A stretch of DNA of 64,000 nucleotides from Colwellia sp. (GTDB lineage: Bacteria; Pseudomonadota; Gammaproteobacteria; Enterobacterales; Alteromonadaceae). Positions 1 to 64,000 of the stretch are shown here, in pieces. The notes below the pieces were generated by a model, which was not told the DNA's origin, searched no databases, and saw only the letters and a program-made list of their open reading frames with translations. The stretch spans positions 1 through 64,000 of the forward strand of contig NVWU01000009.1 of NCBI GenBank assembly GCA_002733765.1, read 5' to 3'. Position numbers and translations under genes: made by a program. Each line of letters starts with the position of its first letter. Within the stretch, counting starts at the first letter, position 1.

Positions 1-1
1 T

Positions 2-127
2 GAAGCGCTTCAAGCAAAAGTTTCTGCTTCAGCTAAAGAAGCTTATGAAGTGGTAACTAAAACTTCTGAAGAAGTATCAACCTTAGTTAAAGATTCTATA
101 GCTGAAGCTTCAACGCTTGCTAAATAA
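2..127 (+). CDS. Phasin family protein, C-terminal part (gene enters from left edge)
   Basis: Only the last 41 codons are present; the gene starts before the window. The reading frame from base 2 ends at TAA 125-127 and encodes an Ala/Lys/Glu-rich helix nearly identical to the ends of the two complete phasin genes downstream (shared LQAKVSASAKEAYEVV and TSEEVSTLVK). Phasins coat polyhydroxyalkanoate granules in the cytoplasm. This is therefore the first visible member of a tandem set of three paralogues. Its DNA is closer to the 739-1110 gene than to the 1529-1900 gene, which suggests recent duplication or gene conversion. Confidence 0.85.
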   Translation, partial: EALQAKVSASAKEAYEVVTKTSEEVSTLVKDSIAEASTLAK

Positions 128-169
128 TTAATGACTATAAAATAAGCACGTTTTTGTGCCTAGTATTTT

Positions 170-198
170 AAAGCCAGTATTTATATACTGGCTTTTTT
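170..198 (+). terminator. Rho-independent terminator of first phasin gene
   Basis: A GCCAGTAT / ATACTGGC stem is followed by a T-run. The same stem with minor changes follows each of the three phasin genes, so the terminator was duplicated with the gene. Confidence 0.85.
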
Positions 199-245
199 AT
201 GGCTGGAAGGTGATTGACTTTACAGCAAAAAATTAACTAGGGCTT

Positions 246-557
246 ATACCAACGAAATAAGGAATGAGGCAATTCAGGGCTGTGTCAGGGAAGTTAAAAC
301 AAGCAAAATTTGTGCGTATATAGTCATATATATATATCAAACAAATTTGTGAGGTTTTCACTTTCCTGACAAGCTCCCAAGGGCGAGTTTAACAGGTGTA
401 TATGCTGTGTTATTAAATTTTGACAAGGGCGCTATATGGATGTAGCTTATTAGAGAATGCAGGAGCATATTCTCCTGAATAACCATTCTCTTCAATCAAT
501 GCCTTGCCTCTACACCTTTTAATTCTCGCTGAATGATCTATTCATTACTTCAATCTT
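246..557. repeat. MITE-like element, family A copy 1 (long form)
   Basis: About 312 bp starting ATACCAACGAAATAAGG and ending near ATTCATTACTTCAATC. It is similar along its length to 12793-13056 and 52382-52646: shared TTTTGACAAGGG, ATAACCATTCTCTTCAAT and AATGCCTTGCCTCTA blocks and a central inverted repeat built on CAAATTTGTG. No open frame is recognisable. This copy carries 49 bp (430-478) absent from the other two. It fills most of the gap between the first and second phasin genes. Confidence 0.75.
430..478. repeat. 49-bp module inside family A copy 1 (module E1)
   Basis: The block between the conserved GACAAGGG and ATAACCATTCTC of family A. Its reverse complement recurs, diverged, as a free-standing block at 52169-52220. 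It contains a small hairpin, AGGAG-CATATT-CTCCT. Either it inserted into this copy or it was lost from the other copies. Confidence 0.65.
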
Positions 558-629
558 AATTATTAATGGAGTGGTAAAGTTTGTTATTGTTATTTATCAT
601 TAAGTTAACTAAATAACGCGGTTTCTTTG

Positions 630-640
630 TTGCAGTGCAG
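630..640 (-). promoter_or_regulatory. Upstream operator-like site of phasin gene 2
   Basis: On the minus strand the site reads CTGCACTGCAA, a near match to the inverted repeat CTGC-N3-GCAG, 11 bp upstream of the -35 hexamer. CTGC-N3/4-GCAG is the motif I recall for PhaR, a repressor of phasin genes in other proteobacteria. Binding here is inference. Confidence 0.5.
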
Positions 641-651
641 CAAAAAAACTG

Positions 652-680
652 TTGACGACTATCTTTTGACCAATTATACT
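652..680 (+). promoter_or_regulatory. Sigma-70 promoter of phasin gene 2
   Basis: TTGACG at 652-657 and TATACT at 675-680 with an exact 17-bp spacer. The predicted start of transcription is near 687, about 50 bases before the ATG at 739. Confidence 0.8.
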
Positions 681-697
681 AGATTCAAATCAAATTG

Positions 698-708
698 CTG
701 CACCGCAG
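698..708 (+). promoter_or_regulatory. CTGC-N3-GCAG operator-like site, downstream of the phasin gene 2 promoter
   Basis: CTGCACCGCAG is a perfect inverted repeat lying 17 bp after the -10, in the early transcribed region. This is a typical position for a roadblock or repressor site. It fits the CTGC-N3/4-GCAG pattern known for the PHA-responsive repressor PhaR. The identity of the regulator in this organism is inferred. Confidence 0.6.
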
Positions 709-738
709 TATAAGACAAAACTAAATAGGACCTGAATT

Positions 739-1110
739 ATGTTTACACAATTAACTGAACAATTTACTACTGCAATGAAGTCATTAAATAATGCAGACCA
801 GTTCTCTACCGCGATGAAGCCATTTAACAGCCTTGTAGAACTTAATACTAAAACGGTTGAGCAATTAATCAATCAACAAGCGGCATTAATTACTAGCATC
901 ATGAATGATAGTGTAGCGCAAACTAAAGCATTATCAGAGCAAACAGATTTAGCGACAGCGATTGAATCACAAAAAGTTTTCACTGAAGCGCTTCAAGCAA
1001 AAGTTTCTGCTTCAGCTAAAGAAGCTTATGAAGTGGTAAATAAAACTTCTGAAGAAGTATCAACCTTAGTTAAAAACTCTATGGCTGAAGCGAATACGCT
1101 TGCTAAATAA
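739..1110 (+). CDS. Phasin family protein (copy 2)
   Basis: A 123-residue, all-helical, Ala/Thr/Glu-rich protein with no signal peptide or membrane segment, starting MFTQLTEQFTTAMKS. The size, low aromatic content and heptad-like pattern (NSLVELNTKTVEQLI) fit phasins, amphipathic proteins that coat polyhydroxyalkanoate granules and control their size. AGGACC precedes the ATG. It is monocistronic: own promoter (652-680), own terminator, and operator-like sites on both sides of the promoter. It is about as long as the paralogue at 1529-1900 and very similar to it. No PHA synthase or thiolase lies in the window, so the granule role rests on family resemblance. Confidence 0.82.
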   Translation: MFTQLTEQFTTAMKSLNNADQFSTAMKPFNSLVELNTKTVEQLINQQAALITSIMNDSVAQTKALSEQTDLATAIESQKVFTEALQAKVSASAKEAYEVVNKTSEEVSTLVKNSMAEANTLAK

Positions 1111-1151
1111 TTAATGACTAAAAAGTAAGCCTATTTTGTGCTTCTTATTTA

Positions 1152-1180
1152 AAAACCAGTATCTCGATACTGGTTTTTTT
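1152..1180 (+). terminator. Terminator of phasin gene 2
   Basis: An AACCAGTATC / GATACTGGTT stem is followed by TTTTTT. It is homologous in position and sequence to the terminators of the other two phasin genes. Confidence 0.85.
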
Positions 1181-1421
1181 ATGGATAAAATATAACTTAA
1201 TAAATTTTACCATTTATTAAGTTATATAGTCAGATTGAGATGAGAATAAATTATAATAATATTTGTATTACTAAAGTTGTTAGTCAAAATTCTCGGTCAG
1301 TTACTCACTTTATTTAAATAAAAACATTATCTCTATAAAGTAATAAAAGTATACTATTTAAGGTGTTAGTCTTTATTTTTATCTTAAAATATAAAAATCG
1401 CTATGGATACTTTTACTTTTG

Positions 1422-1432
1422 ATGCGGTGCAG
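1422..1432 (-). promoter_or_regulatory. Upstream operator-like site of phasin gene 3
   Basis: On the minus strand the site reads CTGCACCGCAT, one base from CTGC-N3-GCAG, ending 10 bp before the -35 hexamer. It is the counterpart of the site at 630-640. The rest of the 1111-1421 gap holds only the terminator and AT-rich DNA in which I see nothing. Confidence 0.5.
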
Positions 1433-1442
1433 CAAAAAGTTG

Positions 1443-1471
1443 TTGACCAATCGAATATTGCTAGGTATACT
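1443..1471 (+). promoter_or_regulatory. Sigma-70 promoter of phasin gene 3
   Basis: TTGACC at 1443-1448 and TATACT at 1466-1471 with a 17-bp spacer: the same architecture as the promoter at 652-680 despite little other similarity in the upstream DNA. Confidence 0.8.
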
Positions 1472-1488
1472 CATTTCAAGTTTGAATG

Positions 1489-1499
1489 CTGCGCCGCAG
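1489..1499 (+). promoter_or_regulatory. CTGC-N3-GCAG operator-like site, downstream of the phasin gene 3 promoter
   Basis: CTGCGCCGCAG is a perfect inverted repeat 17 bp after the -10 hexamer, exactly the spacing seen at phasin gene 2. Its conservation where the surrounding sequence has diverged supports a regulatory role. Confidence 0.6.
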
Positions 1500-1528
1500 T
1501 ATAATACAAAAGAATAGGAATTTTAATT

Positions 1529-1900
1529 ATGTTTACTAAATTAACAGAGCAACTAACAGAACAATTTACTACTGCAATGAAATCTTTCAGCAATACAGAA
1601 CAAGTTGAAACTGCAATGAAACCATTAAATAGCTTAGTAGAATTAAATACTAAGACAGTTGAGCAATTAATTAGTCAGCAAACGGCCTTAATTACTTCTA
1701 TTTTAAATGACAGTATTGCTCAAACTAAATCATTATCAGAGCAAACAGATTTTACCGCTGCGGTTGAATCACAAAAATCATTTAACGAAGCGCTTCAAGC
1801 TAAAGTTTCAGATTCAGCAAAAGAAGCTTATGCTGTTGTTACAAAAACTTCAGAAGAAGTAAAGTCTTTAGTTAAAGATTCAGTTAAATTTACTAAGTAA
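1529..1900 (+). CDS. Phasin family protein (copy 3)
   Basis: 123 residues, helical, highly similar to the 739-1110 product (shared NSLVELNTKTVEQLI, SLSEQTD, ESQKxFxEALQAKVS and KEAYxVVxKTSEEV). The N-terminus has a four-residue duplication of the LTEQ motif, and the C-terminus diverges (SVKFTK). AGGAA lies ahead of the ATG. It is presumed to coat polyhydroxyalkanoate granules. Greater divergence from the other two copies suggests it is the older duplicate. It has its own promoter, operators and terminator. Confidence 0.82.
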   Translation: MFTKLTEQLTEQFTTAMKSFSNTEQVETAMKPLNSLVELNTKTVEQLISQQTALITSILNDSIAQTKSLSEQTDFTAAVESQKSFNEALQAKVSDSAKEAYAVVTKTSEEVKSLVKDSVKFTK

Positions 1901-1937
1901 TTTTTTAGTTAAATGTAGCGGTTTAATTATCGTGTTT

Positions 1938-1976
1938 TAAAGGCCAGTATGATTACATACTGGCCTTTTTTATTAT
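1938..1976 (+). terminator. Terminator of phasin gene 3
   Basis: An AAGGCCAGTATG / CATACTGGCCTT stem is followed by TTTTT. After it, up to the prfB start at 2243, the sequence is AT-rich and I recognise no gene or repeat. Confidence 0.85.
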
Positions 1977-2242
1977 CTATCTTTTAAGTTAATGCTAGAA
2001 GCAACGTACATCAAATACAATGTAACTTGTTTTGGTGTATTAATGGCTTCGTTATACCTAAGTATATTCCTGCTTTTATTAAAAACTGTGTCTTTAATAA
2101 TGAAAGCCTCCGTTGTTACCCATTTATTTACTGGTTTTTTTACGCTATAATATGCGACTATTTTTTAATTATCTTAACGAGAGAATTCGTTTAAAAAGAT
2201 ATATTTGAAAACTTATTTTTGAAGGATTATGTTCGAAAGCTT

Positions 2243-3341
2243 ATGTTTGAAGTTAACCCAATAATAAATAAATTAAAAGAAATTCGCAAACGTGCAGACT
2301 TACTTCGGGGGTACCTTTGACTACGACGTTAAAGCTGAGCGTTTAGTTGAAGTTTCACGAGAATTAGAATTACCTGATGTTTGGAATGAACCTGAACGGG
2401 CACAAGCGCTAGGTAAAGAACGTAGTTCGCTTGAAGAAGTGGTCAATACCATCGTTGAGCTAGAAACTGGCTGTGATGATATTGAAGGACTCGTTGAACT
2501 TGCCGTTGAAGAAGAAGATCAAGAAACCTTTGATGAAGCAAAAAATGAAGCAGATGCCTTAGATGCGGTGCTAGAAAAACTTGAATTTCGCCGTATGTTT
2601 AGCGGCGATCAAGATGCAAACAACTGTTATTTAGATATTCAGTCAGGCTCAGGTGGCACCGAAGCACAAGATTGGGCTGAAATGCTTATGCGTATGTATT
2701 TACGTTGGGGCGAAGCGCATGGTTATAAAACCGAAGCAGTTGAAGTGACAAGCGGTGATGTAGCAGGCATTAAAGGTTGTACTATTAAATATACCGGCGA
2801 ATATGCTTATGGTTGGTTACGCACCGAAACGGGCGTGCATAGATTAGTACGTAAATCACCCTTTGATTCAAGTGGTCGTCGTCATACTTCATTTGCTTCA
2901 GCGTTTATTTATCCTGAAATCGATGACAATATCGAAATTGATATTAATCCCGCTGATTTACGTGTTGATACTTACCGTGCTTCTGGCGCAGGTGGGCAGC
3001 ATGTAAATAAAACTGACTCGGCTATTCGTTTAACGCATATCCCTACGGGGGCGGTAGTACAGTGTCAAAGTGATCGTTCTCAGCATAAAAACCGTGCTAG
3101 TGCGATGAAGTTATTAAAAGCGAAACTGTTTGAGCTAGAAATGCAAAAGCAAAATGAAGACAAGCAAGTGCTTGAAGATGGAAAATCTGATATAGGTTGG
3201 GGTAGTCAAATTCGCTCTTATGTATTAGATGATAGCCGTATTAAAGATTTAAGAACGGGTGTTGAAAACAGAAACACACAAGCCGTATTAGACGGCGATT
3301 TAGATAAATTTTTAGAAGCCAGTTTAAAGTCGGGTTTGTAA
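2243..3341 (+). CDS. prfB: Peptide chain release factor 2, with programmed +1 frameshift
   Basis: RF2 recognises UGA and UAA stop codons and triggers peptide release on the ribosome. The first 25 codons run from ATG 2243 ([17 protein letters not shown]...) to an in-frame TGA at 2318-2320; translation then continues in the +1 frame from GAC 2319. This gives 365 residues in all, the same as Escherichia coli RF2. The GGQ peptidyl-hydrolysis motif ([11 protein letters not shown]) and the SPF stop-codon-reading motif ([12 protein letters not shown]) are both present. The E. coli order prfB-lysS is kept. A gene call without the frameshift would wrongly start at 2292 or later. Confidence 0.97.
2305..2321 (+). 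promoter_or_regulatory. RF2 autoregulatory +1 frameshift site
   Basis: A Shine-Dalgarno-like CGGGGG is followed by TAC, then CTT TGA C. This is the classical RF2 arrangement: the internal SD sits just before the slippery CTT and the UGA, and low RF2 lets the ribosome slip +1. It creates negative feedback on RF2 level. Confidence 0.95.
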
Positions 3342-3384
3342 AAAATAAAGAAACAGAGATTAACCTGTATTGAAGTAAGCACCT

Positions 3385-3475
3385 TAGCGTGATTACGTCA
3401 TTCCCGAGGTAACTTATCGGCAATCCATTAACCGTTATGGATTCCGGCCTAAGGTTTATCCGGAGCGACGGACTT
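3385..3475. repeat. Short intergenic inverted-repeat element between prfB and lysS
   Basis: Contains GTCATTCCCGAGG and an AATCCAT (3422-3428) / ATGGATT (3437-3443) stem, then CCGGCCTAAGG. The TCATTCCCG...GGATTCCGG style resembles short extragenic repeats widespread in marine gammaproteobacteria. It is more GC-rich than its surroundings and encodes nothing I recognise. Only one copy is visible in the window, so repeat status is tentative. Confidence 0.4.
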
Positions 3476-3531
3476 ATTCCAATAAAGCATGAATCACATT
3501 GAAAAATTAAAGATAACTTTGAGAAATTAAT

Positions 3532-5106
3532 ATGACAGATAAAGCTAATAATACACCCGTAGCACAAGATGAAAATAAACTGATTGCTGAGCGCCGTGTA
3601 AAGCTTGAAAAAATTCGCTCTAATTGTTCCGCTAATGGTTTTCCTAACGATTTTAATCGTGAACATTTAGCCGCTGACATCCAAGCTGAACATGGTGAAA
3701 AAACTAAAGAAGAACTTGAAGCGTTGCAAGTCACTTATGCTATTGCTGGTCGTGTTATGGCAAAGCGTGGACCATTTTTAGTGATACAAGACTCGTCAGG
3801 TCGTATTCAAGGTTATGCTGAAAAAACCGTACAAAAAGAAATAAGAGCTAAATGGGGCTCATTAGATATAGGCGATATTGTTGGTATTAGAGGTATTTTA
3901 CATAAATCAGGTAAAGGTGATCTTTACGTGAACATGAATGAATACTCATTGTTAACCAAGTCATTACGTCCATTACCAGAAAAATTTCACGGCTTATCAG
4001 ATCAAGAAACTAAGTATCGTCAGCGTTATGTTGATTTAATTATCAATGAAGACACCCGTAATACTTTTAAAATACGTTCAAAAATTGTTGCTGGCATTCG
4101 TAACTTCTTAACGCAGCGTGACTTTATGGAAGTTGAAACGCCGATGTTGCAAATCATTCCTGGTGGCGCAACCGCTAAACCTTTTATGACGCATCATAAT
4201 ACTTTTGATCTTGATATGTATTTACGCATTGCGCCAGAGCTTAACTTAAAGCGTTTAGTGGTCGGTGGTTTTGACCGTGTCTTTGAAATTAACCGTAGTT
4301 TCCGTAACGAAGGTATTTCAACTCGTCATAATCCAGAATTTACCATGATTGAATTCTACCAAGCTTACGCTGATTACCATGACTTGATGAACACCACCGA
4401 AGAAATGTTACGTACTATTGCCCAAGACGTCTTAGGTACTACTGTTATTCGTAATACCGTTAAAAGTGCTGATGGTGAAGTAGTCGAAGAAAAATTCTAT
4501 GACCTTGGTAAGCCGTTTGCACGTTTATCAATGGTTGATGCTATTTTGAGTTACGGTAAAGACCATCACGCAGCAGCAAGCCTTGATGAAGCGGCATTAC
4601 GTGACCCAGAAAATAACTTTGATGCAATTAAAACCATGGCTAAAGCTGTTGGTGTTAAAGAAAGCAGCGCGTCTAAAGTCTGGGGGCCAGGTAAATACAT
4701 CTGTGAAATATTTGAAGAAGTAGCAGAACATTTATTAGATCAACCAACGTTCATTACTGAATACCCGTGGGAAGTTTCACCATTAGCACGCCGTAATGAT
4801 GAAAATTCATTTGTTACCGATCGATTTGAATTCTTTGTCGGTGGTCGTGAATTAGCCAATGGTTTCTCTGAGCTTAACGATGCTGAAGACCAAGCAGCAC
4901 GTTTTCAAAAACAAGTGGCTGAAAAAGATGCCGGTGATGATGAAGCTATGCACTATGACGCCGATTACATCACAGCCTTAGAATACGGTTTACCGCCAAC
5001 GGCAGGTGAGGGTATCGGTATTGACCGCTTAGTGATGTTGTTTACTGATTCACCAACGATTAAAGATGTCATATTGTTTCCTCATATGCGTCCTGAAGTT
5101 GAATAA
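3532..5106 (+). CDS. lysS: Lysyl-tRNA synthetase, class II
   Basis: Charges tRNA-Lys with lysine in the cytoplasm. At 524 residues it is slightly longer than E. coli LysS (505) owing to a longer N-terminus. An OB-fold anticodon-binding domain (about 60-165) is followed by the class II catalytic core: motif 2 near residue 257 ([15 protein letters not shown]) and motif 3 near 491 ([11 protein letters not shown]). [12 protein letters not shown] and the lysine-pocket sequences are typical. GAG sits weakly before the ATG. It follows prfB in the same order as in E. coli and is closed by a terminator at about 5156. Confidence 0.97.
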
Positions 5107-5155
5107 ACTCACGTTGAAATACATTAAATTACATTGACTGTAAAATAAAGTTGTC

Positions 5156-5192
5156 AAAAGCTCATTTGATTAAATCAATGAGCTTTTTGTTT
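5156..5192 (+). terminator. Terminator of lysS
   Basis: AAAAGCTCATT / AATGAGCTTTTT forms an 11-bp stem ending in a T-run. From there to the next gene at 5408 I see no further gene, repeat or clear promoter. Confidence 0.85.
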
Positions 5193-5407
5193 TTTGGCGT
5201 TTCACTCTATTAATGTTGGTTGTTTTTCAGTAAATTAAAAGCTGTCGAAAATAATACTAACAATGGTAATTATTCGCCGCTCGTTGGACAAATGTTTCAT
5301 TTCGTTAGTTAGGTATTCGAAATATGATGCATCAACCTGAGATTTTCAATTAACCGAAGATGAAAATAAGTGATAAATACTAAAGATATTAACAAAGAGA
5401 ATAATCA

Positions 5408-6754
5408 ATGAGTGTATCAAGAGGCGGCTTTAGCTCGCGTTTCGGTTTTATTATGGCGGCGGCAGGCTCTGCTGTTGGTTTAGGTAATATTTGGGGTTTT
5501 CCAACACAAACGGCGAGTAATGGTGGTGCAGCATTTGTTTTAGTCTATTTAGTGTTAGCCTTTTGTTTAGCTTACCCTGCTTTTATGGCGGAGCTATTAA
5601 TCGGTCGTTATGGTCAAGCGAATGCCGTAACCTCTATGCAAAAAATGTCGCGTAATTTATGGCAAAAACGCTTTGCTTTTATTATCGGTTTTAGCGGTAT
5701 TATTTGTGCGGCACTTATTTTAAGTTTTTATGGCATTCTTGCCGGTTGGATGATGTCGTATGCGGTAGAGCCAGTAACGACTATGTTAGGCTTTAATGAC
5801 CTATCAAGTTGGCTTACCGCGCAATCTATCACCCGTAATTTATTTTTTACGGCGTTATTTATGATGCTTACCATTTCTATTATTCGCCGAGGCGTTGAGC
5901 AAGGCATTGAAAAATGGTCTAAACGATTAATGCCAATGCTAATTGGCTTGCTTATTTTATTGATCATTTATGTTTTTACTTTAGATGGTTCAAGAGAGGG
6001 TTTTATTGCTTATTTAAACCCCGATATTTCTCGTGTATTTGAGCCTGATTTACTCATCAATGCGCTTGGCTCTGCATTCTTTTCTTTGTCGTTAGGTACC
6101 AGTGTTATGGTTATTTACGGCTCGTATATCTCAAAGAAAGAAAACTTAGTCACCTTGGGTGCCCAAGTAACGTTAATTGATGTATCTATCGCTTTTTTAG
6201 CGGGGTTGCTTATTATTCCGTCAATGTATGTTGCTCAAGCACAAGGTGTCGCTATTTTTGGTGATGATGGCAGTTTAATCTCTGGTCCTAATTTGGTTTT
6301 TGATATTTTACCAACCTTATTTGATGGGATGGGGGGTATTGGTTTGTTTGTTGGCTTTGGTTTTTTTGTCTTAATGTCTATTGCAGCATTAACATCAAGT
6401 ATTTCTATGTTAGAAGGTCCGGTCTCTTTTGTGGTTGAGCGTCATAACATAGAGCGTAAAAAAGCAACGACCTTTATTGGTTTTGGTATTTTTATCATAA
6501 GTAGCTTAATAATACTTAATTTTGATGTACTTTTTGGTTTTGTTATTAGTCTTTCTACCGTTTATGGGCAGCCCTTAATTGCTATGTTCTGTTGTGTGTT
6601 TGTTGGCTGGATTTGGCAACGTAGTGACATTTTAGCTGAAATAAAGCAAGGCAATGACAAGGTTGAGTATGGCTTGTTTTGGAAAATTTGGCCATGGTAT
6701 ACCAAATTTGTTTGCCCAAGTGCCATCGCGATAGTGTTTTTTCATTCTTTGTAA
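5408..6754 (+). CDS. Sodium-dependent transporter, neurotransmitter:sodium symporter (NSS) family
   Basis: A 448-residue inner-membrane protein of about 11-12 hydrophobic segments. The N-terminal signature (GFIMAAAGSAVGLGNIWGFP) forms the unwound TM1 that binds sodium and substrate in LeuT/MhsT-like NSS carriers. These take up amino acids or other small amines using the Na+ gradient, fitting a marine organism. The substrate cannot be read from sequence. AGAGAATAATC precedes the ATG. It stands alone between lysS and the chemoreceptor pair, and no co-transcribed partner is evident. Confidence 0.9.
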   Translation: MSVSRGGFSSRFGFIMAAAGSAVGLGNIWGFPTQTASNGGAAFVLVYLVLAFCLAYPAFMAELLIGRYGQANAVTSMQKMSRNLWQKRFAFIIGFSGIICAALILSFYGILAGWMMSYAVEPVTTMLGFNDLSSWLTAQSITRNLFFTALFMMLTISIIRRGVEQGIEKWSKRLMPMLIGLLILLIIYVFTLDGSREGFIAYLNPDISRVFEPDLLINALGSAFFSLSLGTSVMVIYGSYISKKENLVTLGAQVTLIDVSIAFLAGLLIIPSMYVAQAQGVAIFGDDGSLISGPNLVFDILPTLFDGMGGIGLFVGFGFFVLMSIAALTSSISMLEGPVSFVVERHNIERKKATTFIGFGIFIISSLIILNFDVLFGFVISLSTVYGQPLIAMFCCVFVGWIWQRSDILAEIKQGNDKVEYGLFWKIWPWYTKFVCPSAIAIVFFHSL

Positions 6755-6856
6755 ATAGTAGTATTATTAAGCAGCTTAAGTTAAATTAATTTAAGCCGTT
6801 ATAGTGCAAATACAAATAGATAAATAATAATTTAATACTGGGATGCCATTTAACTT

Positions 6857-7387
6857 ATGTCTCAAAATACCAAAATTACGCCTACCTTAAAAGAAAATCT
6901 ACTCAAATATGATGATTTAATTGTTACCAAAACAGATCTTAAAGGTAATATTACTTATTGTAATGAGTGCTTTCTCAATATTTCAGAATTAGAAGAAAAA
7001 GAAGTTTTAAATCAGCCGCATAGTCTTATTCGACATCCTGACATGCCCAAAGCTGTATTCCAAATTCTATGGAATACTTTAAATGAAGGAAATGAATTTT
7101 TTGGCATAGTTAAAAACTTGAGTACAAGCGGAAATCATTATTGGGTTTTTGCTAACATAACACCAAGTTTTGATGAGTCAGGAAAAACGATAGGCTATTT
7201 TTCTGCCCGTAGAAAGGCGAATAATGCGTTAGTAAAAATTATGGATAACTTGTATAAAAAAATGGTGCAAGAAGAAAAACGTCATAATGATAATAACCGT
7301 GCTATTGAAGCCTCAACGCAAATATTAAATAATTTTATTGATGAGCAAGGAGTATCATATAATGAATATCTCATCTCTTTTACCTAA
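6857..7387 (+). CDS. Aer-like PAS sensor protein (separate sensory half of an energy-taxis receptor)
   Basis: 176 residues, soluble, with one PAS domain (about 15-120) strongly resembling the FAD-binding PAS of E. coli Aer: [32 protein letters not shown] and [11 protein letters not shown] helical tail follows (125-160). There is no transmembrane or signalling domain, unlike fused Aer. It overlaps the following MCP gene by 26 bases, so the two are almost certainly co-translated. The arrangement matches the split CetB (PAS) / CetA (MCP) energy-taxis system described in Campylobacter. The role as an FAD redox sensor is inferred from the Aer-like motifs. Confidence 0.85.
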
Positions 7388-8849
7388 TATTTTACCTGCA
7401 AAAGTAGCCCAATGGTTACATTTTATATTACTGACTTTACTCACTGTTTATTTTGTTTATTTTCAAGACGCCAGCCCATACTTTATTATAGTAGTATTTG
7501 TTTCTGCTATTTTTTTATATGCATCAGAGATGAAATTAGGGAGTGAAACGGAAACTTTATTAAAAGTTAAACAAGCTATCACTGTTATGCAACAAGGGAA
7601 CTTGGAGGTAAGAGTATTAAATGTCCCTCGAAATGACATTAATTATGGTATTGCTAAATCACTTAATAGCGCGCTTGATCAGCTTGAGATTTCAATGCGT
7701 GAATCCAAGTTTTCTTATATTGCTACTGAACGAGCGCAATTTTATCGAAAGCCTATTGAACAAGGACTTAGTAAAGGCTTTTTACCTGAATTAAAAAACA
7801 CAACGGCTGCAATTAATACCATTGAAAAATCATACTTTTCTGATAAAACGAATGAATTACTTAATCAATTAACAACGGGGAAATCTGAAAGCTTATTGCA
7901 TGGACTTTCAGGTACGCAAAAAGATTTAGGCTTTATAACCACAGAAATGAAAACGGTAGAAAATTTTTCTAAAGCCTCTATGGATACCGCGCTGAATAAT
8001 CAAACTAATGTAAAAACTTTACATGAACGATTAAACGTCATTGTAGAACGCTCAACGGCTATGCGCGATAATTCTCAGGAACTTGCTGCAAGTAGTGAAG
8101 AAATAAAAAATATGGTTTCTATGATTGTTGGTGTAGCGGATCAAACCAACTTGCTCGCACTTAATGCCGCTATTGAAGCGGCACGCGCAGGGGAACATGG
8201 CCGAGGTTTTGCGGTAGTTGCCGAAGAAGTGAAAAACTTGGCTGGCACCACTAAAGATGCCGCTAAGCAAATAGCCAATATTATTGAACGCTTTGCTAAT
8301 GCTTCACAAGTGATGACTGAAGATACTGAACATATGGCTACTATTTCAGAAGACTCTAAAGAATTAATAGATGACTTTAAAGTAAGTTTTGATAAAGTAG
8401 CCAAAGATTCACAAAAAACTTATCAAATGGTATCTAATGTACAAATTATTTGTGATACCGCACTGATAAAAGTCGATCATTTAATTTATATGCAACGGGC
8501 TTATTTTGCTGTTGAGCATAATGAACCCAATGGAAAAGAAGCAAGCATGGTTGCGGTTAATCATCATAACTGTCGTTTTGGCAAATGGTATACTGCACCA
8601 GAAGGTGTTGAGTCTTATGGTCACTTACCTTCATATAATGCTATTGATGACCCTCATAGTCGAGTGCATAACAATGTTCATCAAGTGATGGAGATCATTC
8701 ATAATGATTGGGAGCACTCGCTTGATTTACAAGCGGATATACTTCATATATTTGGAGAAGCAGAAACAGCGAGTAGAGAGTTAGTTGCTTTAGTTGATAA
8801 TTTAGCTGAGGAAAAACGGACTTTTGAGTCTTCTAAAGATAAAAAATAG
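7362..8849 (+). CDS. Methyl-accepting chemotaxis protein with CZB zinc-binding domain (membrane half of Aer-like receptor)
   Basis: 495 residues from ATG 7362, chosen because AAGGAG at 7347-7352 is well spaced; upstream TTG/ATG codons at 7338/7341 lack this. Two hydrophobic segments (about 15-33 and 40-57) form a short membrane hairpin with almost no periplasmic sensor, then a HAMP-like stretch, then the MCP signalling hairpin ([31 protein letters not shown], split here only by its tip). The C-terminus has [10 protein letters not shown] and spaced His residues, the signature of the chemoreceptor zinc-binding (CZB) domain. It probably receives its signal from the PAS protein encoded just upstream and passes it to CheA/CheW. 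Confidence 0.9.
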
Positions 8850-8906
8850 CGTAGTAGAGCTGATTTAAGTCATTTGTTAATATTACTATATACTTATATA
8901 TGGTCT

Positions 8907-9602
8907 TTAAACTTTTTTAGGCCAATTGAGTAACCAAGGTTGCTTAATTTCAGCTAATTTATTCTGTACTGTTGTGGTTAAATAAAGCTCTCCGTCACTT
9001 GGCGCTAAAATAAAGTCATAATACATTCCTAAATATTCAAAGCGTAAAGCATAAGCATGTAAATAGCCTCTATCAGCAACTGAATTTGTGTTGTATAAAG
9101 GATCACCAAGAATCGGCGCACCAATACTATTCAATGCAACACGTAGCTGATGTGTTTTACCCGAATGGGGTTTTAATAAATATAAACGTTGTTTATTGGC
9201 AATAGGGTAAGAAAAAAACTGGGTGATGGCGGGATTATCCATAGTACGTAATATCTTAAACATACCGCGGCGACTTTTTGTCATATCACCTTTGATTAAA
9301 CCTTGTTTTTTTGTCGGTTTTTTATCACTGATGGCAAGGTAGTATTTTTCAATTTTATGGGCTTCAAATAATTTTCCAAATATTTGCGCGCTGTTAAGAT
9401 TCTTTGCGAATAAAACTAAGCCAGATGTCATTTTATCTAGCCTATGTATTGGGTAAAGTTCACTAATAGAAAATTGTTTTTTCATCTGCTCTTTTACTTG
9501 AGAGAATAACCCCGAACCTTGCTGCTCTTCATCATGAAAGTTTACTCCTGCGCTTTTAGCGACAACAACAAAATCATCAGTTTGTGTAATAATTTTAAAC
9601 AT
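8907..9602 (-). CDS. RluA-type pseudouridine synthase (TIGR01621-like)
   Basis: 231 residues, shorter than RluC/RluD and lacking an N-terminal S4 domain. The catalytic motif HRLDKMTSG (Asp at residue 56) defines the RluA family, which converts uridine to pseudouridine in rRNA or tRNA. HSGKTHQLRVALNSIGAPILGDPLY is the conserved C-terminal signature. The target base is not predictable. It is convergent with the chemoreceptor gene upstream in the window and divergent from the peptidase gene. Confidence 0.88.
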   Translation of the reverse strand: MFKIITQTDDFVVVAKSAGVNFHDEEQQGSGLFSQVKEQMKKQFSISELYPIHRLDKMTSGLVLFAKNLNSAQIFGKLFEAHKIEKYYLAISDKKPTKKQGLIKGDMTKSRRGMFKILRTMDNPAITQFFSYPIANKQRLYLLKPHSGKTHQLRVALNSIGAPILGDPLYNTNSVADRGYLHAYALRFEYLGMYYDFILAPSDGELYLTTTVQNKLAEIKQPWLLNWPKKV

Positions 9603-9649
9603 TTAAGTTCACCTGTTCTTATTCAACTTTGCTATGATAATTCAATTAA

Positions 9650-9807
9650 CTCCAATTTGATTAAATTATTGCTCACTTGTACTGATTAAAATAGTTCATA
9701 TCGGCGTTGCTCTCACTTCTAATAGCCAGCTATTACTCAATCGAGCGCCTTGTCCTGAAATATTTTTCCTACGTACAACAAGAACACAAACTTAATGGAA
9801 CTGGTAT
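9650..9807. repeat. MITE-like element, family C copy 1
   Basis: About 160 bp related to 27965-28123: shared GCTATTACTCAATC and GCCTT blocks, left end CCAATTTGATTAAA..., right end ACTGGTAT. It has no coding content. Its right end lies 32 bases before the TTG start of the peptidase gene. Confidence 0.6.
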
Positions 9808-9839
9808 AAACTATTTTACTCTAAATACAGGATGTTGTT

Positions 9840-12716
9840 TTGAAAAGTTTTACTTGCCACATTCCCAAGCTCAGTATTATCGCTTTAGCTAGTGCATTAT
9901 TATTTGCGTGCACTAGCCAAGAAAATTCACCTAAGTTAAGTGACAAATTAGCTTTACCAATCGGTGTTAGTTTAGTTGAAAGCGTCATTCACACCGAAGA
10001 TCGTTTAGCTATTCCGTTTAATAAATATGTATTAGCTAATGGCCTAACGGTTATTCTGCATCGAGACAACTCAGATCCCTTGGTACATGTTGATGTCACT
10101 TATCATGTTGGCTCAGCACGTGAGCAATTAGGTAAATCAGGTTTTGCGCATTTTTTTGAACATATGATGTTTCAGGGGTCAAAAAACATAGCGGATGAGC
10201 AGCATTTTAAAATTGTTACCCAAAGTGGTGGCAATTTAAATGGTACAACAAATACCGACCGAACTAATTACTATGAAACGGTGCCCAAAAACCAATTAGA
10301 AAAAATGCTCTGGTTAGAATCCGACCGTATGGGTTTTTTACTTGAAACAATTACGACAGAAAAATTTGAAGTACAAAGAGCTACGGTAAAAAATGAACGA
10401 GGTCAAAATATTGATAATCGTCCTTATGGCCGTTTAAATGAAACAATAAACCAGATGACTTACCCGAGAGAGCATCCTTATTCATGGCCTGTTATTGGTT
10501 ATATGAGCGATCTGGATCGCGGAACCGTTACTGACTTAAAAGAATTTTTTAGTCGTTGGTATGGTCCTAATAATGCAGTGTTAACCATTGGTGGCGATAT
10601 TGATGAAGCACAAACATTAGCGTGGATTAATCAATATTTTAGTGGTTTAAAATCAGGCCCTAAAGTTGAAAATATACCCAAGCAATTAATCAGTTTACCT
10701 GATAATCGTTATTACTCATTTAGTGATAATATTTCTTTACCGCTACTTTATATTAGCTTTCCTACTGTTTATGGTATGCATGAAGATGAAGCTGCATTAG
10801 ATGTGTTTTCAAATATTATTGGTAACGGACCAACATCTTTATTATATAAAAACTTAGTTAAATCTGGCGTTGCAGTGCAAGCGGGTGCTAGTCACCCTTG
10901 TAGTGAACTTGGTTGTAAAATGAGTTTCTATGCTTTACCAAACCCGCAAAAGGGTATGGAACTAGCAAAAATAGAACAAGTAATTAATGATACCTTGCTT
11001 GAGTTTGAGCAGCGTGGCGTTAATGATGATGATTTACTGAAAACCAAAGTCAGTATTGAAACGGGTACCATTTACGGTTTACAAAGTGTTGCTGGTAAAG
11101 TGTCTACTCTGTCGCATTATCAAACCATTTTAGGGAATGCTGATTACACTGAGCAACAAGTTGCTCGTTATAACAACGTGACTAAAGCCGATGTAATGAA
11201 CGTTTATCAAAAGTATATTAAGGGTAAAGGTGCTGCAGTGCTTTCTATTTATCCACAGGGTCAACCACAACTTATAGCAAAACCGGATGATTTTGTTTTA
11301 CCTAATGTAAATAACCCACCTGAAACTGCTCAACTTGATATCCCAATAATGAAAAACACGAGCAGCTTTGATCGTAGTATTATGCCAAAAGCTGGCGCTA
11401 ACCCACAAGTTGACGTGCCTAAGTTATGGCGTGAAAGTTTTGGCAATGGCCTGCAGATTATTGGGACAAAAAATAATGAAACACCGACAGTGAGTTTGTT
11501 ATTAAGTATAGAAGGAGGGACTTTACTCGATCCTATTAAAAAAGCAGGTCTTGCTTCGCTTACGGCGAGTTTGATGAATGAAGGTACGAGTAATTACACC
11601 AAAGAAGAGTTATCTCATGAGTTAGCAAAATTAGGCAGTGATATTTCTATTAGTGCCTCTGGGCGTAATACTACGGTACGCGTTAATTCATTAGTCAAAA
11701 ATATTGATGCCACATTATTACTAATGCTAGATATGATGCAAAACCCAGCGTTTGATAAAGCTGATTTTGATCGGGTGAAAAATCAGTTAATTCAAAGTTT
11801 GGAGCAAGGCAGTAAGGATGCTCATATTCTCGCGAGTAGAGCATTAAAACAAGTCACCTATGGGATAAATAATAGAGTAGGCCTACCAGGCAGCGGCACA
11901 GTTAACACCGTTTCTGCTATTGAACTAAGTGATATTCAAAGCTTTTATAAACAATATTTTTCACCAAAACAGGCTAGTTTAATTATTGTTGGAGATGTGA
12001 GTAAAAGTGAAATTTTACCTAAACTTGCTTATTTAAAGTCGTGGCAAGGTAGTGATTATACTATTCCTTTTTATAGTCAGTTCCCAAAAGTTACGGTCAA
12101 CAAAATCTACTTTGTGGATTTACCTGGTGCAAGTCAATCGGTAATTAAATACAGTCGCCGTGCAATGACTTATGATGCTACAGGAGAATATTTTAAAGCG
12201 ACTTTAATGAACTACCCTTTAGGAAGTGCTTTTAATAGCCGTATTAATTTAAACTTACGTGAAGACAAAGGCTATACCTATAGCGCATCGAGTCACTTCT
12301 TAGCAGGAAAAACGTTAGGTCGTTTCAGTGCTGGCGCTAGTGTAAAAAAAGAACATACCTATGATGCTATGGTAGAAATTGAAAAAGAGCTAGCGCATTA
12401 CCAACAAAAAGGTTTAACAACCGATGAAATTGATTTTATGCGCCAAGCTATTTCACAAAATGAAGCATTAAATTATGAAACACCAGCACAAAAAAGTGGT
12501 TTTTTAAGGCAGTTATTACAGTTTGATTTAGCTGAGAACTATGGTGAACAGCAAAGTGATATTATCCAAAATATTACCATTGAACAATTAAATGATATCG
12601 CGGCAAAAGAACTGAGTAAACCGATGCAATGGATTGTGGTAGGTGACGGTCAAGTTATTAAATCACAATTAGAAAAAATGAAACTTGAGATTGTTGAATT
12701 ACCGTTGGCAAAATAG
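9840..12716 (+). CDS. M16 (pitrilysin/insulinase) family zinc metallopeptidase, lipoprotein
   Basis: 958 residues, two consecutive M16 halves. A lipoprotein signal peptide ends at lipobox LFAC (Cys 24), so the mature enzyme is lipid-anchored, probably in the periplasm or outer membrane. The inverted zinc motif HFFEH (104-108) in the first half is the catalytic site. The second half (from about 530) lacks it, as usual for M16 proteins, and closes the peptide chamber. A TTG start is chosen at 9840: it is the only start giving a full signal peptide, and AGGA lies about 9 bases ahead. It degrades peptides or small proteins; the substrate is unknown. A terminator follows. Confidence 0.92.
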   Translation: MKSFTCHIPKLSIIALASALLFACTSQENSPKLSDKLALPIGVSLVESVIHTEDRLAIPFNKYVLANGLTVILHRDNSDPLVHVDVTYHVGSAREQLGKSGFAHFFEHMMFQGSKNIADEQHFKIVTQSGGNLNGTTNTDRTNYYETVPKNQLEKMLWLESDRMGFLLETITTEKFEVQRATVKNERGQNIDNRPYGRLNETINQMTYPREHPYSWPVIGYMSDLDRGTVTDLKEFFSRWYGPNNAVLTIGGDIDEAQTLAWINQYFSGLKSGPKVENIPKQLISLPDNRYYSFSDNISLPLLYISFPTVYGMHEDEAALDVFSNIIGNGPTSLLYKNLVKSGVAVQAGASHPCSELGCKMSFYALPNPQKGMELAKIEQVINDTLLEFEQRGVNDDDLLKTKVSIETGTIYGLQSVAGKVSTLSHYQTILGNADYTEQQVARYNNVTKADVMNVYQKYIKGKGAAVLSIYPQGQPQLIAKPDDFVLPNVNNPPETAQLDIPIMKNTSSFDRSIMPKAGANPQVDVPKLWRESFGNGLQIIGTKNNETPTVSLLLSIEGGTLLDPIKKAGLASLTASLMNEGTSNYTKEELSHELAKLGSDISISASGRNTTVRVNSLVKNIDATLLLMLDMMQNPAFDKADFDRVKNQLIQSLEQGSKDAHILASRALKQVTYGINNRVGLPGSGTVNTVSAIELSDIQSFYKQYFSPKQASLIIVGDVSKSEILPKLAYLKSWQGSDYTIPFYSQFPKVTVNKIYFVDLPGASQSVIKYSRRAMTYDATGEYFKATLMNYPLGSAFNSRINLNLREDKGYTYSASSHFLAGKTLGRFSAGASVKKEHTYDAMVEIEKELAHYQQKGLTTDEIDFMRQAISQNEALNYETPAQKSGFLRQLLQFDLAENYGEQQSDIIQNITIEQLNDIAAKELSKPMQWIVVGDGQVIKSQLEKMKLEIVELPLAK

Positions 12717-12748
12717 TAATAATTTTATTTTAACCATTGAAAATTAAT

Positions 12749-12788
12749 AAAAGCCCCTCATTTATAGTTCATTAAATAAGGGGTTTTG
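12749..12788 (+). terminator. Terminator of M16 peptidase gene
   Basis: AAAGCCCCTCATTTA pairs with TAAATAAGGGGTTTT (two mismatches) and is followed by TTGTTT. Confidence 0.8.
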
Positions 12789-12792
12789 TTTA

Positions 12793-13056
12793 ATACCAAA
12801 TCCATTAAGTTAGTTCCCTATCAGAGCTTGCCAGTGGTTTGAGAACAAATATAATTTTTTTGTATATAGTTATTCTATATGAAAGAAATTATATGCAGTT
12901 ATAGAATCACTGGCAAACTCCCAAAAGGCGAGTTTAAAAGGCCTGTAAGCTACGCTATTGATTTTGATAAGGGAATAACCATTCTCTTCAATCAATGCCT
13001 TGCTTCTAAGCCTTTTAAATTTCGCTGAGTGGGAAGAAGCTTATTGGAATTGGTTT
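12793..13056. repeat. MITE-like element, family A copy 2
   Basis: Starts ATACCAAATCCATTAAG and ends GGAATTGGTTT. It shares ACTCCCAAAAGGCGAGTTTAAA, TTTTGATAAGGG, ATAACCATTCTCTTCAAT and TCGCTGAG with the copies at 246-557 and 52382-52646. It has no coding content of its own and abuts the gshA start region: the right end is 18 bases from the proposed TTG. Confidence 0.7.
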
Positions 13057-13074
13057 AACACCGTAGGAATTATT

Positions 13075-14661
13075 TTGACATTATCATTGCACGATTATAT
13101 TAACGCTTTTAACCAAGAGAAAAATTTCAAAGCTCTCGCTAGTATCGGTCGAGGAATTGAGCGTGAAGCCTTAAGGGTTCTGCCAGAAGGAGAACTGTCA
13201 CAGCATGGCCACTATAGTCAATTAGGGGCGGCACTAACGCATAGCGAAATCACTACTGATTATTCTGAAACATTATTAGAATTTATCACACCAGTAAGCT
13301 ACTCGCCTGAAGAAGCCATCGCGCAGCTGCAAGATATTCAAAAATATACTTTTGCGAACATCAATGGTGAATTGTTATGGCCAATGAGTATGCCTTGTTT
13401 TGTTAATAATGCGGATGATGTGTTATTAGCGCAATATGGCAGTTCTAATATTGGTAAAATGAAAACGGTTTATCGCCAAGGATTAAAGAACCGCTATGGC
13501 TCAATGATGCAGGTAATTGCCGGTATTCATTTCAATTTTTCATTTTCTGAAAGTTTTTGGCAAGTAATGCAATCTTTGCATAACGATGAACAAGAGAAGA
13601 GTGATTTTATTTCTGATCGCTATTTTTCAATATTGAGAAACTATAAGCGTTACTGTTGGTTAATTCCGTATTTATATGGCAGTTCACCTGCACTTTGTGA
13701 TTCTTTCTTACAAGGTCAGGCATCGCCGTTGCCTTTTAAAAGGTCACCTCGTGGTTCCCTCTATTTAGAATATGCAACATCATTACGTATGAGTGATTTA
13801 GGTTATACAAGTAGTGAGCAATCATCGTTAAAGATATGTTATAACAATTTACATGATTATGTCGATGGTGTGCAAAAAGCGATTGGATTAAAGTCTGAAG
13901 AATTTGCCGATATTGGTGTAAAGCTTAATGGTGAATATCAGCAACTTAATGGTAATATCTTACAGATAGAAAATGAATTATATGCGCCAATCCGTCCAAA
14001 ACAAGTAATAAAACCAGGTGAAAAACCATCACAAGCATTACGTGATCGCGGTGTAGAATATATTGAAGTACGAGCACTTGATGTTAATCCTTTTGTTGAT
14101 ACCGGTATTAGCATTGAACAAATACACTTTTTAGATATATTTTTAACTTATTGTGCATTTATCAATAATAAAAAATTTGATTGTGATTCACAGCAGCACC
14201 ATGAAAAAAACATGAATGAAGTGGTACTTCGTGGGCGGGATCCTCAATTATTATTATCTGATGTTAACTGCCAAGGTGACGTTACTCAAAAGTCAGTTAT
14301 GACATGGGGTAATGAATTATTTGATGAGATGGCGCATGTAGCAACACTATTGGATAATGCTTATAAAACAACTAATTATAGTGACTCTATCACGAGAGAG
14401 CGGGCGAAAATTAATAACCCAAGCTTAACCCCATCAGCAGAAATTTTATCTATCATAGTAGAACAAGAGCAATGCTTGTCTGAATACTCGCTAGCACAAG
14501 CGTCTAACTACCGCCAAGAGTCTTTTCAACGTGATTATCAATTCTATTCTGAGCAGTATTTTCTTGATAGTGCAGATAAATCTCATCATAGCCAACGTGA
14601 TATTGAAGCGAATGACAAATTGAATTTTGATGACTTTTTAGAGGATTATTTTAACCATTAA
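13075..14661 (+). CDS. gshA: Glutamate-cysteine ligase
   Basis: First, rate-limiting step of glutathione synthesis: ATP-dependent joining of glutamate and cysteine. It aligns throughout with the proteobacterial type-1 GshA family (SIGRGIEREALRV, LGAALTHSEITTDYSETLLEFITP, WPMSMPC). I choose TTG 13075, preceded by AGGA at 13065-13068, giving 528 residues against 518 in E. coli. The frame stays open upstream to 13000, but that part is translation of the family A element and has no counterpart in the family. Element-derived DNA therefore sets its leader. A hairpin at about 14724-14751 may terminate it. Confidence 0.94.
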   Translation: MTLSLHDYINAFNQEKNFKALASIGRGIEREALRVLPEGELSQHGHYSQLGAALTHSEITTDYSETLLEFITPVSYSPEEAIAQLQDIQKYTFANINGELLWPMSMPCFVNNADDVLLAQYGSSNIGKMKTVYRQGLKNRYGSMMQVIAGIHFNFSFSESFWQVMQSLHNDEQEKSDFISDRYFSILRNYKRYCWLIPYLYGSSPALCDSFLQGQASPLPFKRSPRGSLYLEYATSLRMSDLGYTSSEQSSLKICYNNLHDYVDGVQKAIGLKSEEFADIGVKLNGEYQQLNGNILQIENELYAPIRPKQVIKPGEKPSQALRDRGVEYIEVRALDVNPFVDTGISIEQIHFLDIFLTYCAFINNKKFDCDSQQHHEKNMNEVVLRGRDPQLLLSDVNCQGDVTQKSVMTWGNELFDEMAHVATLLDNAYKTTNYSDSITRERAKINNPSLTPSAEILSIIVEQEQCLSEYSLAQASNYRQESFQRDYQFYSEQYFLDSADKSHHSQRDIEANDKLNFDDFLEDYFNH

Positions 14662-14723
14662 TTTTATGCCTTCCTCTAGTATATTACCTAATTGAATTTT
14701 TTCTAAATACCACTCAATAGCAT

Positions 14724-14755
14724 TATTCCTGTTATCTATGAAACGGGAATATTCT
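14724..14755 (+). terminator. Possible terminator after gshA
   Basis: TATTCCTGTT / AACGGGAATA form a stem with a G-T pair and an 8-base loop, followed by TTCTTC rather than a clean T-run. Confidence 0.5.
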
Positions 14756-14866
14756 TCAAAATAAATATCTCTAATACTCAGTGACTGCAAAATACTTGTT
14801 AAAGGTTGCTGAGTAATTCATAACTATGTCATCACTTAAACGATAAATAGACTATTTAAAATAGAC

Positions 14867-14934
14867 AAAAAAAATGCGCTACCGATGAAGGAAGCGCATA
14901 AAAACATGAAACACTAAGGGAATAACATAACTAT
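14867..14934 (-). ncRNA. Candidate small RNA, array unit 1
   Basis: Minus-strand candidate ending at a 7-bp GC-rich hairpin plus T-run (14867-14899), which looks like an intrinsic terminator. Upstream are TTGAAC and an extended -10-like TGATACTCT with a short 15-bp spacer. The predicted transcript is about 68 nt, unstructured at its 5' part (TTATTCCCTTAGTG). This is a prediction only; it could instead be a terminator-bearing repeat with no function. Confidence 0.35.
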
Positions 14935-15021
14935 AAAGTAAGAGTATCAGTGAGCAGATAAGTTCAATTTATTTATTATTTAAATCTACTGATTAAATAA
15001 ATTTCAGTACAGGTAAAAGAA

Positions 15022-15089
15022 CAAAAAAATGCGCTACCGATGAAGGGAGCGCATAAAAACATGAAACACTAAGGGAATAACATAACTAT
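15022..15089 (-). ncRNA. Candidate small RNA, array unit 2
   Basis: Same arrangement as unit 1 with an identical transcript body. The putative -10 is changed to TGCTCT here, so expression may be weaker or start elsewhere, for example at the TATAGT nearer the hairpin. Confidence 0.3.
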
Positions 15090-15177
15090 AAAGTAAGAGC
15101 ATCAATGAGCAGATAAGTTCAATTTATTTATTATTTAAATCTACTGATTAAATAAATTTCAGTACAGGTAAAAGAAC

Positions 15178-15245
15178 AAAAAAAATGCGCTACCGATGAA
15201 GGGAGCGCATAAAAACATGAAACACTAAGGGAATAACATAACTAT
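15178..15245 (-). ncRNA. Candidate small RNA, array unit 3
   Basis: The third unit is truncated just upstream (minus-strand sense) of the TTGAAC at 15273-15278. What it keeps is the block from the putative -35 to the terminator, which suggests this block is the functional part. Confidence 0.35.
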
Positions 15246-15400
15246 AAAGTAAGAGTATCAGTGAGCAGATAAGTTCAATTTATTTATTATTTACTAAATT
15301 CCCTTAGAATTTACTACTAAATTAGCTATATAGTGCCAATTTATTGAGAATTCTGGCATTATCAATTTATTATTAAATAAAAAAGTTCACAGAATCATTT

Positions 15401-16036
15401 ATGGCATTATTGCTTTCCTCTAAAGTTAAATCTATTTTTTTTATAGTGCTCAGTACTTTGTTTTTATCTAGCTGTGCTACACCGCCACCCAAAAATCCTG
15501 AAAATATTTGTGAAATATTTCGTGAGCATCGAGATTGGTATTTCTCTGCAAAAGATGCCAGAGAGCGTTGGGGCGTACCCATTCATGTACCTATGAGCAT
15601 GATGTATCAAGAAAGTTCATTTAGACATGATGCACTGCCACCTAGAGATTATTTATTTGGTTTTATTCCATGGGGAAGAGTAAGTAGTGCATACGGCTAT
15701 TCACAAGCTAAGACGATGACATGGGGTGACTATGTACGAGAAACGGGTAATTCCGGTGCTGATCGTGATGACTTTGATGATGCTATCGACTTTATGGGAT
15801 GGTTTATCTTTAAAACACAAAAAATTAATGGTGTTTCTAAGTGGGATTCTTATAACCAGTATTTAAACTATCATGAAGGTTGGGGTGGTTTTAAACGGAA
15901 AACTTATAAAAAGAAAGCATGGTTGGTCAAAGTATCAAGAAAAGTAGATAACAGAGCCCGGCGTTATTCATCACAATTGAAAAGCTGTGAAGCTGATTTA
16001 AATCATGGCTGGTTATGGCGATTGTTTTTTGGTTAA
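15401..16036 (+). CDS. Lytic-transglycosylase-like (SLT fold) lipoprotein
   Basis: 211 residues. Signal peptide with lipobox SSC (Cys 25), so anchored in the outer or inner membrane facing the periplasm. Residues 58-180 resemble a soluble lytic transglycosylase fold: VPMSMMYQESSF places a likely catalytic Glu at 71, followed by AYGYSQAKTMTWGDY and NYHEGWGGF. Such enzymes cleave peptidoglycan glycan strands. I do not recognise the exact subfamily. It is monocistronic, 107 bases downstream of the tandem repeat array, which runs up to its promoter region. Confidence 0.75.
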   Translation: MALLLSSKVKSIFFIVLSTLFLSSCATPPPKNPENICEIFREHRDWYFSAKDARERWGVPIHVPMSMMYQESSFRHDALPPRDYLFGFIPWGRVSSAYGYSQAKTMTWGDYVRETGNSGADRDDFDDAIDFMGWFIFKTQKINGVSKWDSYNQYLNYHEGWGGFKRKTYKKKAWLVKVSRKVDNRARRYSSQLKSCEADLNHGWLWRLFFG

Positions 16037-16059
16037 TCATAATATAAATAATACTTCCA

Positions 16060-16190
16060 ATAACAGGCTAGCTTATGCTGGGTCTATTGTAAGTAAAGTT
16101 TAATAACACAGGCTTTAGTCCTAGAGAAGGCCTAAATACTTACACCGATGTAGGTAACGATGTTATTGGATATTTAGGGATAATTTAGTG
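16060..16190. repeat. MITE-like element, family B copy 1 (partial)
   Basis: Shares TAATAACACAGG, CTTTAGT..TAGA, CCTAAATACTTACA and GATGTAGG with the better-preserved copy at 25565-25736. Ends are not clear here, so the limits are approximate. Between this and 16470 I see only a TTGCCAGTT / AAACTGGCAA inverted repeat near 16347-16384. Confidence 0.5.
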
Positions 16191-16475
16191 AGCTTTACAG
16201 GTAGCGCTACATTAAAAAGTTTTAATGTAGCGTGATTAGATACAAGTAAATTTTATTTGTAATAGCGCTGCTAAGATAGCTGCAAGATGGATATAAATTT
16301 AATAGTATGACTATAAGTATATGTTAAGTTGATAAGGCATAAACCTTGCCAGTTTGTTATTTTTATTGTAGAAAACTGGCAAAACCAAGTAAGCTATAGC
16401 GTAGTGATTTTGCAATCATTTCTTTAAAAAAAAGATGAAATATTTGTTAAAAAAACGGTTGAAATAGCAAAAAGC

Positions 16476-16600
16476 TGTGGCTAATAGGCCTTCGGATTGT
16501 TATCCACAGAAATTGTGGAAAGCTCTTTTTAATATTTTAGCTGTGGATAACTTTGTTATTAACTTTGCACATCGTTTTGTTATGTATATTGTGTGGATAT
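16476..16600. promoter_or_regulatory. Cluster of DnaA boxes
   Basis: Two perfect TTATCCACA boxes, 16500-16508 (plus strand) and 16542-16550 (minus strand, TGTGGATAA). Near matches lie at 16592-16600 (TGTGGATAT), 16476-16484 (TGTGGCTAA) and 16514-16522 (TGTGGAAAG). An A/T-rich stretch lies to the left (16420-16465). Neither dnaA nor mnmG is near, so this is unlikely to be the chromosomal origin; a DnaA titration or reactivation site (datA/DARS-like) is possible. The last box touches the stop codon of the minus-strand gene. Confidence 0.6.
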
Positions 16601-17889
16601 TAATCATCTTCAGTTGTTTCACTGACAAAAAATTCAGGCATAACACGTACTATTTTTATTCTATTATTCGAAACCTCTACTATTTCTATAGGGTATCCGG
16701 CAATACGAACACTGAGATTATTTTGTGGAATGTCTTCTAAATGTTCAATAATTAAACCATTAAGTGTTTTCGGACCATCAGTTGGTAGTTGCCAGGACAT
16801 TTCTTTGTTTACGTCACGAATACTCGCACTGCCATCAACTAAGTAACTGCCATCAGGCTGTAAAGTGACTTCTTCACTTGGCGTCGGTGTCATGGTAGTG
16901 GTGAAGTCACCAACAATCTCTTCAAGAATATCTTCTAAAGTTACTAAGCCTTGAATATCACCATATTCGTCAACAACTAAACCTAAACGCTCTTTTGCAT
17001 GCTGAAATTTTAATAGTTGAATATTAAGCGGTGTGCCTTCAGGAATAAAATACAATTCACGTACAGCACGTAGTAATGTTGCTTTGGTGAATTGACTTTT
17101 TGATAGCAGTTTTAATGCATCGCGCGCATGAATATAACCAACAACATCATCAATGTTATCGCGATAAAGTAAAACGCGTGTATGGTTAGCTTGGGTTAAT
17201 TGTTTTTGAATTTTTTTCCAGTCATCGTTTACATCAATACCCACTAACTCGCTGCGAGGAATCATGATGTCTTCAACACTAACTTTTTCCAAGTCGAGTA
17301 TACTCATCAGCATACTTTGATCTTGCCCATGCAATAATGCACCTGACTCATGTACCACAGTACGTAACTCTTCAGAGCTTAAACTATGTTGTTCTCGCTG
17401 TTCAGAGCTAATACCCAAAAGCATCAATAAACCATTGGTGATCCAGTTTACCGCGATAACTAATGGAAATAATAGTTTAAGTAATAGCGATAACAGTATT
17501 GAGCTAGGAAAAGCTATTTTTTCAGGGTATAAAGCGGCAAGCGTTTTAGGCGTAACTTCTGCAAAAATTAAAATTACTAGTGTTAGCACGACCGTTGAAA
17601 CTAACATGCCATAAACATCGCCAAAATAACGAATACCAATGACAGTAGCAATAGACGCCGCAGCAATGTTGACCAAATTATTACCAATTAGGATCAAACC
17701 TATAAGGCGATCTGGTCGTTTTAGTAATTTACTAACACGTTTTGCGCCTTTGTGTTTTTCTTTTTCAAGGTGTCTTAGTCGATATCGGTTTAGTGACATC
17801 ATGCCAGTTTCAGAGCCAGAGAAATAAGCTGAAACAAGTATCAGTATACCTAAAACAATAAAAAGCATCTGAGTTGATATGTTTTCCAA
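16600..17889 (-). CDS. CorB/YfjD-type membrane protein (CNNM, HlyC/CorC family)
   Basis: 429 residues. Four hydrophobic segments in a DUF21/CNNM membrane domain (about 1-190, with SGSETGMMSLNRYRLRHLEK), a CBS pair (about 200-325) and a C-terminal CorC_HlyC domain (about 340-420). Family members are linked to Mg2+/Co2+ transport or its regulation. The neighbour order corB-ypjD-ffh is that of E. coli. The gene downstream in its operon sense ends at the DnaA-box cluster. Some databases call such proteins haemolysins; nothing here supports that. Confidence 0.88.
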   Translation of the reverse strand: MENISTQMLFIVLGILILVSAYFSGSETGMMSLNRYRLRHLEKEKHKGAKRVSKLLKRPDRLIGLILIGNNLVNIAAASIATVIGIRYFGDVYGMLVSTVVLTLVILIFAEVTPKTLAALYPEKIAFPSSILLSLLLKLLFPLVIAVNWITNGLLMLLGISSEQREQHSLSSEELRTVVHESGALLHGQDQSMLMSILDLEKVSVEDIMIPRSELVGIDVNDDWKKIQKQLTQANHTRVLLYRDNIDDVVGYIHARDALKLLSKSQFTKATLLRAVRELYFIPEGTPLNIQLLKFQHAKERLGLVVDEYGDIQGLVTLEDILEEIVGDFTTTMTPTPSEEVTLQPDGSYLVDGSASIRDVNKEMSWQLPTDGPKTLNGLIIEHLEDIPQNNLSVRIAGYPIEIVEVSNNRIKIVRVMPEFFVSETTEDD

Positions 17890-17918
17890 AAATGGGATCC
17901 TTTATTAAAAAAGTAAAG

Positions 17919-18719
17919 TTAAGACAGCATAAATTCTTTAACGAATCGACTACCAAAGTATGACAAGGTTAATAGAGTACTTGCCACTATCGTTAATAAC
18001 AATACTCTATGGCCGCGCCAACCCTGCTGAAAATGTCCTGCTAATATTATGATGTAAATAGCCAAGGCGATTAAAGAAAGTACCGTTTTATGAAGGTTCT
18101 CTTTGGCCCAAAAACCATCAAGAAAAAGGAGTCCTATAAGTTGGCTAGCAAATAAACACAGGGTACCAATAATTAAAATGGTGAAAAGTTGTTTTTCAAC
18201 TTGCATTAATGGTGGTAGATGCACCACGGCAGTAAGGTTTTTATTTTTTAATTTCAAATTGATATAGGCAACTTGAAAAGCGTATAAAGTGGCAATTATC
18301 AAAATACAATAGGCAATTAAAGCAAGACTGATGTGACCGACTAAAATAATTTTTTCCGCGAGGAGTGGAATTGATTCTGTTTTTGGTATGAAAATCATCA
18401 CTAATTGCCAAATACCGGCAAAACCGTATATTACCGGAAGTAATAAATTAACCTTCACGCGCAGTGCTATAAGTGAAATAGCGATGGTAATAACTAAACT
18501 AACCAAAGAAATAACATTTGGCAGACTGAAGTTGATGATGTCTTGATTAAAGAATAATTGCGCGTCATTAAATGTATGTGCGGTTACCGCAATGATGGCA
18601 AGTACTAATACTTGGCTAAGATTAGGGCCTTTAGGGTGAAATAAGCGCGATAAAATTGCCAAAGTGGCAAGCATGTAAGCAATAAATGCGATGCTAGATC
18701 CAATAACCAAAAAATCCAC
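17919..18719 (-). CDS. YpjD-like inner-membrane protein, cytochrome c assembly (CcsA-like) family
   Basis: 266 residues with about eight hydrophobic segments and the WRGHR motif near the C-terminus typical of YpjD. It belongs to the CcsA/CcmC-related membrane family, but a haem-handling role for YpjD itself is unproven. It ends 30 bases ahead of the corB-like gene on the same strand, so the two probably form an operon. The same pair sits next to ffh in E. coli; here a metal permease lies between. Confidence 0.85.
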   Translation of the reverse strand: MDFLVIGSSIAFIAYMLATLAILSRLFHPKGPNLSQVLVLAIIAVTAHTFNDAQLFFNQDIINFSLPNVISLVSLVITIAISLIALRVKVNLLLPVIYGFAGIWQLVMIFIPKTESIPLLAEKIILVGHISLALIAYCILIIATLYAFQVAYINLKLKNKNLTAVVHLPPLMQVEKQLFTILIIGTLCLFASQLIGLLFLDGFWAKENLHKTVLSLIALAIYIIILAGHFQQGWRGHRVLLLTIVASTLLTLSYFGSRFVKEFMLS

Positions 18720-19161
18720 TAATTAATTCCTACTTACTATACAATTAAAATGATTCTATCAGATAAAATTACCAATACTATGCAATTAAGTAAAAGCTTT
18801 GATTTAAATTAAAATATAGTCAATAAATATTAATAAAAAGTCTTTCTTGAACATAATTCGCTCTAGGGGCGCTGAACTTGCGATATTTTTTATAGTTATT
18901 TGTTAGGCATTTATACAATGCTTTGTTTTTGTCATGTGGTTATTCAGGACAACATGCTCAGATAATTGCTGCCCCCTTTAATTAGATACTTTATGTATCG
19001 TTTTGTCAGCTACATCGATGTAGTGTCAGATAAAAAGGGGAACACGCGGTAAAACACCCAACAAATGCCTTCTCTCGAAATAAAATTTAACCGTGAACAA
19101 AGCAACAAGTTTTTGTTTTTTTTAACTCACCTTTTTAATGCTTTTGAGTATCAATACTAGG
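18720..19161. other. Intergenic region with palindromes and a diverged repeat fragment
   Basis: No gene seen. 18940-18966 (TTATTCAGGACAACATGCTC) resembles the module found at 430-478 and 52169-52220. CTACATCGATGTAG (19010-19023) is a perfect 14-bp palindrome inside a larger fold that pairs CCCCTTTA with TAAAAAGGGG. Near 18901 and 19049 are TTGTTAGGCATT and AACAAATGCC, which look faintly like half of an integron attC site but have no partner. Confidence 0.5.
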
Positions 19162-20340
19162 TTACAGTATCAGCTTTCTTAAAGGTTTAATCGCTAATAA
19201 TGTAATCAACGCAGCACATGTTAAACCAAACCAATAAGGTAATAATTCATGAGAATGTTGCATTTGTTCACTAATATCAATTACGTAATAATTCAAAGCA
19301 AAATCAAGTAAGCTAGCAAAGCCGATAGCGCATAAAGCAACACCCAATAAATAACGAATTAATACCGCGCTACCCATTTCATTTTTAATAACTCCTAAGG
19401 TCGATATATTGGTTGCGGGGCCTGCCATCATAAATACCAAGGCGGTGCCAGGTGATAGTCCGGCCATAATAAACCCCGCTGCTATGGGGGTTGAAGCTGT
19501 AGCGCAAATATACATAGGAATAGATATGACGATCATAAGTAACATGGCAGGTAAGCCACTACCGTAGCTTAATAAAAATTCTTCAGGTAAGAAGGTACGA
19601 ATAATTGCGGCAAAAACAAGCCCGATAGCTAACCAAATAATAATGTCATCAATTAATTTTGTTGCGGCGTAATACACACCCATTTTAGTTTTTTCAAAAA
19701 AATCAGTCAATATAGGTGAGGGAGCAGGCGATACTTTTGATATCGTTGCTGTATTGGACGAACAACATGAGCTTGTTTCAGCTTTAATTTTAACTTCTTT
19801 AATTGATGGCTTTGAGCTGCAGCAACTACTAACGGCAGGCTCTGTTGGCAAACTTTCGGTTGTAGGCTGCTTGCTAGCACAACAAGCACTTTTATTCTTT
19901 TTTACCTCGGTAACGGGAGATTTAATATATTCATCTTTAATGCTAGAGACCAATAACCCAGTAATGATTGCTGACATGATCGCGGCAAAAGGACGGTAAA
20001 TAGCAAAAATTGGGCCGAGTAAAGCATATGAAACAGAGACAGAGTCAATACCTGTTTCAGGAGTGGCAACTAAAAATGATGCGGTAGCGGGTGCTGATGC
20101 TCCGCTTCGTCTTAATTCGGTTGCTACCGGTATTACCCCACAAGAGCATAAGGGTAATGGTGCGCCTATTAAAGCGGCTTTAACAATAGCAGATTTTCCT
20201 TTGCCTAAATGCTTACTTAGAATTTTACTTGGCACCCAAGCTTTCATTAAACCAGCAATTAATAAACCGAGTAATAACCAAGGGCTTGCCTCAGCACTTA
20301 GGTCGATAAAATTTTTGATAAAAGACGTTAACTGTTCCAC
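19162..20340 (-). CDS. SO_0444-family Cu/Zn efflux permease
   Basis: 392 residues; a two-part permease domain of the DUF318/ArsP type, each half with about 4-5 membrane segments. The first half holds the conserved PLPLCSCGVIP (Cys 65 and 67); the second holds ATASTPIAAG and AGPATNIST. Between them lies a hydrophilic loop with three Cys-Cys pairs (153-154, 173-174, 192-193) in Ser/Ala/Lys-rich surroundings, probably cytoplasmic metal-binding sites. The family is known for copper/zinc export. It is divergent from ffh, with a 228-bp shared upstream region. It is an insertion relative to the E. coli gene order. Confidence 0.85.
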   Translation of the reverse strand: MEQLTSFIKNFIDLSAEASPWLLLGLLIAGLMKAWVPSKILSKHLGKGKSAIVKAALIGAPLPLCSCGVIPVATELRRSGASAPATASFLVATPETGIDSVSVSYALLGPIFAIYRPFAAIMSAIITGLLVSSIKDEYIKSPVTEVKKNKSACCASKQPTTESLPTEPAVSSCCSSKPSIKEVKIKAETSSCCSSNTATISKVSPAPSPILTDFFEKTKMGVYYAATKLIDDIIIWLAIGLVFAAIIRTFLPEEFLLSYGSGLPAMLLMIVISIPMYICATASTPIAAGFIMAGLSPGTALVFMMAGPATNISTLGVIKNEMGSAVLIRYLLGVALCAIGFASLLDFALNYYVIDISEQMQHSHELLPYWFGLTCAALITLLAIKPLRKLIL

Positions 20341-20568
20341 AGTATTACCTAAAATAACTATAAAAAACGAAGTTATTATACACCAAAACTAGAGATCAAA
20401 ACCACCTCAAGATTCCAGTGTGCGAATTTAAAAACGTCAGGATGATTCATAATTAACACAGGTATTTCACTAATATACAATGTAGTTGAAATTTTCTTCT
20501 TTAGATTATCTTTAGCGCAGGTATAATAGCGTCATAATTTTTGTTAATAGTTTTTATTCGAGTTATTC

Positions 20569-21954
20569 ATGTTTGATAATCTTTCCGAACGATTAGGTAA
20601 AACCCTTAAAAATATCAGTGGGCGTGGTCGCTTAACTGAGGACAATATTAAAGAAACCTTGCGTGAAGTACGCATGGCGTTATTAGAAGCCGATGTTGCT
20701 TTACCTGTTATTCGAGAGTTTGTTGGTAAAGTCAAAGAGCAAGCGGTAGGTACGGATGTATCAAAAAGCCTAACGCCGGGGCAAGTATTTGTAAAAATTG
20801 TTCAAAAAGAACTAGAACTTGCTATGGGTGGTGTTAATGAAACCCTCGATTTAAAAGTTGCTCCTCCAGCAGTTGTTTTGATGGCAGGCTTACAAGGTGC
20901 AGGTAAAACTACTTCTGTTGCAAAATTAGCTAAATTTTTAACTGAGCGAGAAAAGAAAAAAGTACTAGTTGTTAGTGCTGATGTTTATCGCCCAGCCGCG
21001 ATTAAACAGCTTGAAATGTTAGCGGAAGAAATTAGTGTTGGTTTTTTCCCTAGTGATATTACGCAAAAGCCTATAAATATTGCGAAGGCAGCAATTGATC
21101 ATGCTAAGAAAAATTTCTTTGATGTAGTTATTGTTGATACAGCGGGTCGTTTGCACGTTGATGAAAAAATGATGGGTGAAATTATAGACCTTCATGCAGC
21201 AATCAACCCAATTGAAACGTTATTCACTGTTGATGCAATGACCGGGCAAGATGCCGCGAATACCGCTAAAGCTTTCAATGATGCATTACCATTAACCGGT
21301 ATTATTTTAACGAAAACCGATGGTGATGCTCGCGGTGGGGCAGCATTATCAATTCGCCACATTACCGGTAAGCCTATTAAGTTTATGGGTGTTGGCGAAA
21401 AAATAGAAGCATTAGAGCCATTTCATCCCGACAGAATAGCCTCGCGTATCTTAGGAATGGGTGATGTACTGTCGCTTGTTGAAGAAATAGAGCAAAACAT
21501 AGATCGGGAAAAAGCTGAGAAATTAGCCAAAAAAGTCAAAAGTGGTAAAGGTTTTAGCCTAGAAGATTTTCGTGACCAACTCGGACAAATGAAAAATATG
21601 GGTGGCATGATGGGCATGATGGATAAATTACCAGGGATGGGTAATATATCCTCAAAAGTTAAAGACCAAATGGATGACAAGCTTACCAACCGTATGGAGG
21701 CTATTATTAACTCCATGACACCAGGTGAACGTGAACGCCCAGATATCATTAAAGGTTCACGTAAACGTCGTATTGCTTTGGGTTCAGGTACACAAATTCA
21801 AGATGTGAATAAGTTATTAAAACAATTCGCTCAAATGCAAAAAATGATGAAAAAAATGTCAGCTAAAGGCGGCATGAAAAAAATGATGCGTAGCATGCAA
21901 GGTATGATGCCACCCGGTGGAATGGGCGGCGGTGGTGGAATGTTTGGCCGCTAA
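20569..21954 (+). CDS. ffh: Signal recognition particle GTPase (SRP54)
   Basis: 461 residues. It binds 4.5S RNA and signal sequences of nascent membrane proteins and delivers ribosomes to FtsY. N domain (1-85), G domain with P-loop GLQGAGKTT (107-115) and DTAGR, then the methionine-rich M domain (300-461) ending in a Gly/Met tail. It is the first gene of the conserved ffh-rpsP-rimM-trmD-rplS group but is separated from rpsP by a terminator and a 358-bp gap. Confidence 0.97.
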   Translation: MFDNLSERLGKTLKNISGRGRLTEDNIKETLREVRMALLEADVALPVIREFVGKVKEQAVGTDVSKSLTPGQVFVKIVQKELELAMGGVNETLDLKVAPPAVVLMAGLQGAGKTTSVAKLAKFLTEREKKKVLVVSADVYRPAAIKQLEMLAEEISVGFFPSDITQKPINIAKAAIDHAKKNFFDVVIVDTAGRLHVDEKMMGEIIDLHAAINPIETLFTVDAMTGQDAANTAKAFNDALPLTGIILTKTDGDARGGAALSIRHITGKPIKFMGVGEKIEALEPFHPDRIASRILGMGDVLSLVEEIEQNIDREKAEKLAKKVKSGKGFSLEDFRDQLGQMKNMGGMMGMMDKLPGMGNISSKVKDQMDDKLTNRMEAIINSMTPGERERPDIIKGSRKRRIALGSGTQIQDVNKLLKQFAQMQKMMKKMSAKGGMKKMMRSMQGMMPPGGMGGGGGMFGR

Positions 21955-22011
21955 GCTTCTTCACGCTTCGAATGAATAATGATAACTGGAAAAATAAACA
22001 GAAAGTGCGAT

Positions 22012-22034
22012 GTTTTCCTAACTCGCACTTTTAT
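22012..22034 (+). terminator. Terminator of ffh
   Basis: AAAGTGCGA / TCGCACTTT stem followed by TTATCT. Confidence 0.75.
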
Positions 22035-22066
22035 CTAATTCATGAGTCATTTATGGTATAACATTT

Positions 22067-22093
22067 TATGCTGTGTTATTGATTTTGATAAGG
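22067..22093. repeat. Fragment of family A element
   Basis: TATGCTGTGTTATTGATTTT followed by GATAAGG matches the core of family A copies (compare 408-430 and 52537-52565). The element ends are absent, so this is a decayed remnant. The rest of the ffh-rpsP gap contains only the rpsP promoter and leader. Confidence 0.55.
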
Positions 22094-22210
22094 TAGTCAG
22101 CATTTTATTCACGCAATGTACTACTTATTTATACGTTTCAAATTCCAACTAAATCCTGCATATTAAGGTGACTTGGATATACATCTTTCTATTGCTTCTC
22201 AAGTTTCCCT

Positions 22211-22267
22211 TGTGTTTATTCTTTAAAAGCGTAAAATACGCGAGCTTTTCTGCCTATTCGCAGAAAG
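22211..22267 (+). promoter_or_regulatory. rpsP operon promoter and leader hairpin
   Basis: TTGTGT, a 16-base spacer and TAAAAT precede a leader with a TTTCTGC (22247-22253) / GCAGAAA (22260-22266) hairpin about 45 bases before the rpsP ATG. The hairpin could affect expression of the operon, but no known ribosomal-protein leader motif is recognised. Confidence 0.45.
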
Positions 22268-22312
22268 TGTCTGGAAAATTCGTTTTAACACTTAAATATA
22301 AAAGAGGACGAT

Positions 22313-22561
22313 ATGGTTACCATTCGTTTAGCTCGTGGCGGCGCTAAAAAGCGTCCATTCTATCAGGTTGTTGTTGCAGATAGCCGTAACTCTCGCGATG
22401 GTCGTTTCATCGAGAAAGTTGGTTTCTTCAACCCAACAGCAGAAGGTCAAGCTGAAAAATTACGCTTAGATCTTGACCGTATCAACCATTGGGTTGGTCT
22501 AGGTGCTGGTTTATCTGATCGTGTGGCTAAGTTAGTTAAAGATGCTCAAGCAGCAGCTTAA
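22313..22561 (+). CDS. rpsP: 30S ribosomal protein S16
   Basis: 82 residues, full length for S16. Starts [25 protein letters not shown], the family signature, and binds 16S rRNA during 30S assembly. AGAGGACG is a strong ribosome binding site. First gene of the rpsP-rimM-trmD-rplS operon. Confidence 0.98.
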
Positions 22562-22616
22562 TAGCTTTTCTTAGTAAGTAAAAATAGTAGGTAATAGTAG
22601 TAATTAGTGAGTTGTT

Positions 22617-23144
22617 ATGAATACAGAAAATCAAATTATCCTAGGTAAAGTAGGCGCTGTTTACGGTATCAAAGGTTGGTTGAGAATTCATTCATTCACC
22701 GATGAAACTGATGCCATACTTGACTATTTCCCTTGGTCATTAAAATTAGGGAATAATACGCGAACAGTAGATATTACTGATTGGCGCAAGCACAACAAAG
22801 GCTTGATCGTTAAAGTTGCAGGTATTGATGACAGAGATGATGCGCAAGCATTGGTCGGTTCAGAAATATTAACCAATGAAAGTGCACTACCAGAATTATC
22901 GCAAGGTGATTATTACTGGCGTGACTTAATCGGAATGGCTGTTGTTACCACCAAAGGTTACGATCTTGGTGTGGTATCTGACATGTTGGAAACTGGCGCT
23001 AATGATGTACTGGTTGTGAAAGCGAACCTTAATGATGGCTTTAGTAAAAAAGAGCGGTTAATCCCTTATCTTTTAGAACAAGTTGTTGAATCGGTAAGCA
23101 TTGAAAATAAACAGATTTGTGTTGACTGGGACCCAGGTTTCTAG
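22617..23144 (+). CDS. rimM: 16S rRNA processing/ribosome maturation factor RimM
   Basis: 175 residues. It assists maturation of the 30S head and binds S19. N-terminal RimM domain (IILGKVGAVYGIKGWLRIHSF) and C-terminal PRC-barrel (YYWRDLIGMAV...LGVVSDMLETGANDVLVV). It lies 55 bases after rpsP and ends just before trmD. Confidence 0.97.
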   Translation: MNTENQIILGKVGAVYGIKGWLRIHSFTDETDAILDYFPWSLKLGNNTRTVDITDWRKHNKGLIVKVAGIDDRDDAQALVGSEILTNESALPELSQGDYYWRDLIGMAVVTTKGYDLGVVSDMLETGANDVLVVKANLNDGFSKKERLIPYLLEQVVESVSIENKQICVDWDPGF

Positions 23145-23183
23145 CTTGTGACTAGTATTGATTCTTCTTTGAAGAAAAGCAAA

Positions 23184-23960
23184 ATGTGGATAGGGGTGAT
23201 AAGCCTTTTTCCCGACATGTTTGATGCTATTACTGAGTATGGGGTGACAGGCCGAGCAATTCGCAGTGGGCTTATTGAGTTTCATAAATGGAACCCAAGA
23301 GACTTCACTCATGATCGACACCGCACTGTTGATGATCGTCCTTATGGCGGTGGTCCAGGTATGTTGATGATGGTGCAACCACTACGTGATGCTATTGCTT
23401 CTGCGCGTAAAGCTGCAGCAAGTGAAGGCAGAAAAGCTCGTGTTATTTATTTGTCGCCGCAGGGACGAAAATTGGACCAGGCGGGTGTAAGTGAATTAGT
23501 GCAAAGTGACTGCCTGATATTTATAGCAGGTCGTTATGAAGGCATAGACGAACGGCTAATTGCGTCAGATATTGACGAAGAATGGTCAGTTGGTGATTAC
23601 ATTTTAAGTGGTGGAGAACTCCCTGCAATGAATGTAATTGATGCAATAGCACGATTAGTGCCGGGTGTATTAGGACATAAAGAATCAGCAATTCAGGATT
23701 CTTTTTCGAGTGGCTTACATGGCTTATTAGATTGTCCGCATTATACTAGGCCAGACGTATTGACCACCTCTAACGGGGATGAAATGTCCGTACCGAAAGT
23801 TTTGCTAAGCGGGAATCACGAACATATACGCTTATGGCGCCAAAAGCAGTCTCTATTGAGAACATGGACCAGAAGACCAGAATTATTAACAAACCTAGCT
23901 CTGACAGCTGAGCAGGAAAAAATGTTAGCTTCTATTAAAAAGCAAACATGCTCCACTTAG
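23184..23960 (+). CDS. trmD: tRNA (guanine-37-N1)-methyltransferase
   Basis: SPOUT-class knotted methyltransferase that makes m1G37 next to the anticodon, using S-adenosylmethionine and preventing +1 frameshifts. The start [13 protein letters not shown] matches the family; ATG 23184 gives 258 residues against 255 in E. coli. A GTG at 23148, just after the rimM stop, would add 12 unconserved residues and is an alternative start. Trefoil-knot motifs [20 protein letters not shown] and [16 protein letters not shown] are intact. Confidence 0.96.
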
Positions 23961-23986
23961 TCTGTGCACACTAGGAAGAAGGTATT

Positions 23987-24340
23987 ATGAGTAAAATTAT
24001 TGAAATGCTCGAACAAGAGCAACTAAAAAAAGATCTACCAACATACGCTCCAGGCGACACTGTTGTAGTTCAAGTAAAAGTTACTGAAGGTGATAAATCA
24101 CGTCTTCAAGCATTTGAAGGTGTTGTTATTGCTGTTAAGAGCCGTGGCTTACATTCTGCGTTCACTGTTCGTAAAATTTCGAACGGTGTTGGTGTAGAGC
24201 GTGTATTCCAGACACATAGCCCAATTGTTGATTCAATTACAGTTAAACGTCGCGGTGACGTACGTCAAGCTAAACTTTACTACTTGCGCGAGCTATCTGG
24301 CCGTAAAGCACGTATTAAAGAAAAATTGGCAAAAAGATAA
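23987..24340 (+). CDS. rplS: 50S ribosomal protein L19
   Basis: 117 residues, normal length; lies at the subunit interface. Typical [20 protein letters not shown] and [35 protein letters not shown] precedes the ATG. Last gene of the operon, closed by a strong terminator. Confidence 0.98.
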
Positions 24341-24367
24341 TCTCTTTTTAACCAAGTTTGATGAAAG

Positions 24368-24405
24368 AAAAAGCCTGAATAATTTACTTTATTCAGGCTT
24401 TTTGT
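24368..24405 (+). terminator. Terminator of the rpsP-rplS operon
   Basis: AAAGCCTGAATAA / TTTATTCAGGCTTT stem with T-rich tail. Confidence 0.9.
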
Positions 24406-24505
24406 TTTTAGAAAGTACTAATTTTTTACCTATGTATTATTATATACAGTAATTTACACGGCTAATGAATTCGTATAATCAATGGAACTATAAAAGAGAT
24501 AAAAT

Positions 24506-25510
24506 ATGCAATATGAACACATTCCAAGAGAGTCTCTAGGGTTCTTTCCTACACCATTAGTTGAACTGACTAAATTAAGTAAAAAACTTAATGGCCCTAG
24601 AATTTTCATGAAACGAGATGATAATACTGGGCTTGCCTTGGGTGGCAACAAAACGAGAAAGTTAGAGTTTATTCTTGCTGATGCTCTTGCCCAAGGTGCT
24701 GATACTATTATTACCGCAGGTGCAGCGCAATCTAATCATTGCCGTCAAACCGCCGCAGCTTCCGCTAGTTTAGGGCTTGAATGCCATCTGGTTTTAGGGG
24801 GAATGGAGCCTGATCACTTTGATGGTAATCTTTTACTGGATAAAATTTTTGGTTGTAGCATTCATTGGGCAGGAAAAAACCGTAAAGGAGAAGATATTCC
24901 TCAACTTGTTGAGCAATTGAAAAATGAAGGAAAAAAACCCTATGTTGTTCCCTATGGCGGTTCTAATGAACTAGGCGCTTTAGCATTTGTAGAAGCTTTA
25001 AGAGAGCTAGAATCTCAGCGTCTAAGCATAAATGCATCATTCACCCATATAATTTTTGCGTCAAGTTCTGGGGGAACACACGCGGGCTTAATGCTTGGGA
25101 AAAAAATTCTTAAAGCACCCTATCAAATAGTAGGCGTGAATATTGATAAAGGTGAAACGGATAAAATTCCCTTTAACCAATATATCGTGTCTCTTGCTAA
25201 TAGCACGGCGAAATTAATTGGTGAAAATTATCAATTTTCAAATGCAGATTTAATACTTAATTCTGATTATGTTGGAGAGGGTTATGGCGTGATAGGTGCT
25301 TTAGAAAATGAAGCCATATCACTTACTGCTCAAACCGAGGGGATTTTATTGGATCCCGTATATACGGGAAGAGCGATGGGCGGAGTAATCGAAATGATTC
25401 GCTCTGGAAAGCTCAATAAAACGGATAGTGTTTTATTTTGGCATACCGGTGGTGCTCCCGCTTTGTTTGCTTATTCTGATGGTTTAGATGTTACTCAAAA
25501 AGGCATGTGA
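24506..25510 (+). CDS. D-cysteine desulfhydrase family PLP enzyme
   Basis: 334 residues, fold-type II PLP enzyme of the ACC deaminase/DcyD group. GGNKTRKLEF holds the PLP lysine, followed by TAGAAQSNHCRQTAAAS. Family members break D-cysteine to pyruvate, H2S and ammonia. ACC deaminases share the fold, so substrate is inferred: the overall match (ESLGFFPTPLVELTKL, YVVPYGGSNELGALAF) is closer to DcyD. It is a single gene between rplS and miaE. Confidence 0.82.
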   Translation: MQYEHIPRESLGFFPTPLVELTKLSKKLNGPRIFMKRDDNTGLALGGNKTRKLEFILADALAQGADTIITAGAAQSNHCRQTAAASASLGLECHLVLGGMEPDHFDGNLLLDKIFGCSIHWAGKNRKGEDIPQLVEQLKNEGKKPYVVPYGGSNELGALAFVEALRELESQRLSINASFTHIIFASSSGGTHAGLMLGKKILKAPYQIVGVNIDKGETDKIPFNQYIVSLANSTAKLIGENYQFSNADLILNSDYVGEGYGVIGALENEAISLTAQTEGILLDPVYTGRAMGGVIEMIRSGKLNKTDSVLFWHTGGAPALFAYSDGLDVTQKGM

Positions 25511-25564
25511 TAAGTCGATGCTTTTAGGCTTATATTTATGTTAAAATATAAGCCTAATTATCTA

Positions 25565-25736
25565 ATACCAATTAAGTTAATTAATAGTTCAAACTTTAAT
25601 GAAGCATACTTTCAATAACACAGGTTTTTAGTGCTAGATAAAACCTAAGTACCTACATTTATGTAGGCAATGCGCTTGATTGAACAATAGTGGGCTATTG
25701 GGTTGACGTATTAAAAATAGTTAGTTTGATTGGTAT
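25565..25736. repeat. MITE-like element, family B copy 2
   Basis: 172 bp with imperfect terminal inverted repeats: ATACCAATTAAGTTAATTA on the left and, in reverse complement, ATACCAATCAAACTAACTA on the right. An internal CCTACATTTATGTAGG hairpin and the AATAACACAGG block are shared with 16060-16190. It has no coding content and ends 20 bases before the miaE start codon. Confidence 0.75.
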
Positions 25737-25756
25737 AACTATGAGATGTATCTGCA

Positions 25757-26518
25757 GTGCCTTATTTAGAATTATTAGCTCCTATTAACACTTTCTTGCA
25801 ATGTGAAACCCCTGATGCTTGGGTTGACGAAGCGATTAAACCGGTCAACCTCTCCGTGATATTATTGGATCATTTAATTTGTGAGCTAAAAGCCGCTCAG
25901 TCAGCAATGTTCCTTATTCGTAAATATGCCGTTGATAAAGAAAGTGGCGTTGCTCTATTGAATTGGCTTCAGCCTTTTGAAAAATATATTTACCGCAAAG
26001 AAGGTGATTGGCGTGATCTGCCAAGCAAAAACAAGCTGAGCAAGGCTATTCTTCCCAAAGCTAATACAAAATATGGTCAAGATCTCATTGATAAAATGGT
26101 GCTTTTAATTAAAGAGGAGTTACATCATTTTTATCAAGTATTAGAAATGATGGATGAATTTTCTGTTCCGTATAGAAACATTACTTCAAGCCGATACGCA
26201 AAAGGCTTGCTAACGCATGTTAAAACACATGAGCCTGAAACCTTAGTAGATAAATTAATTTGTGGCGCATATATAGAAGCTAGATCGTGTGAACGATTTG
26301 CTAAGTTAGCGCCGCATGTTGATAAACGTTTAGGTGATTTTTATATTTCTTTGTTACGCTCAGAAGCTCGTCATTATCAAGATTATTTATCACTTGCGGA
26401 GCAAATCGCAGGTAAAGACATTTCTGAGCGAATAGCGTATTTTGGCCAAGTAGAAGCTGAATTGATAACCAGCTCAGATATTGACTTTAAATTCCATAGT
26501 GGAATGCCCAGCTTATAG
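25757..26518 (+). CDS. miaE: tRNA-(ms2io6A37)-hydroxylase
   Basis: 253 residues, full length. A non-haem diiron monooxygenase that hydroxylates ms2i6A at tRNA position 37; the ferritin-like iron ligands are in CELKAAQ, EELHHFYQVLE, EARSCERF and SEARHYQDYL. It aligns end to end with Salmonella MiaE as I know it (LDHLICELKAAQ; DKLICGAYIEARSCERF). GTG start at 25757. Its promoter probably lies within or next to the family B element just upstream. Confidence 0.95.
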   Translation: MPYLELLAPINTFLQCETPDAWVDEAIKPVNLSVILLDHLICELKAAQSAMFLIRKYAVDKESGVALLNWLQPFEKYIYRKEGDWRDLPSKNKLSKAILPKANTKYGQDLIDKMVLLIKEELHHFYQVLEMMDEFSVPYRNITSSRYAKGLLTHVKTHEPETLVDKLICGAYIEARSCERFAKLAPHVDKRLGDFYISLLRSEARHYQDYLSLAEQIAGKDISERIAYFGQVEAELITSSDIDFKFHSGMPSL

Positions 26519-26646
26519 TTGAGTTGAACACTTTATCTATTAGGTCATGAAGCGGATTAAATTATGCGCAAAAATAAAGCTGCTCAGTTCCGCTCTCTAA
26601 AACTATCACCCAGCTTGCCAATACCTATTATAAATATTGCTGCAGT

Positions 26647-27390
26647 TTAAGTTAATGGTTGATTCATTAATTGCATACTTGTTGGTGTAACCTTAAGCCA
26701 AGCACCTTGTTCATACCAATCACCGAGGACTACTCGTTTCGCTTCTTTAGTGTTAGCGGTTAATTCATGTACGGCAGGCCTGTGGGTATGTCCATGTATT
26801 AATAGCTGACTTTGATAGTGTTCAAGGCATTTTACTACTTCACTCGGTGTTACATCCATAATATCTTGTGATTTAATCGCAGTTGCTGCGGCACTTTTTT
26901 TACGGTAGTCACTCGCTATTTTTTTACGGACAAACAAGGGTAAGCTTTTTATTATCGCTTGCCACCACCATGAGCGTGATTTTTTGCGAAATTTTTGGTA
27001 GCCAATATCACGTGTACACAGTGTATCACCGTGCATAATGACAACACTTTTTCCGTATAAATCAATTAAATCAATTTCAGGTAATAAAATCATTGCTGAT
27101 TTCTTAGCAAAGCGTTGCCCAAGTAAGAAGTCGCGATTACCATGAATATAATAAATAGTCGTTCCGAGGGCTGATAGGGTAGTCAATGCTTCGGCTATAG
27201 TGGTTAAAAACTCGCTATCATCATCATCACCAATCCAAGCTTCGAATAAGTCACCTAAAATATAAAGGTGTTGTGCTTGGATAGCGTCATCTTTTAAAAA
27301 GCGTAAAAAACAGGCCGTTATATCGGGCCTGTTTTGTGCTAAATGCAAATCGGCAATGAAGTAGGTAACTTGTTGTTTAGTACTATTCAT
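26647..27390 (-). CDS. lpxH: UDP-2,3-diacylglucosamine diphosphatase
   Basis: 247 residues. Calcineurin-like metallophosphoesterase making lipid X in lipid A synthesis, at the inner face of the membrane. Metal-binding motifs IADLHL, LGDLFEAWIGDDD, GNRDFLLG, MHGDTLC and HGHTHRP are all intact. It follows ppiB on the same strand with a 20-base gap (same order as in E. coli), so the two are probably co-transcribed. Confidence 0.96.
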   Translation of the reverse strand: MNSTKQQVTYFIADLHLAQNRPDITACFLRFLKDDAIQAQHLYILGDLFEAWIGDDDDSEFLTTIAEALTTLSALGTTIYYIHGNRDFLLGQRFAKKSAMILLPEIDLIDLYGKSVVIMHGDTLCTRDIGYQKFRKKSRSWWWQAIIKSLPLFVRKKIASDYRKKSAAATAIKSQDIMDVTPSEVVKCLEHYQSQLLIHGHTHRPAVHELTANTKEAKRVVLGDWYEQGAWLKVTPTSMQLMNQPLT

Positions 27391-27410
27391 TAGTTGAAAA
27401 TGTTACCTAG

Positions 27411-27902
27411 TTATTCAACAAGTGCCGATTCAATTAATATATCGTCTTTGGGGACATCGCCGTGACCAGAATAATTACCTGTTTCTACTTGTGCCATTTT
27501 ATCAATGACGTCCATGCCTTCAACGACTTCGCCAAATACACAGTAACCCCAGCCTTGTACCGATTCACTTTTAAAATCTAAGAAATCATTGTCTGATAAG
27601 TTGATAAAAAATTGTGCAGATGCTGAGTGTGGCTCTTGTGTACGTGCCATCGCTAAAGTACCGCGTTTATTACCAAGGCCATTATTAGCTTCATTTTCAA
27701 TGCTAGCGCGGCTTTGCTTTTCATCTAAACCGGGAGTAAAACCACCACCTTGCGCCATAAAACCTTTAATTACACGGTGAAAAATAGTGCCATTGTAATG
27801 GCCTTCTTCTACATATTGTTGGAAATTTTTAGCAGTGTTAGGTGCTTTATCAAAATTTAATTCAATTTTAATATCACCAAGGGTTGTTTTGAAAATAATC
27901 AT
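27411..27902 (-). CDS. ppiB: Cytoplasmic cyclophilin peptidyl-prolyl isomerase B
   Basis: 163 residues with no signal peptide. Single cyclophilin domain with catalytic [13 protein letters not shown] and [17 protein letters not shown]. Full-length match to PpiB. First gene of the ppiB-lpxH pair; its upstream region contains the family C element. Confidence 0.95.
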
Positions 27903-27964
27903 AAAATTCTCTTAAAGGTAGGGCGAATAAGCCCATGTAAATAAACTTTACCAAATTGTACCTT

Positions 27965-28123
27965 ATACCAATACAAATAAATATCTGATCATTCTAAATG
28001 GACTAAATATTGTAATCACATCGTGCTTTTAATCCTAATGGCCTGCTATTACTCAATCAAGTGCCTTATTGTTGAAAATTTATCTTCATTAATATTTGCT
28101 CACTAACTTACTGGTATTGGTAT
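27965..28123. repeat. MITE-like element, family C copy 2
   Basis: 159 bp bounded by ATACCAATAC and its inverted GTATTGGTAT. The internal CTATTACTCAATCAAGTGCC is shared with the copy near 9650-9807. It lies between the divergent ppiB and cysS genes and occupies about half of their common upstream region. Confidence 0.7.
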
Positions 28124-28233
28124 TAACTTGCGATAAAGTGCATCTGCTATGGTGATTCAAAAGCATGCTTGAGGTACAATCCTTTCTCAATTTGAATATT
28201 CATTATTTTACTAAGCCGGAGTCATTAATTCTC

Positions 28234-29640
28234 ATGTTACAGATATACAATACCCTAACCCGTAAAAAGGAAATTTTTACCCCAATTACCCCCGGTAAAG
28301 TAGGATTGTATGTTTGTGGTTGCACGGTTTACGACCTGTGTCACATTGGTCATGCACGAACTTATATTAGCTTTGACAATATTGCCCGTTATTTGCGCTT
28401 CTCTGGTTTAGATGTCAACTATGTTCGTAATATTACTGACGTTGAAGATAAAATTATTAATCGCGCTCATGAAAATAATGAAACGCCAGAAGAATTAACT
28501 GAGCGTACTATTGCTTACATGCATGAAGATTTTGATGCGTTGAATATGGCACGTCCTGATATTGAGCCTAGAGTTACCACGCATATGGCTGAAATCATCA
28601 CTATGATTGAAAAACTAGTCGCTAAAAAACATGCCTATATAGCAGGTATTAATGCGGACGCTACCGGCAAGGGGGATGTGTTATTTGAAGTCTCGAGTTA
28701 TGCTGATTATGGCAAATTAAGTGGTCAAGATTTAGAACAATTACAAGCGGGCTCTCGAGTAGAAGTAGATGAATCGAAAAACAGCCCATTAGATTTTGTT
28801 TTATGGAAATCGGCTAAACCGGGTGAGCCAAGCTGGTCATCTCCATGGGGTGACGGCCGTCCAGGTTGGCACATAGAGTGTTCAGCAATGAACGCTAAAG
28901 AGTTAGGCCATCATTTTGATATTCACGGCGGCGGCTCAGACTTACAATTTCCTCATCATGAAAATGAAATTGCGCAAAGCTGTTGTGCACTTGATAGCCC
29001 TTATGTGAACTATTGGATGCATACGGGTATGGTACAAATAGATCAAGAAAAAATGTCTAAATCACTTGGTAATTTTTTTACTATTCGTGACGTGTTGGCT
29101 AAGTATGATGCAGAAACGGTCAGGTTTTTCTTAACAACAGGACACTATCGTAGTCAGTTAAATTACTCAACAGATAACTTGAGCCAAGCTCGTTCTTCAT
29201 TAGAGCGTATTTATACGGCATTAAGAGATATCAATGTACCAGAAAACGTTACTTTAGATAAAAAATCAGTTTATGTGACGCAATTTTGTCAAGCCATGGA
29301 TGATGATTTTAATACTCCTCAAGCCATTGCGGTATTATTTGAAATTGCTAAAGAGCTTAATTTAGTAAAAGATCAAGATACAGAACAAGCTGAAAATCTT
29401 GCCGCTACTTTAAAAATATTAGGTGGTGTGATTGGTTTATTACAACTTGAGCCAGAAAGCTTTTTACAAGGTCAAAATGATGATGATGAAGTCGCCATTA
29501 TTGAAGCACTGATTGATCAGCGTAATCAAGCGCGTATTGATAAAAACTGGTCATTAGCAGATGAAGCCAGAGATAAACTAAACGCAATGAATATTGTCTT
29601 AGAAGATAGTGCGGGTAAAACGACGTGGCGTAAGGCGTAG
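28234..29640 (+). CDS. cysS: Cysteinyl-tRNA synthetase
   Basis: 468 residues; class I enzyme charging tRNA-Cys. HIGH motif (CHIGHART), zinc-binding cysteines ([30 protein letters not shown]) and KMSKS (EKMSKSLGN). ATG 28234 is chosen because it matches the family start (MLxIxNTLTRxKExF) and follows GGAG; the frame is open upstream to 28165, which would add 23 unconserved residues. Convergent with folD; a terminator lies between. Confidence 0.97.
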
Positions 29641-29654
29641 ATAAATTGCAAATC

Positions 29655-29720
29655 GCGAGTTAATTGTTACCAAAATACCATATTAAGTGTTTTAACAACG
29701 ATCAACTCGCAACTTTTTTT
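29655..29720 (+). terminator. Terminator region between cysS and folD
   Basis: GCGAGTT (29655-29661) pairs with AACTCGC (29704-29710), with internal pairing of AATTGTT and AACAACG, and is followed by AACTTTTTTT. Confidence 0.65.
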
Positions 29721-29736
29721 ATTTGAAGTTTAACTT

Positions 29737-30591
29737 CTATTTTCCAAATTGCTCACAAGCAATTAGCGTATTTTCAATTAAACTAGCTACTGTCATTGGG
29801 CCAACACCGCCTGGAACCGGAGTGATAAAAGCGGCTTTACTTTTGGCGATATCAAAATCTACGTCACCAACAAGTTTTCCTGACTCTAAACGGTTAATAC
29901 CAACATCGATAACAATAGCACCCTTTTTAATCCATTCACCGGGAATAAAAGCGGGCTTACCAACAGCAACTACGATTAAGTCAGCATTTCTTACTTTTCC
30001 TTCAAGATCTTTAGTAAATCTGTGCGTCGTGGTAACAGTACAGCCAGCAAGTAATAATTCTAACGTCATTGGCCGACCAACAATATTTGAAGCGCCAACG
30101 ACTAAGGCTTCTAAACCATAGGGGCTGATACCTGTTGACCTGATAAGCTCCATAATACCTTTTGGGGTACAAGGGCGTAATCCAGGTTGGCGCAGAACAA
30201 GCTTGCCAACATTAAAAGGATGAAAACCATCAACATCTTTCTCTGGGTGAATATGTTCTATGATCAAGTTTGCATCTAACCCCTCTGGCAAGGGCAGTTG
30301 TACCAAAATCCCATCGATAGCGGTATCGTTATTCAATTTATCTATTAATTGATATAATTCATCTTGGGAGGTTGTTGGAGGTAAATCATATGAGCGAGAA
30401 ATAAAACCAACTTCTTCACAAGCTCTGCGTTTACTACCAACGTAAATTTGAGAAGCTGCATCGCAGCCTACTAAGATAACGGCTAAGCCTGGGGCTCTTT
30501 GGCCACGACTAACGCGTAGGCTAACTTTGTCTCTTACTGAATCTCTTAGTTGTTTGGCAATGCTTTTGCCGTCAATTAATGATGCCGTCAT
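29737..30591 (-). CDS. folD: Bifunctional methylenetetrahydrofolate dehydrogenase / methenyl-THF cyclohydrolase
   Basis: 284 residues, full length. Interconverts 5,10-methylene-, methenyl- and 10-formyl-THF using NADP. Motifs [14 protein letters not shown] (catalytic Lys), [10 protein letters not shown] and [18 protein letters not shown] are typical. It is monocistronic; its upstream region holds a short family A derivative. Confidence 0.97.
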
Positions 30592-30669
30592 AATATTTAT
30601 ATTTGACCTTAGATATAAAGTTTAAATGGTAATGATAAAACAGTGTTATTTTGCCATAAAGCAAGACTC

Positions 30670-30727
30670 ATACCAAATGAAATAATGAATTCTCGCTGAA
30701 TGATCAATTCATTACTTCAATTGGTAT
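30670..30727. repeat. Minimal family A element (58 bp, both ends kept)
   Basis: Consists of the left end ATACCAAATGAAATAATGA joined to the right end of family A (TCTCGCTGAATGATCAATTC to TTCAATTGGTAT). The two ends are imperfect inverted repeats of about 21 bp (TACCAA, TGAA and TAATGAATT shared). This defines the family A termini and looks like an internal deletion derivative. The rest of the folD-tRNA gap holds the tRNA promoter. Confidence 0.75.
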
Positions 30728-30900
30728 CAGTAGTAGGCATAAATAACAGATAAAATACTTGCCTATTCCAATCACTATTGGAAATTATTGCTTCTGATTG
30801 TTTGAATAAGTTTTTTGGAACAAAACAAGGGGGTTTCTATTCAACAATTGACCAAGTTGCATTAAAATTAGGCGAACACGTTTTTTTTGAAAAAAAAGGT

Positions 30901-30929
30901 TTGACTGGGCTGATGCAACTCGGTAATAT
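30901..30929 (+). promoter_or_regulatory. tRNA operon promoter
   Basis: TTGACT (30901-30906), 17-bp spacer, TAATAT (30924-30929), followed by a GC-rich CCGCATCCG typical of the discriminator region of stable RNA promoters. It lies 49 bases before the first tRNA. Confidence 0.8.
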
Positions 30930-30977
30930 CCGCATCCGTTGAAAGCAGCTAATATTTAGTTTGGTTTTGACAAATAT

Positions 30978-31054
30978 CGGTGATTAGCGCAGCTTGGTAG
31001 CGCACTTGGTTTGGGTCCAAGGGGTCGCAAGTTCGAATCTTGCATCACCGACCA
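30978..31054 (+). tRNA. tRNA-Pro (anticodon TGG), copy 1
   Basis: 77 nt including encoded CCA. Acceptor CGGTGAT / ATCACCG, anticodon arm CTTGG-TTTGGGT-CCAAG and T arm GCAAG-TTCGAAT-CTTGC all pair. First gene of a four-tRNA operon. Confidence 0.97.
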
Positions 31055-31113
31055 CTTTTTCTTTCTATCTTATTGGAAAGTCCAAGTCTTGGTTTAGAGT
31101 GTCGTCAAATTCA

Positions 31114-31143
31114 GTCGCAAGTTTGAATTTTTCATCACTAATA
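31114..31143 (+). pseudogene. Decayed tRNA-Pro 3' fragment after copy 1
   Basis: GTCGCAAGTTTGAATTTTTC then ATCAC matches the T arm and 3' acceptor of tRNA-Pro with several changes; the T-arm stem no longer pairs well. The 5' half is missing. Confidence 0.6.
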
Positions 31144-31190
31144 ACTTTTTATTCTTTGGAATTTAAAAGTGAAGCTTTTGTAGGTAATGT

Positions 31191-31267
<77 letters not shown>

Positions 31268-31300
31268 TACTTAAAAAAGTAAAAGTAAAAAGATATTATG

Positions 31301-31376
31301 GTGGCTATAGCTCAGTTGGTAGAGCCCCGGATTGTGATTCCGGTTGTCGAGGGTTCAAATCCCTTTAGCCACCCCA
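31301..31376 (+). tRNA. tRNA-His (anticodon GTG)
   Basis: 76 nt including CCA. GTGGCTA / TAGCCAC acceptor, anticodon arm CCGGA-TTGTGAT-TCCGG, and the T arm (GAGGG-TTCAAAT-CCCTT). Confidence 0.95.
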
Positions 31377-31419
31377 TCTTTATTTTATTACATGCCAATG
31401 TAGTAGAAATGATAAAAAT

Positions 31420-31496
31420 CGGTGATTAGCGCAGCTTGGTAGCGCACTTGGTTTGGGTCCAAGGGGTCGCAAGTTCGAATCTTGCATCACCGACCA
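31420..31496 (+). tRNA. tRNA-Pro (anticodon TGG), copy 2
   Basis: Identical in sequence to the tRNA at 30978-31054. The flanking downstream DNA is also related, so this is a duplication of the gene with its decayed tail. Confidence 0.97.
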
Positions 31497-31533
31497 CTTT
31501 CTTTATTTCCCTGTTTATCAATGAAACCAGTAT

Positions 31534-31584
31534 CGGTTTACGTGTCGTCAAATTCAGTCGTAAGTTCGAATCTTGCATACCGGC
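31534..31584 (+). pseudogene. Truncated tRNA-Pro-like remnant after copy 2
   Basis: GTAAG-TTCGAAT-CTTGC (31558-31576) keeps the pairing of a T arm, and CGGT / ACCG could still close as an acceptor stem, but the D and anticodon arms are missing. It parallels the remnant after copy 1. Confidence 0.6.
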
Positions 31585-31684
31585 TATTTTTTTATTTATT
31601 AAAAAATCAAAAAATACGTCCTTTAAATTGAATACACATTATGTTTTTGACTGCGTTATGTAGTGACGGACCCATTTATCGTCA

Positions 31685-31825
31685 TTTTATTCGATTATTG
31701 TCCACTTGTGCTGATTGAAGTATTCTTAAGTCACATTGTTTTCAACTTCGTTAAACTATCTGTTACTCACTCGTTCGCCTTACCTTGATTTATTTTATCT
31801 ACACAGCACAAATCACCAATTTAGT
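31685..31825. repeat. MITE-like element, family C copy 3 (diverged)
   Basis: CCACTTGTGCTGATTGAAGT and CTGTTACTCACTCGTTCGCC resemble the corresponding parts of family C copy 1. Ends are not preserved, so the limits are approximate. The 31497-32037 gap otherwise holds the tRNA remnant and the tig leader. Confidence 0.4.
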
Positions 31826-32037
31826 GAAAGTAGTCTTACTATTTGCACCGTGAGTTCTTAACTATCATTTCCCTAGTAAACTTGCTCTTGCAAGTTCTTT
31901 TATGTATCGCTATAATTTAGCGTCATAAATTTTAACCGTTCGTATGAGCAAGGCACTTTTACTGCTTTAATAATAAAGTAGATAAACGTAAGTGCATTAT
32001 AAAAAAGCGTAACACGCTAATTTTTTGAGGTAATTAA

Positions 32038-33345
32038 ATGCAAGTTTCAGTTGAGACAATACAAGGTTTGGAACGTCGTTTGACTATTTCAGTTCCAGCC
32101 GAAACCGTAGATGTTGAAGTTAAAAATCGCCTTCGTCAAGTGAGTAAAACCCAACGTATAGACGGTTTCCGTCCAGGTAAAGTACCAGCGTCAGTTATTC
32201 AAAAACGCTTTGGTAAGTCAGTACGTCAAGAAGTTGCTGGTGAAATCATGCAACGTAATTTTGTTGATGCTATCATTGCAGAAAAAATTAATCCTGCAGG
32301 TCGCCCTTCATTCGTCGCTAAAAGTAATGAAGATGGTAAAGCACTAGAATTTGAAGCAACATTTGAAGTTTACCCTGAAGTTGAATTGAAAGACTTAGAA
32401 AAAATAGTGGTAGAGCGCCCAGACGTTGAAGTGAACGATGCAGATTTAGATGAAATGTTTGTTACATTGCAAAAGCAACACCAAACATGGAAAGAAAATA
32501 AACGTGTAACCAAAAAAGGTGACAAGTTAACACTTGATTTCAATGGACGTGTTGACGGTGAAGAATTTGAAGGTGGCAAAGCTGAAGGATTTGAACTTGA
32601 ACTTGGTGCAGGTCGCATGATTCCTGGTTTCGAAAAAGAAATCACGGGTATGAAAACTGGCGAAGAAAAAACAATTAAAGTGACCTTTCCTGAAGATTAC
32701 CATGCTGAAAACCTAAAAGGTAAAGAAGCTGAATTTGATATCGTTGTTCATAAAACTGAAGGTTCAGTATTACCTGAAGTTGATGATGAGTTTGCGAAAC
32801 TTTTCGGTGTTGAAGAAGGTGGAGTTGACGCTTTACGTAAAGAAGTTAGTAAAAATATGACACGTGAATTAACGCAAGCGGTTAAGGCTAAAGTTAAAGA
32901 GCAAGTCATTGACGGCTTATTAGCTGGTCATGAAGTTGGTTTACCATCTGCGCTAGTTGCTCAAGAAGTTGATGTTTTACGTCAGCAAGCTATGCAACGT
33001 TTTCAAGGCCAAATGGATCCAAAAAACTTACCTGAACTACCAAGCGAAATGTTTAAAGAACAAGCAGAACGTCGCGTTAAAATTGGTTTGTTATTAGGCG
33101 AAGTGATCAAAGTTAACGAATTAAAAGTTGATGATACTAAAGTTGATGAGTTAATTGCTACCGCAGCTTCTGCTTACGAAGATCCAAAAGAAGTTATTGA
33201 ATATTATGCAAACAACAAAGAGCTAATGCAGCAAATGCAAAATGTTGCTTTAGAAGAGCAAGCTGTTGAGTTTTTAGTTGAAAAAGCTGATGTATCAAGC
33301 AAAAAATCTAGCTTTAAAGATATTATGAACCCAGAAGGCAAGTAA
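32038..33345 (+). CDS. tig: Trigger factor, ribosome-bound chaperone and peptidyl-prolyl isomerase
   Basis: 435 residues. N-terminal ribosome-docking domain with the signature GFRPGKVP (near 40-47), FKBP-type isomerase domain (about 160-245, [20 protein letters not shown]) and C-terminal chaperone arms. It meets nascent chains at the ribosome exit tunnel. TTTTTGAGGTAATTAA precedes the ATG. It heads the conserved tig-clpP-clpX-lon-hupB-ppiD block. Confidence 0.98.
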
Positions 33346-33384
33346 TACCGCTTTTTATATTGACAAAAAGCTACGCAATCGCTT

Positions 33385-33426
33385 AAATGGCTTATATGGA
33401 AACATATAAGCCATTTTATTTTTATA
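33385..33426 (+). terminator. Terminator between tig and clpP
   Basis: AAATGGCTTATATG / CATATAAGCCATTT is a perfect 14-bp stem with a short GAAA loop followed by TATTTTT. It probably ends tig transcription or attenuates into clpP. Confidence 0.85.
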
Positions 33427-33469
33427 TGTAAGCCACTTTTTTTACATTAGGTTTAGGGAAGGTACACAC

Positions 33470-34129
33470 TTGTTTACTTCACAGCATGCATCTCAGTTCA
33501 ATTCACAAATAAATTCTCAAAGTTCAGCCTCTAATCCAGAAAGCGCCTTAGTGCCTATGGTCGTAGAACAAACAGCTAAAGGTGAACGCTCTTACGATAT
33601 ATATTCTCGACTATTAAAAGAGCGAGTTATCTTTTTATGTGGTCAAGTTGAAGATCACATGGCGAATTTAATTGTTGCCCAATTATTATTTTTGGAATCA
33701 GAAAGTCCAGATAAAGATATTTTTATTTATATTAATTCGCCTGGTGGTTCGGTAACTGCTGGTATGGCAATTTACGATACCATGAAATTTATTAAGCCCG
33801 ATATCAGTACTGTTTGTATTGGTCAAGCGGCAAGTATGGGCGCATTTTTACTTTCTGGCGGTACCAAAGGCAAGCGTTATTGTTTGCCTAATGCTCGGGT
33901 AATGATTCATCAACCGCTTGGTGGATTTCAAGGTCAAGCATCAGATTTTGAAATTCATGCAAAAGAAATTTTGTATATTAAAGATAAGTTAAATCGTTTA
34001 ATGGCTGAACATACCGGGCAACCATTAGATAAAGTAGCGCAAGATACAGACCGAGATAATTTTTTAAGTGCAGAAAGTGCGGTTGAATATGGTTTAGTTG
34101 ACTCCATATTAGAACAAAGAAACAGTTAA
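33470..34129 (+). CDS. clpP: ATP-dependent Clp protease proteolytic subunit
   Basis: 219 residues. Serine peptidase barrel partner of ClpX. Catalytic triad Ser122 (GQAASMGAF), His147 (RVMIHQPL) and Asp196 (DTDRDNF). TTG start at 33470 with GGGAAGG 7-8 bases ahead; the N-terminal about 30 residues are a propeptide-like, Ser/Gln-rich stretch. Followed 124 bases later by clpX. Confidence 0.97.
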
Positions 34130-34253
34130 ATTTTTTTAGTACCTTATTTAATAAAAAATGATGTACTAAAAAAATGAGTAAATTACTACTATGCTTAGTT
34201 TATATAAACAGTTTGTAGCTAATTAACAGAATTAAGATATTTAGAGGTAGGGC

Positions 34254-35531
34254 ATGACGGATATTAAAAGTGGCGACGGTGACAATGGGAAGTTACTTTA
34301 CTGCTCATTTTGTGGCAAAAGCCAACATGAGGTGCGTAAATTAATTGCGGGCCCATCAGTATTTGTTTGCGATGAATGTGTTGAGCTATGTAATGACATT
34401 ATTCGTGAAGAAATTAAAGAAATTTCACCCAAAGAAGAAAAAGAAGCATTACCTTCTCCAATAGAAATACGTGAAAGCTTAGATGACTATGTTATTGGTC
34501 AGGATCACGCCAAAAAAGTATTAGCCGTTGCGGTTTATAATCATTACAAGCGTTTACGTAATGGTGATTCTCATAATGGTGTTGAGCTAGGTAAAAGTAA
34601 TATTCTATTAATCGGTCCAACTGGCTCAGGCAAAACTTTGTTAGCGCAAACGTTAGCACGCTTGCTTGATGTACCTTTTACTATGGCAGATGCTACTACA
34701 CTCACGGAAGCAGGTTATGTCGGGGAGGATGTTGAGAATATTATTCAAAAATTATTACAAAAATGTGATTATGATGTTGAAAAAGCTCAACGCGGTATTG
34801 TTTACATTGATGAAATAGATAAAATCTCTCGTAAATCAGACAATCCTTCAATTACCCGTGATGTATCAGGTGAAGGTGTTCAACAAGCATTATTAAAACT
34901 TATTGAAGGTACCATTGCTTCTGTGCCGCCACAAGGCGGGCGTAAGCATCCTCAGCAAGAATTCTTACAAGTTGACACCTCTAAAATTCTATTTATATGT
35001 GGTGGCGCTTTTTCAGGTCTTGATAAAGTTATTGAGCAACGTTGTCAAACCGGAACGGGTATAGGTTTTGGCGCTGAAGTACGTGGCATAGATGAAAAAG
35101 TGACGTTAACAGAGAGTTTAGAAAAAGTTGAACCTGAAGATTTAGTGAAATACGGTTTAATTCCTGAATTTATCGGTCGTTTACCTGTCGTTGCAACCCT
35201 ACGTGAATTAGATGAGTCGGCATTAATTCAAATTCTACAAGAGCCTAAAAATGCGTTAACCAAACAGTTTGTCGCATTATTTGACATGGAAGATGTAGAA
35301 TTAGAATTTAGGGAAGATGCACTACGCGCAATAGCTAAAAAAGCCATGGATAGAAAAACAGGAGCTCGAGGTTTACGTTCAATTGTTGAAGCTGTATTAC
35401 TTGATACAATGTACGAACTACCCTCGATGGAACATGTAAGTAAGATAGTCGTTGATGAAACAACGATAAAAGGTGAGTCTAAACCGTTGGTTATTTACGA
35501 TAGCAAGCAAGATCAAGTTGCTTCCGAGTAA
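34254..35531 (+). CDS. clpX: ClpX ATPase, substrate-recognition subunit of ClpXP
   Basis: 425 residues. N-terminal C4 zinc-binding domain (Cys 17, 20, 39, 42), then an AAA+ module with Walker A GPTGSGKT, Walker B YIDEIDKI, and the IGF loop (TGIGFGAEV) that docks on ClpP. Unfolds tagged proteins for degradation. AGAGGTAGGGC precedes the ATG. A terminator follows. Confidence 0.98.
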
Positions 35532-35563
35532 GTGTTATACGTACAGCAGTACCGTTAAAATTT

Positions 35564-35590
35564 AAAGAGCCCTTGTGGCTCTTTTTTGTT
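35564..35590 (+). terminator. Terminator of clpX
   Basis: AAAGAGCC / GGCTCTTT stem followed by TTTTTG. Confidence 0.85.
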
Positions 35591-35677
35591 TATATCCCCA
35601 TGTTACCTTAAATAACTGAAATTGGCATTTTGAAGTATTATAGCTACAACCTTGCCCATAGAAACTTATTTTTATTG

Positions 35678-35705
35678 CTTGTAACTTCTTTATTTATCCC
35701 CATAT
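35678..35705 (+). promoter_or_regulatory. Heat-shock (sigma-32) promoter of lon
   Basis: CTTGTAA (35678-35684), 13-bp spacer, CCCCATAT (35698-35705). The -10 matches the E. coli sigma-32 consensus CCCCATNT at every position and the -35 differs from CTTGAAA by one base. It lies about 45 bases before the lon ATG. Confidence 0.75.
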
Positions 35706-35748
35706 AGTTTCTAATCAGTAATTTATAACACTTTTTAAAGAGACTCAC

Positions 35749-38094
35749 ATGACCGAAGAATTATCTGGTGTAGTTGAAATCCCCGTACTTGCCTTAAGAG
35801 ATGTTGTCGTTTACCCACAAATGGTTATTCCTTTATTTGTTGGTCGAGAAAAATCTATTCGTTGTTTAGATCTTGCCATGGAAAATGACAAGCAAGTATT
35901 TTTGGTGGCACAAAAAGATGCTGCTATTGATGATCCTAAAGCCGATGATGTTTATAAAGTAGGTACAGTAGCGACCATTTTACAAATGTTGAAACTTCCC
36001 GATGGCACAGTAAAAGTGTTAGTTGAAGGTGTACAACGTGCGCAGGTGACAGCGTTTGTTGAAACGGAGGAATATTTTAGTGCCAATGTTGAATATTTGC
36101 CTATTGAAGGTGATTTAGAAGATGATACCGAAGTATTAATTCGCTCTGCTATCTCGCAATTTGAAGGTTATGTAAAGCTTAATAAAAAAATTCCACCTGA
36201 GGTACTCACCTCGGTTTCAGGCATTGATGATGCTCAGCAATTAGCTGATACCATGGCCGCTCATATGCCTTTAAAGCTTGACGATAAACAAAAGATATTA
36301 GAGATAATTAATGTTGGTAAACGGTTAGAGCATTTAATGGCTCTGATGGAAGGTGAAATTGATTTATTACAAGTAGAGAAAAAAATTAGAACGCGCGTTA
36401 AAAAGCAAATGGAAAAAAGTCAACGTGAGTATTATTTGAATGAGCAAATGAAAGCCATTCAGAAAGAGCTTAATGAAGGTGATGAAACACCAGACGAGCT
36501 TGAAGTAATGGCTAAGCGTATTGAAGCAGCACAAATGCCAAGCGAGGCAAAAGATAAAACGTTGGCCGAATTACAGAAGTTGAAAATGATGTCACCGATG
36601 TCAGCAGAAGCGACAGTAGTGCGTAGTTATATTGATTGCATGATCAATGTTCCATGGAAAAAGCGTAGCAAATTAAAGCGTAATCTTGCATTAGCACAAG
36701 AAGTACTAGATAAAGATCATTATGGTCTAGATAAAGTAAAAGAACGCATCCTAGAGTATCTTGCTGTGCAACAACGCGTTAGCCAGTTAAAAGGTCCTAT
36801 TCTTTGTTTAGTAGGACCTCCTGGGGTCGGTAAAACCTCATTAGGCCAATCTATTGCTAGATCTACTGGACGAAAATATATTCGTATGGCATTAGGTGGT
36901 GTACGTGATGAAGCTGAAATTCGTGGTCATCGCCGTACTTATATCGGCTCATTACCTGGTAAGTTAATTCAAAAAATGTCAAAAGTTGGTGTGAAAAATC
37001 CACTGTTTTTATTAGATGAAATTGATAAAATGGCTTCAGACATGCGTGGTGATCCTGCTTCTGCTTTACTTGAAGTGCTAGATCCGGAGCAAAACACCAC
37101 GTTTAATGATCATTATTTAGAAGTTGATTATGATTTATCTGATGTTATGTTCGTTGCCACCTCTAATAGCATGGATATTCCTGGGCCATTACTTGATCGT
37201 ATGGAAGTTATTCGTTTGTCGGGTTATACCGAAGATGAAAAACTGAATATTGCGCGAGATCATTTACTGGATAAACAAATTAAACGAAATGGCTTAAAGA
37301 GTAATGAAATAACCATTGAAGATAGTGCAATTATGGGCATTATTCGATATTACACTCGCGAAGCAGGTGTACGTAATCTTGAACGTGAAATATCTAAATT
37401 ATGTCGTAAAGCGGTAAAATCGATTTTATTAGATAAGCAGTTGAAAAAGGTTGTTATTAATCAAGATAATTTAGATGAGTTTTTAGGCATACAACGATTT
37501 GATTACGGTAAAGCCGATGATAAAAATCGTGTGGGCTTAGTAACCGGCTTAGCATGGACACAAGTGGGTGGTGAGTTATTAACGATAGAGACAGCATCAG
37601 TACCTGGTAAAGGTAAATTAACTTACACTGGTTCATTAGGTGATGTCATGCAAGAGTCCATTCAAGCGGCTATGACAGTTGTACGTAGCAGAACCGAAAA
37701 ATTGCGTATCAATGAAAATTTTTATGAAAAGCGTGATATTCATGTTCATGTGCCAGAGGGAGCAACACCAAAAGATGGACCAAGTGCAGGTGTAGGAATG
37801 TGCACTGCACTTGTTTCAAGCTTAACCGGTAACCCGGTAAGAGCGGATGTTGCCATGACCGGAGAAATCACCTTGCGTGGTGAAGTTTTAGCCATTGGTG
37901 GCTTAAAAGAAAAGTTATTAGCCGCACATCGTGGTGGTATCAAAACGGTCATTATTCCTCATGAAAATGAACGTGATTTAAAAGAAATACCAGCTAATGT
38001 GAAAGCTGACTTATCTATTCACCCAGTAAAATGGATTGATGAAGTACTTAAGTTAGCGCTTGAACATCCTGTAGAGCAGTGGCAAGCAGAATGA
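35749..38094 (+). CDS. lon: ATP-dependent protease Lon
   Basis: 781 residues, full length. N-terminal substrate-binding domain, AAA+ module with GPPGVGKTS and FLLDEIDKM, and C-terminal peptidase domain with catalytic Ser in [10 protein letters not shown] (about 680) and Lys in GGLKEK (about 720). Degrades misfolded and regulatory proteins in the cytoplasm. The sigma-32 type promoter upstream predicts heat induction. Confidence 0.98.
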
Positions 38095-38431
38095 TTTTTA
38101 TGCGAGAAAAGTTGTTTTTTGATATAAATCAGTTAAAAAAGTTAAAAAAATCAAAAAATTGATGAAAAATAGTAATTAAGACTTTTCAAACGCTGAAACT
38201 ATGGTAAGTTAACTACGCTTATATCGCTAGACCCCTTATATATCATGCATAAAGTAATATGTTTAGGAGAGCTAGCAAAAAAGTTTTTTTCTAAACTCTA
38301 CGCTTGAAGTTCAAAAGAAATAATTTTACCTAGTGTAAATAATAATTTCTATAGGACGAACTTTTATTAAACCCCTTATTGAGGGAAGTAAAAATAGCGT
38401 TGTAATAATAACAATTGAAGGGGTATACACT
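38095..38431. other. lon-hupB intergenic region
   Basis: 337 bases, AT-rich. It must hold the hupB promoter; I see several candidate hexamers but no decisive one. AAGGGG (38419-38424) serves as the hupB ribosome binding site. CCCCTTATATAT and CCCCTTATTGAGGG blocks occur but without a proper partner for a heat-shock promoter. Confidence 0.4.
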
Positions 38432-38707
38432 GTGAATAAATCTCAACTTATCGAGAAAATTTCTGAAGGCGCTGACATTTCAAAAGCTGCTGCTGGTCGC
38501 GCATTAGATTCATTTATTGGTGCTGTAACAGAAGAGTTACAAAATGGTGAGCAAGTTGCTTTAGTTGGTTTTGGTACTTTCTCTGTACGTGACCGTGCAG
38601 CGCGTACTGGCCGTAACCCACAAACAGGTGCTACTATTCAAATAGCAGCTGCTAAAATTCCTGCCTTTAAAGCGGGTAAAGCATTGAAAGATGCCTGTAA
38701 TGACTAA
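38432..38707 (+). CDS. hupB: DNA-binding protein HU (beta type)
   Basis: 91 residues, standard HU length. Dimeric nucleoid protein that bends DNA; the beta-arm signature [29 protein letters not shown] is intact. GTG start at 38432 after AAGGGG. Sits between lon and ppiD as in E. coli. Confidence 0.97.
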
Positions 38708-38756
38708 TATTTGATTAATTGCTTTTAGCAATTTTTTTAATATTCCAAATATATTA

Positions 38757-38781
38757 AAGACCACCTTTAGGTGGTCTTTTA
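38757..38781 (+). terminator. Terminator of hupB
   Basis: AAAGACCACC / GGTGGTCTTT stem with TT tail. From here to ppiD (39072) I see no further gene or repeat. Confidence 0.85.
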
Positions 38782-39071
38782 CTTTCAGCCTCTTTTAAAA
38801 TCGGTTAAAATAGTCTCTATTCACCTTACTCTGAGAAAGTTGTTATTGTGTGTCAATTTTTAGTGCTGAATCTTGGCCGCAATGCTGAGAACTTCAATTA
38901 AAAGACTATGAGAATGACAACAAGTGAAGAAGAGTAAAAATAAAACGAATCTTGCACTTCAAGCGATGGTCTGCATCTGCTAAAATCGCGAGCAACAACA
39001 AATTATAGCCTAGATTCTCGATATTATAGAGATCGGCTTTATCAGCTATACCTTAAATAAATGAGATAAAG

Positions 39072-41000
39072 ATGTTAGAAAATATTCGAGAAAGCTCGCA
39101 GGGCATGACAGCAAAAATTATTCTTGGCCTGGTTATATTAACTTTTGCTGTTGCTGGTCTTGGTAGCTACACTAATTCTGCTGACACTTCAGTTGCGACG
39201 GTTAATGGTGAAAAAATTAGTCAGCAAGCTTTCAATAAAGCTTATCAAGCACAACGTAACCGTATGGCTCAACAATTTGGCGATATGTTTGATACTTTGT
39301 CTAATGATAGTAACTATATGGCTAATTTTCGCCAAGGTGTTTTAGATAATCTAATTAACGAACGATTAATAGATCAAAGTGCAGAAAGCCTTGCTATTCG
39401 TGTATCAGATGAGCAACTTAAAAAAACTATAAGAGAAATGCCTGAATTTCAAGTTGATGGCGTTTTTGATAATAATCGCTACTTGGCTATTATTAACCAA
39501 TCTGGTTTTTTTCAATCATCAAACTTTCGAGATTATCTACGTGTTGAAATGACTCGTCGCCAATTATCTCAAGCACTTGTTTCTACTGAATTCAACCTAC
39601 CTTATCAAGAAAAATTACAATTAGCGTTGCAAAATCAAACCCGTGATATCCGTTTTGCGACTCTGTCAGCAAAACAGTTTGAGGCCGGAATTGACGTTAG
39701 TGAAGACGAAATTAAAACGTACTATCAAGCGAATCAAATACGCTTTGAGAATAAAGAACAAGTTAAAGTAGACTATATCCGTTTAACGGTTGCCGATATC
39801 GCTAAAAATATTCAGGTTAGTGATGAAGACGTTGCCAGCTATTATCAAGCTAATATAGCCAACTTTACTCAAGCGGAACAACGTCGAGTTTCACATATTC
39901 TTATCGAGTTTACTGAAGGTGATAGTAATAGTGAAGCGACAGCCAAAACACAAGCTGAAACTGTATTAACTCGAATTGCGCAAGGAGAAGACTTTGCTAC
40001 GCTTGCTAAAGAATTATCAAATGATACATTTAGTGGTGAAAATGGTGGTGATTTAGATTTTATTGACACAGGCGTAATGGAGCCAAGTTTTGATGAAGCG
40101 GTTTTTGCATTAGCAACCGTTGGTGATACCACCGAACTAGTCAAAACTAGCTTTGGTTACCATGTGATTAAGTTGACTGAGCTTAAACAGCAAGTTATTC
40201 AAAGTTTAGCTGAGGTTAAAGCTGAGTTACAGGTTAAAGTGAGTAATGAAAAAGCACAAGATGAATTCTACACACAAACTCAAGAAATGGCACGGGTAAG
40301 CTTTGAGTTTCCCGACAGTCTTGAAGACGCTGCTACTGAAGTAAATACTGAAATAGAAACCTCAACGTGGTTATCTAATTCGGGACTAAATACTAATAAT
40401 ATAGCCCCTTTTAATGACCCTAAAGTACTTAATGCAGCCTTTTCTGATTTAGTTTTACAAGACAGTCTAAACTCAGATATTATTGAATTGAATGATAATG
40501 AAGCCTTAGTATTACGTTTAAATACCTATCAAAAAGCGAGTGTTAAGCCGTTAATAGAAGTACAAACGCAAATAGAAGCAATATTGGTGGCACAAAAGGC
40601 GACTGAAAAAGCACAAAGTACGATACAAGCACTATTGGTTCAATTTAAAGCAGGCAATGACATTACAGAGCAGTTAACTAAGCATTATGTTAGTTTTACC
40701 GCCAAAGAAAATGTTGAGCGTTATAGTGCTGACTTAGATCAAAGTATTACTCGTGAGGCGTTTATATTACCTCACCCTACAGAAGGGATTATTTCAGCAT
40801 CAACCGTTGCATTAAGTAATGGCGATTTAGCGTTAGTTGAGGTACAAGCGGTTAATGTCATCGATTCAATTGCTAACCCACAACTTGCTCAACAACAAAC
40901 TTCTCAGTTAGCCCAATCTGCGTATAAAAGCTATGTTGATTCATTAAGAATTGATGCTAAAATTACCCATGCTAAAGTAGCTGAGCCGACAAACTATTAA
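39072..41000 (+). CDS. ppiD: Periplasmic folding chaperone PpiD (membrane-anchored SurA-like)
   Basis: 642 residues. A single N-terminal membrane segment (about 15-34) anchors it in the inner membrane facing the periplasm. SurA-N-like chaperone region (35-200), parvulin domain (about 260-360: RRVSHILIEF, GGDLDFIDTGVMEPSFDEAVF, SFGYHVIKL), then a second degenerate region. It helps outer-membrane and secreted proteins leave the Sec translocon. Own promoter presumed. Confidence 0.94.
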   Translation: MLENIRESSQGMTAKIILGLVILTFAVAGLGSYTNSADTSVATVNGEKISQQAFNKAYQAQRNRMAQQFGDMFDTLSNDSNYMANFRQGVLDNLINERLIDQSAESLAIRVSDEQLKKTIREMPEFQVDGVFDNNRYLAIINQSGFFQSSNFRDYLRVEMTRRQLSQALVSTEFNLPYQEKLQLALQNQTRDIRFATLSAKQFEAGIDVSEDEIKTYYQANQIRFENKEQVKVDYIRLTVADIAKNIQVSDEDVASYYQANIANFTQAEQRRVSHILIEFTEGDSNSEATAKTQAETVLTRIAQGEDFATLAKELSNDTFSGENGGDLDFIDTGVMEPSFDEAVFALATVGDTTELVKTSFGYHVIKLTELKQQVIQSLAEVKAELQVKVSNEKAQDEFYTQTQEMARVSFEFPDSLEDAATEVNTEIETSTWLSNSGLNTNNIAPFNDPKVLNAAFSDLVLQDSLNSDIIELNDNEALVLRLNTYQKASVKPLIEVQTQIEAILVAQKATEKAQSTIQALLVQFKAGNDITEQLTKHYVSFTAKENVERYSADLDQSITREAFILPHPTEGIISASTVALSNGDLALVEVQAVNVIDSIANPQLAQQQTSQLAQSAYKSYVDSLRIDAKITHAKVAEPTNY

Positions 41001-41015
41001 AGGCGAAGAAACCAA

Positions 41016-41037
41016 TGGCGGGTTTTTAAACCCGCCA
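41016..41037. terminator. Hairpin between convergent ppiD and sapF
   Basis: GGCGGGTTT / AAACCCGCC perfect stem. No strong T-run on either side, but the position between two convergent genes suggests a bidirectional terminator. Confidence 0.6.
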
Positions 41038-41091
41038 CATTCTACATTGCGGTATTCAATAGCAGACTTATTAAAGGTAATTCTCTAAATA

Positions 41092-41880
41092 TTATTTTCT
41101 TTTAGGTTTTAGTTGGAAACTCTGACTTAGTAGCAGCTTTTGAGTTACTTTATGTTGTGGACTACTCATCACATCACGTGTTTTACCTGATTCAACCACC
41201 TCTCCTTGCGATAACACCATAATATTATCACTAAAGTGGCGAATTACACCTAGATTATGAGAAATTAGAATATAAGCTAAGCCCATTTGTTGTTGTAGGT
41301 CTAGCAACAAATTAATCATTTGTGAACGTAATGACGGGTCTAGTGATGCTAATGCTTCATCGAGTATTATCACTTTAGGCTGTAATATAATAGCTCTAGC
41401 TAGCGAAATGCGCTGCTTTTGACCACCAGAGAACATATGAGGATAAAAATTCATATGATCGCCCAACAAGCCAACTTTTTGTAATGTGGTACGAATAAGT
41501 TCTTTTCGTTTTTTTTCATCAAATGGCGTGTTGAGTTTTAGCGGCTCATCGAGTAATTGTAAAATAGTTAAACTTGGATTTAGCGTCGTACCTGAATCTT
41601 GGAATATCATCCGAATGTGTTGGCATCTTTTTTTATAGCTAGTATTTTCTAGTGTCTGACCATTTAAATAAATACAGCCACTACTTGCTAGCTCTGCGCC
41701 AACTAATAACTTAGCTAACGTTGACTTTCCCGAGCCAGTATCACCAATAATTGCTAACGTTTGATGTGCTTCAACACTAAAAGAAATCGGCGCTAAAACC
41801 ATGGTTTCTTTTTTATTAAACCAATAATTCTTATGTCGATATGACTTACTAAGATCTTTTACTTCAAGTAACTCTGACAT
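41092..41880 (-). CDS. sapF: ABC transporter ATP-binding protein SapF
   Basis: 262 residues. Oligopeptide-type ABC ATPase: Walker A GDTGSGKSTLAK, signature FSGGQKQRISLARAI, Walker B VIILDEALASLDP. Last gene of a five-gene set; it starts 1 base after sapD ends. With SapD it powers the SapBC permease. In other bacteria Sap is linked to antimicrobial peptide resistance, potassium uptake or putrescine export, so the substrate is uncertain. Confidence 0.92.
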   Translation of the reverse strand: MSELLEVKDLSKSYRHKNYWFNKKETMVLAPISFSVEAHQTLAIIGDTGSGKSTLAKLLVGAELASSGCIYLNGQTLENTSYKKRCQHIRMIFQDSGTTLNPSLTILQLLDEPLKLNTPFDEKKRKELIRTTLQKVGLLGDHMNFYPHMFSGGQKQRISLARAIILQPKVIILDEALASLDPSLRSQMINLLLDLQQQMGLAYILISHNLGVIRHFSDNIMVLSQGEVVESGKTRDVMSSPQHKVTQKLLLSQSFQLKPKRK

Positions 41881-41881
41881 A

Positions 41882-42904
41882 TTAGCACGCGCCCTTGATT
41901 ATTTTTTTAGGAGGACTTTTAAGTGGTGTTAGGGGGAAGTGGCAACTAACTTTATGACCATGGAAATTAGTTACCGAGGGGGCTTTCACACAAGCTTGTT
42001 GCGCTCTAGGACATCGTGGACCTAAGCGACAGCCAATAGGTAAATGTTGTAAAAGGGGAATACTGCCGGGTAATGTTTTTAATCGTGATTTTGCCGGTAA
42101 ATGTAAATTAGCACTGGGGCTACTATCAACTAAAGCCCGGGTATAAGGGTGCAATGGTTTACTAAATATTTGTGTTGTTGTACCTGCTTCAACAAATTGG
42201 CCACTATACATTACCGTAATGGTATTGGTCCAATAGGTTATATTTTCTAAATCATGACTGATCAATAAAATAGACATGTTTTTCAATTGGTTTAAGCTGG
42301 CTAATAATCTAAATATCTGTCCTTCATTGGTGTTTTCCATTGCTGCGGTTGGCTCATCTGCAATCAATAAAATAGGTCTTCTTGCTAAGGCCATTGCTAT
42401 CATCACCCGTTGGCACAACGCTTCAGTTAACTGATGCGGGTAACTGGCAAGACAACTACGGTGGTTTTTTATGCCGACTTTATGTAAGAGTTTAATCGCA
42501 GCAGCTTGACGTTGCTGTTTTCTTTGCCAAAAAAAACCGGATAGCTGACCACTATCAATGGCTTCTGTTAACTGTTCGCCAATGGCTGTTGTGGGATCTA
42601 GACAAGCCATTGGCTCTTGAAAAATCATGGCAATATCGCGAGAGAGTAATGCTTTTCGTTCTTCAATTGATAGGCGTAATAAGTCAATGCCGCGCCAATG
42701 AAATCTATCTGCATGAACATGCCACTTATCATCTAGAACACCAACTAATGCTTGTGCTAATAAGGATTTTCCAGAGCCTGATTCACCCACTAATCCTCTC
42801 ACTTCGCCTTCTTTCATCGATAAACTGACTTTATCTACGGCAAGTATATTTTGCTCATCATGAATGAGCTCAATCGATAAATTTCTAATATCAAGTAAAT
42901 TCAT
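41882..42904 (-). CDS. sapD: ABC transporter ATP-binding protein SapD
   Basis: 340 residues. Walker A GESGSGKSLLAQ, LIADEPTAAME (Walker B), and a C-terminal oligopeptide/dipeptide transporter extension with Cys-rich CRLGPRCPRAQQAC. The signature region reads HQLTEALCQRVMIAMAL rather than LSGGQ, as in the SapD/DppD group. Its start overlaps the sapC stop by one base (TAATG). Confidence 0.92.
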   Translation of the reverse strand: MNLLDIRNLSIELIHDEQNILAVDKVSLSMKEGEVRGLVGESGSGKSLLAQALVGVLDDKWHVHADRFHWRGIDLLRLSIEERKALLSRDIAMIFQEPMACLDPTTAIGEQLTEAIDSGQLSGFFWQRKQQRQAAAIKLLHKVGIKNHRSCLASYPHQLTEALCQRVMIAMALARRPILLIADEPTAAMENTNEGQIFRLLASLNQLKNMSILLISHDLENITYWTNTITVMYSGQFVEAGTTTQIFSKPLHPYTRALVDSSPSANLHLPAKSRLKTLPGSIPLLQHLPIGCRLGPRCPRAQQACVKAPSVTNFHGHKVSCHFPLTPLKSPPKKIIKGAC

Positions 42905-43797
42905 TAGCGTTCCTTACGCACTTTAAGCGCATGACGAATCCCTTCACCGACAAGGTTAGTTGCCACCACGGCAAATAAAATAGCTAAACCGGGTAAGTAA
43001 ACTGTCCATGGGGCAATATAAAATAAATCTAAACCATTCGCTAAGGTTGCGCCCCATTCAGGTAATGGAACTTGTGCACCTAACCCTAAAAAGCCTAACG
43101 TGGCAATATCTAAAATAGCCGCTGATTGCGCTAAGGTTGCTTGCCCCATAATTCTATCGGTAATATTAGGAAATATTGAATAATATAAAATTCTAAATGG
43201 ACTTGCTCCATCTAGCCTTGAGGCAAGTACATAATCTTTCCGAGATTCTTCTTTTACTGCGTAGCGAGTGATATGAATAAACTGAGGGATGAGTACTAGC
43301 ACTACAGCCCATACGGTGTTGCCTATACTAGGCCCTAATATGGCAACAATAATAATGGCGAGTAATAAAGATGGAATGGATAATATTACATCGAGAAAAT
43401 GATTAAGAAAGCTAGATTTAAGGCCTGACGTTAACGCGGATAATGAGCCAATTATCACACCAATAACCAGTGAGATAATGACAACAATAAAGCTAAGGCC
43501 AAAGGTTAATGACGTACCATACATTAAGCGTGATAACATATCTCGGCCTAACTCATCCGTGCCTAGTAGATAACTAACATTACCGTCAATATGCCATGCA
43601 GGTGGCAGTAATAGCATATCTAGTTGCCCTTCAACGGGAGAGTGTGGGGCTAAAAGTGGTCCGAAAATAGCGAGCACTATCAAAAATAAAAAACAGCTAA
43701 ATCCTAGCATTGCAACAGGTGTTTTGCGAAAAATTAACCAAAGTTGCATAAACGGAGAAGGAAAAATTTCCTCTAAATATATCTTATCGCGCGCCAT
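42904..43797 (-). CDS. sapC: ABC transporter permease SapC
   Basis: 297 residues, about six membrane segments, N-terminal OppC_N-type segment and the permease EAA-like loop (DGASPFRILYYSIFPN). GTDELGRDMLSRLMYG is characteristic of DppC/OppC/SapC. It overlaps the sapB end by 14 bases, showing translational coupling. Confidence 0.93.
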   Translation of the reverse strand: MARDKIYLEEIFPSPFMQLWLIFRKTPVAMLGFSCFLFLIVLAIFGPLLAPHSPVEGQLDMLLLPPAWHIDGNVSYLLGTDELGRDMLSRLMYGTSLTFGLSFIVVIISLVIGVIIGSLSALTSGLKSSFLNHFLDVILSIPSLLLAIIIVAILGPSIGNTVWAVVLVLIPQFIHITRYAVKEESRKDYVLASRLDGASPFRILYYSIFPNITDRIMGQATLAQSAAILDIATLGFLGLGAQVPLPEWGATLANGLDLFYIAPWTVYLPGLAILFAVVATNLVGEGIRHALKVRKER

Positions 43798-44815
43798 ATT
43801 TATTTCCTCTAGCGAGTGGGTTTAACGCGGCATAAATAAAATCTGTTAGGATGTGAACGATAAAAATAAAGCATGACAAAACTAATAGGCCACTCTCAAT
43901 TGCAGTATAGTCCCTTTGATAAATACTTTCTATCAGCCAACGTCCTATACCTGGCCAGCTAAAAATAACTTCAGTAACCATTGCAATGGTTACCAAGTTC
44001 GCAAATTGTAAACCAACATGACGAATTATTTTGATTAATGAATTTCTGATGGCGTGACGAAAAATAATTTGTTGAAAAGTTAACCCTTTAGCACTGGCAG
44101 CACGAATATAGCTAGTTTCTAATACTTCGATCATTGAGGTACGGGCTAACCGAATAAAAATTGTAGCGGGAGCTACTGCAATGACACAAGCAGGTAGAAT
44201 AATATGGGCGGTAGCATCAATAAAGGCCTGCCATTTATAGGGGCTGTCACTCAGAAGAATATCTATAAACTGAATGCCGGTTACTGACTTTATCTCAAAT
44301 AATAAACTTATTTGTCCAGCAGAAGGAAACCAACCTAGGCTGATAGAAAAAGTTAAAATAGCTAACAAGCCTAGCCAAAATACCGGTATTGAATAACCTA
44401 ACATTGACAGGGATAAAATTAAATTATCAGTGAACTTATTATGTTTTATTGCGGCAAGAAAACCTAAGGGAATACCAATAAACATAGCGATGAACAGTGC
44501 AACTAAACTGAGTTCAATCGTCGCAGGTAATAAAGTAACTATTTCAGTACTAATATCTGATTGGCTTGCCATTGATAAGCCTAAATCACCATTAATTATA
44601 TGGCTGAGATAAGTAATGTATTGCCAGAAAATATTACGGTGAGTTTGATAAGCATCATTGAGTTCAATAAGTTGACTTGGTGTCGCGTTAATAGCGCCCG
44701 TTAGATTAATTATTGTCTCGCCAGGAAATAAAAAATTAAGGCTAAATGACAACAGTGTCAGTAATAACATGGTGAAAATAAATAGGCTTAATCGACGTAA
44801 AGTAAAAACTAGCAT
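43784..44815 (-). CDS. sapB: ABC transporter permease SapB
   Basis: 343 residues, about six membrane segments. DppB-like permease with EAA-type loop (SYIRAASAKGLTFQQIIFRHAIRNS). Starts 2 bases after sapA ends. Slightly longer than E. coli SapB (321). Confidence 0.93.
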   Translation of the reverse strand: MLVFTLRRLSLFIFTMLLLTLLSFSLNFLFPGETIINLTGAINATPSQLIELNDAYQTHRNIFWQYITYLSHIINGDLGLSMASQSDISTEIVTLLPATIELSLVALFIAMFIGIPLGFLAAIKHNKFTDNLILSLSMLGYSIPVFWLGLLAILTFSISLGWFPSAGQISLLFEIKSVTGIQFIDILLSDSPYKWQAFIDATAHIILPACVIAVAPATIFIRLARTSMIEVLETSYIRAASAKGLTFQQIIFRHAIRNSLIKIIRHVGLQFANLVTIAMVTEVIFSWPGIGRWLIESIYQRDYTAIESGLLVLSCFIFIVHILTDFIYAALNPLARGNKYGAR

Positions 44816-44817
44816 GA

Positions 44818-46503
44818 TTAATTTACACCTGTATTAAGGGTATTATTTCTTTTACGTGGGAGGCTTTGTTCTATCGCTGTTTTTTTATGGGTTAAATTAC
44901 GCTTGGTTACGGGGTAAAAATTGATACCACCAAAAGGAGCTAGAATATTACCTATTACATTGTTACCCCGGGCTTGATAACGCTTTGAGTGCGCAATTGG
45001 AATTAGAGGTACTTCTTGTGTCAGTATCGCCATCGCTTGTGCATAGTATTTTTTTCTTTGATTAATATTAGTCGTTTGTAATGCTTTTTTTATAATAGCA
45101 TCATACTTTTGGTTACACCAAAAGGTATTATTGGTGCCAGTTTGTGTAGCGGAACAACTTAGCATAGGCGTGAAAAAATTATTAGGATCAGGGTGTTCAG
45201 CAGACCAGCCTAATAAAAAACTTTGATGTTCACCATGTTTCAATCGTTGTAAAAAAGTGTTCGATTCATTACTAATAATATTAACTTTTATATTAATTCT
45301 TTTTAAGTCACTTTGAATGAGCTTAGCCATAGTGATAGCATTCGGGTTGTAAGGCGCTTTAATTGGCATAACCCATAAATCCATAGAGAATCCCTTCGAG
45401 TAACCAGCAAAAGTTAGTAAACGTTTTGCTAAGACAGGATTAAATTCTTGTTTAGGAATACTTTGATCAAAAGCCCATGATGTTTTGGGTAATATTGAAT
45501 TAGCCATTTCAGCCTTTCCTTGATATACCGCTTCTAGCAAGGTCTTTTTATTAATAGCATAATTGACTGCTTGTCTAACCAGTTTATTATCAAAAGGCGC
45601 TTTGTTAACATTAAAACCCAAATAACTAACATTTAATGCCGTTACTGCTTCTAATCGTAAATCATTATGCTGAGTTATCTTCTCATGAGCAATAGGGTAA
45701 GCCGCTACATCACACTCTTTTGCCAGTAGTTTGGTTAATCTACCCGTATTACTTGGGGTTATATCAAAAACTAGTTGCTCAATTTGTGCTGGTTCTCGCC
45801 AGTATTGTTCGTGGCGATAAAAGCGTATTAATGAGCCAACGCGATATTCTTTTAACTTAAAAGGCCCTGTTCCTATTGGGTGAGTATCTATATCTGATTT
45901 AGCCTTTTGTTTAGTCAGTTGCTCAGCATATTCGGCAGATAAAATAATAGCAAAATCAGTTGCAAGGTTAGCGAGAAAAGAATTGTTAGCGTGAGACAAA
46001 TGAAATCGTATGGTGTAATCATTAATTTTTTCAATTTTATCAATTACTTTACTTAACCCTATATTTTGGAAAAAAGGGTAATGTCCACCAGAAACTAAGT
46101 GATATGGATGCTCAACATCTAAAGCGCGATTAAAACTAAAAATCACGTCGTCGGCATTTAAAAACCTGCTGGGGGTAAAATAATCAGTATGATGAAAAAC
46201 AACATTTTTTCGTAAATAAAAAGTGACTTTTTTTCCATCACGCGTAACATGCCAAGACTTAGCTAATGCAGGGCTTAGGGTGTTTTTATTGCCCTGGTAA
46301 GTAATTAATCTATCGTATAATTGGTTTGATGTAGCATCTATTGTGGTACTCGACGTAACTAGTTGAGGGTTGAAGGTTTCTGGTGAACCTTCAGCGCAGT
46401 AAATAACACTACGCTCACTTAATGACAGCTTACCTTCCTCATTACAGGCGGTTAACAGTAATAAGCTGAGAAGGCTTATAGTAATAAATTTACGATAATT
46501 CAT
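44818..46503 (-). CDS. sapA: Peptide-binding lipoprotein SapA (ABC transporter)
   Basis: 561 residues from ATG 46503, chosen because it opens directly into a signal peptide ending at lipobox LTAC; an ATG at 46521 would add six residues. Family 5 solute-binding protein fold (SPETFNPQLVTSST, SWHVTRDGKKVTFYLRKNV, PIGTGPFKLKEYR). Being a lipoprotein, it is tethered in the periplasm. It overlaps the end of pspF by 14 bases, so sap expression is tied to pspF transcription. Confidence 0.92.
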   Translation of the reverse strand: MNYRKFITISLLSLLLLTACNEEGKLSLSERSVIYCAEGSPETFNPQLVTSSTTIDATSNQLYDRLITYQGNKNTLSPALAKSWHVTRDGKKVTFYLRKNVVFHHTDYFTPSRFLNADDVIFSFNRALDVEHPYHLVSGGHYPFFQNIGLSKVIDKIEKINDYTIRFHLSHANNSFLANLATDFAIILSAEYAEQLTKQKAKSDIDTHPIGTGPFKLKEYRVGSLIRFYRHEQYWREPAQIEQLVFDITPSNTGRLTKLLAKECDVAAYPIAHEKITQHNDLRLEAVTALNVSYLGFNVNKAPFDNKLVRQAVNYAINKKTLLEAVYQGKAEMANSILPKTSWAFDQSIPKQEFNPVLAKRLLTFAGYSKGFSMDLWVMPIKAPYNPNAITMAKLIQSDLKRINIKVNIISNESNTFLQRLKHGEHQSFLLGWSAEHPDPNNFFTPMLSCSATQTGTNNTFWCNQKYDAIIKKALQTTNINQRKKYYAQAMAILTQEVPLIPIAHSKRYQARGNNVIGNILAPFGGINFYPVTKRNLTHKKTAIEQSLPRKRNNTLNTGVN

Positions 46504-47653
46504 CTGGAACACTACCATCAAGTAATTTATATTTTTTTAAGTAACCTCTCAGTTGATGATAGGTCAACTCAAGTGCTTGGGCGGTTTTCTTTTGATTGTA
46601 TTGACAATGTGCTAAGGCTGACTTAATCAAATCAATCTCATAGTTTTGTGACAACAATTTTAGTGATTGTGGAAAAACGGTGCTAATTGCTGATAGTGAT
46701 AAAGACGCTTCTTTGATATTTCTATTCTCAGCTAGGTTGTTCGTTATTGAGCTATCTGATTGTTGAGTACTGCTTTCATACGAAGGTATTGTGGCACATT
46801 CCGGTACATGCGTTCTATCTATTGTTTTAATAAGCTGAGTTGGCCTAAAGGGGGATTCAAAGGGATCAATAATTAAATCATGCACAGGTAAATGAGGATT
46901 ATTACAGCGATAAACACTGCGCTCAACCACATTTTTCAATTCTCGAATATTACCCGGCCAAGCATAATTTAACATGGTCTGTTTAGCTTTTTCAGTGAAG
47001 CCACTAAATAGCTCGAACTCTAATTCTCGCGCCATATTTATAGCAAAGTGTTCTGCCAACATGAGAATATCGTCAAGCCGCTCCCTTAATGGCGGTAAGG
47101 TAATAACATCAAAGGCTAAGCGGTCAAGCAAATCGGCTCTAAACTGACCCGAAGCGGCTAAGGTCGGTAAATCTTCATTGGTTGCTGCAACTAAACGCAC
47201 ATCGGTAGTAATTGTTCGTGAGCCGCCAACGCGTTCAAATTCACCATACTCCACTACACGTAATAATTTTTCTTGAATTGCCCCTGAAGTATTCGCTATT
47301 TCATCTAAAAATAGGGTGCCATTATCTGCCCGTTCAAATCGGCCTTCGTGACGTTTATTTGCGCCAGTAAAAGCGCCAGAGTCATAACCAAAGAGTTCAG
47401 TTTCAAGTAAATTTTCATTTAGTGCAGCACAGTTAAGTTTTAAATAACTTTGTTCCCAACGTTTTGATAAATAATGTAAACGCGCAGCAACTAACTCTTT
47501 ACCTGTACCACGTTCGCCAATAATTAATACCGGCTTACTCAATAGCGCAATTTGTGATATTTGTTCTAATACTTCTAAAAAGCAGTTAGATTGACCAAGA
47601 AGATTATCTTGTTTATTAAAGCGCGCCATGGCTTGACCTAATGATGATACCAA
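46490..47653 (-). CDS. pspF: Phage-shock operon transcriptional activator PspF
   Basis: 387 residues. Sigma-54 enhancer-binding AAA+ protein without an N-terminal receiver domain. Walker A GERGTGKE, the sigma-54 contact loop GAFTGA, LFLDEIA, then a Fis-type helix-turn-helix at the C-terminus (KKTAQALELTYHQLRGYLKKY). It drives pspA and is itself restrained by PspA. Divergent from pspA; a linker of about 70 residues between the ATPase and the HTH makes it longer than E. coli PspF (325). Confidence 0.95.
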   Translation of the reverse strand: MVSSLGQAMARFNKQDNLLGQSNCFLEVLEQISQIALLSKPVLIIGERGTGKELVAARLHYLSKRWEQSYLKLNCAALNENLLETELFGYDSGAFTGANKRHEGRFERADNGTLFLDEIANTSGAIQEKLLRVVEYGEFERVGGSRTITTDVRLVAATNEDLPTLAASGQFRADLLDRLAFDVITLPPLRERLDDILMLAEHFAINMARELEFELFSGFTEKAKQTMLNYAWPGNIRELKNVVERSVYRCNNPHLPVHDLIIDPFESPFRPTQLIKTIDRTHVPECATIPSYESSTQQSDSSITNNLAENRNIKEASLSLSAISTVFPQSLKLLSQNYEIDLIKSALAHCQYNQKKTAQALELTYHQLRGYLKKYKLLDGSVPDELS

Positions 47654-47788
47654 CTCAAATAACTAAATAGGCTTGGTATTAGTTAAATTCACTAACAAAT
47701 AGTGTATTTTATTAATCGACGATATAATAGTATTTTTTAAATATTTAATAAGTTGATTAAATACATGATGTTACCATGTTTTGTCACG

Positions 47789-47804
47789 TTGGCGTAAAAC
47801 CTGA
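47789..47804 (+). promoter_or_regulatory. Possible sigma-54 promoter of pspA
   Basis: TTGGCGTAAAACCTGA has the -24 GG element of a sigma-54 promoter and roughly the right spacing, but the -12 element reads TG instead of GC. It lies about 110 bases before the pspA ATG in the pspF-pspA gap, where such a promoter is expected. Confidence 0.4.
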
Positions 47805-47910
47805 ATAATATGGAATATAAGTTTAACTTCAAATTTAACTTATTTTTTATTAAATATCATTAATTTGAACAATAAGTAAGCGCGTTAATTAAATATAAGA
47901 GGAAGTCGTT

Positions 47911-48570
47911 ATGGGTATTTTTTCAAGGTTTACCGATATTATTAATTCAAATATTAATAATTTATTAGATAAAGCTGAAGATCCGGCCAAAATGGTACGT
48001 TTGATCATTCAAGAAATGGAAGATACCTTAGTTGAGGTACGTTCAAGTTCAGCTAAAACACTAGCAGATAAAAAAGAACTCACTCGCCGAGTGATTCGTT
48101 TTGAAAATGAAGCACAACAATGGCAGGAAAAAGCGGAATTAGCATTAAGTAAAGACCGAGATGATTTAGCGCGTGCTGCGTTGATAGAAAAAAATAAAAG
48201 TAGTGAGAATGCCCAAGCATTGTCACAAGAATTAATACAGATTGAAGAGCATATCGTTAAGCTTCAGAGTGAAATTTCACAGCTGCAAGATAAGTTAGTA
48301 GATGCAAAATCACGACAAAAAGCTATTATAATACGAGAGAAAACAGTTAACTCTCGTTTAAAAGTGAAGAAAAATATTGAGAGTAATAAAGTGAATGATG
48401 CCTTAAGTCGCTTTGAACGTTATGAACGAAAAATTGATGATCTCGAAGGGCAAGTTGAATCGTATGATTTAGGGAGTAAATCATTAGCGGATGAAATTGC
48501 TGAGCTTGAATCCAACGAAAAAGTGGATGATGAGTTGGCTTCATTAAAAGCTAAAATGAAAAAGAAATAG
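47911..48570 (+). CDS. pspA: Phage shock protein A
   Basis: 219 residues, nearly all coiled coil (ESCRT-III/IM30 superfamily), starting MGIFSRFTDIINSNINNLLDKAEDP with an amphipathic membrane-binding helix. It binds and repairs stressed inner membrane and inhibits PspF. AGAGGAAG precedes the ATG. First gene of pspABC, divergent from pspF. Confidence 0.97.
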   Translation: MGIFSRFTDIINSNINNLLDKAEDPAKMVRLIIQEMEDTLVEVRSSSAKTLADKKELTRRVIRFENEAQQWQEKAELALSKDRDDLARAALIEKNKSSENAQALSQELIQIEEHIVKLQSEISQLQDKLVDAKSRQKAIIIREKTVNSRLKVKKNIESNKVNDALSRFERYERKIDDLEGQVESYDLGSKSLADEIAELESNEKVDDELASLKAKMKKK

Positions 48571-48689
48571 TATTAAGTTACCAATAGTTAGTTTCGAGTA
48601 GTGAATACTGATTGTTACTAGCTATCGAGTAAACTTAATCACTAAGTTAAGCGCTAAGTTTCGAAGAGGAAAATTTAAGGGGAAGTATT

Positions 48690-48917
48690 GTGGAAGAGAT
48701 CATTATGGCTCCGGTCATTATTTTTATGGTCTTCGTTGCGCCAATTTGGTTAGTCTTACATTACCGTAGTAAGGGACAAGTTAGCCAAGGGCTCAGTGAA
48801 GAAGAATATATCCAATTATCTGATTTATCAGAAATGGCCGACAAAATGGCCGATCGTATTAAAACCCTTGAATCCATTTTAGATGTGGAAACTCCAGACT
48901 GGAGGAATAAATTATGA
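48690..48917 (+). CDS. pspB: Phage shock protein B
   Basis: 75 residues; one N-terminal membrane segment (7-25) then a short coiled coil (EMADKMADRIKTLESILD), the PspB plan. GTG start at 48690 with AAGGGGAAG ahead. With PspC it senses membrane stress and draws PspA off PspF. Overlaps pspC by 4 bases (ATGA). Confidence 0.94.
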   Translation: MEEIIMAPVIIFMVFVAPIWLVLHYRSKGQVSQGLSEEEYIQLSDLSEMADKMADRIKTLESILDVETPDWRNKL

Positions 48918-49375
48918 CTAAGCGTCGGGGGGAGTTATACCGTAATCCAAGTAATGGAAAAATAGCAGGGGTTTGTGCCGGTATCGCTGATTACTTTGGT
49001 TGGGAAATATGGTTAGTAAGAATTTTGGTGGTGTCAGCGGTATTATTTGGTATGCCTTTTTTAATATTAGGTTATGTTGCTGCTTGGTTTATTCTAGATA
49101 AAAAACCTAAAGGACAAGCCCGACAAAGTAAATACCATAGAGCAGGAGCTTCAAAGTATTCACAAGGTGAAAGGGCTAACAAGTATGATGAATATGAAGA
49201 AGTGAATGAATCGATTAAAGTTAAGGCGAGAGTATGGCAATCAGGTGAACCACCTAAGCAGGCTTTTTATGATATACGCCGTAAATTTTCATCGTTAGAG
49301 AAGCAGCTACAAGCAATTGAGCAATATGTAACATCATCGGAGTTTACGGTGGCAAGAGAGATAAATAAACTATAG
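48914..49375 (+). CDS. pspC: Phage shock protein C
   Basis: 153 residues. N-terminal PspC domain (RNPSNGKIAGVCAGIADYFGWEIWLVRI) with one or two membrane segments (about 35-60), then a cytoplasmic tail with a final coiled coil, longer than in E. coli PspC (119). Inner-membrane stress sensor acting with PspB. Confidence 0.94.
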   Translation: MTKRRGELYRNPSNGKIAGVCAGIADYFGWEIWLVRILVVSAVLFGMPFLILGYVAAWFILDKKPKGQARQSKYHRAGASKYSQGERANKYDEYEEVNESIKVKARVWQSGEPPKQAFYDIRRKFSSLEKQLQAIEQYVTSSEFTVAREINKL

Positions 49376-49531
49376 TAAGCGACCAGTTTGTCCAACTATA
49401 AGCGCGTGTAGTGGCACACCTCGTTTGATGATGTGGTTAGCAAAATAAAGTAACGCTATTATTTCTTTAAAAAAATCATTACCATCAAACTATTCAATTA
49501 TTAAGCTATTTAAAGTTCAATTAAACAAAAC

Positions 49532-50989
49532 ATGGCAATTATTAAAAAACAGCGATTAAATAAACTTAAAAATAAAGCCAGTGACCTATTAAGCCGTAGT
49601 CTAGATCAACACATCAATTTAGCCGTTACGGGGTTGAGTCGCAGTGGCAAAACCGCCTTTATTACCTCACTGGTTAATCAATTAATTAATGAAGGTAATA
49701 GCAGTCAATTAAGTTTTTTCGATCCCGTTCATCACGGTAATTTTATTGCAGCGAAAAGGGTTCCACAAAAAAACCTATCTATTCCTCGTTTTGATTATGA
49801 CAAAGCAATATCATCACTGACAAATGAGATACCATCATGGCCTGAGCCAACTCATGGTATTAGTGAATTACGTTTAGCCATTCGTTATCAACCCAAAAAA
49901 TCATTATTGAAATATGCCACTGATATGGCAACCTTAACACTCGATATTACCGATTATCCAGGAGAGTGGCTGCTTGACTTACCGATGCTCAATCAGACTT
50001 ACGAACAATGGTCAGAGCAAACTCAAGCGTTATTACTGGCGGCACCACGCGATAAACTTTCTCAAAATTTTTTAACTAAAGTAGAAAAAATAGATCCATT
50101 TGCCTTAGCTGATGAAGAGTTGTTAGCGCAAATAGCCAAAGAATATACTGAGTTATTACATGCTTTTCGTTATGATTTAGGCCTGTCAGTGATTCAACCA
50201 GGGCGATTTATTTTACCGGCAGAGCTAGCGGGGGCACCTATTTTAGAATTTTTCCCGTTTCCTAACTTAACTAATATTGATGGTAATGATTATCAAAATG
50301 CGAGTGACGAAAGCTTTATTGGTATGCTCAGATCGCGATACATTGAGTATAAAGAACAAGTGGTAAAGGTGTTTTATCAACAACACTTTTTACGCTTTGA
50401 TCGACAAATTGTTTTAGCTGATTGTTTAACACCGCTCAATGCTTGTTCAGATAATAGTGGCTCAGAGAGTTTTACCGATTTGCAGCTAGCCATTGATATG
50501 ATTTTAGAAAGCTATAGCTATGGTCAGTCAGGTTTTTTCTCTCGGTTGTTTTCACCAAAAATTGACAAGTTATTATTTGCTGCCACCAAAGCAGATCATG
50601 TTACCTCTGAGCAACATACATCTATGGTTTCTTTACTTAATCAACTTATCTATCAAAGTAAACATAAGCTTAACTATGAAGCGATTGAAATGAAAACCCT
50701 TGCTATCGCAGCGGTGAAAAGTACTACATCAGGTAACACACTACATAAAGGGCAAAAAATACCGGTTATTCAGGGACATACTTTACCCAAAGGGCAAGAG
50801 TTGACGGAAAAAATCACACTTTTTCCTGGCGCTGTTCCTGAAAAATTACCTGAAAAAGATTATTGGCAGCAATGTGCCTTTAATTTTATTAATTTTTTAC
50901 CCATTATGGGGATGGTTAAACATGAACCTTTACCTCATATTCGTATGGATCAGGTATTACAATTCTTATTAGCGGACAAAATGGTATGA
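49532..50989 (+). CDS. ycjX: YcjX-type P-loop ATP/GTPase (DUF463)
   Basis: 485 residues. P-loop GLSRSGKT at 34-41 and Walker-B-like LTLDITDYPGEWLLDLP. It belongs to the DUF463/YcjX family, which accompanies psp genes in gammaproteobacteria and is induced with them in E. coli; the biochemical role is not established. Overlaps ycjF by 4 bases. Confidence 0.92.
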   Translation: MAIIKKQRLNKLKNKASDLLSRSLDQHINLAVTGLSRSGKTAFITSLVNQLINEGNSSQLSFFDPVHHGNFIAAKRVPQKNLSIPRFDYDKAISSLTNEIPSWPEPTHGISELRLAIRYQPKKSLLKYATDMATLTLDITDYPGEWLLDLPMLNQTYEQWSEQTQALLLAAPRDKLSQNFLTKVEKIDPFALADEELLAQIAKEYTELLHAFRYDLGLSVIQPGRFILPAELAGAPILEFFPFPNLTNIDGNDYQNASDESFIGMLRSRYIEYKEQVVKVFYQQHFLRFDRQIVLADCLTPLNACSDNSGSESFTDLQLAIDMILESYSYGQSGFFSRLFSPKIDKLLFAATKADHVTSEQHTSMVSLLNQLIYQSKHKLNYEAIEMKTLAIAAVKSTTSGNTLHKGQKIPVIQGHTLPKGQELTEKITLFPGAVPEKLPEKDYWQQCAFNFINFLPIMGMVKHEPLPHIRMDQVLQFLLADKMV

Positions 50990-52083
50990 ATAAAGGTAAT
51001 AACAAAACGGATGAGAAAAGCCATCAACAGCAAATATTGTTTGCAGATAATGAATTATTAAATGAACAAGCGAGGTGTGAAGTAAAGGCAAGTCTAGATG
51101 GCAAGCAAGTGATATTTGATAATCAAGATTACTTACCCCTAGATGAACAAAAAGAATTACCTGCGCTATTGAATGATGAAGTATTAGAACAACATTTAGC
51201 GGCAACAAAAGCCAAGCCTCGTTGGTTATGGCGTATAGCATTAACGTTATTTACCGGTGTTATTGCTGTTGAAATGGTTGACTTTTTTATGATGGGTTTT
51301 GCTAACTCGCCAATTATTACCAGTGTCTATGCCATTATTTTATCCTGTTTAGTGGTACTGGCTTCTTCAAGCGTGCTTAGTGAGTGGTCAACCTTACGAC
51401 AATTTAAGCGTCGAGAAATATTAAAACAACAAGCTTATGAATTACTCTCGCATGACCCTTTAACTCAAGAGCAAAACATTAGTTCATTAGATGTAAAAAC
51501 CTTTTGTCAAAAAGTCAGTGAAAACTTGCCTTGTGATCTTGTTTCAGAGCAAGAACAAGCGTGGCAAAAAACCATAAATGCGCAATATAATGACGCTGAA
51601 TTGTTACAGCTTTATTCGCGCTTAGTGCTCACCAAGGTAGATGAAAAAGCGATGGCTGAAATTGCTAAGTTTTCTACAGAGGCAGTTGTCCTGGTTGCAC
51701 TTAGCCCTGTGGCATTCATCGATATGTTAATTATTTTATGGCGTAATTTACGCATGATTAATAAAGTTGCGCTCTTGTACGGTATAAAACTCGGATATTG
51801 GAGTCGAATACAACTTATCAGGCAGGTGTTTGTTAATATGGTTTATGCTGGTGCTAGTGAGCTTATTACTGATTTTGGTTCAGATATGATCGGTGCGGAT
51901 TTACTCGGTAAACTTTCGGGTCGTTTGGCCCAAGGGTTAGGTGCGGGTATGTTAACCGCTCGCTTAGGTGTTAAAACTATGCAGTTATGCCGTCCTATTC
52001 CTTTTGAAAGTAAACCCAAATTGGCACATGTTCGAAAAGAAATGTTAAGTACCATTAAGGGCTTACTTAGTGGTAAAAGCTAA
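50986..52083 (+). CDS. ycjF: YcjF-type inner-membrane protein (TIGR01620)
   Basis: 365 residues. Acidic N-terminus, two membrane segments (about 83-125), and a conserved C-terminal domain with further hydrophobic stretches (ELITDFGSDMIGADLLGKLSGRLAQGLGAGMLTARLG). Translationally coupled to ycjX and part of the psp-ycjXF-tyrR neighbourhood. Function unknown; membrane stress is implied only by context. Confidence 0.92.
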   Translation: MNKGNNKTDEKSHQQQILFADNELLNEQARCEVKASLDGKQVIFDNQDYLPLDEQKELPALLNDEVLEQHLAATKAKPRWLWRIALTLFTGVIAVEMVDFFMMGFANSPIITSVYAIILSCLVVLASSSVLSEWSTLRQFKRREILKQQAYELLSHDPLTQEQNISSLDVKTFCQKVSENLPCDLVSEQEQAWQKTINAQYNDAELLQLYSRLVLTKVDEKAMAEIAKFSTEAVVLVALSPVAFIDMLIILWRNLRMINKVALLYGIKLGYWSRIQLIRQVFVNMVYAGASELITDFGSDMIGADLLGKLSGRLAQGLGAGMLTARLGVKTMQLCRPIPFESKPKLAHVRKEMLSTIKGLLSGKS

Positions 52084-52168
52084 AGTCTGCCTATATCTGC
52101 GTTACTTAAATAGGCTAATTTCAGGCAGTCTGCACAATTTATAATCAAGGCATATTTTTTCTTAAGCG

Positions 52169-52220
52169 TTATTCAGGAGAATATGCTCGGCATTTTCTAA
52201 TAACACCACTATATAGCGTC
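52169..52220. repeat. Free-standing copy of module E (E2)
   Basis: TTATTCAGGAGAATATGCTC to ATATAGCGTCC is the reverse complement, with some changes, of 425-481 inside family A copy 1. Similarity extends a few bases past the 49-bp block on both sides. No gene. Confidence 0.65.
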
Positions 52221-52381
52221 CTTAAAAAATGTACCGCAAAGGATGATTTGTTCAGTATTGACCAAAGTTGTTTCTAATTCCCGCTGACTCATACATCTGC
52301 AAGTTGAACGAGGATATATCCCTTACTTAGGCTTTTTTATTGTAAAAATTAGTTTACAATAGTTTTTTTATTTGACCTAAT

Positions 52382-52646
52382 ATACCAAATAAAATAATGA
52401 ATTAGTCAATTCAGTGCTTTGTCAGAGACGTTAGAACAAGCAAAAGTTGTGCGTTATATAGTGATACTCTATAGTCAAACAAGTTTGTGACGTTATCACT
52501 TTCCTGATGAGCGCCCAAGGGCGAGTTTAATAGGTTTATGCAGCGTCATTGATTTTGACAAGGGGATAACCATTCTCTTCAATTAATGCCTTGCCTCTAT
52601 ACTTTTTAATGCTCGCTGAATGAGCAATTTATTACTCTAATTGGTC
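52382..52646. repeat. MITE-like element, family A copy 3
   Basis: 265 bp from ATACCAAATAAAATAATGA to TTATTACTCTAATTGGT. Shares GGGCGAGTTTAATAGG, TTGATTTTGACAAGGGG, ATAACCATTCTCTTCAAT and TTAATGCTCGCTGAATGA with the other copies, and has a central inverted repeat around CTATAGTCAAACAAGTTTGTG. Ends 21 bases before the tyrR ATG. Confidence 0.75.
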
Positions 52647-52667
52647 TTAGCTAGAAGGGCTTATTGC

Positions 52668-54236
52668 ATGCGTTTGGAAATTACTTGTCATGACCGTGTT
52701 GGTATGGGACAAAAAATATTAGCTATTTTTGTTGAACACAGTATCAATGTTCGTGGTATTGAGTTTAAACAGTCCGGTAGAATTTTCATTAATATTCCCG
52801 ATTTAGAATTCTCAGAACTACAAACTTTCATGCCTCAATTACGTTTACTTGAAGGTGTTGGTGATGTAAGAACCGCACCTTATATGCCTTCTGAACGAGA
52901 GCGTAATGAATTAGTAACGTTAATTAAAACCTTTCCTGATCCTTTTATTTCTCTTGATGTTAAAGGCAATATTCGCATTGTCAATAATATCGCTTCCTCA
53001 ATTATGGGATGTAATGAAGACACGGTTAAAGGCCAGCATATCAGTCAGTGGCTTAAAGGTTTTAACTTCACCCGTTGGTTAGATAATACCGATGTGTTTG
53101 CGCAAACGCGTCGGTTAAAGTTCCAAGGAGAAGACTTTGTCGCCGATATTATGCCTATTAATGTTGTCAATGAGAGTAATGAAAGTGCTGGAGATAATGA
53201 GTATGTTTTGGCAGGAGCGGTACTTATTCTCAAATCTGAAGCGCGGTTAGGCCAACAAATAAATGCTTTTAAAGAACCTAATGAGAACACTTTTACAGGT
53301 ATACAAGCGAGTAGTAGTGGTATGCGTAAAGTGATTCGTGAAGCTAAACGCATGTCTCAACTTGATGCGTCTATTTTGATTATAGGTGAAACTGGTACAG
53401 GAAAAGAGCTCTTAGCACGCGCATGTCATGCTGCTAGTGAACGAGCGGAAGAACCCTTTATGACGCTTAATTGTGCTGCTTTACCTGATGATGTTGCTGA
53501 ATCAGAATTATTTGGTGTTGGTGAGAAAAACCATGAAGAAAGTAAGCGAGGTATTTTTGAACTTGCTGATGGCGGTAGTGTTTTTCTTGATGAAGTGGGC
53601 GAAATGTCGACTAAATTGCAGAGTAAACTTTTACGTGTTATTCAAAATGGCAGCTTTAGACGCGTTGATTCAGAGCAAGAAGTGACCGTAAATGTACGTA
53701 TTATTAGTTCCACAAATAAAGATTTACTTAACTTAGTTTCTATTGGTGAATTTAGAGAGGACCTTTATTACCGCTTGAATGTTTTTGGTTTGAATATTCC
53801 GCCATTAAGGGAACGTCGCAGTGATATTTTACCTTTAGCTGAATCTTTTATCGTGCATGCGGCGCAGCAAATAGGCAGTTCAAACCTAAAACTAACGACT
53901 GAATGCCGTGAGTTTATTGAACATTATCCATGGCCAGGTAATGTCAGGCAATTAGAAAACGTATTAACAAGATCTGCTTCGTTGCTTGAGGGCAATGAAA
54001 TTGAAATCGAACATTTACAGCTTCCTGCTTATACCCGTGAACATGGCTACTTAGAGCAAGAGTTTGAAGGTACTTTAGATGCAGCGGTTAAAAGTTTTGA
54101 AGCTGATTTATTACGTAAGCTTTATCCTGCTTATCCAAGTACTCGACAATTAGCTAAAAAACTTGGCTTAAGTCATACCGCAATAGCGAACAAATTGCGT
54201 GAATATGATATTAACAAGAAAACCATCAAAATCTAG
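52668..54236 (+). CDS. tyrR: Transcriptional regulator TyrR
   Basis: 522 residues from ATG 52668 (MRLEITCHDRVGMGQ matches the family start; AGAAGGG lies ahead; E. coli TyrR is 513). N-terminal ACT domain (1-70), PAS (80-190), AAA+ domain with GETGTGKELLA (near 237) and C-terminal Fis-like HTH (STRQLAKKLGLSHTAIANKLREY). The AAA+ domain lacks GAFTGA (it has ELFGVGEKNHEES), as in other TyrR proteins that work with sigma-70. It controls aromatic amino acid genes; the tyrosine-degradation genes next door are likely targets. Confidence 0.95.
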   Translation: MRLEITCHDRVGMGQKILAIFVEHSINVRGIEFKQSGRIFINIPDLEFSELQTFMPQLRLLEGVGDVRTAPYMPSERERNELVTLIKTFPDPFISLDVKGNIRIVNNIASSIMGCNEDTVKGQHISQWLKGFNFTRWLDNTDVFAQTRRLKFQGEDFVADIMPINVVNESNESAGDNEYVLAGAVLILKSEARLGQQINAFKEPNENTFTGIQASSSGMRKVIREAKRMSQLDASILIIGETGTGKELLARACHAASERAEEPFMTLNCAALPDDVAESELFGVGEKNHEESKRGIFELADGGSVFLDEVGEMSTKLQSKLLRVIQNGSFRRVDSEQEVTVNVRIISSTNKDLLNLVSIGEFREDLYYRLNVFGLNIPPLRERRSDILPLAESFIVHAAQQIGSSNLKLTTECREFIEHYPWPGNVRQLENVLTRSASLLEGNEIEIEHLQLPAYTREHGYLEQEFEGTLDAAVKSFEADLLRKLYPAYPSTRQLAKKLGLSHTAIANKLREYDINKKTIKI

Positions 54237-54310
54237 TCAGTAGACATTCTGTTTGTTGTATTGCTCAATTGACAGCCAAAAAGTCAATTAGTCACATCTA
54301 CTTAGTATAA

Positions 54311-54345
54311 CTTCCTTTAAACTGAAGCGTTCAGCTTAAAGGAAG
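54311..54345 (+). terminator. Terminator-like hairpin after tyrR
   Basis: CTTCCTTTAAACTGAA pairs with TTCAGCTTAAAGGAAG with one mismatch and a 3-base loop. The downstream T-run is weak (CTCATTTCT). Confidence 0.6.
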
Positions 54346-54381
54346 CTCATTTCTAATAATATTTATAAGTGGAAAAAATCA

Positions 54382-54399
54382 TGTAAAGAATTTTTTCCA
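54382..54399 (+). promoter_or_regulatory. TyrR box upstream of the tyrosine catabolic genes
   Basis: TGTAAA-N6-TTTCCA against the TyrR box TGTAAA-N6-TTTACA: 11 of 12 positions match, and the essential G at 2 and C at 17 are present. It lies about 95 bases before the fumarylacetoacetase start and overlaps a GGAAAAAAT / ATTTTTTCC inverted repeat. Confidence 0.65.
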
Positions 54400-54494
54400 C
54401 GGCTAAACGCTTTCTCTTTTCTGATTACTTGAGGCTTGAAGCTAAACCCGTAGAATTAGTAGCATAATTTATAAAAGTTAAGCAAAGGTCACCA

Positions 54495-55481
54495 ATGAAA
54501 TTAGCTACTCTTAAGAATAATACGCGTGATGGTCAATTAGTTGTTGTTAATAGAACACTTGATCAAGCGGTTATTGTGGACAATATTGCCCATACATTAC
54601 AAACCGTATTAGATAACTGGCACGATCTTTCACCTAAGCTAGAAATGATTTATAACGCACTTAATAAGGGGGAAATTAATAATACTATTGCTTTTAAACA
54701 GACAGAATGTGAATCACCATTGCCTAGAGCTTATCAATGGGCAGATGGTAGCGCTTATGTCAATCATGTCGAGTTAGTACGTAAAGCGCGTAATGCAGAA
54801 ATGCCTGATACTTTTTGGACTGATCCTTTAATGTATCAAGGCGGCTCAGATGCTTTTATTGGTCCACGTGATGAAATAAAAGTAGCCTCAGAAAGCTTTG
54901 GTATTGATTTTGAATCAGAAGTCGCGGTAATAACTGACGATGTACCTATGGGGGCATCAGTAGAACAAGCAGCACTACACATCAAACTATTAATGCTGGT
55001 CAATGATGTGTCATTACGAAACTTGATTCCAGATGAATTAGCCAAAGGTTTTGGCTTCTTTGGTTCAAAACCATCAAGTGCATTTTCACCTGTTGCCATT
55101 ACCCCTGATGAATTAGGACAAGCGTGGGATGGCGCTAAATTACATTTACCACTCACTACCCATTTTAATAATGATTTGTTTGGTCAGCCAAGTTGTGGTG
55201 TGGATATGACCTTTGATTTTCCAACAATTGTGGCCCATGCAGCCAGAACGCGGCCATTATCTGCTGGCTGTATTGTTGGCTCGGGTACTATTTCAAACTA
55301 TGATCGCTCTAAAGGTTCAAGCTGCTTAGCTGAAAAACGTATGTTAGAAATAATTGCTGACGGTGAACCAAGCACTGAGTTTATGAAGTTTGGTGATAAC
55401 GTGCGCATTGAAATGTTTGATGAAAATGGAGACAGTATTTTTGGCGCGATAGAACAGACAGTGGTTGAATATAAAAGATAA
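54495..55481 (+). CDS. Fumarylacetoacetate hydrolase family protein
   Basis: 328 residues. FAH fold with metal- and substrate-binding region (GIDFESEVAVITDDVP, MLVNDVSLRN, FGSKPSSAFSPVAITP). In the homogentisate pathway this enzyme splits fumarylacetoacetate into fumarate and acetoacetate, the last step of tyrosine breakdown. Paired with maleylacetoacetate isomerase 35 bases downstream (this pair is called hmgBC in some bacteria) and preceded by a TyrR box, which supports this role. AAGGTCACC precedes the ATG. Confidence 0.9.
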   Translation: MKLATLKNNTRDGQLVVVNRTLDQAVIVDNIAHTLQTVLDNWHDLSPKLEMIYNALNKGEINNTIAFKQTECESPLPRAYQWADGSAYVNHVELVRKARNAEMPDTFWTDPLMYQGGSDAFIGPRDEIKVASESFGIDFESEVAVITDDVPMGASVEQAALHIKLLMLVNDVSLRNLIPDELAKGFGFFGSKPSSAFSPVAITPDELGQAWDGAKLHLPLTTHFNNDLFGQPSCGVDMTFDFPTIVAHAARTRPLSAGCIVGSGTISNYDRSKGSSCLAEKRMLEIIADGEPSTEFMKFGDNVRIEMFDENGDSIFGAIEQTVVEYKR

Positions 55482-55516
55482 CATGATGACAATATAGTCT
55501 TCTTCGCGAGAATAAT

Positions 55517-56158
55517 ATGAAACTTTACGGTTACTGGCGTTCAACTGCAGCTTACAGAGTGCGTATTGCTTTACATCTTAAAGGTATTCGTTATGAAAGT
55601 ATTTCCGTACATTTAGTTGAAAAGGGCGGTGAGCAACATCATGACAGTTATGTTGAAATTAATCCAAATCATTTAGTGCCAACCTTAACAGATGGCGATT
55701 TTTCATTAAATCAATCACTGGCCATTATTGACTATTTAGAAGCAACGCAATTAGGCTTATCTTTATATCCGGACAATGTACAAGCTCGCGCTAAAGTACA
55801 AGCATTGGCGTTAGATATAGCGTGTGAAATTCATCCACTCAATAACTTACGTGTTCAGCAGTATTTGGCTACTGATCTTAAGTTAAAAAATGAAGCTAAA
55901 GTGGCATGGGTTGAGCATTGGATGATGATAGGTTTTAATGCGATTGAAAAACAATTAGCGCAAAGCGCAGGCTGTTATTGTTTTCAAGATCAAATAACCG
56001 TAGCGGATATTTGTTTGGTAGCACAAGTCTATAATGCTAATCGCTTTAAGGTTGATATGAGCGCTTATCCTTATATCAACCGAGTGGTTAATAATTGCAA
56101 TAAACTGGCAGCATTTCAGTTAGCATTACCTGAAAATCAAGAAGATGCGCAGATATAA
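55517..56158 (+). CDS. maiA: Maleylacetoacetate isomerase (zeta-class glutathione transferase)
   Basis: 213 residues. Thioredoxin-like N-domain with the zeta-class signature YWRSTAAYRVRIALHLKGI (residues 6-24; the S-S/S-T active-site serine lies here), then an all-helical C-domain. Isomerises maleylacetoacetate to fumarylacetoacetate with glutathione. Second gene of the tyrosine-catabolic pair. gshA, needed for its cofactor, is elsewhere in the window. Confidence 0.93.
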   Translation: MKLYGYWRSTAAYRVRIALHLKGIRYESISVHLVEKGGEQHHDSYVEINPNHLVPTLTDGDFSLNQSLAIIDYLEATQLGLSLYPDNVQARAKVQALALDIACEIHPLNNLRVQQYLATDLKLKNEAKVAWVEHWMMIGFNAIEKQLAQSAGCYCFQDQITVADICLVAQVYNANRFKVDMSAYPYINRVVNNCNKLAAFQLALPENQEDAQI

Positions 56159-56189
56159 TAAACTTCGAGGTACGAGTGAAGCTAAAAAA

Positions 56190-56222
56190 ACAAAAAAAGA
56201 GCTTAAAGCTCTCTTTTTTTGT
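56190..56222. terminator. Bidirectional terminator between maiA and serA
   Basis: AAAGAGCTTT-like stem (AAAAGAGCT / AGCTCTCTTTT) with an A-run on the left and T-run on the right, serving the two convergent genes. Confidence 0.85.
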
Positions 56223-56249
56223 GCCGAATTATTATGGCTAACTAGCCTC

Positions 56250-57485
56250 TTAATGCAATATTCTTGCGCGGATAGTACCATCAATCGCTTTTAATGCTTT
56301 AAGTGCTTGGTCACTGTCAGCAGATTCAATATCAATAACTACATAACCAATTTTATCATCGGTTTGTAAGTACTGAGCAGCAATGTTAAAACCGTGTTCA
56401 GCAAACGTTTGGTTAATTTTTGTTAATATACCCGGTTGGTTGTGATGAATGTGTAGTAAGCGACTGGCATTCACGTGCCCAGGTAATGATACTTCAGGAA
56501 AGTTAACGGCGGATAAGCTTGAGCCATTGTCTGAATATTTGGCTAACTTACTTGCTACTTCCAAGCCAATATTTTCTTGGGCTTCTTTAGTACTACCGCC
56601 AATATGTGGTGTTAAAATAACATTATCAAAACCACGTAACGGTGAGACAAACTCATCAGCATTACCCTTAGGTTCAACAGGGAAAACGTCGATAGCAGCA
56701 CCTGCTACTTTTTTCTGGGATAATGCTTCTGCTAACGCATCAATATCAACCACGGTTCCACGAGAAGCATTAATAAATATTGCTCCAGATTTCATGGCTT
56801 CAAATTGAGCTGAACCAATCATATATCGTGTTTGTGGCGTTTCTGGTACATGCAAACTCACAACATCGGATTCGCCAAGTAAAGCATTTAATGATGTTGC
56901 TTGACTAGCATTACCTAAAGGTAGCTTTGTTTCAATATCATAAAAGCGTACGCGCATTCCTAAAGTTTCAGCTAAAATACCAAGTTGTGTACCAATGTGA
57001 CCGTAACCAATAATACCTAAGGTTTTACCGCGGGCCTCTACTGAGCCTACTGCTGATTTAAGCCATTCTCCACGGTGTGCCTTAGCACTCTTTTCAGGAA
57101 TTCCACGTAGTAATAATAAGGTTTCACCTAGTACTAACTCTGCAACTGAGCGAGTATTTGAAAAAGGCGCATTAAAGACAGGAATACCTAATTCTTGTGC
57201 TGCAACGGTATCAACTTGATTGGTACCAATACAAAAACAACCAATAGCCATTAATTTTTTAGCATGCTTTAATACTTCAGCGTTTAATTGAGTACGCGAG
57301 CGAATACCAATAAAGTGTACGTTGGCAATTTTTTCAATTAAATCAGACTCACTGAGTGAGGTTTTAATATACTCGATATTCGAGTAGCCTTTTATTTTTA
57401 GCTCTTCAAGGGCACTTTGATGTACACCTTCAAGTAATAAAATTTTAATTTTGTCTTTTGCTAATGAATTTTTATTTGTGCTCAT
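56250..57485 (-). CDS. serA: D-3-phosphoglycerate dehydrogenase
   Basis: 411 residues, the E. coli SerA type with one C-terminal ACT domain (about 335-411) for serine feedback. NAD-binding GIIGYGHIGTQLG and catalytic His in LTPHIGGSTKEAQENIG. First step of serine synthesis. Same strand as rpiA upstream with a 145-bp gap, the E. coli neighbour order. No Lrp-type site was recognised. Confidence 0.97.
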   Translation of the reverse strand: MSTNKNSLAKDKIKILLLEGVHQSALEELKIKGYSNIEYIKTSLSESDLIEKIANVHFIGIRSRTQLNAEVLKHAKKLMAIGCFCIGTNQVDTVAAQELGIPVFNAPFSNTRSVAELVLGETLLLLRGIPEKSAKAHRGEWLKSAVGSVEARGKTLGIIGYGHIGTQLGILAETLGMRVRFYDIETKLPLGNASQATSLNALLGESDVVSLHVPETPQTRYMIGSAQFEAMKSGAIFINASRGTVVDIDALAEALSQKKVAGAAIDVFPVEPKGNADEFVSPLRGFDNVILTPHIGGSTKEAQENIGLEVASKLAKYSDNGSSLSAVNFPEVSLPGHVNASRLLHIHHNQPGILTKINQTFAEHGFNIAAQYLQTDDKIGYVVIDIESADSDQALKALKAIDGTIRARILH

Positions 57486-57630
57486 AAGGTTTGGCTTCGC
57501 TTATAAAGTTAATTATTAATCCGCGTTTAGACGGCTAGATATCTATAATGGCAATAAGATAGCATATAGTGCTACAACTCTAAAGTACTTATTTATCTAA
57601 TTTGGATAGTTTGTAAACATTATTGCTAGG

Positions 57631-58290
57631 CTATGATTTAATTACTTGTACGCCATTTTCACTACCGACTATTAGTACATCTGCGCCACGCTGTGCAAAT
57701 AAACCGTTAGTTACTACGCCAACAATGGCATTAATATCGGCTTCTAATTTTTTAGGATCAACAATTAAGAAGTTGTGAACATCAAGGATAACATTACCAT
57801 TATCGGTAACCACACCTTGACGATACTCAGGATCACCGCCGAGTTTAACTAATTCACGAGCAACATAACTACGGGCCATCGGAATAACTTCAACAGGCAA
57901 TGGAAAGCCACCGAGTAATTCAACTTGTTTAGAGTCATCTGCGATACAGATAAATTTTTTGGCAACAGCAGCAACGATTTTTTCACGGGTTAGCGCCGCT
58001 CCACCGCCTTTGATCATGCTCATATACTTAGTTATTTCATCTGCCCCATCAACATAAACAGCTAAAACATCCACACTGTTTAGATCAAACACTTCAATAC
58101 CATGTGCTTTTAAGCGTTTGCTTGATTCTTCAGAGCTAGAAACCGCACCCTCAATTTTGTTTTTGATTGTCGCTAAAGCATCAATAAAATGATTTACTGT
58201 CGAGCCTGTACCTACACCGACAATAGTGCCATTTTCAATATATTCTAATGCTTTAATTGCTGCTGCTTTTTTCATCTCATCTTGAGTCAT
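57631..58290 (-). CDS. rpiA: Ribose-5-phosphate isomerase A
   Basis: 219 residues, full length. Interconverts ribose-5-phosphate and ribulose-5-phosphate. Motifs [20 protein letters not shown] and [14 protein letters not shown] (catalytic Glu/Lys region) are intact. Sits between serA and fthC as in E. coli. Confidence 0.97.
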
Positions 58291-58372
58291 GGGGGTGCCT
58301 TAAAGGATATTATTTATGACTTGAACTAATGATGTGGATTATAGCAGTAGCATTTAAAAAAAACATTAAGTG

Positions 58373-59035
58373 TTATTGATGAAGTGATGGTTTGCAGTAT
58401 AGAGTGCGTGTTGGTGTCATAATTTTTGGTAGGGGGATATCCCAAGTCTCATGGGGCACTTTTGTTATTTGTTGGCAATCGTGAGCAACCCCGATAATAG
58501 AAAGACTATAGTGTTTATCTTGGGCAGATTCTTTATTTAGACGGTAATGTTCATACCATTTAGCTAAGGTTCTATCATAATAACCTCCACCCATTCCAAT
58601 TCTTGCTCCAGTACTATCAAAGGCAACTAAAGGCGTTAACATAATATCTAGTTGCTGGATTGGTTTGATACCTCTCACATCTAACTTAGGCTCTTCAATG
58701 TTATACCGATTGATAACCATAGTTGAGTTATGCTCATAGCGTAAAAATAACAAATGTCCTTTAGCAAAAGGATGAACAATGGGTAAATAAATATGTTTAT
58801 TTTGCTGCCAACACCAACGTATAAATGGTTGAAGATCTAATTCACCATTATTGGCCAAATATAAGGCAATGTATTTGGCTTCTTTAATGACAATATCGTT
58901 TTTTAATCGTAACAATAATGCTTCGGCGGCGGTTTGTTGAAAAGCTGTGGTAAGCGCCTTTCTTTTAGTACGCAATATTTGTCTAATTGACTTACTGGTG
59001 TTGTGTTCTTCGGGTATTAATAATGGATCAGTCAT
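58373..59035 (-). CDS. 5-formyltetrahydrofolate cyclo-ligase
   Basis: 220 residues, YgfA/MTHFS family (fthC in some annotations). ATP-dependent conversion of 5-formyl-THF to 5,10-methenyl-THF; ATP/substrate signature RIGMGGGYYDRTL. It links to folD elsewhere in the window. In E. coli the 6S RNA gene ssrS sits just upstream; here only 57 bases separate it from the transporter gene and no 6S RNA fits. Confidence 0.92.
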   Translation of the reverse strand: MTDPLLIPEEHNTSKSIRQILRTKRKALTTAFQQTAAEALLLRLKNDIVIKEAKYIALYLANNGELDLQPFIRWCWQQNKHIYLPIVHPFAKGHLLFLRYEHNSTMVINRYNIEEPKLDVRGIKPIQQLDIMLTPLVAFDSTGARIGMGGGYYDRTLAKWYEHYRLNKESAQDKHYSLSIIGVAHDCQQITKVPHETWDIPLPKIMTPTRTLYCKPSLHQ

Positions 59036-59092
59036 TTACATTACTCAATATAAGGTGAAGGTGGGCGTGTCGAAAACCCCACCCAATGCTCA

Positions 59093-60616
59093 TTAAGCAT
59101 TATTAGTGGATGTTGCAGTATTCTTGGTTGATTCATCATCTTCGGATAAGTTTTCCCAAAATCTTGATTTAAAACCGAGCAACAAAATAATCAAACCAAT
59201 ACCAATACTAAATAAACTAATTTGAATATACAGTGAAGGTATTTGAGATATATTGTTTGGGTCATAATTACCGGCTAATAAACCTGAGATAATATTCCCA
59301 ATGGAGTAAGTCAAAACAAAAACCCCCATCATTTGTCCGGCAAAGCGTTTAGGGGATAACTTACTCACCGCACTTAATGCGACAGGGCTCAAACATAGTT
59401 CACCAACGGTATGTAAAAAATAAGTTGCGACTAACCAATAGGGGGCAACTTTCATCCCAGAAGCTGCATGTTGTGCCGCAAAGAACATAACAATGAAGCC
59501 ACTTGCCATAATAATTAAACCAACAGCACACTTTATGCCATAAGATGGACTAACCAGCCTTTTTCCTAAGTTAATCCATAACGCGGCAAAGAAAGGGGAT
59601 AACAATACGATAAACAATGGGTTTAATGATTGGAACCAGCCTGTGGGTATTTCAAACGAACCGACAATACGATCGGTATAATCACGAGTAAATAAGTTCA
59701 TTGACGAACCTGCTTGTTCAAAACCAGACCAAAAACAAGCAGAGGCGATACAAATAATTAATAACGCGGCTAATTTTTTCTTTTCAACCACTGACAATGC
59801 ACTAAAGAAATAAATGCTAGTGTAGTAAATAATGAACGTAACAGAAAATGCGACAGCGACATATTGAGCAATGGTAACAGGCTTTACGGTTAGCATATTT
59901 TGAAATATCATGTAGGTTATCAATATGACACTAGCTAAAAAACTACCGATAATTGTCCAGCTAAGTTTTTGTGCTTTTTTTGATAATGGATAAGGTGGTT
60001 TTGCACCTATGCCATCGAGATTTTTCGTGGTGATTTTGTATTGAATTAGTCCTATAGCCATACCTACAGCGGCTGCACCAAATGCCCAATGCCAACCTTG
60101 ATTCTCCATTAAGTAACCACACACACCATAACCGATCACGGAGCCGATATTAATGCCCATATAATAAATGGCGTAACCACTATCACGACGAATATCTTTA
60201 TCTGAGTATAGCTGGCCAACCATGGCACTAATATTTGGTTTTAATAACCCTGTGCCTAACACGACAAAGATTAAGCCAATGAAAAAGGAGTAATCGCTAG
60301 GTATTGCTAATATTATATGGCCTATCATGATGGTTATTCCGCCATACCATATTGCTTTTTGTCCACCAATTAATCTATCTGCGATCCAACCACCAGGCAG
60401 GCCCATAAAATAAACAGAGCCTGAATATAGGCCATAAATTGCGGCTGCTGAAGCGACGGTTAAACTTAACCCGCCCTCTTGTAGAGTAGCCGTCATAAAT
60501 AAAACAAGTAACATGCGCATGCCGTAATAACTCATGCGCTCCCACATTTCGGTAAAAAAAAGTGTTTGAAGACCTTTGGGATGGCCAAAAAAGTCTTCTG
60601 TTGATGGTGTTGACAT
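59093..60616 (-). CDS. Proton-dependent oligopeptide (POT/PTR family) transporter
   Basis: 507 residues from ATG 60616 (preceded by ACGGAG); an ATG at 60637 lacks this site. About 14 membrane segments. The ExxER motif EMWERMSYYG at the start of TM1 couples proton movement, and GGWIADRLIGGQK follows TM2. Takes up di- and tripeptides (DtpA/DtpT type). Monocistronic. Confidence 0.92.
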   Translation of the reverse strand: MSTPSTEDFFGHPKGLQTLFFTEMWERMSYYGMRMLLVLFMTATLQEGGLSLTVASAAAIYGLYSGSVYFMGLPGGWIADRLIGGQKAIWYGGITIMIGHIILAIPSDYSFFIGLIFVVLGTGLLKPNISAMVGQLYSDKDIRRDSGYAIYYMGINIGSVIGYGVCGYLMENQGWHWAFGAAAVGMAIGLIQYKITTKNLDGIGAKPPYPLSKKAQKLSWTIIGSFLASVILITYMIFQNMLTVKPVTIAQYVAVAFSVTFIIYYTSIYFFSALSVVEKKKLAALLIICIASACFWSGFEQAGSSMNLFTRDYTDRIVGSFEIPTGWFQSLNPLFIVLLSPFFAALWINLGKRLVSPSYGIKCAVGLIIMASGFIVMFFAAQHAASGMKVAPYWLVATYFLHTVGELCLSPVALSAVSKLSPKRFAGQMMGVFVLTYSIGNIISGLLAGNYDPNNISQIPSLYIQISLFSIGIGLIILLLGFKSRFWENLSEDDESTKNTATSTNNA

Positions 60617-60883
60617 AAAAATCTCCGTAAAAGTCATTATATCGTGTTGATTTTTATTATGGCTGACAGATGTTTGCTCATAATAATAGAATGCTAAAAT
60701 ACATTAACAGACGAAAGTTATACTTGTGCTTGATCGTAAAGGCACGTTTGAATATATAACAATATATTTATAAGTTTATTTTGTGTAGATAAATTTTTCC
60801 TATTCAATAATGCCTCTGTCTCTAACCATCACCCAGTACCCGAAATGTAGCGTATACTGCCGAGGTAGGATTCTTTCATTTAC

Positions 60884-61558
60884 TTATTCGCTGTCAGCGA
60901 TACGAATGGATGCTTTAATGATTTGAACCACTTCTTTTGTTTTTCCTCTTCTACTGCCTAATGCTTCAATTTTAGTTAAGCTACCTTCTAAATCTGTAAC
61001 TACTTTACCAAAAACAGTATGTTTACCATCTAAAAAAGGCGTAGGTTTAAAGGTAATGAAAAATTGACTACCATCAGTACCCGGGCCTGCGTTTGCCATG
61101 CTTAAAATACCAGGCTCACTATGACCTATCTCACCATCAAATTCGCCAGCATATTTATATCCGGGGTTGCCAGTACCATTGCCAATCGGGTCACCGCCTT
61201 GGGCCATAAAGCCTGGAATAACTCGATGAAAAATCAAGTCATCATAAAAACCAAGTTTAGTTAAATAGATGGTACTAGAAACATGCATAGGTGCTGAATC
61301 GGTAAATAGCTTGATAGTGAGGTTACCTTGGTTTGTTTGTAGCTCCCAAAAGTAATCTTTACCTTGTGTAAAGGTAAGTAATGGCGGTTTACTTAATTTT
61401 GTTTTCCAAGCAGGATCTGTTTTATCTATTACTGGTTTATCTATTACTGGTTTGGTAAGAGAACTATCTACTTTTTTTATTACCGATTTGCTTTCACAAC
61501 AAGCAGTCAGCGTAATGATTAAAAAAAGGCTAGCAATTATTTTTTTCTTGTTATTCAT
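60884..61558 (-). CDS. Lipoprotein cyclophilin peptidyl-prolyl isomerase
   Basis: 224 residues. Signal peptide with lipobox LTAC (Cys 20), a linker containing a repeated KPVID (residues 36-47), then a cyclophilin domain (about 70-220: [26 protein letters not shown]). Acts on proline bonds of periplasmic proteins while anchored to a membrane. Divergent in sequence from the cytoplasmic ppiB product at 27411-27902. Single gene. Confidence 0.9.
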
Positions 61559-61741
61559 ATTGAATGTCTCATGCTTTTATTTTATGAAATTATAATGACC
61601 TATCAAATATTATCAGGTATTAAGTGTTAGAGGTTAGTGATTTTTACTGAGTGAGATTACTGTTCTCTTGTTCACTGCTGCGACGCCAAGCAGAGAATAA
61701 AATGCCAAACAAAGCACTTAATCTCAGCTTAGTTCATATCA

Positions 61742-62902
61742 TTATGATCTTAACGTAAGTGTCACTAATACAATGCCATGATCGGTACTTTCGCCATCGC
61801 GTTCAAAAATGGGATTAATTAAATGTCGATCGTAAGTATCATAGCCACTGACTTGATAAAGACTGTCGTGATAACTGGCATCAAATTCACATGACAATAA
61901 AATGTAATCAAGTACCGAACTACCACCGCCAAAATAATGTGTTGGTGTACGCATTACTTTTTCTTCTAAACTTATTTCTCTATTAGCTTTATCAGTTTGA
62001 TTAATGTCATTAGTAAGCGCCAGTTGAAATAGATCCCAAGCGTCATTTAAACAATACTTAGCAAGGTAGGCATCACGGTCAATGAGCGAGACAAAACGTA
62101 AGGTGTTTGTAAGTAAATGGTTTAAGACACCATCAGTTAAGGTGTTATTAAAATCACCCATTAATATCATAGGGTTTTTAGTCGCCTCGCGACGCTCTAT
62201 CATATCAATCATTAATAACGTTGCTTCACTACCACGTTGTATGGTTGAGCCCCAACCACCCGCGACTTGTGCTTTTAGGCTTTCAATAATTGTTTGTTCT
62301 GCCGATCTACTTTTATTTTTCTCATCGAGTTCAATCATTGAACGTTTAGATTTAAAATGGATAACGTAACAATCACAGTTGCCTAGATGAGGCACGTCAA
62401 TTGTCGCTCTTAATACCTTTCGGCTAAAAGAAAATTTATCAGTTAAACCTAATGTTTGTGCAAGTTCAGTGTTTGGCTTGACCGCTTTAATGTCAACAAT
62501 AGAGTAACGAGACGCAATAGCTACTACTGGGCTTCGATAAATAAAATCATCAATGACATCAGGTTGATCAACCACTGCAAAATAATCATAGCCCTGCGCG
62601 GCAACTAGTTTTTTTAATGACTCAGGACTAAACACTTCTTGAAAAGCAATAATGTCAGGTTGATATTCTCGTAAATATTCAGCAATCCAACATTGCTTTT
62701 TTTGCCATTGCTCAGCACTATAAATACGCTCAAAATCATAAAAAGCATTAGGTGGCTCAAGATAATTAAACAAATTGAATGTCGCAATTTTAAGTTGCGT
62801 ATTTGATAACACTTCTGAGGGAAGTATATGATTTAGTTCTTTCTTATCTTGTTGATTGATGATATTTACTCTACTAACTGATGAGGAATAATTATACCTC
62901 AT
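61742..62902 (-). CDS. Endonuclease/exonuclease/phosphatase family protein
   Basis: 386 residues, EEP fold: KIATFNLFNYLE (first metal-binding strand), IIAFQEVF (catalytic Glu), MGDFNNTL (Asp/Asn) and STDHGIVL (Asp-His). Substrate (nucleic acid, phospholipid or sugar phosphate) not predictable. No signal peptide. The ATG at 62902 lies inside one arm of a perfect 21-bp inverted repeat, so the first about 12 residues (MRYNYSSSVSRVN) are encoded by the palindrome and loop. Confidence 0.82.
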   Translation of the reverse strand: MRYNYSSSVSRVNIINQQDKKELNHILPSEVLSNTQLKIATFNLFNYLEPPNAFYDFERIYSAEQWQKKQCWIAEYLREYQPDIIAFQEVFSPESLKKLVAAQGYDYFAVVDQPDVIDDFIYRSPVVAIASRYSIVDIKAVKPNTELAQTLGLTDKFSFSRKVLRATIDVPHLGNCDCYVIHFKSKRSMIELDEKNKSRSAEQTIIESLKAQVAGGWGSTIQRGSEATLLMIDMIERREATKNPMILMGDFNNTLTDGVLNHLLTNTLRFVSLIDRDAYLAKYCLNDAWDLFQLALTNDINQTDKANREISLEEKVMRTPTHYFGGGSSVLDYILLSCEFDASYHDSLYQVSGYDTYDRHLINPIFERDGESTDHGIVLVTLTLRS

Positions 62903-62917
62903 CAGTTAGTAGAGTAA
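62866..62917. repeat. Perfect 21-bp inverted repeat over the start of the EEP gene
   Basis: Left arm 62866-62886 and right arm 62897-62917 are exact reverse complements (TTACTCTACTAACTGATGAG and G), with a 10-base AATAATTATA loop that contains a TATAAT on the minus strand. The start codon of the minus-strand gene is in the right arm. Confidence 0.95.
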
Positions 62918-62940
62918 TTAAATTAAAAGTCAGCAACATA

Positions 62941-62983
62941 TACCCGTTCCACTTGACGATTTATGATTTAAGTGGAACAGGTA
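62941..62983. repeat. Compact inverted repeat TACCCGTTCCACTT / AAGTGGAACAGGTA
   Basis: 14-base arms (62941-62954 and 62970-62983) with one mismatch and a 15-base loop, in the divergent region between the EEP gene and the dehydrogenase. Its TACC...GGTA ends recall the MITE-like families. Confidence 0.75.
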
Positions 62984-63088
62984 TAAAATAGAACAGCGAT
63001 AATATCTCGGTGAAGGTAATGATGTCGCTTTATCGTATTATTAACCAATAACAAGCCTAATTACATAGGTGCAGGGTAAAAATAAAGC

Positions 63089-63913
63089 ATGAGAAAATCT
63101 ATTTTAATAACCGGTTGCTCTAGTGGTATAGGTCTAGATGCTGCTTTAACCTTATCTGCTAGGGGTTACCATGTTTTTGCAACAGCTCGTAATGACGTGG
63201 ATGTAAAGTCTCTTCAAAGCAAAGGCTTAAGTGCATATCACCTCGATTTAACCAACAGTGACAGTATTCAAAATACAGTTAACCTTATTCTTGAAGAAAC
63301 GGGTGGTACTTTAGATTATTTATTTAACAATGGTGCTTATGGTCAGCCCGGCGCACTCGAAGATTTACCCACCCAAGCCCTTAAAGCGCAATTTGAAACC
63401 AATGTGTTTGGTTGGCATGAACTTACTAAGTTAATTATTCCTGTTATGCGCAATCAAGGCCATGGCCGTATTATTCAATGTAGCTCTGTTTTAGGTTTTG
63501 TTTCAATGGCTTATCGAGGTGCTTATAATGCGTCAAAATATGCCCTTGAAGGCTTAACTGATACGTTGAGATTAGAATTGAAATCAGCAAATATTGCCGT
63601 GATATTATTACAGCCGGGTCCTATTAATACGCAATTTAGAGCGAATGCATTGACTGCTTTTAAAAAATGTATTGATGATGAAAATAGTGTTCATAAAGTT
63701 CAGTATCAACAGCAGGTGGCTCGACTCTCTACTAAAAAATCGACTGCAAAGTTTACTTTAGAATCGACAGAGGTAACGAAAGCGTTGATTCACGCGTTAG
63801 AGAGTAATAGACCTAAAATTAGATACAGAATTACGGTGCCAACTAAACTATTTGCAATGTTTAAACGCATATTACCTACTCGTTGGTTAGACCATCTTTT
63901 ATCAAAAGGTTAA
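63089..63913 (+). CDS. Short-chain dehydrogenase/reductase (SDR family)
   Basis: 274 residues, classical SDR. Cofactor motif TGCSSGIG (9-16), NNGAYG, catalytic Ser (IIQCSSVLG) and YNASK (Tyr/Lys). NAD(P)-dependent oxidoreductase of unknown substrate. The C-terminal basic segment (FKRILPTRWLDHL) may lie against the membrane. Monocistronic; ends 87 bases before the window edge, after which I see nothing. Confidence 0.9.
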   Translation: MRKSILITGCSSGIGLDAALTLSARGYHVFATARNDVDVKSLQSKGLSAYHLDLTNSDSIQNTVNLILEETGGTLDYLFNNGAYGQPGALEDLPTQALKAQFETNVFGWHELTKLIIPVMRNQGHGRIIQCSSVLGFVSMAYRGAYNASKYALEGLTDTLRLELKSANIAVILLQPGPINTQFRANALTAFKKCIDDENSVHKVQYQQQVARLSTKKSTAKFTLESTEVTKALIHALESNRPKIRYRITVPTKLFAMFKRILPTRWLDHLLSKG

Positions 63914-64000
63914 TGGGGTAAATAAATTTAATAGTGAAAGGTCAACAGACCCTAGCTTTATTCAGTCACTTTAGTTTATTGAAACTGACTTGCTAGTGAA

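Follow-up and report, generated by a model that had tools for sequence, protein, structure and literature searches.

The spacer between the genes for glutamate-cysteine ligase (gshA) and an SLT_4 transglycosylase-like lipoprotein in this Colwellia sp. genome is mostly taken up by a tandem array of three units, and the evidence strongly supports each unit being an autonomous cassette for a predicted small RNA (sRNA) of about 68 nt, read from the minus strand and antisense to neither neighbour. Judged from its elements, the promoter of the units is of the sigma-E type and not the sigma-70 type. Sequence comparison shows the anatomy and strand of the cassettes, the match of their promoter to that of rpoE, their conservation, their amplification and their position beside gshA. 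We consider it likely that the array encodes sibling sRNAs, driven by sigma-E, probably dependent on Hfq and amplified in tandem, that block the translation starts of envelope-protein mRNAs.

Architecture of the array and its predicted RNAs

The window, which is the whole stretch of 64,000 nt analysed, carries gshA at 13000..14661 (plus strand; PF04262, E 4.6e-160), convergent with the array, and the SLT_4 lipoprotein gene at 15401..16036 (plus strand; PF19489, E 1.5e-80), divergent from it; the sense strand of the array is the minus strand. TRF places the array, the only one it reported there, at 14857-15293, with a period of 155, 2.8 copies, 96% matches and a score of 830. Its three units are 155 or 156 bp long and 95-99% alike. 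The first-pass annotation had described three near-identical tandem units with a truncated right-hand one, each containing an ATGCGCT...AGCGCAT hairpin, a T-run and TTGAAC; all of these are found in the sequence, and TRF agrees on the repeat.

On the minus strand, each unit runs from an AT-rich stretch through TTGAACTT, 16 nt and TCTTA to an RNA of about 68 nt that ends in a GC hairpin and a T-run. Promoters were located by pattern match, hairpins by sequence and fold, and RNAs by model R1, whose 67 positions and 61 RNA rows include the window units; all features lie on the minus strand. Unit 1 has its sigma-E-type promoter (GAACTT-N16-TCTTA, an exact match with the same elements as upstream of rpoE) at 15250..15276, its predicted sRNA at 15178..15245 (85.4 bits, E 1.6e-12, with an inferred 5' end) and its terminator hairpin, followed by a U-tract, at 15185..15210, while its upstream AT-rich stretch ends early, at 15293. 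The corresponding promoter, predicted sRNA and hairpin are at 15094..15120, 15022..15089 (81 bits, E 1.1e-11) and 15029..15054 in unit 2, and at 14939..14965, 14867..14934 (84.5 bits, E 2.3e-12) and 14874..14899 in unit 3, the one nearest gshA.

The three window RNAs fold with an MFE of -12.6 kcal/mol and z of -3.3 to -3.9 against dinucleotide shuffles. Their 5' region GTTATGTTATTCCCTTAGTGTTTCATGTTTTT, at 14900..14931 (minus strand) in unit 3 and identical in units 1, 2 and 3, is unpaired in the MFE structure, and most of its columns are invariant or at least 90% conserved among the 61 aligned RNAs; we propose it as the pairing region. The unpaired TTATTCCCTTAGTG stretch of the first-pass annotation is indeed present and unpaired in the MFE structure, although the centroid structure has a weak stem around it.

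RNAalifold returned only 4 pairs because MAFFT had misaligned the hairpin; model R1 is therefore mostly a sequence model, and the conservation of the hairpin was assessed from individual folds of the distinct units and not from a covariation test. By this measure, 141 of the 146 distinct units of the relatives and the window form a hairpin of 5 or more pairs close to the 3' end, with 64 different terminator arm pairs as folded. A terminator scan of 14600-15450 gave 0 terminator-like sites at the settings used, though the hairpin and T-run are plain in the sequence. The diversity of the arm pairs, the strongly conserved unpaired 5' region in the 61 RNAs, and the conserved promoter boxes around a variable spacer (described below) bear out the earlier proposal of a repeated minus-strand cassette for an sRNA of about 68 nt, antisense to neither neighbour.

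None of the 4227 Rfam families searched against the window reached its gathering score on the array, Qrr and PrrF included; the matches were 4 tRNAs only. The best sub-threshold match was ncS54 (25.1 bits, gathering 43), and suhB/mmgR scored 16.8 bits, below its gathering score of 41. Four clustered tRNA genes lie at 30978-31493 of the window. A small protein was rejected as an explanation of the units: ATGTTATTCCCTTAG reads MLFP-stop and is broken by indels in some homologous units (by eye). Upstream of SLT_4, TGCCAATTTATTGAGAATTCTGGCATTAT at 15335-15375 of the window recurs in related loci (by eye) and overlaps the best sigma-70-like site of the region.

Proposed mode of action and candidate targets

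RseA releases RpoE when outer-membrane proteins misfold. RNA polymerase carrying the freed RpoE would initiate at GAACTT-N16-TCTTA of each unit and terminate at the hairpin and U-tract of that same unit, so that the array would produce three RNAs, almost identical in sequence and about 68 nt long. The free 5' stretch of each RNA would offer two elements: UUAUUCCCUUA, complementary to the Shine-Dalgarno-type sequence AAGGGAAU, and UUUCAUGUUUU, complementary to AAAACAUGAAA, which is a start codon with its flanks. Together with Hfq (hfq has one match in the genome), the RNA would pair with the ribosome-binding sites of envelope and outer-membrane mRNAs, ompW being the best candidate, and lower their translation, extra copies raising the dosage. 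We infer the transcription, Hfq binding, targets and repression of envelope mRNAs in this scheme.

We compared pairing at 28 outer-membrane protein (OMP) start regions, comprising all 21 of 21 TonB-type receptor matches and 7 of 9 beta-barrel matches (2 of these 7 below the curated cut-off), with that at 50 gene starts of the window; OMP start positions were picked by script. Whole-region duplex energies (p 0.02, OMP versus control) reflected long structures with gaps; the comparison was therefore based on helices free of gaps. The best ungapped helix averaged -11.4 in the OMP starts versus -9.0 in the window genes (p 4e-5), a signal that 100 dinucleotide shuffles of the seed never equalled. 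The signal is located on the start codon, and ATGAAA starts are frequent among the OMP genes (10/28 versus 3/50 in the control); ordinary signal-peptide codon usage could therefore explain it. When only pairing upstream of the start is counted, the OMP difference is weak (p 0.02) and is reached by 11 of 100 shuffled seeds. The strongest helix of all 78 starts belongs to a control gene of the window, at 60886-61576, read as a cyclophilin-type lipoprotein: it spans 18 bp with G-U pairs and lies just upstream of the ATG. A genome search for the anti-seed with at most 2 mismatches gave 66 sites, 3 of them in the array itself, versus 42 for the reversed control.

For ompW, 30 loci were fetched, of which two (L232 and L244) gave no start and seven from outside the genus (L245-L251) were left out. 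Perfect complementarity at the ompW start extends over 13 nt in the Colwellia genome studied here and over 10, 12, 17 and 19 nt in L233, L234, L241 and L242; the longest stretch seen is 11 nt among 2306 background windows and 9 nt among 84 windows centred on ATGAAA. The remaining 16 of the 21 orthologues have complementarity of 8 nt or less, which lends no support to ompW as a genus-wide target. We regard the targets, ompW included, as suggested by complementarity.

The confounding of the OMP pairing by ATGAAA starts and the restricted pairing with ompW leave some room, which we judge small though appreciable, for sigma-E sRNAs that act mainly away from outer-membrane mRNAs, either on other regulators or by sponging Hfq or another sRNA. 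A possible partner is a putative RNA encoded in the polA-recG interval of the same genome (L221 / L263, G000:C15:149459-149529), which we take to be the position of Spot 42. Speaking for such a role, this RNA (28.6 bits, E 0.08) shares the core TTATTCCCTTTGTGTGTTTCATGTTTTT with the units; its hairpin is a different one, and no sigma-E motif was seen there. Against it, sigma-E control and a micA-like locus favour envelope targets, and the OMP starts beat 100 of 100 shuffled seeds. Direct blocking of envelope-protein translation starts is the reading we prefer.

Promoter class, conservation and dispersal of the cassette

GAACTT-N16-TCTTA occurs in all three units, and its boxes and spacing equal those upstream of the genome's own rpoE, where GAACTTTTTCTAAAATCAGTAGTCTTA is found. 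This rpoE is followed by rseA- and rseB-like genes, with a nadB-like gene beside it (names from translations read). There are six sigma-70-family matches in the genome, two of them in ECF-sized frames. Across the 4.05 Mb of the genome, GAACTW-N16-TCTTA is found only 12 times versus 7 for the reversed control; rpoE, the array's three units and a fourth cassette account for five of the 12. Against our preferred reading stand the presence of a second ECF-type sigma factor, this small genome-wide excess and, in relatives, the loci without a motif and the units without a promoter described below.

In relatives, promoter-bearing units gathered by a pattern allowing spacers of 13-21 have a spacer of exactly 16 in 66 of 66 parsed units (one further row was unparsed). 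Conservation among 60 distinct promoters is 42-95% for the letters of the spacer and 93-100% for the boxes GAACT and CTCTTA, the gathering pattern being responsible for part of the box conservation. A pattern-independent count was made with GAACT-N17-TCT[TGA]A in 80 loci found through the SLT_4 protein. In 68.5 kb of spacer, the array strand has 127 occurrences of the motif and the other strand 2, versus one in 1.44 Mb of flank with both strands counted; gshA was not found in 14 of the 80 loci, for which up to 1.5 kb before SLT_4 was counted as spacer. At least one strict motif is present in 60 of the 80 spacers and none in 20; 14 of these motif-less loci, which include several Cognaticolwellia and Rheinheimera L178, are also without a model match.

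The first-pass annotation had proposed ordinary sigma-70 sRNA siblings with TTGAAC and TACTCT, which we now consider highly improbable. TTGAAC does resemble a -35 element and TACTCT is found in two of the three window units, but the middle unit has TGATGCTCT in place of the suggested '-10' TGATACTCT, and 40 of the 60 distinct homologous promoters have C where TACTCT has its initial T. The conserved box is CTCTTA, just downstream of TACTCT, and the promoter is therefore of the sigma-E type, even though the gathering pattern forces part of this conservation. A sigma-70 consensus scan of 14600-15450 found 4 sites, none inside the units, whose elements equal those of the rpoE promoter. The first-pass annotation had neither the sigma-E class of the promoter, nor the resemblance to micA in position, nor the units without promoters in relatives.

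The array unit matches 37 of 38 same-genus genomes at E<1e-6, the exception being G035, and 6 of 21 genomes from other genera of the family at E<1e-3. The 80 named loci contain 149 model matches at E<=0.01, every one of them on the minus strand and within the spacer before SLT_4 (24 in loci where gshA was not found). A match is present in 55 of the 80 loci, and 32 have two or more units, with a maximum of 8; gshA was found upstream in 66 of the 80 loci and in 44 of the 55 with matches. Among the 149 units, 81 have a strict motif, 18 a loose motif and 50 no recognisable promoter. In 49 of 55 loci a motif, strict or loose, is present in the SLT_4-proximal unit, which would be the first transcribed in the sense of the array, and the promoterless units come after the promoter-bearing ones. 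An extra small palindrome replaces CCCTTAGTG in promoterless units of L025, L030 and L036 (by eye). Taken together, the comparisons strongly support the cassette anatomy, the strand, the sigma-E-type promoter and the amplification, as read from sequence.

The first-pass annotation held that a unit turning up at many unrelated loci as a plain dispersed repeat would speak against an sRNA family. In this genome the unit is no such repeat: a model search returned the three units, one cassette on contig C15 and the weak polA-side relative. The three units and the C15 copy make the family multicopy, as highly similar putative sRNA genes. The C15 copy is a single cassette that has uvrD-like and response-regulator genes ahead of it and a transposase-like gene behind it (neighbours of dispersed copies were named by reading translations). 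Cassettes near uvrD-like genes are found in four genomes (G000, G017, G018 and G027), and G011 has two extra cassettes, one after a trpA-like gene and one near birA/murB-like genes, beside transposase-like genes. The dispersed copies fetched from other species retain the promoter boxes, core and hairpin, with GAACC replacing GAACT in L252. The gshA-side array of G011 (L258, G011:C1:3411500-3416500) meets a transposase-like gene just past a sigma-E motif, and its units neighbouring that gene retain promoter and hairpin.

Dispersal in several species, the transposase genes adjoining some copies (L258-L260 and the C15 copy) and an array size varying from 1 to 8 units are what a mobile or selfish repeat of the MITE or REP type, merely bearing promoter- and terminator-like letters, might produce. 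We find such a repeat extremely improbable: changes fall mainly in the spacer of the promoter and in stems whose folding is retained, and not in the boxes or core, strand and place are identical in 149 of 149 matches, and the copy near uvrD-like genes recurs in G000, G017, G018 and G027. We give practically no weight to a cis element (a terminator of gshA, a site where its 3' end is processed, or an element acting upstream of SLT_4), since, for all that the array takes up most of the gshA-SLT_4 spacer, the hairpin on the gshA strand is followed by A's and not T's, units also occur in other neighbourhoods, and the sigma-E boxes are on the opposite strand.

Position beside gshA and relation to known sRNAs

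In E. coli, the sigma-E-dependent gene micA is flanked by gshA and luxS and encoded on the opposite strand, and the same sources describe MicA as an RNA of Enterobacteriaceae with a partial Lactobacillus match (PMC2956633, PMC4618604). MicA pairs with ompA and depends on Hfq; the Colwellia genome has an hfq match. Like MicA (RF00078), the array units specify a predicted RNA of about 70 nt with a sigma-E promoter, and in the window they are found on the 3' side of gshA on the opposite strand. They differ in that the other neighbour is SLT_4 instead of luxS and in being tandem and multi-copy, E. coli MicA being single. The Rfam MicA model (membership at 41 bits or more) has no match at the array in the window or at the fetched loci searched, which rules out formal membership; its best same-genus match in 61 genomes scored 28.9 bits and lies elsewhere in its genome. 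Position at gshA, orientation and sigma-E control therefore agree in spite of the covariance model. We read the array RNA as probably acting like MicA and possibly descending from the same ancestral gene, MicA membership being unproven.

Rheinheimera L175 and L183 and Aliidiomarina L176 have gshA-SLT_4 spacers of 138-139 nt with exactly one sigma-E motif, on the array strand, followed by a predicted RNA that carries CTCCCTGGA, CTCCCTAGA or CATCATCCCCTGGATT and then a terminator. The RNA is also seen in a third Rheinheimera, L178, in a 121-nt spacer without a strict motif. These single cassettes likely represent the ancestral state. Many Colwellia loci have one more cassette, of the TCCCTGGA type, adjoining gshA after the array: 12 of 80 loci have the strict pattern no more than 155 nt from gshA, the cassette of L108 and a variant of it in L110 were identified by eye, and inspection of the window by eye showed none. 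Another single cassette of the sigma-E type, TTCTTCCCTGGAT...GGCGCGTCA, differs from the array units and adjoins gshA in a number of Colwellia loci, for example at 2143-2277 of L030 and 2330-2463 of L025 (reverse-complement coordinates); none was seen in the window.

A broader model, which we offer tentatively and hold to be possible more than probable, is that this gshA-linked sigma-E sRNA locus goes back to a single ancestral gene, from which Colwellia and related bacteria built up arrays of as many as about 8 units; in these, promoterless units, some of them with a second hairpin, come after promoter-bearing ones. Under envelope stress, leaky terminators would in that case yield graded multi-unit RNAs, and copy number would set the strength and target range of the sigma-E response.

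RybB is another sigma-E sRNA. VrrA of Vibrio and FoxJ of Fusobacterium are sigma-E dependent as well, and VrrA represses ompA (PMC2628432, PMC11005410); VrrA differs from the array RNAs in its length of 140 nt and in being reported, in the excerpts, as one gene. LhrC1-5 of Listeria monocytogenes are multicopy, are induced by cell-envelope stress and have a UCCC-containing single-stranded stretch predicted and tested to block the Shine-Dalgarno sequence (PMC4132741). The array resembles them in being multicopy, in its presumed link to envelope stress and in a single-stranded stretch complementary to the Shine-Dalgarno sequence. From what the excerpts give, LhrC1-5 differ in LisRK control, a length of 111-114 nt, three CU-rich motifs and their occurrence in Firmicutes; the two were compared in sequence through Rfam only.

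Near-identical neighbouring genes also encode the sibling sRNAs PrrF1/2, OmrA/B, AbcR1/2 and the csRNAs (PMC4211561), which the putative sRNA genes of the array resemble in this respect. The tandem siblings tabulated in that review mostly have two copies, and the csRNAs 2-6, and its text makes no mention of rpoE. The PrrF pair also yields PrrH, a longer read-through RNA (PMC4211561), a precedent for the promoterless units of relatives. Multicopy envelope-stress sRNAs (Listeria LhrC), tandem siblings and sigma-E sRNAs are thus known from published sources. Among the matches listed from the open-licence literature, in titles and abstract beginnings, there was no published sigma-E sRNA array and no description of the Colwellia array; a Shewanella sRNA survey that names Colwellia once (PMC5471319) lacks the terms gshA, RpoE and tandem by term search.

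The sigma-E sRNAs of the cited literature are, among the matches listed and as far as the excerpts go, single genes. If our reading is correct, a sigma-E sRNA would occupy the gshA position outside Enterobacteriaceae, in arrays whose size varies among related species. This would provide a natural copy-number series in which to ask why bacteria retain redundant sRNAs, and a view of how the envelope-stress response of marine bacteria evolves in its RNA arm.
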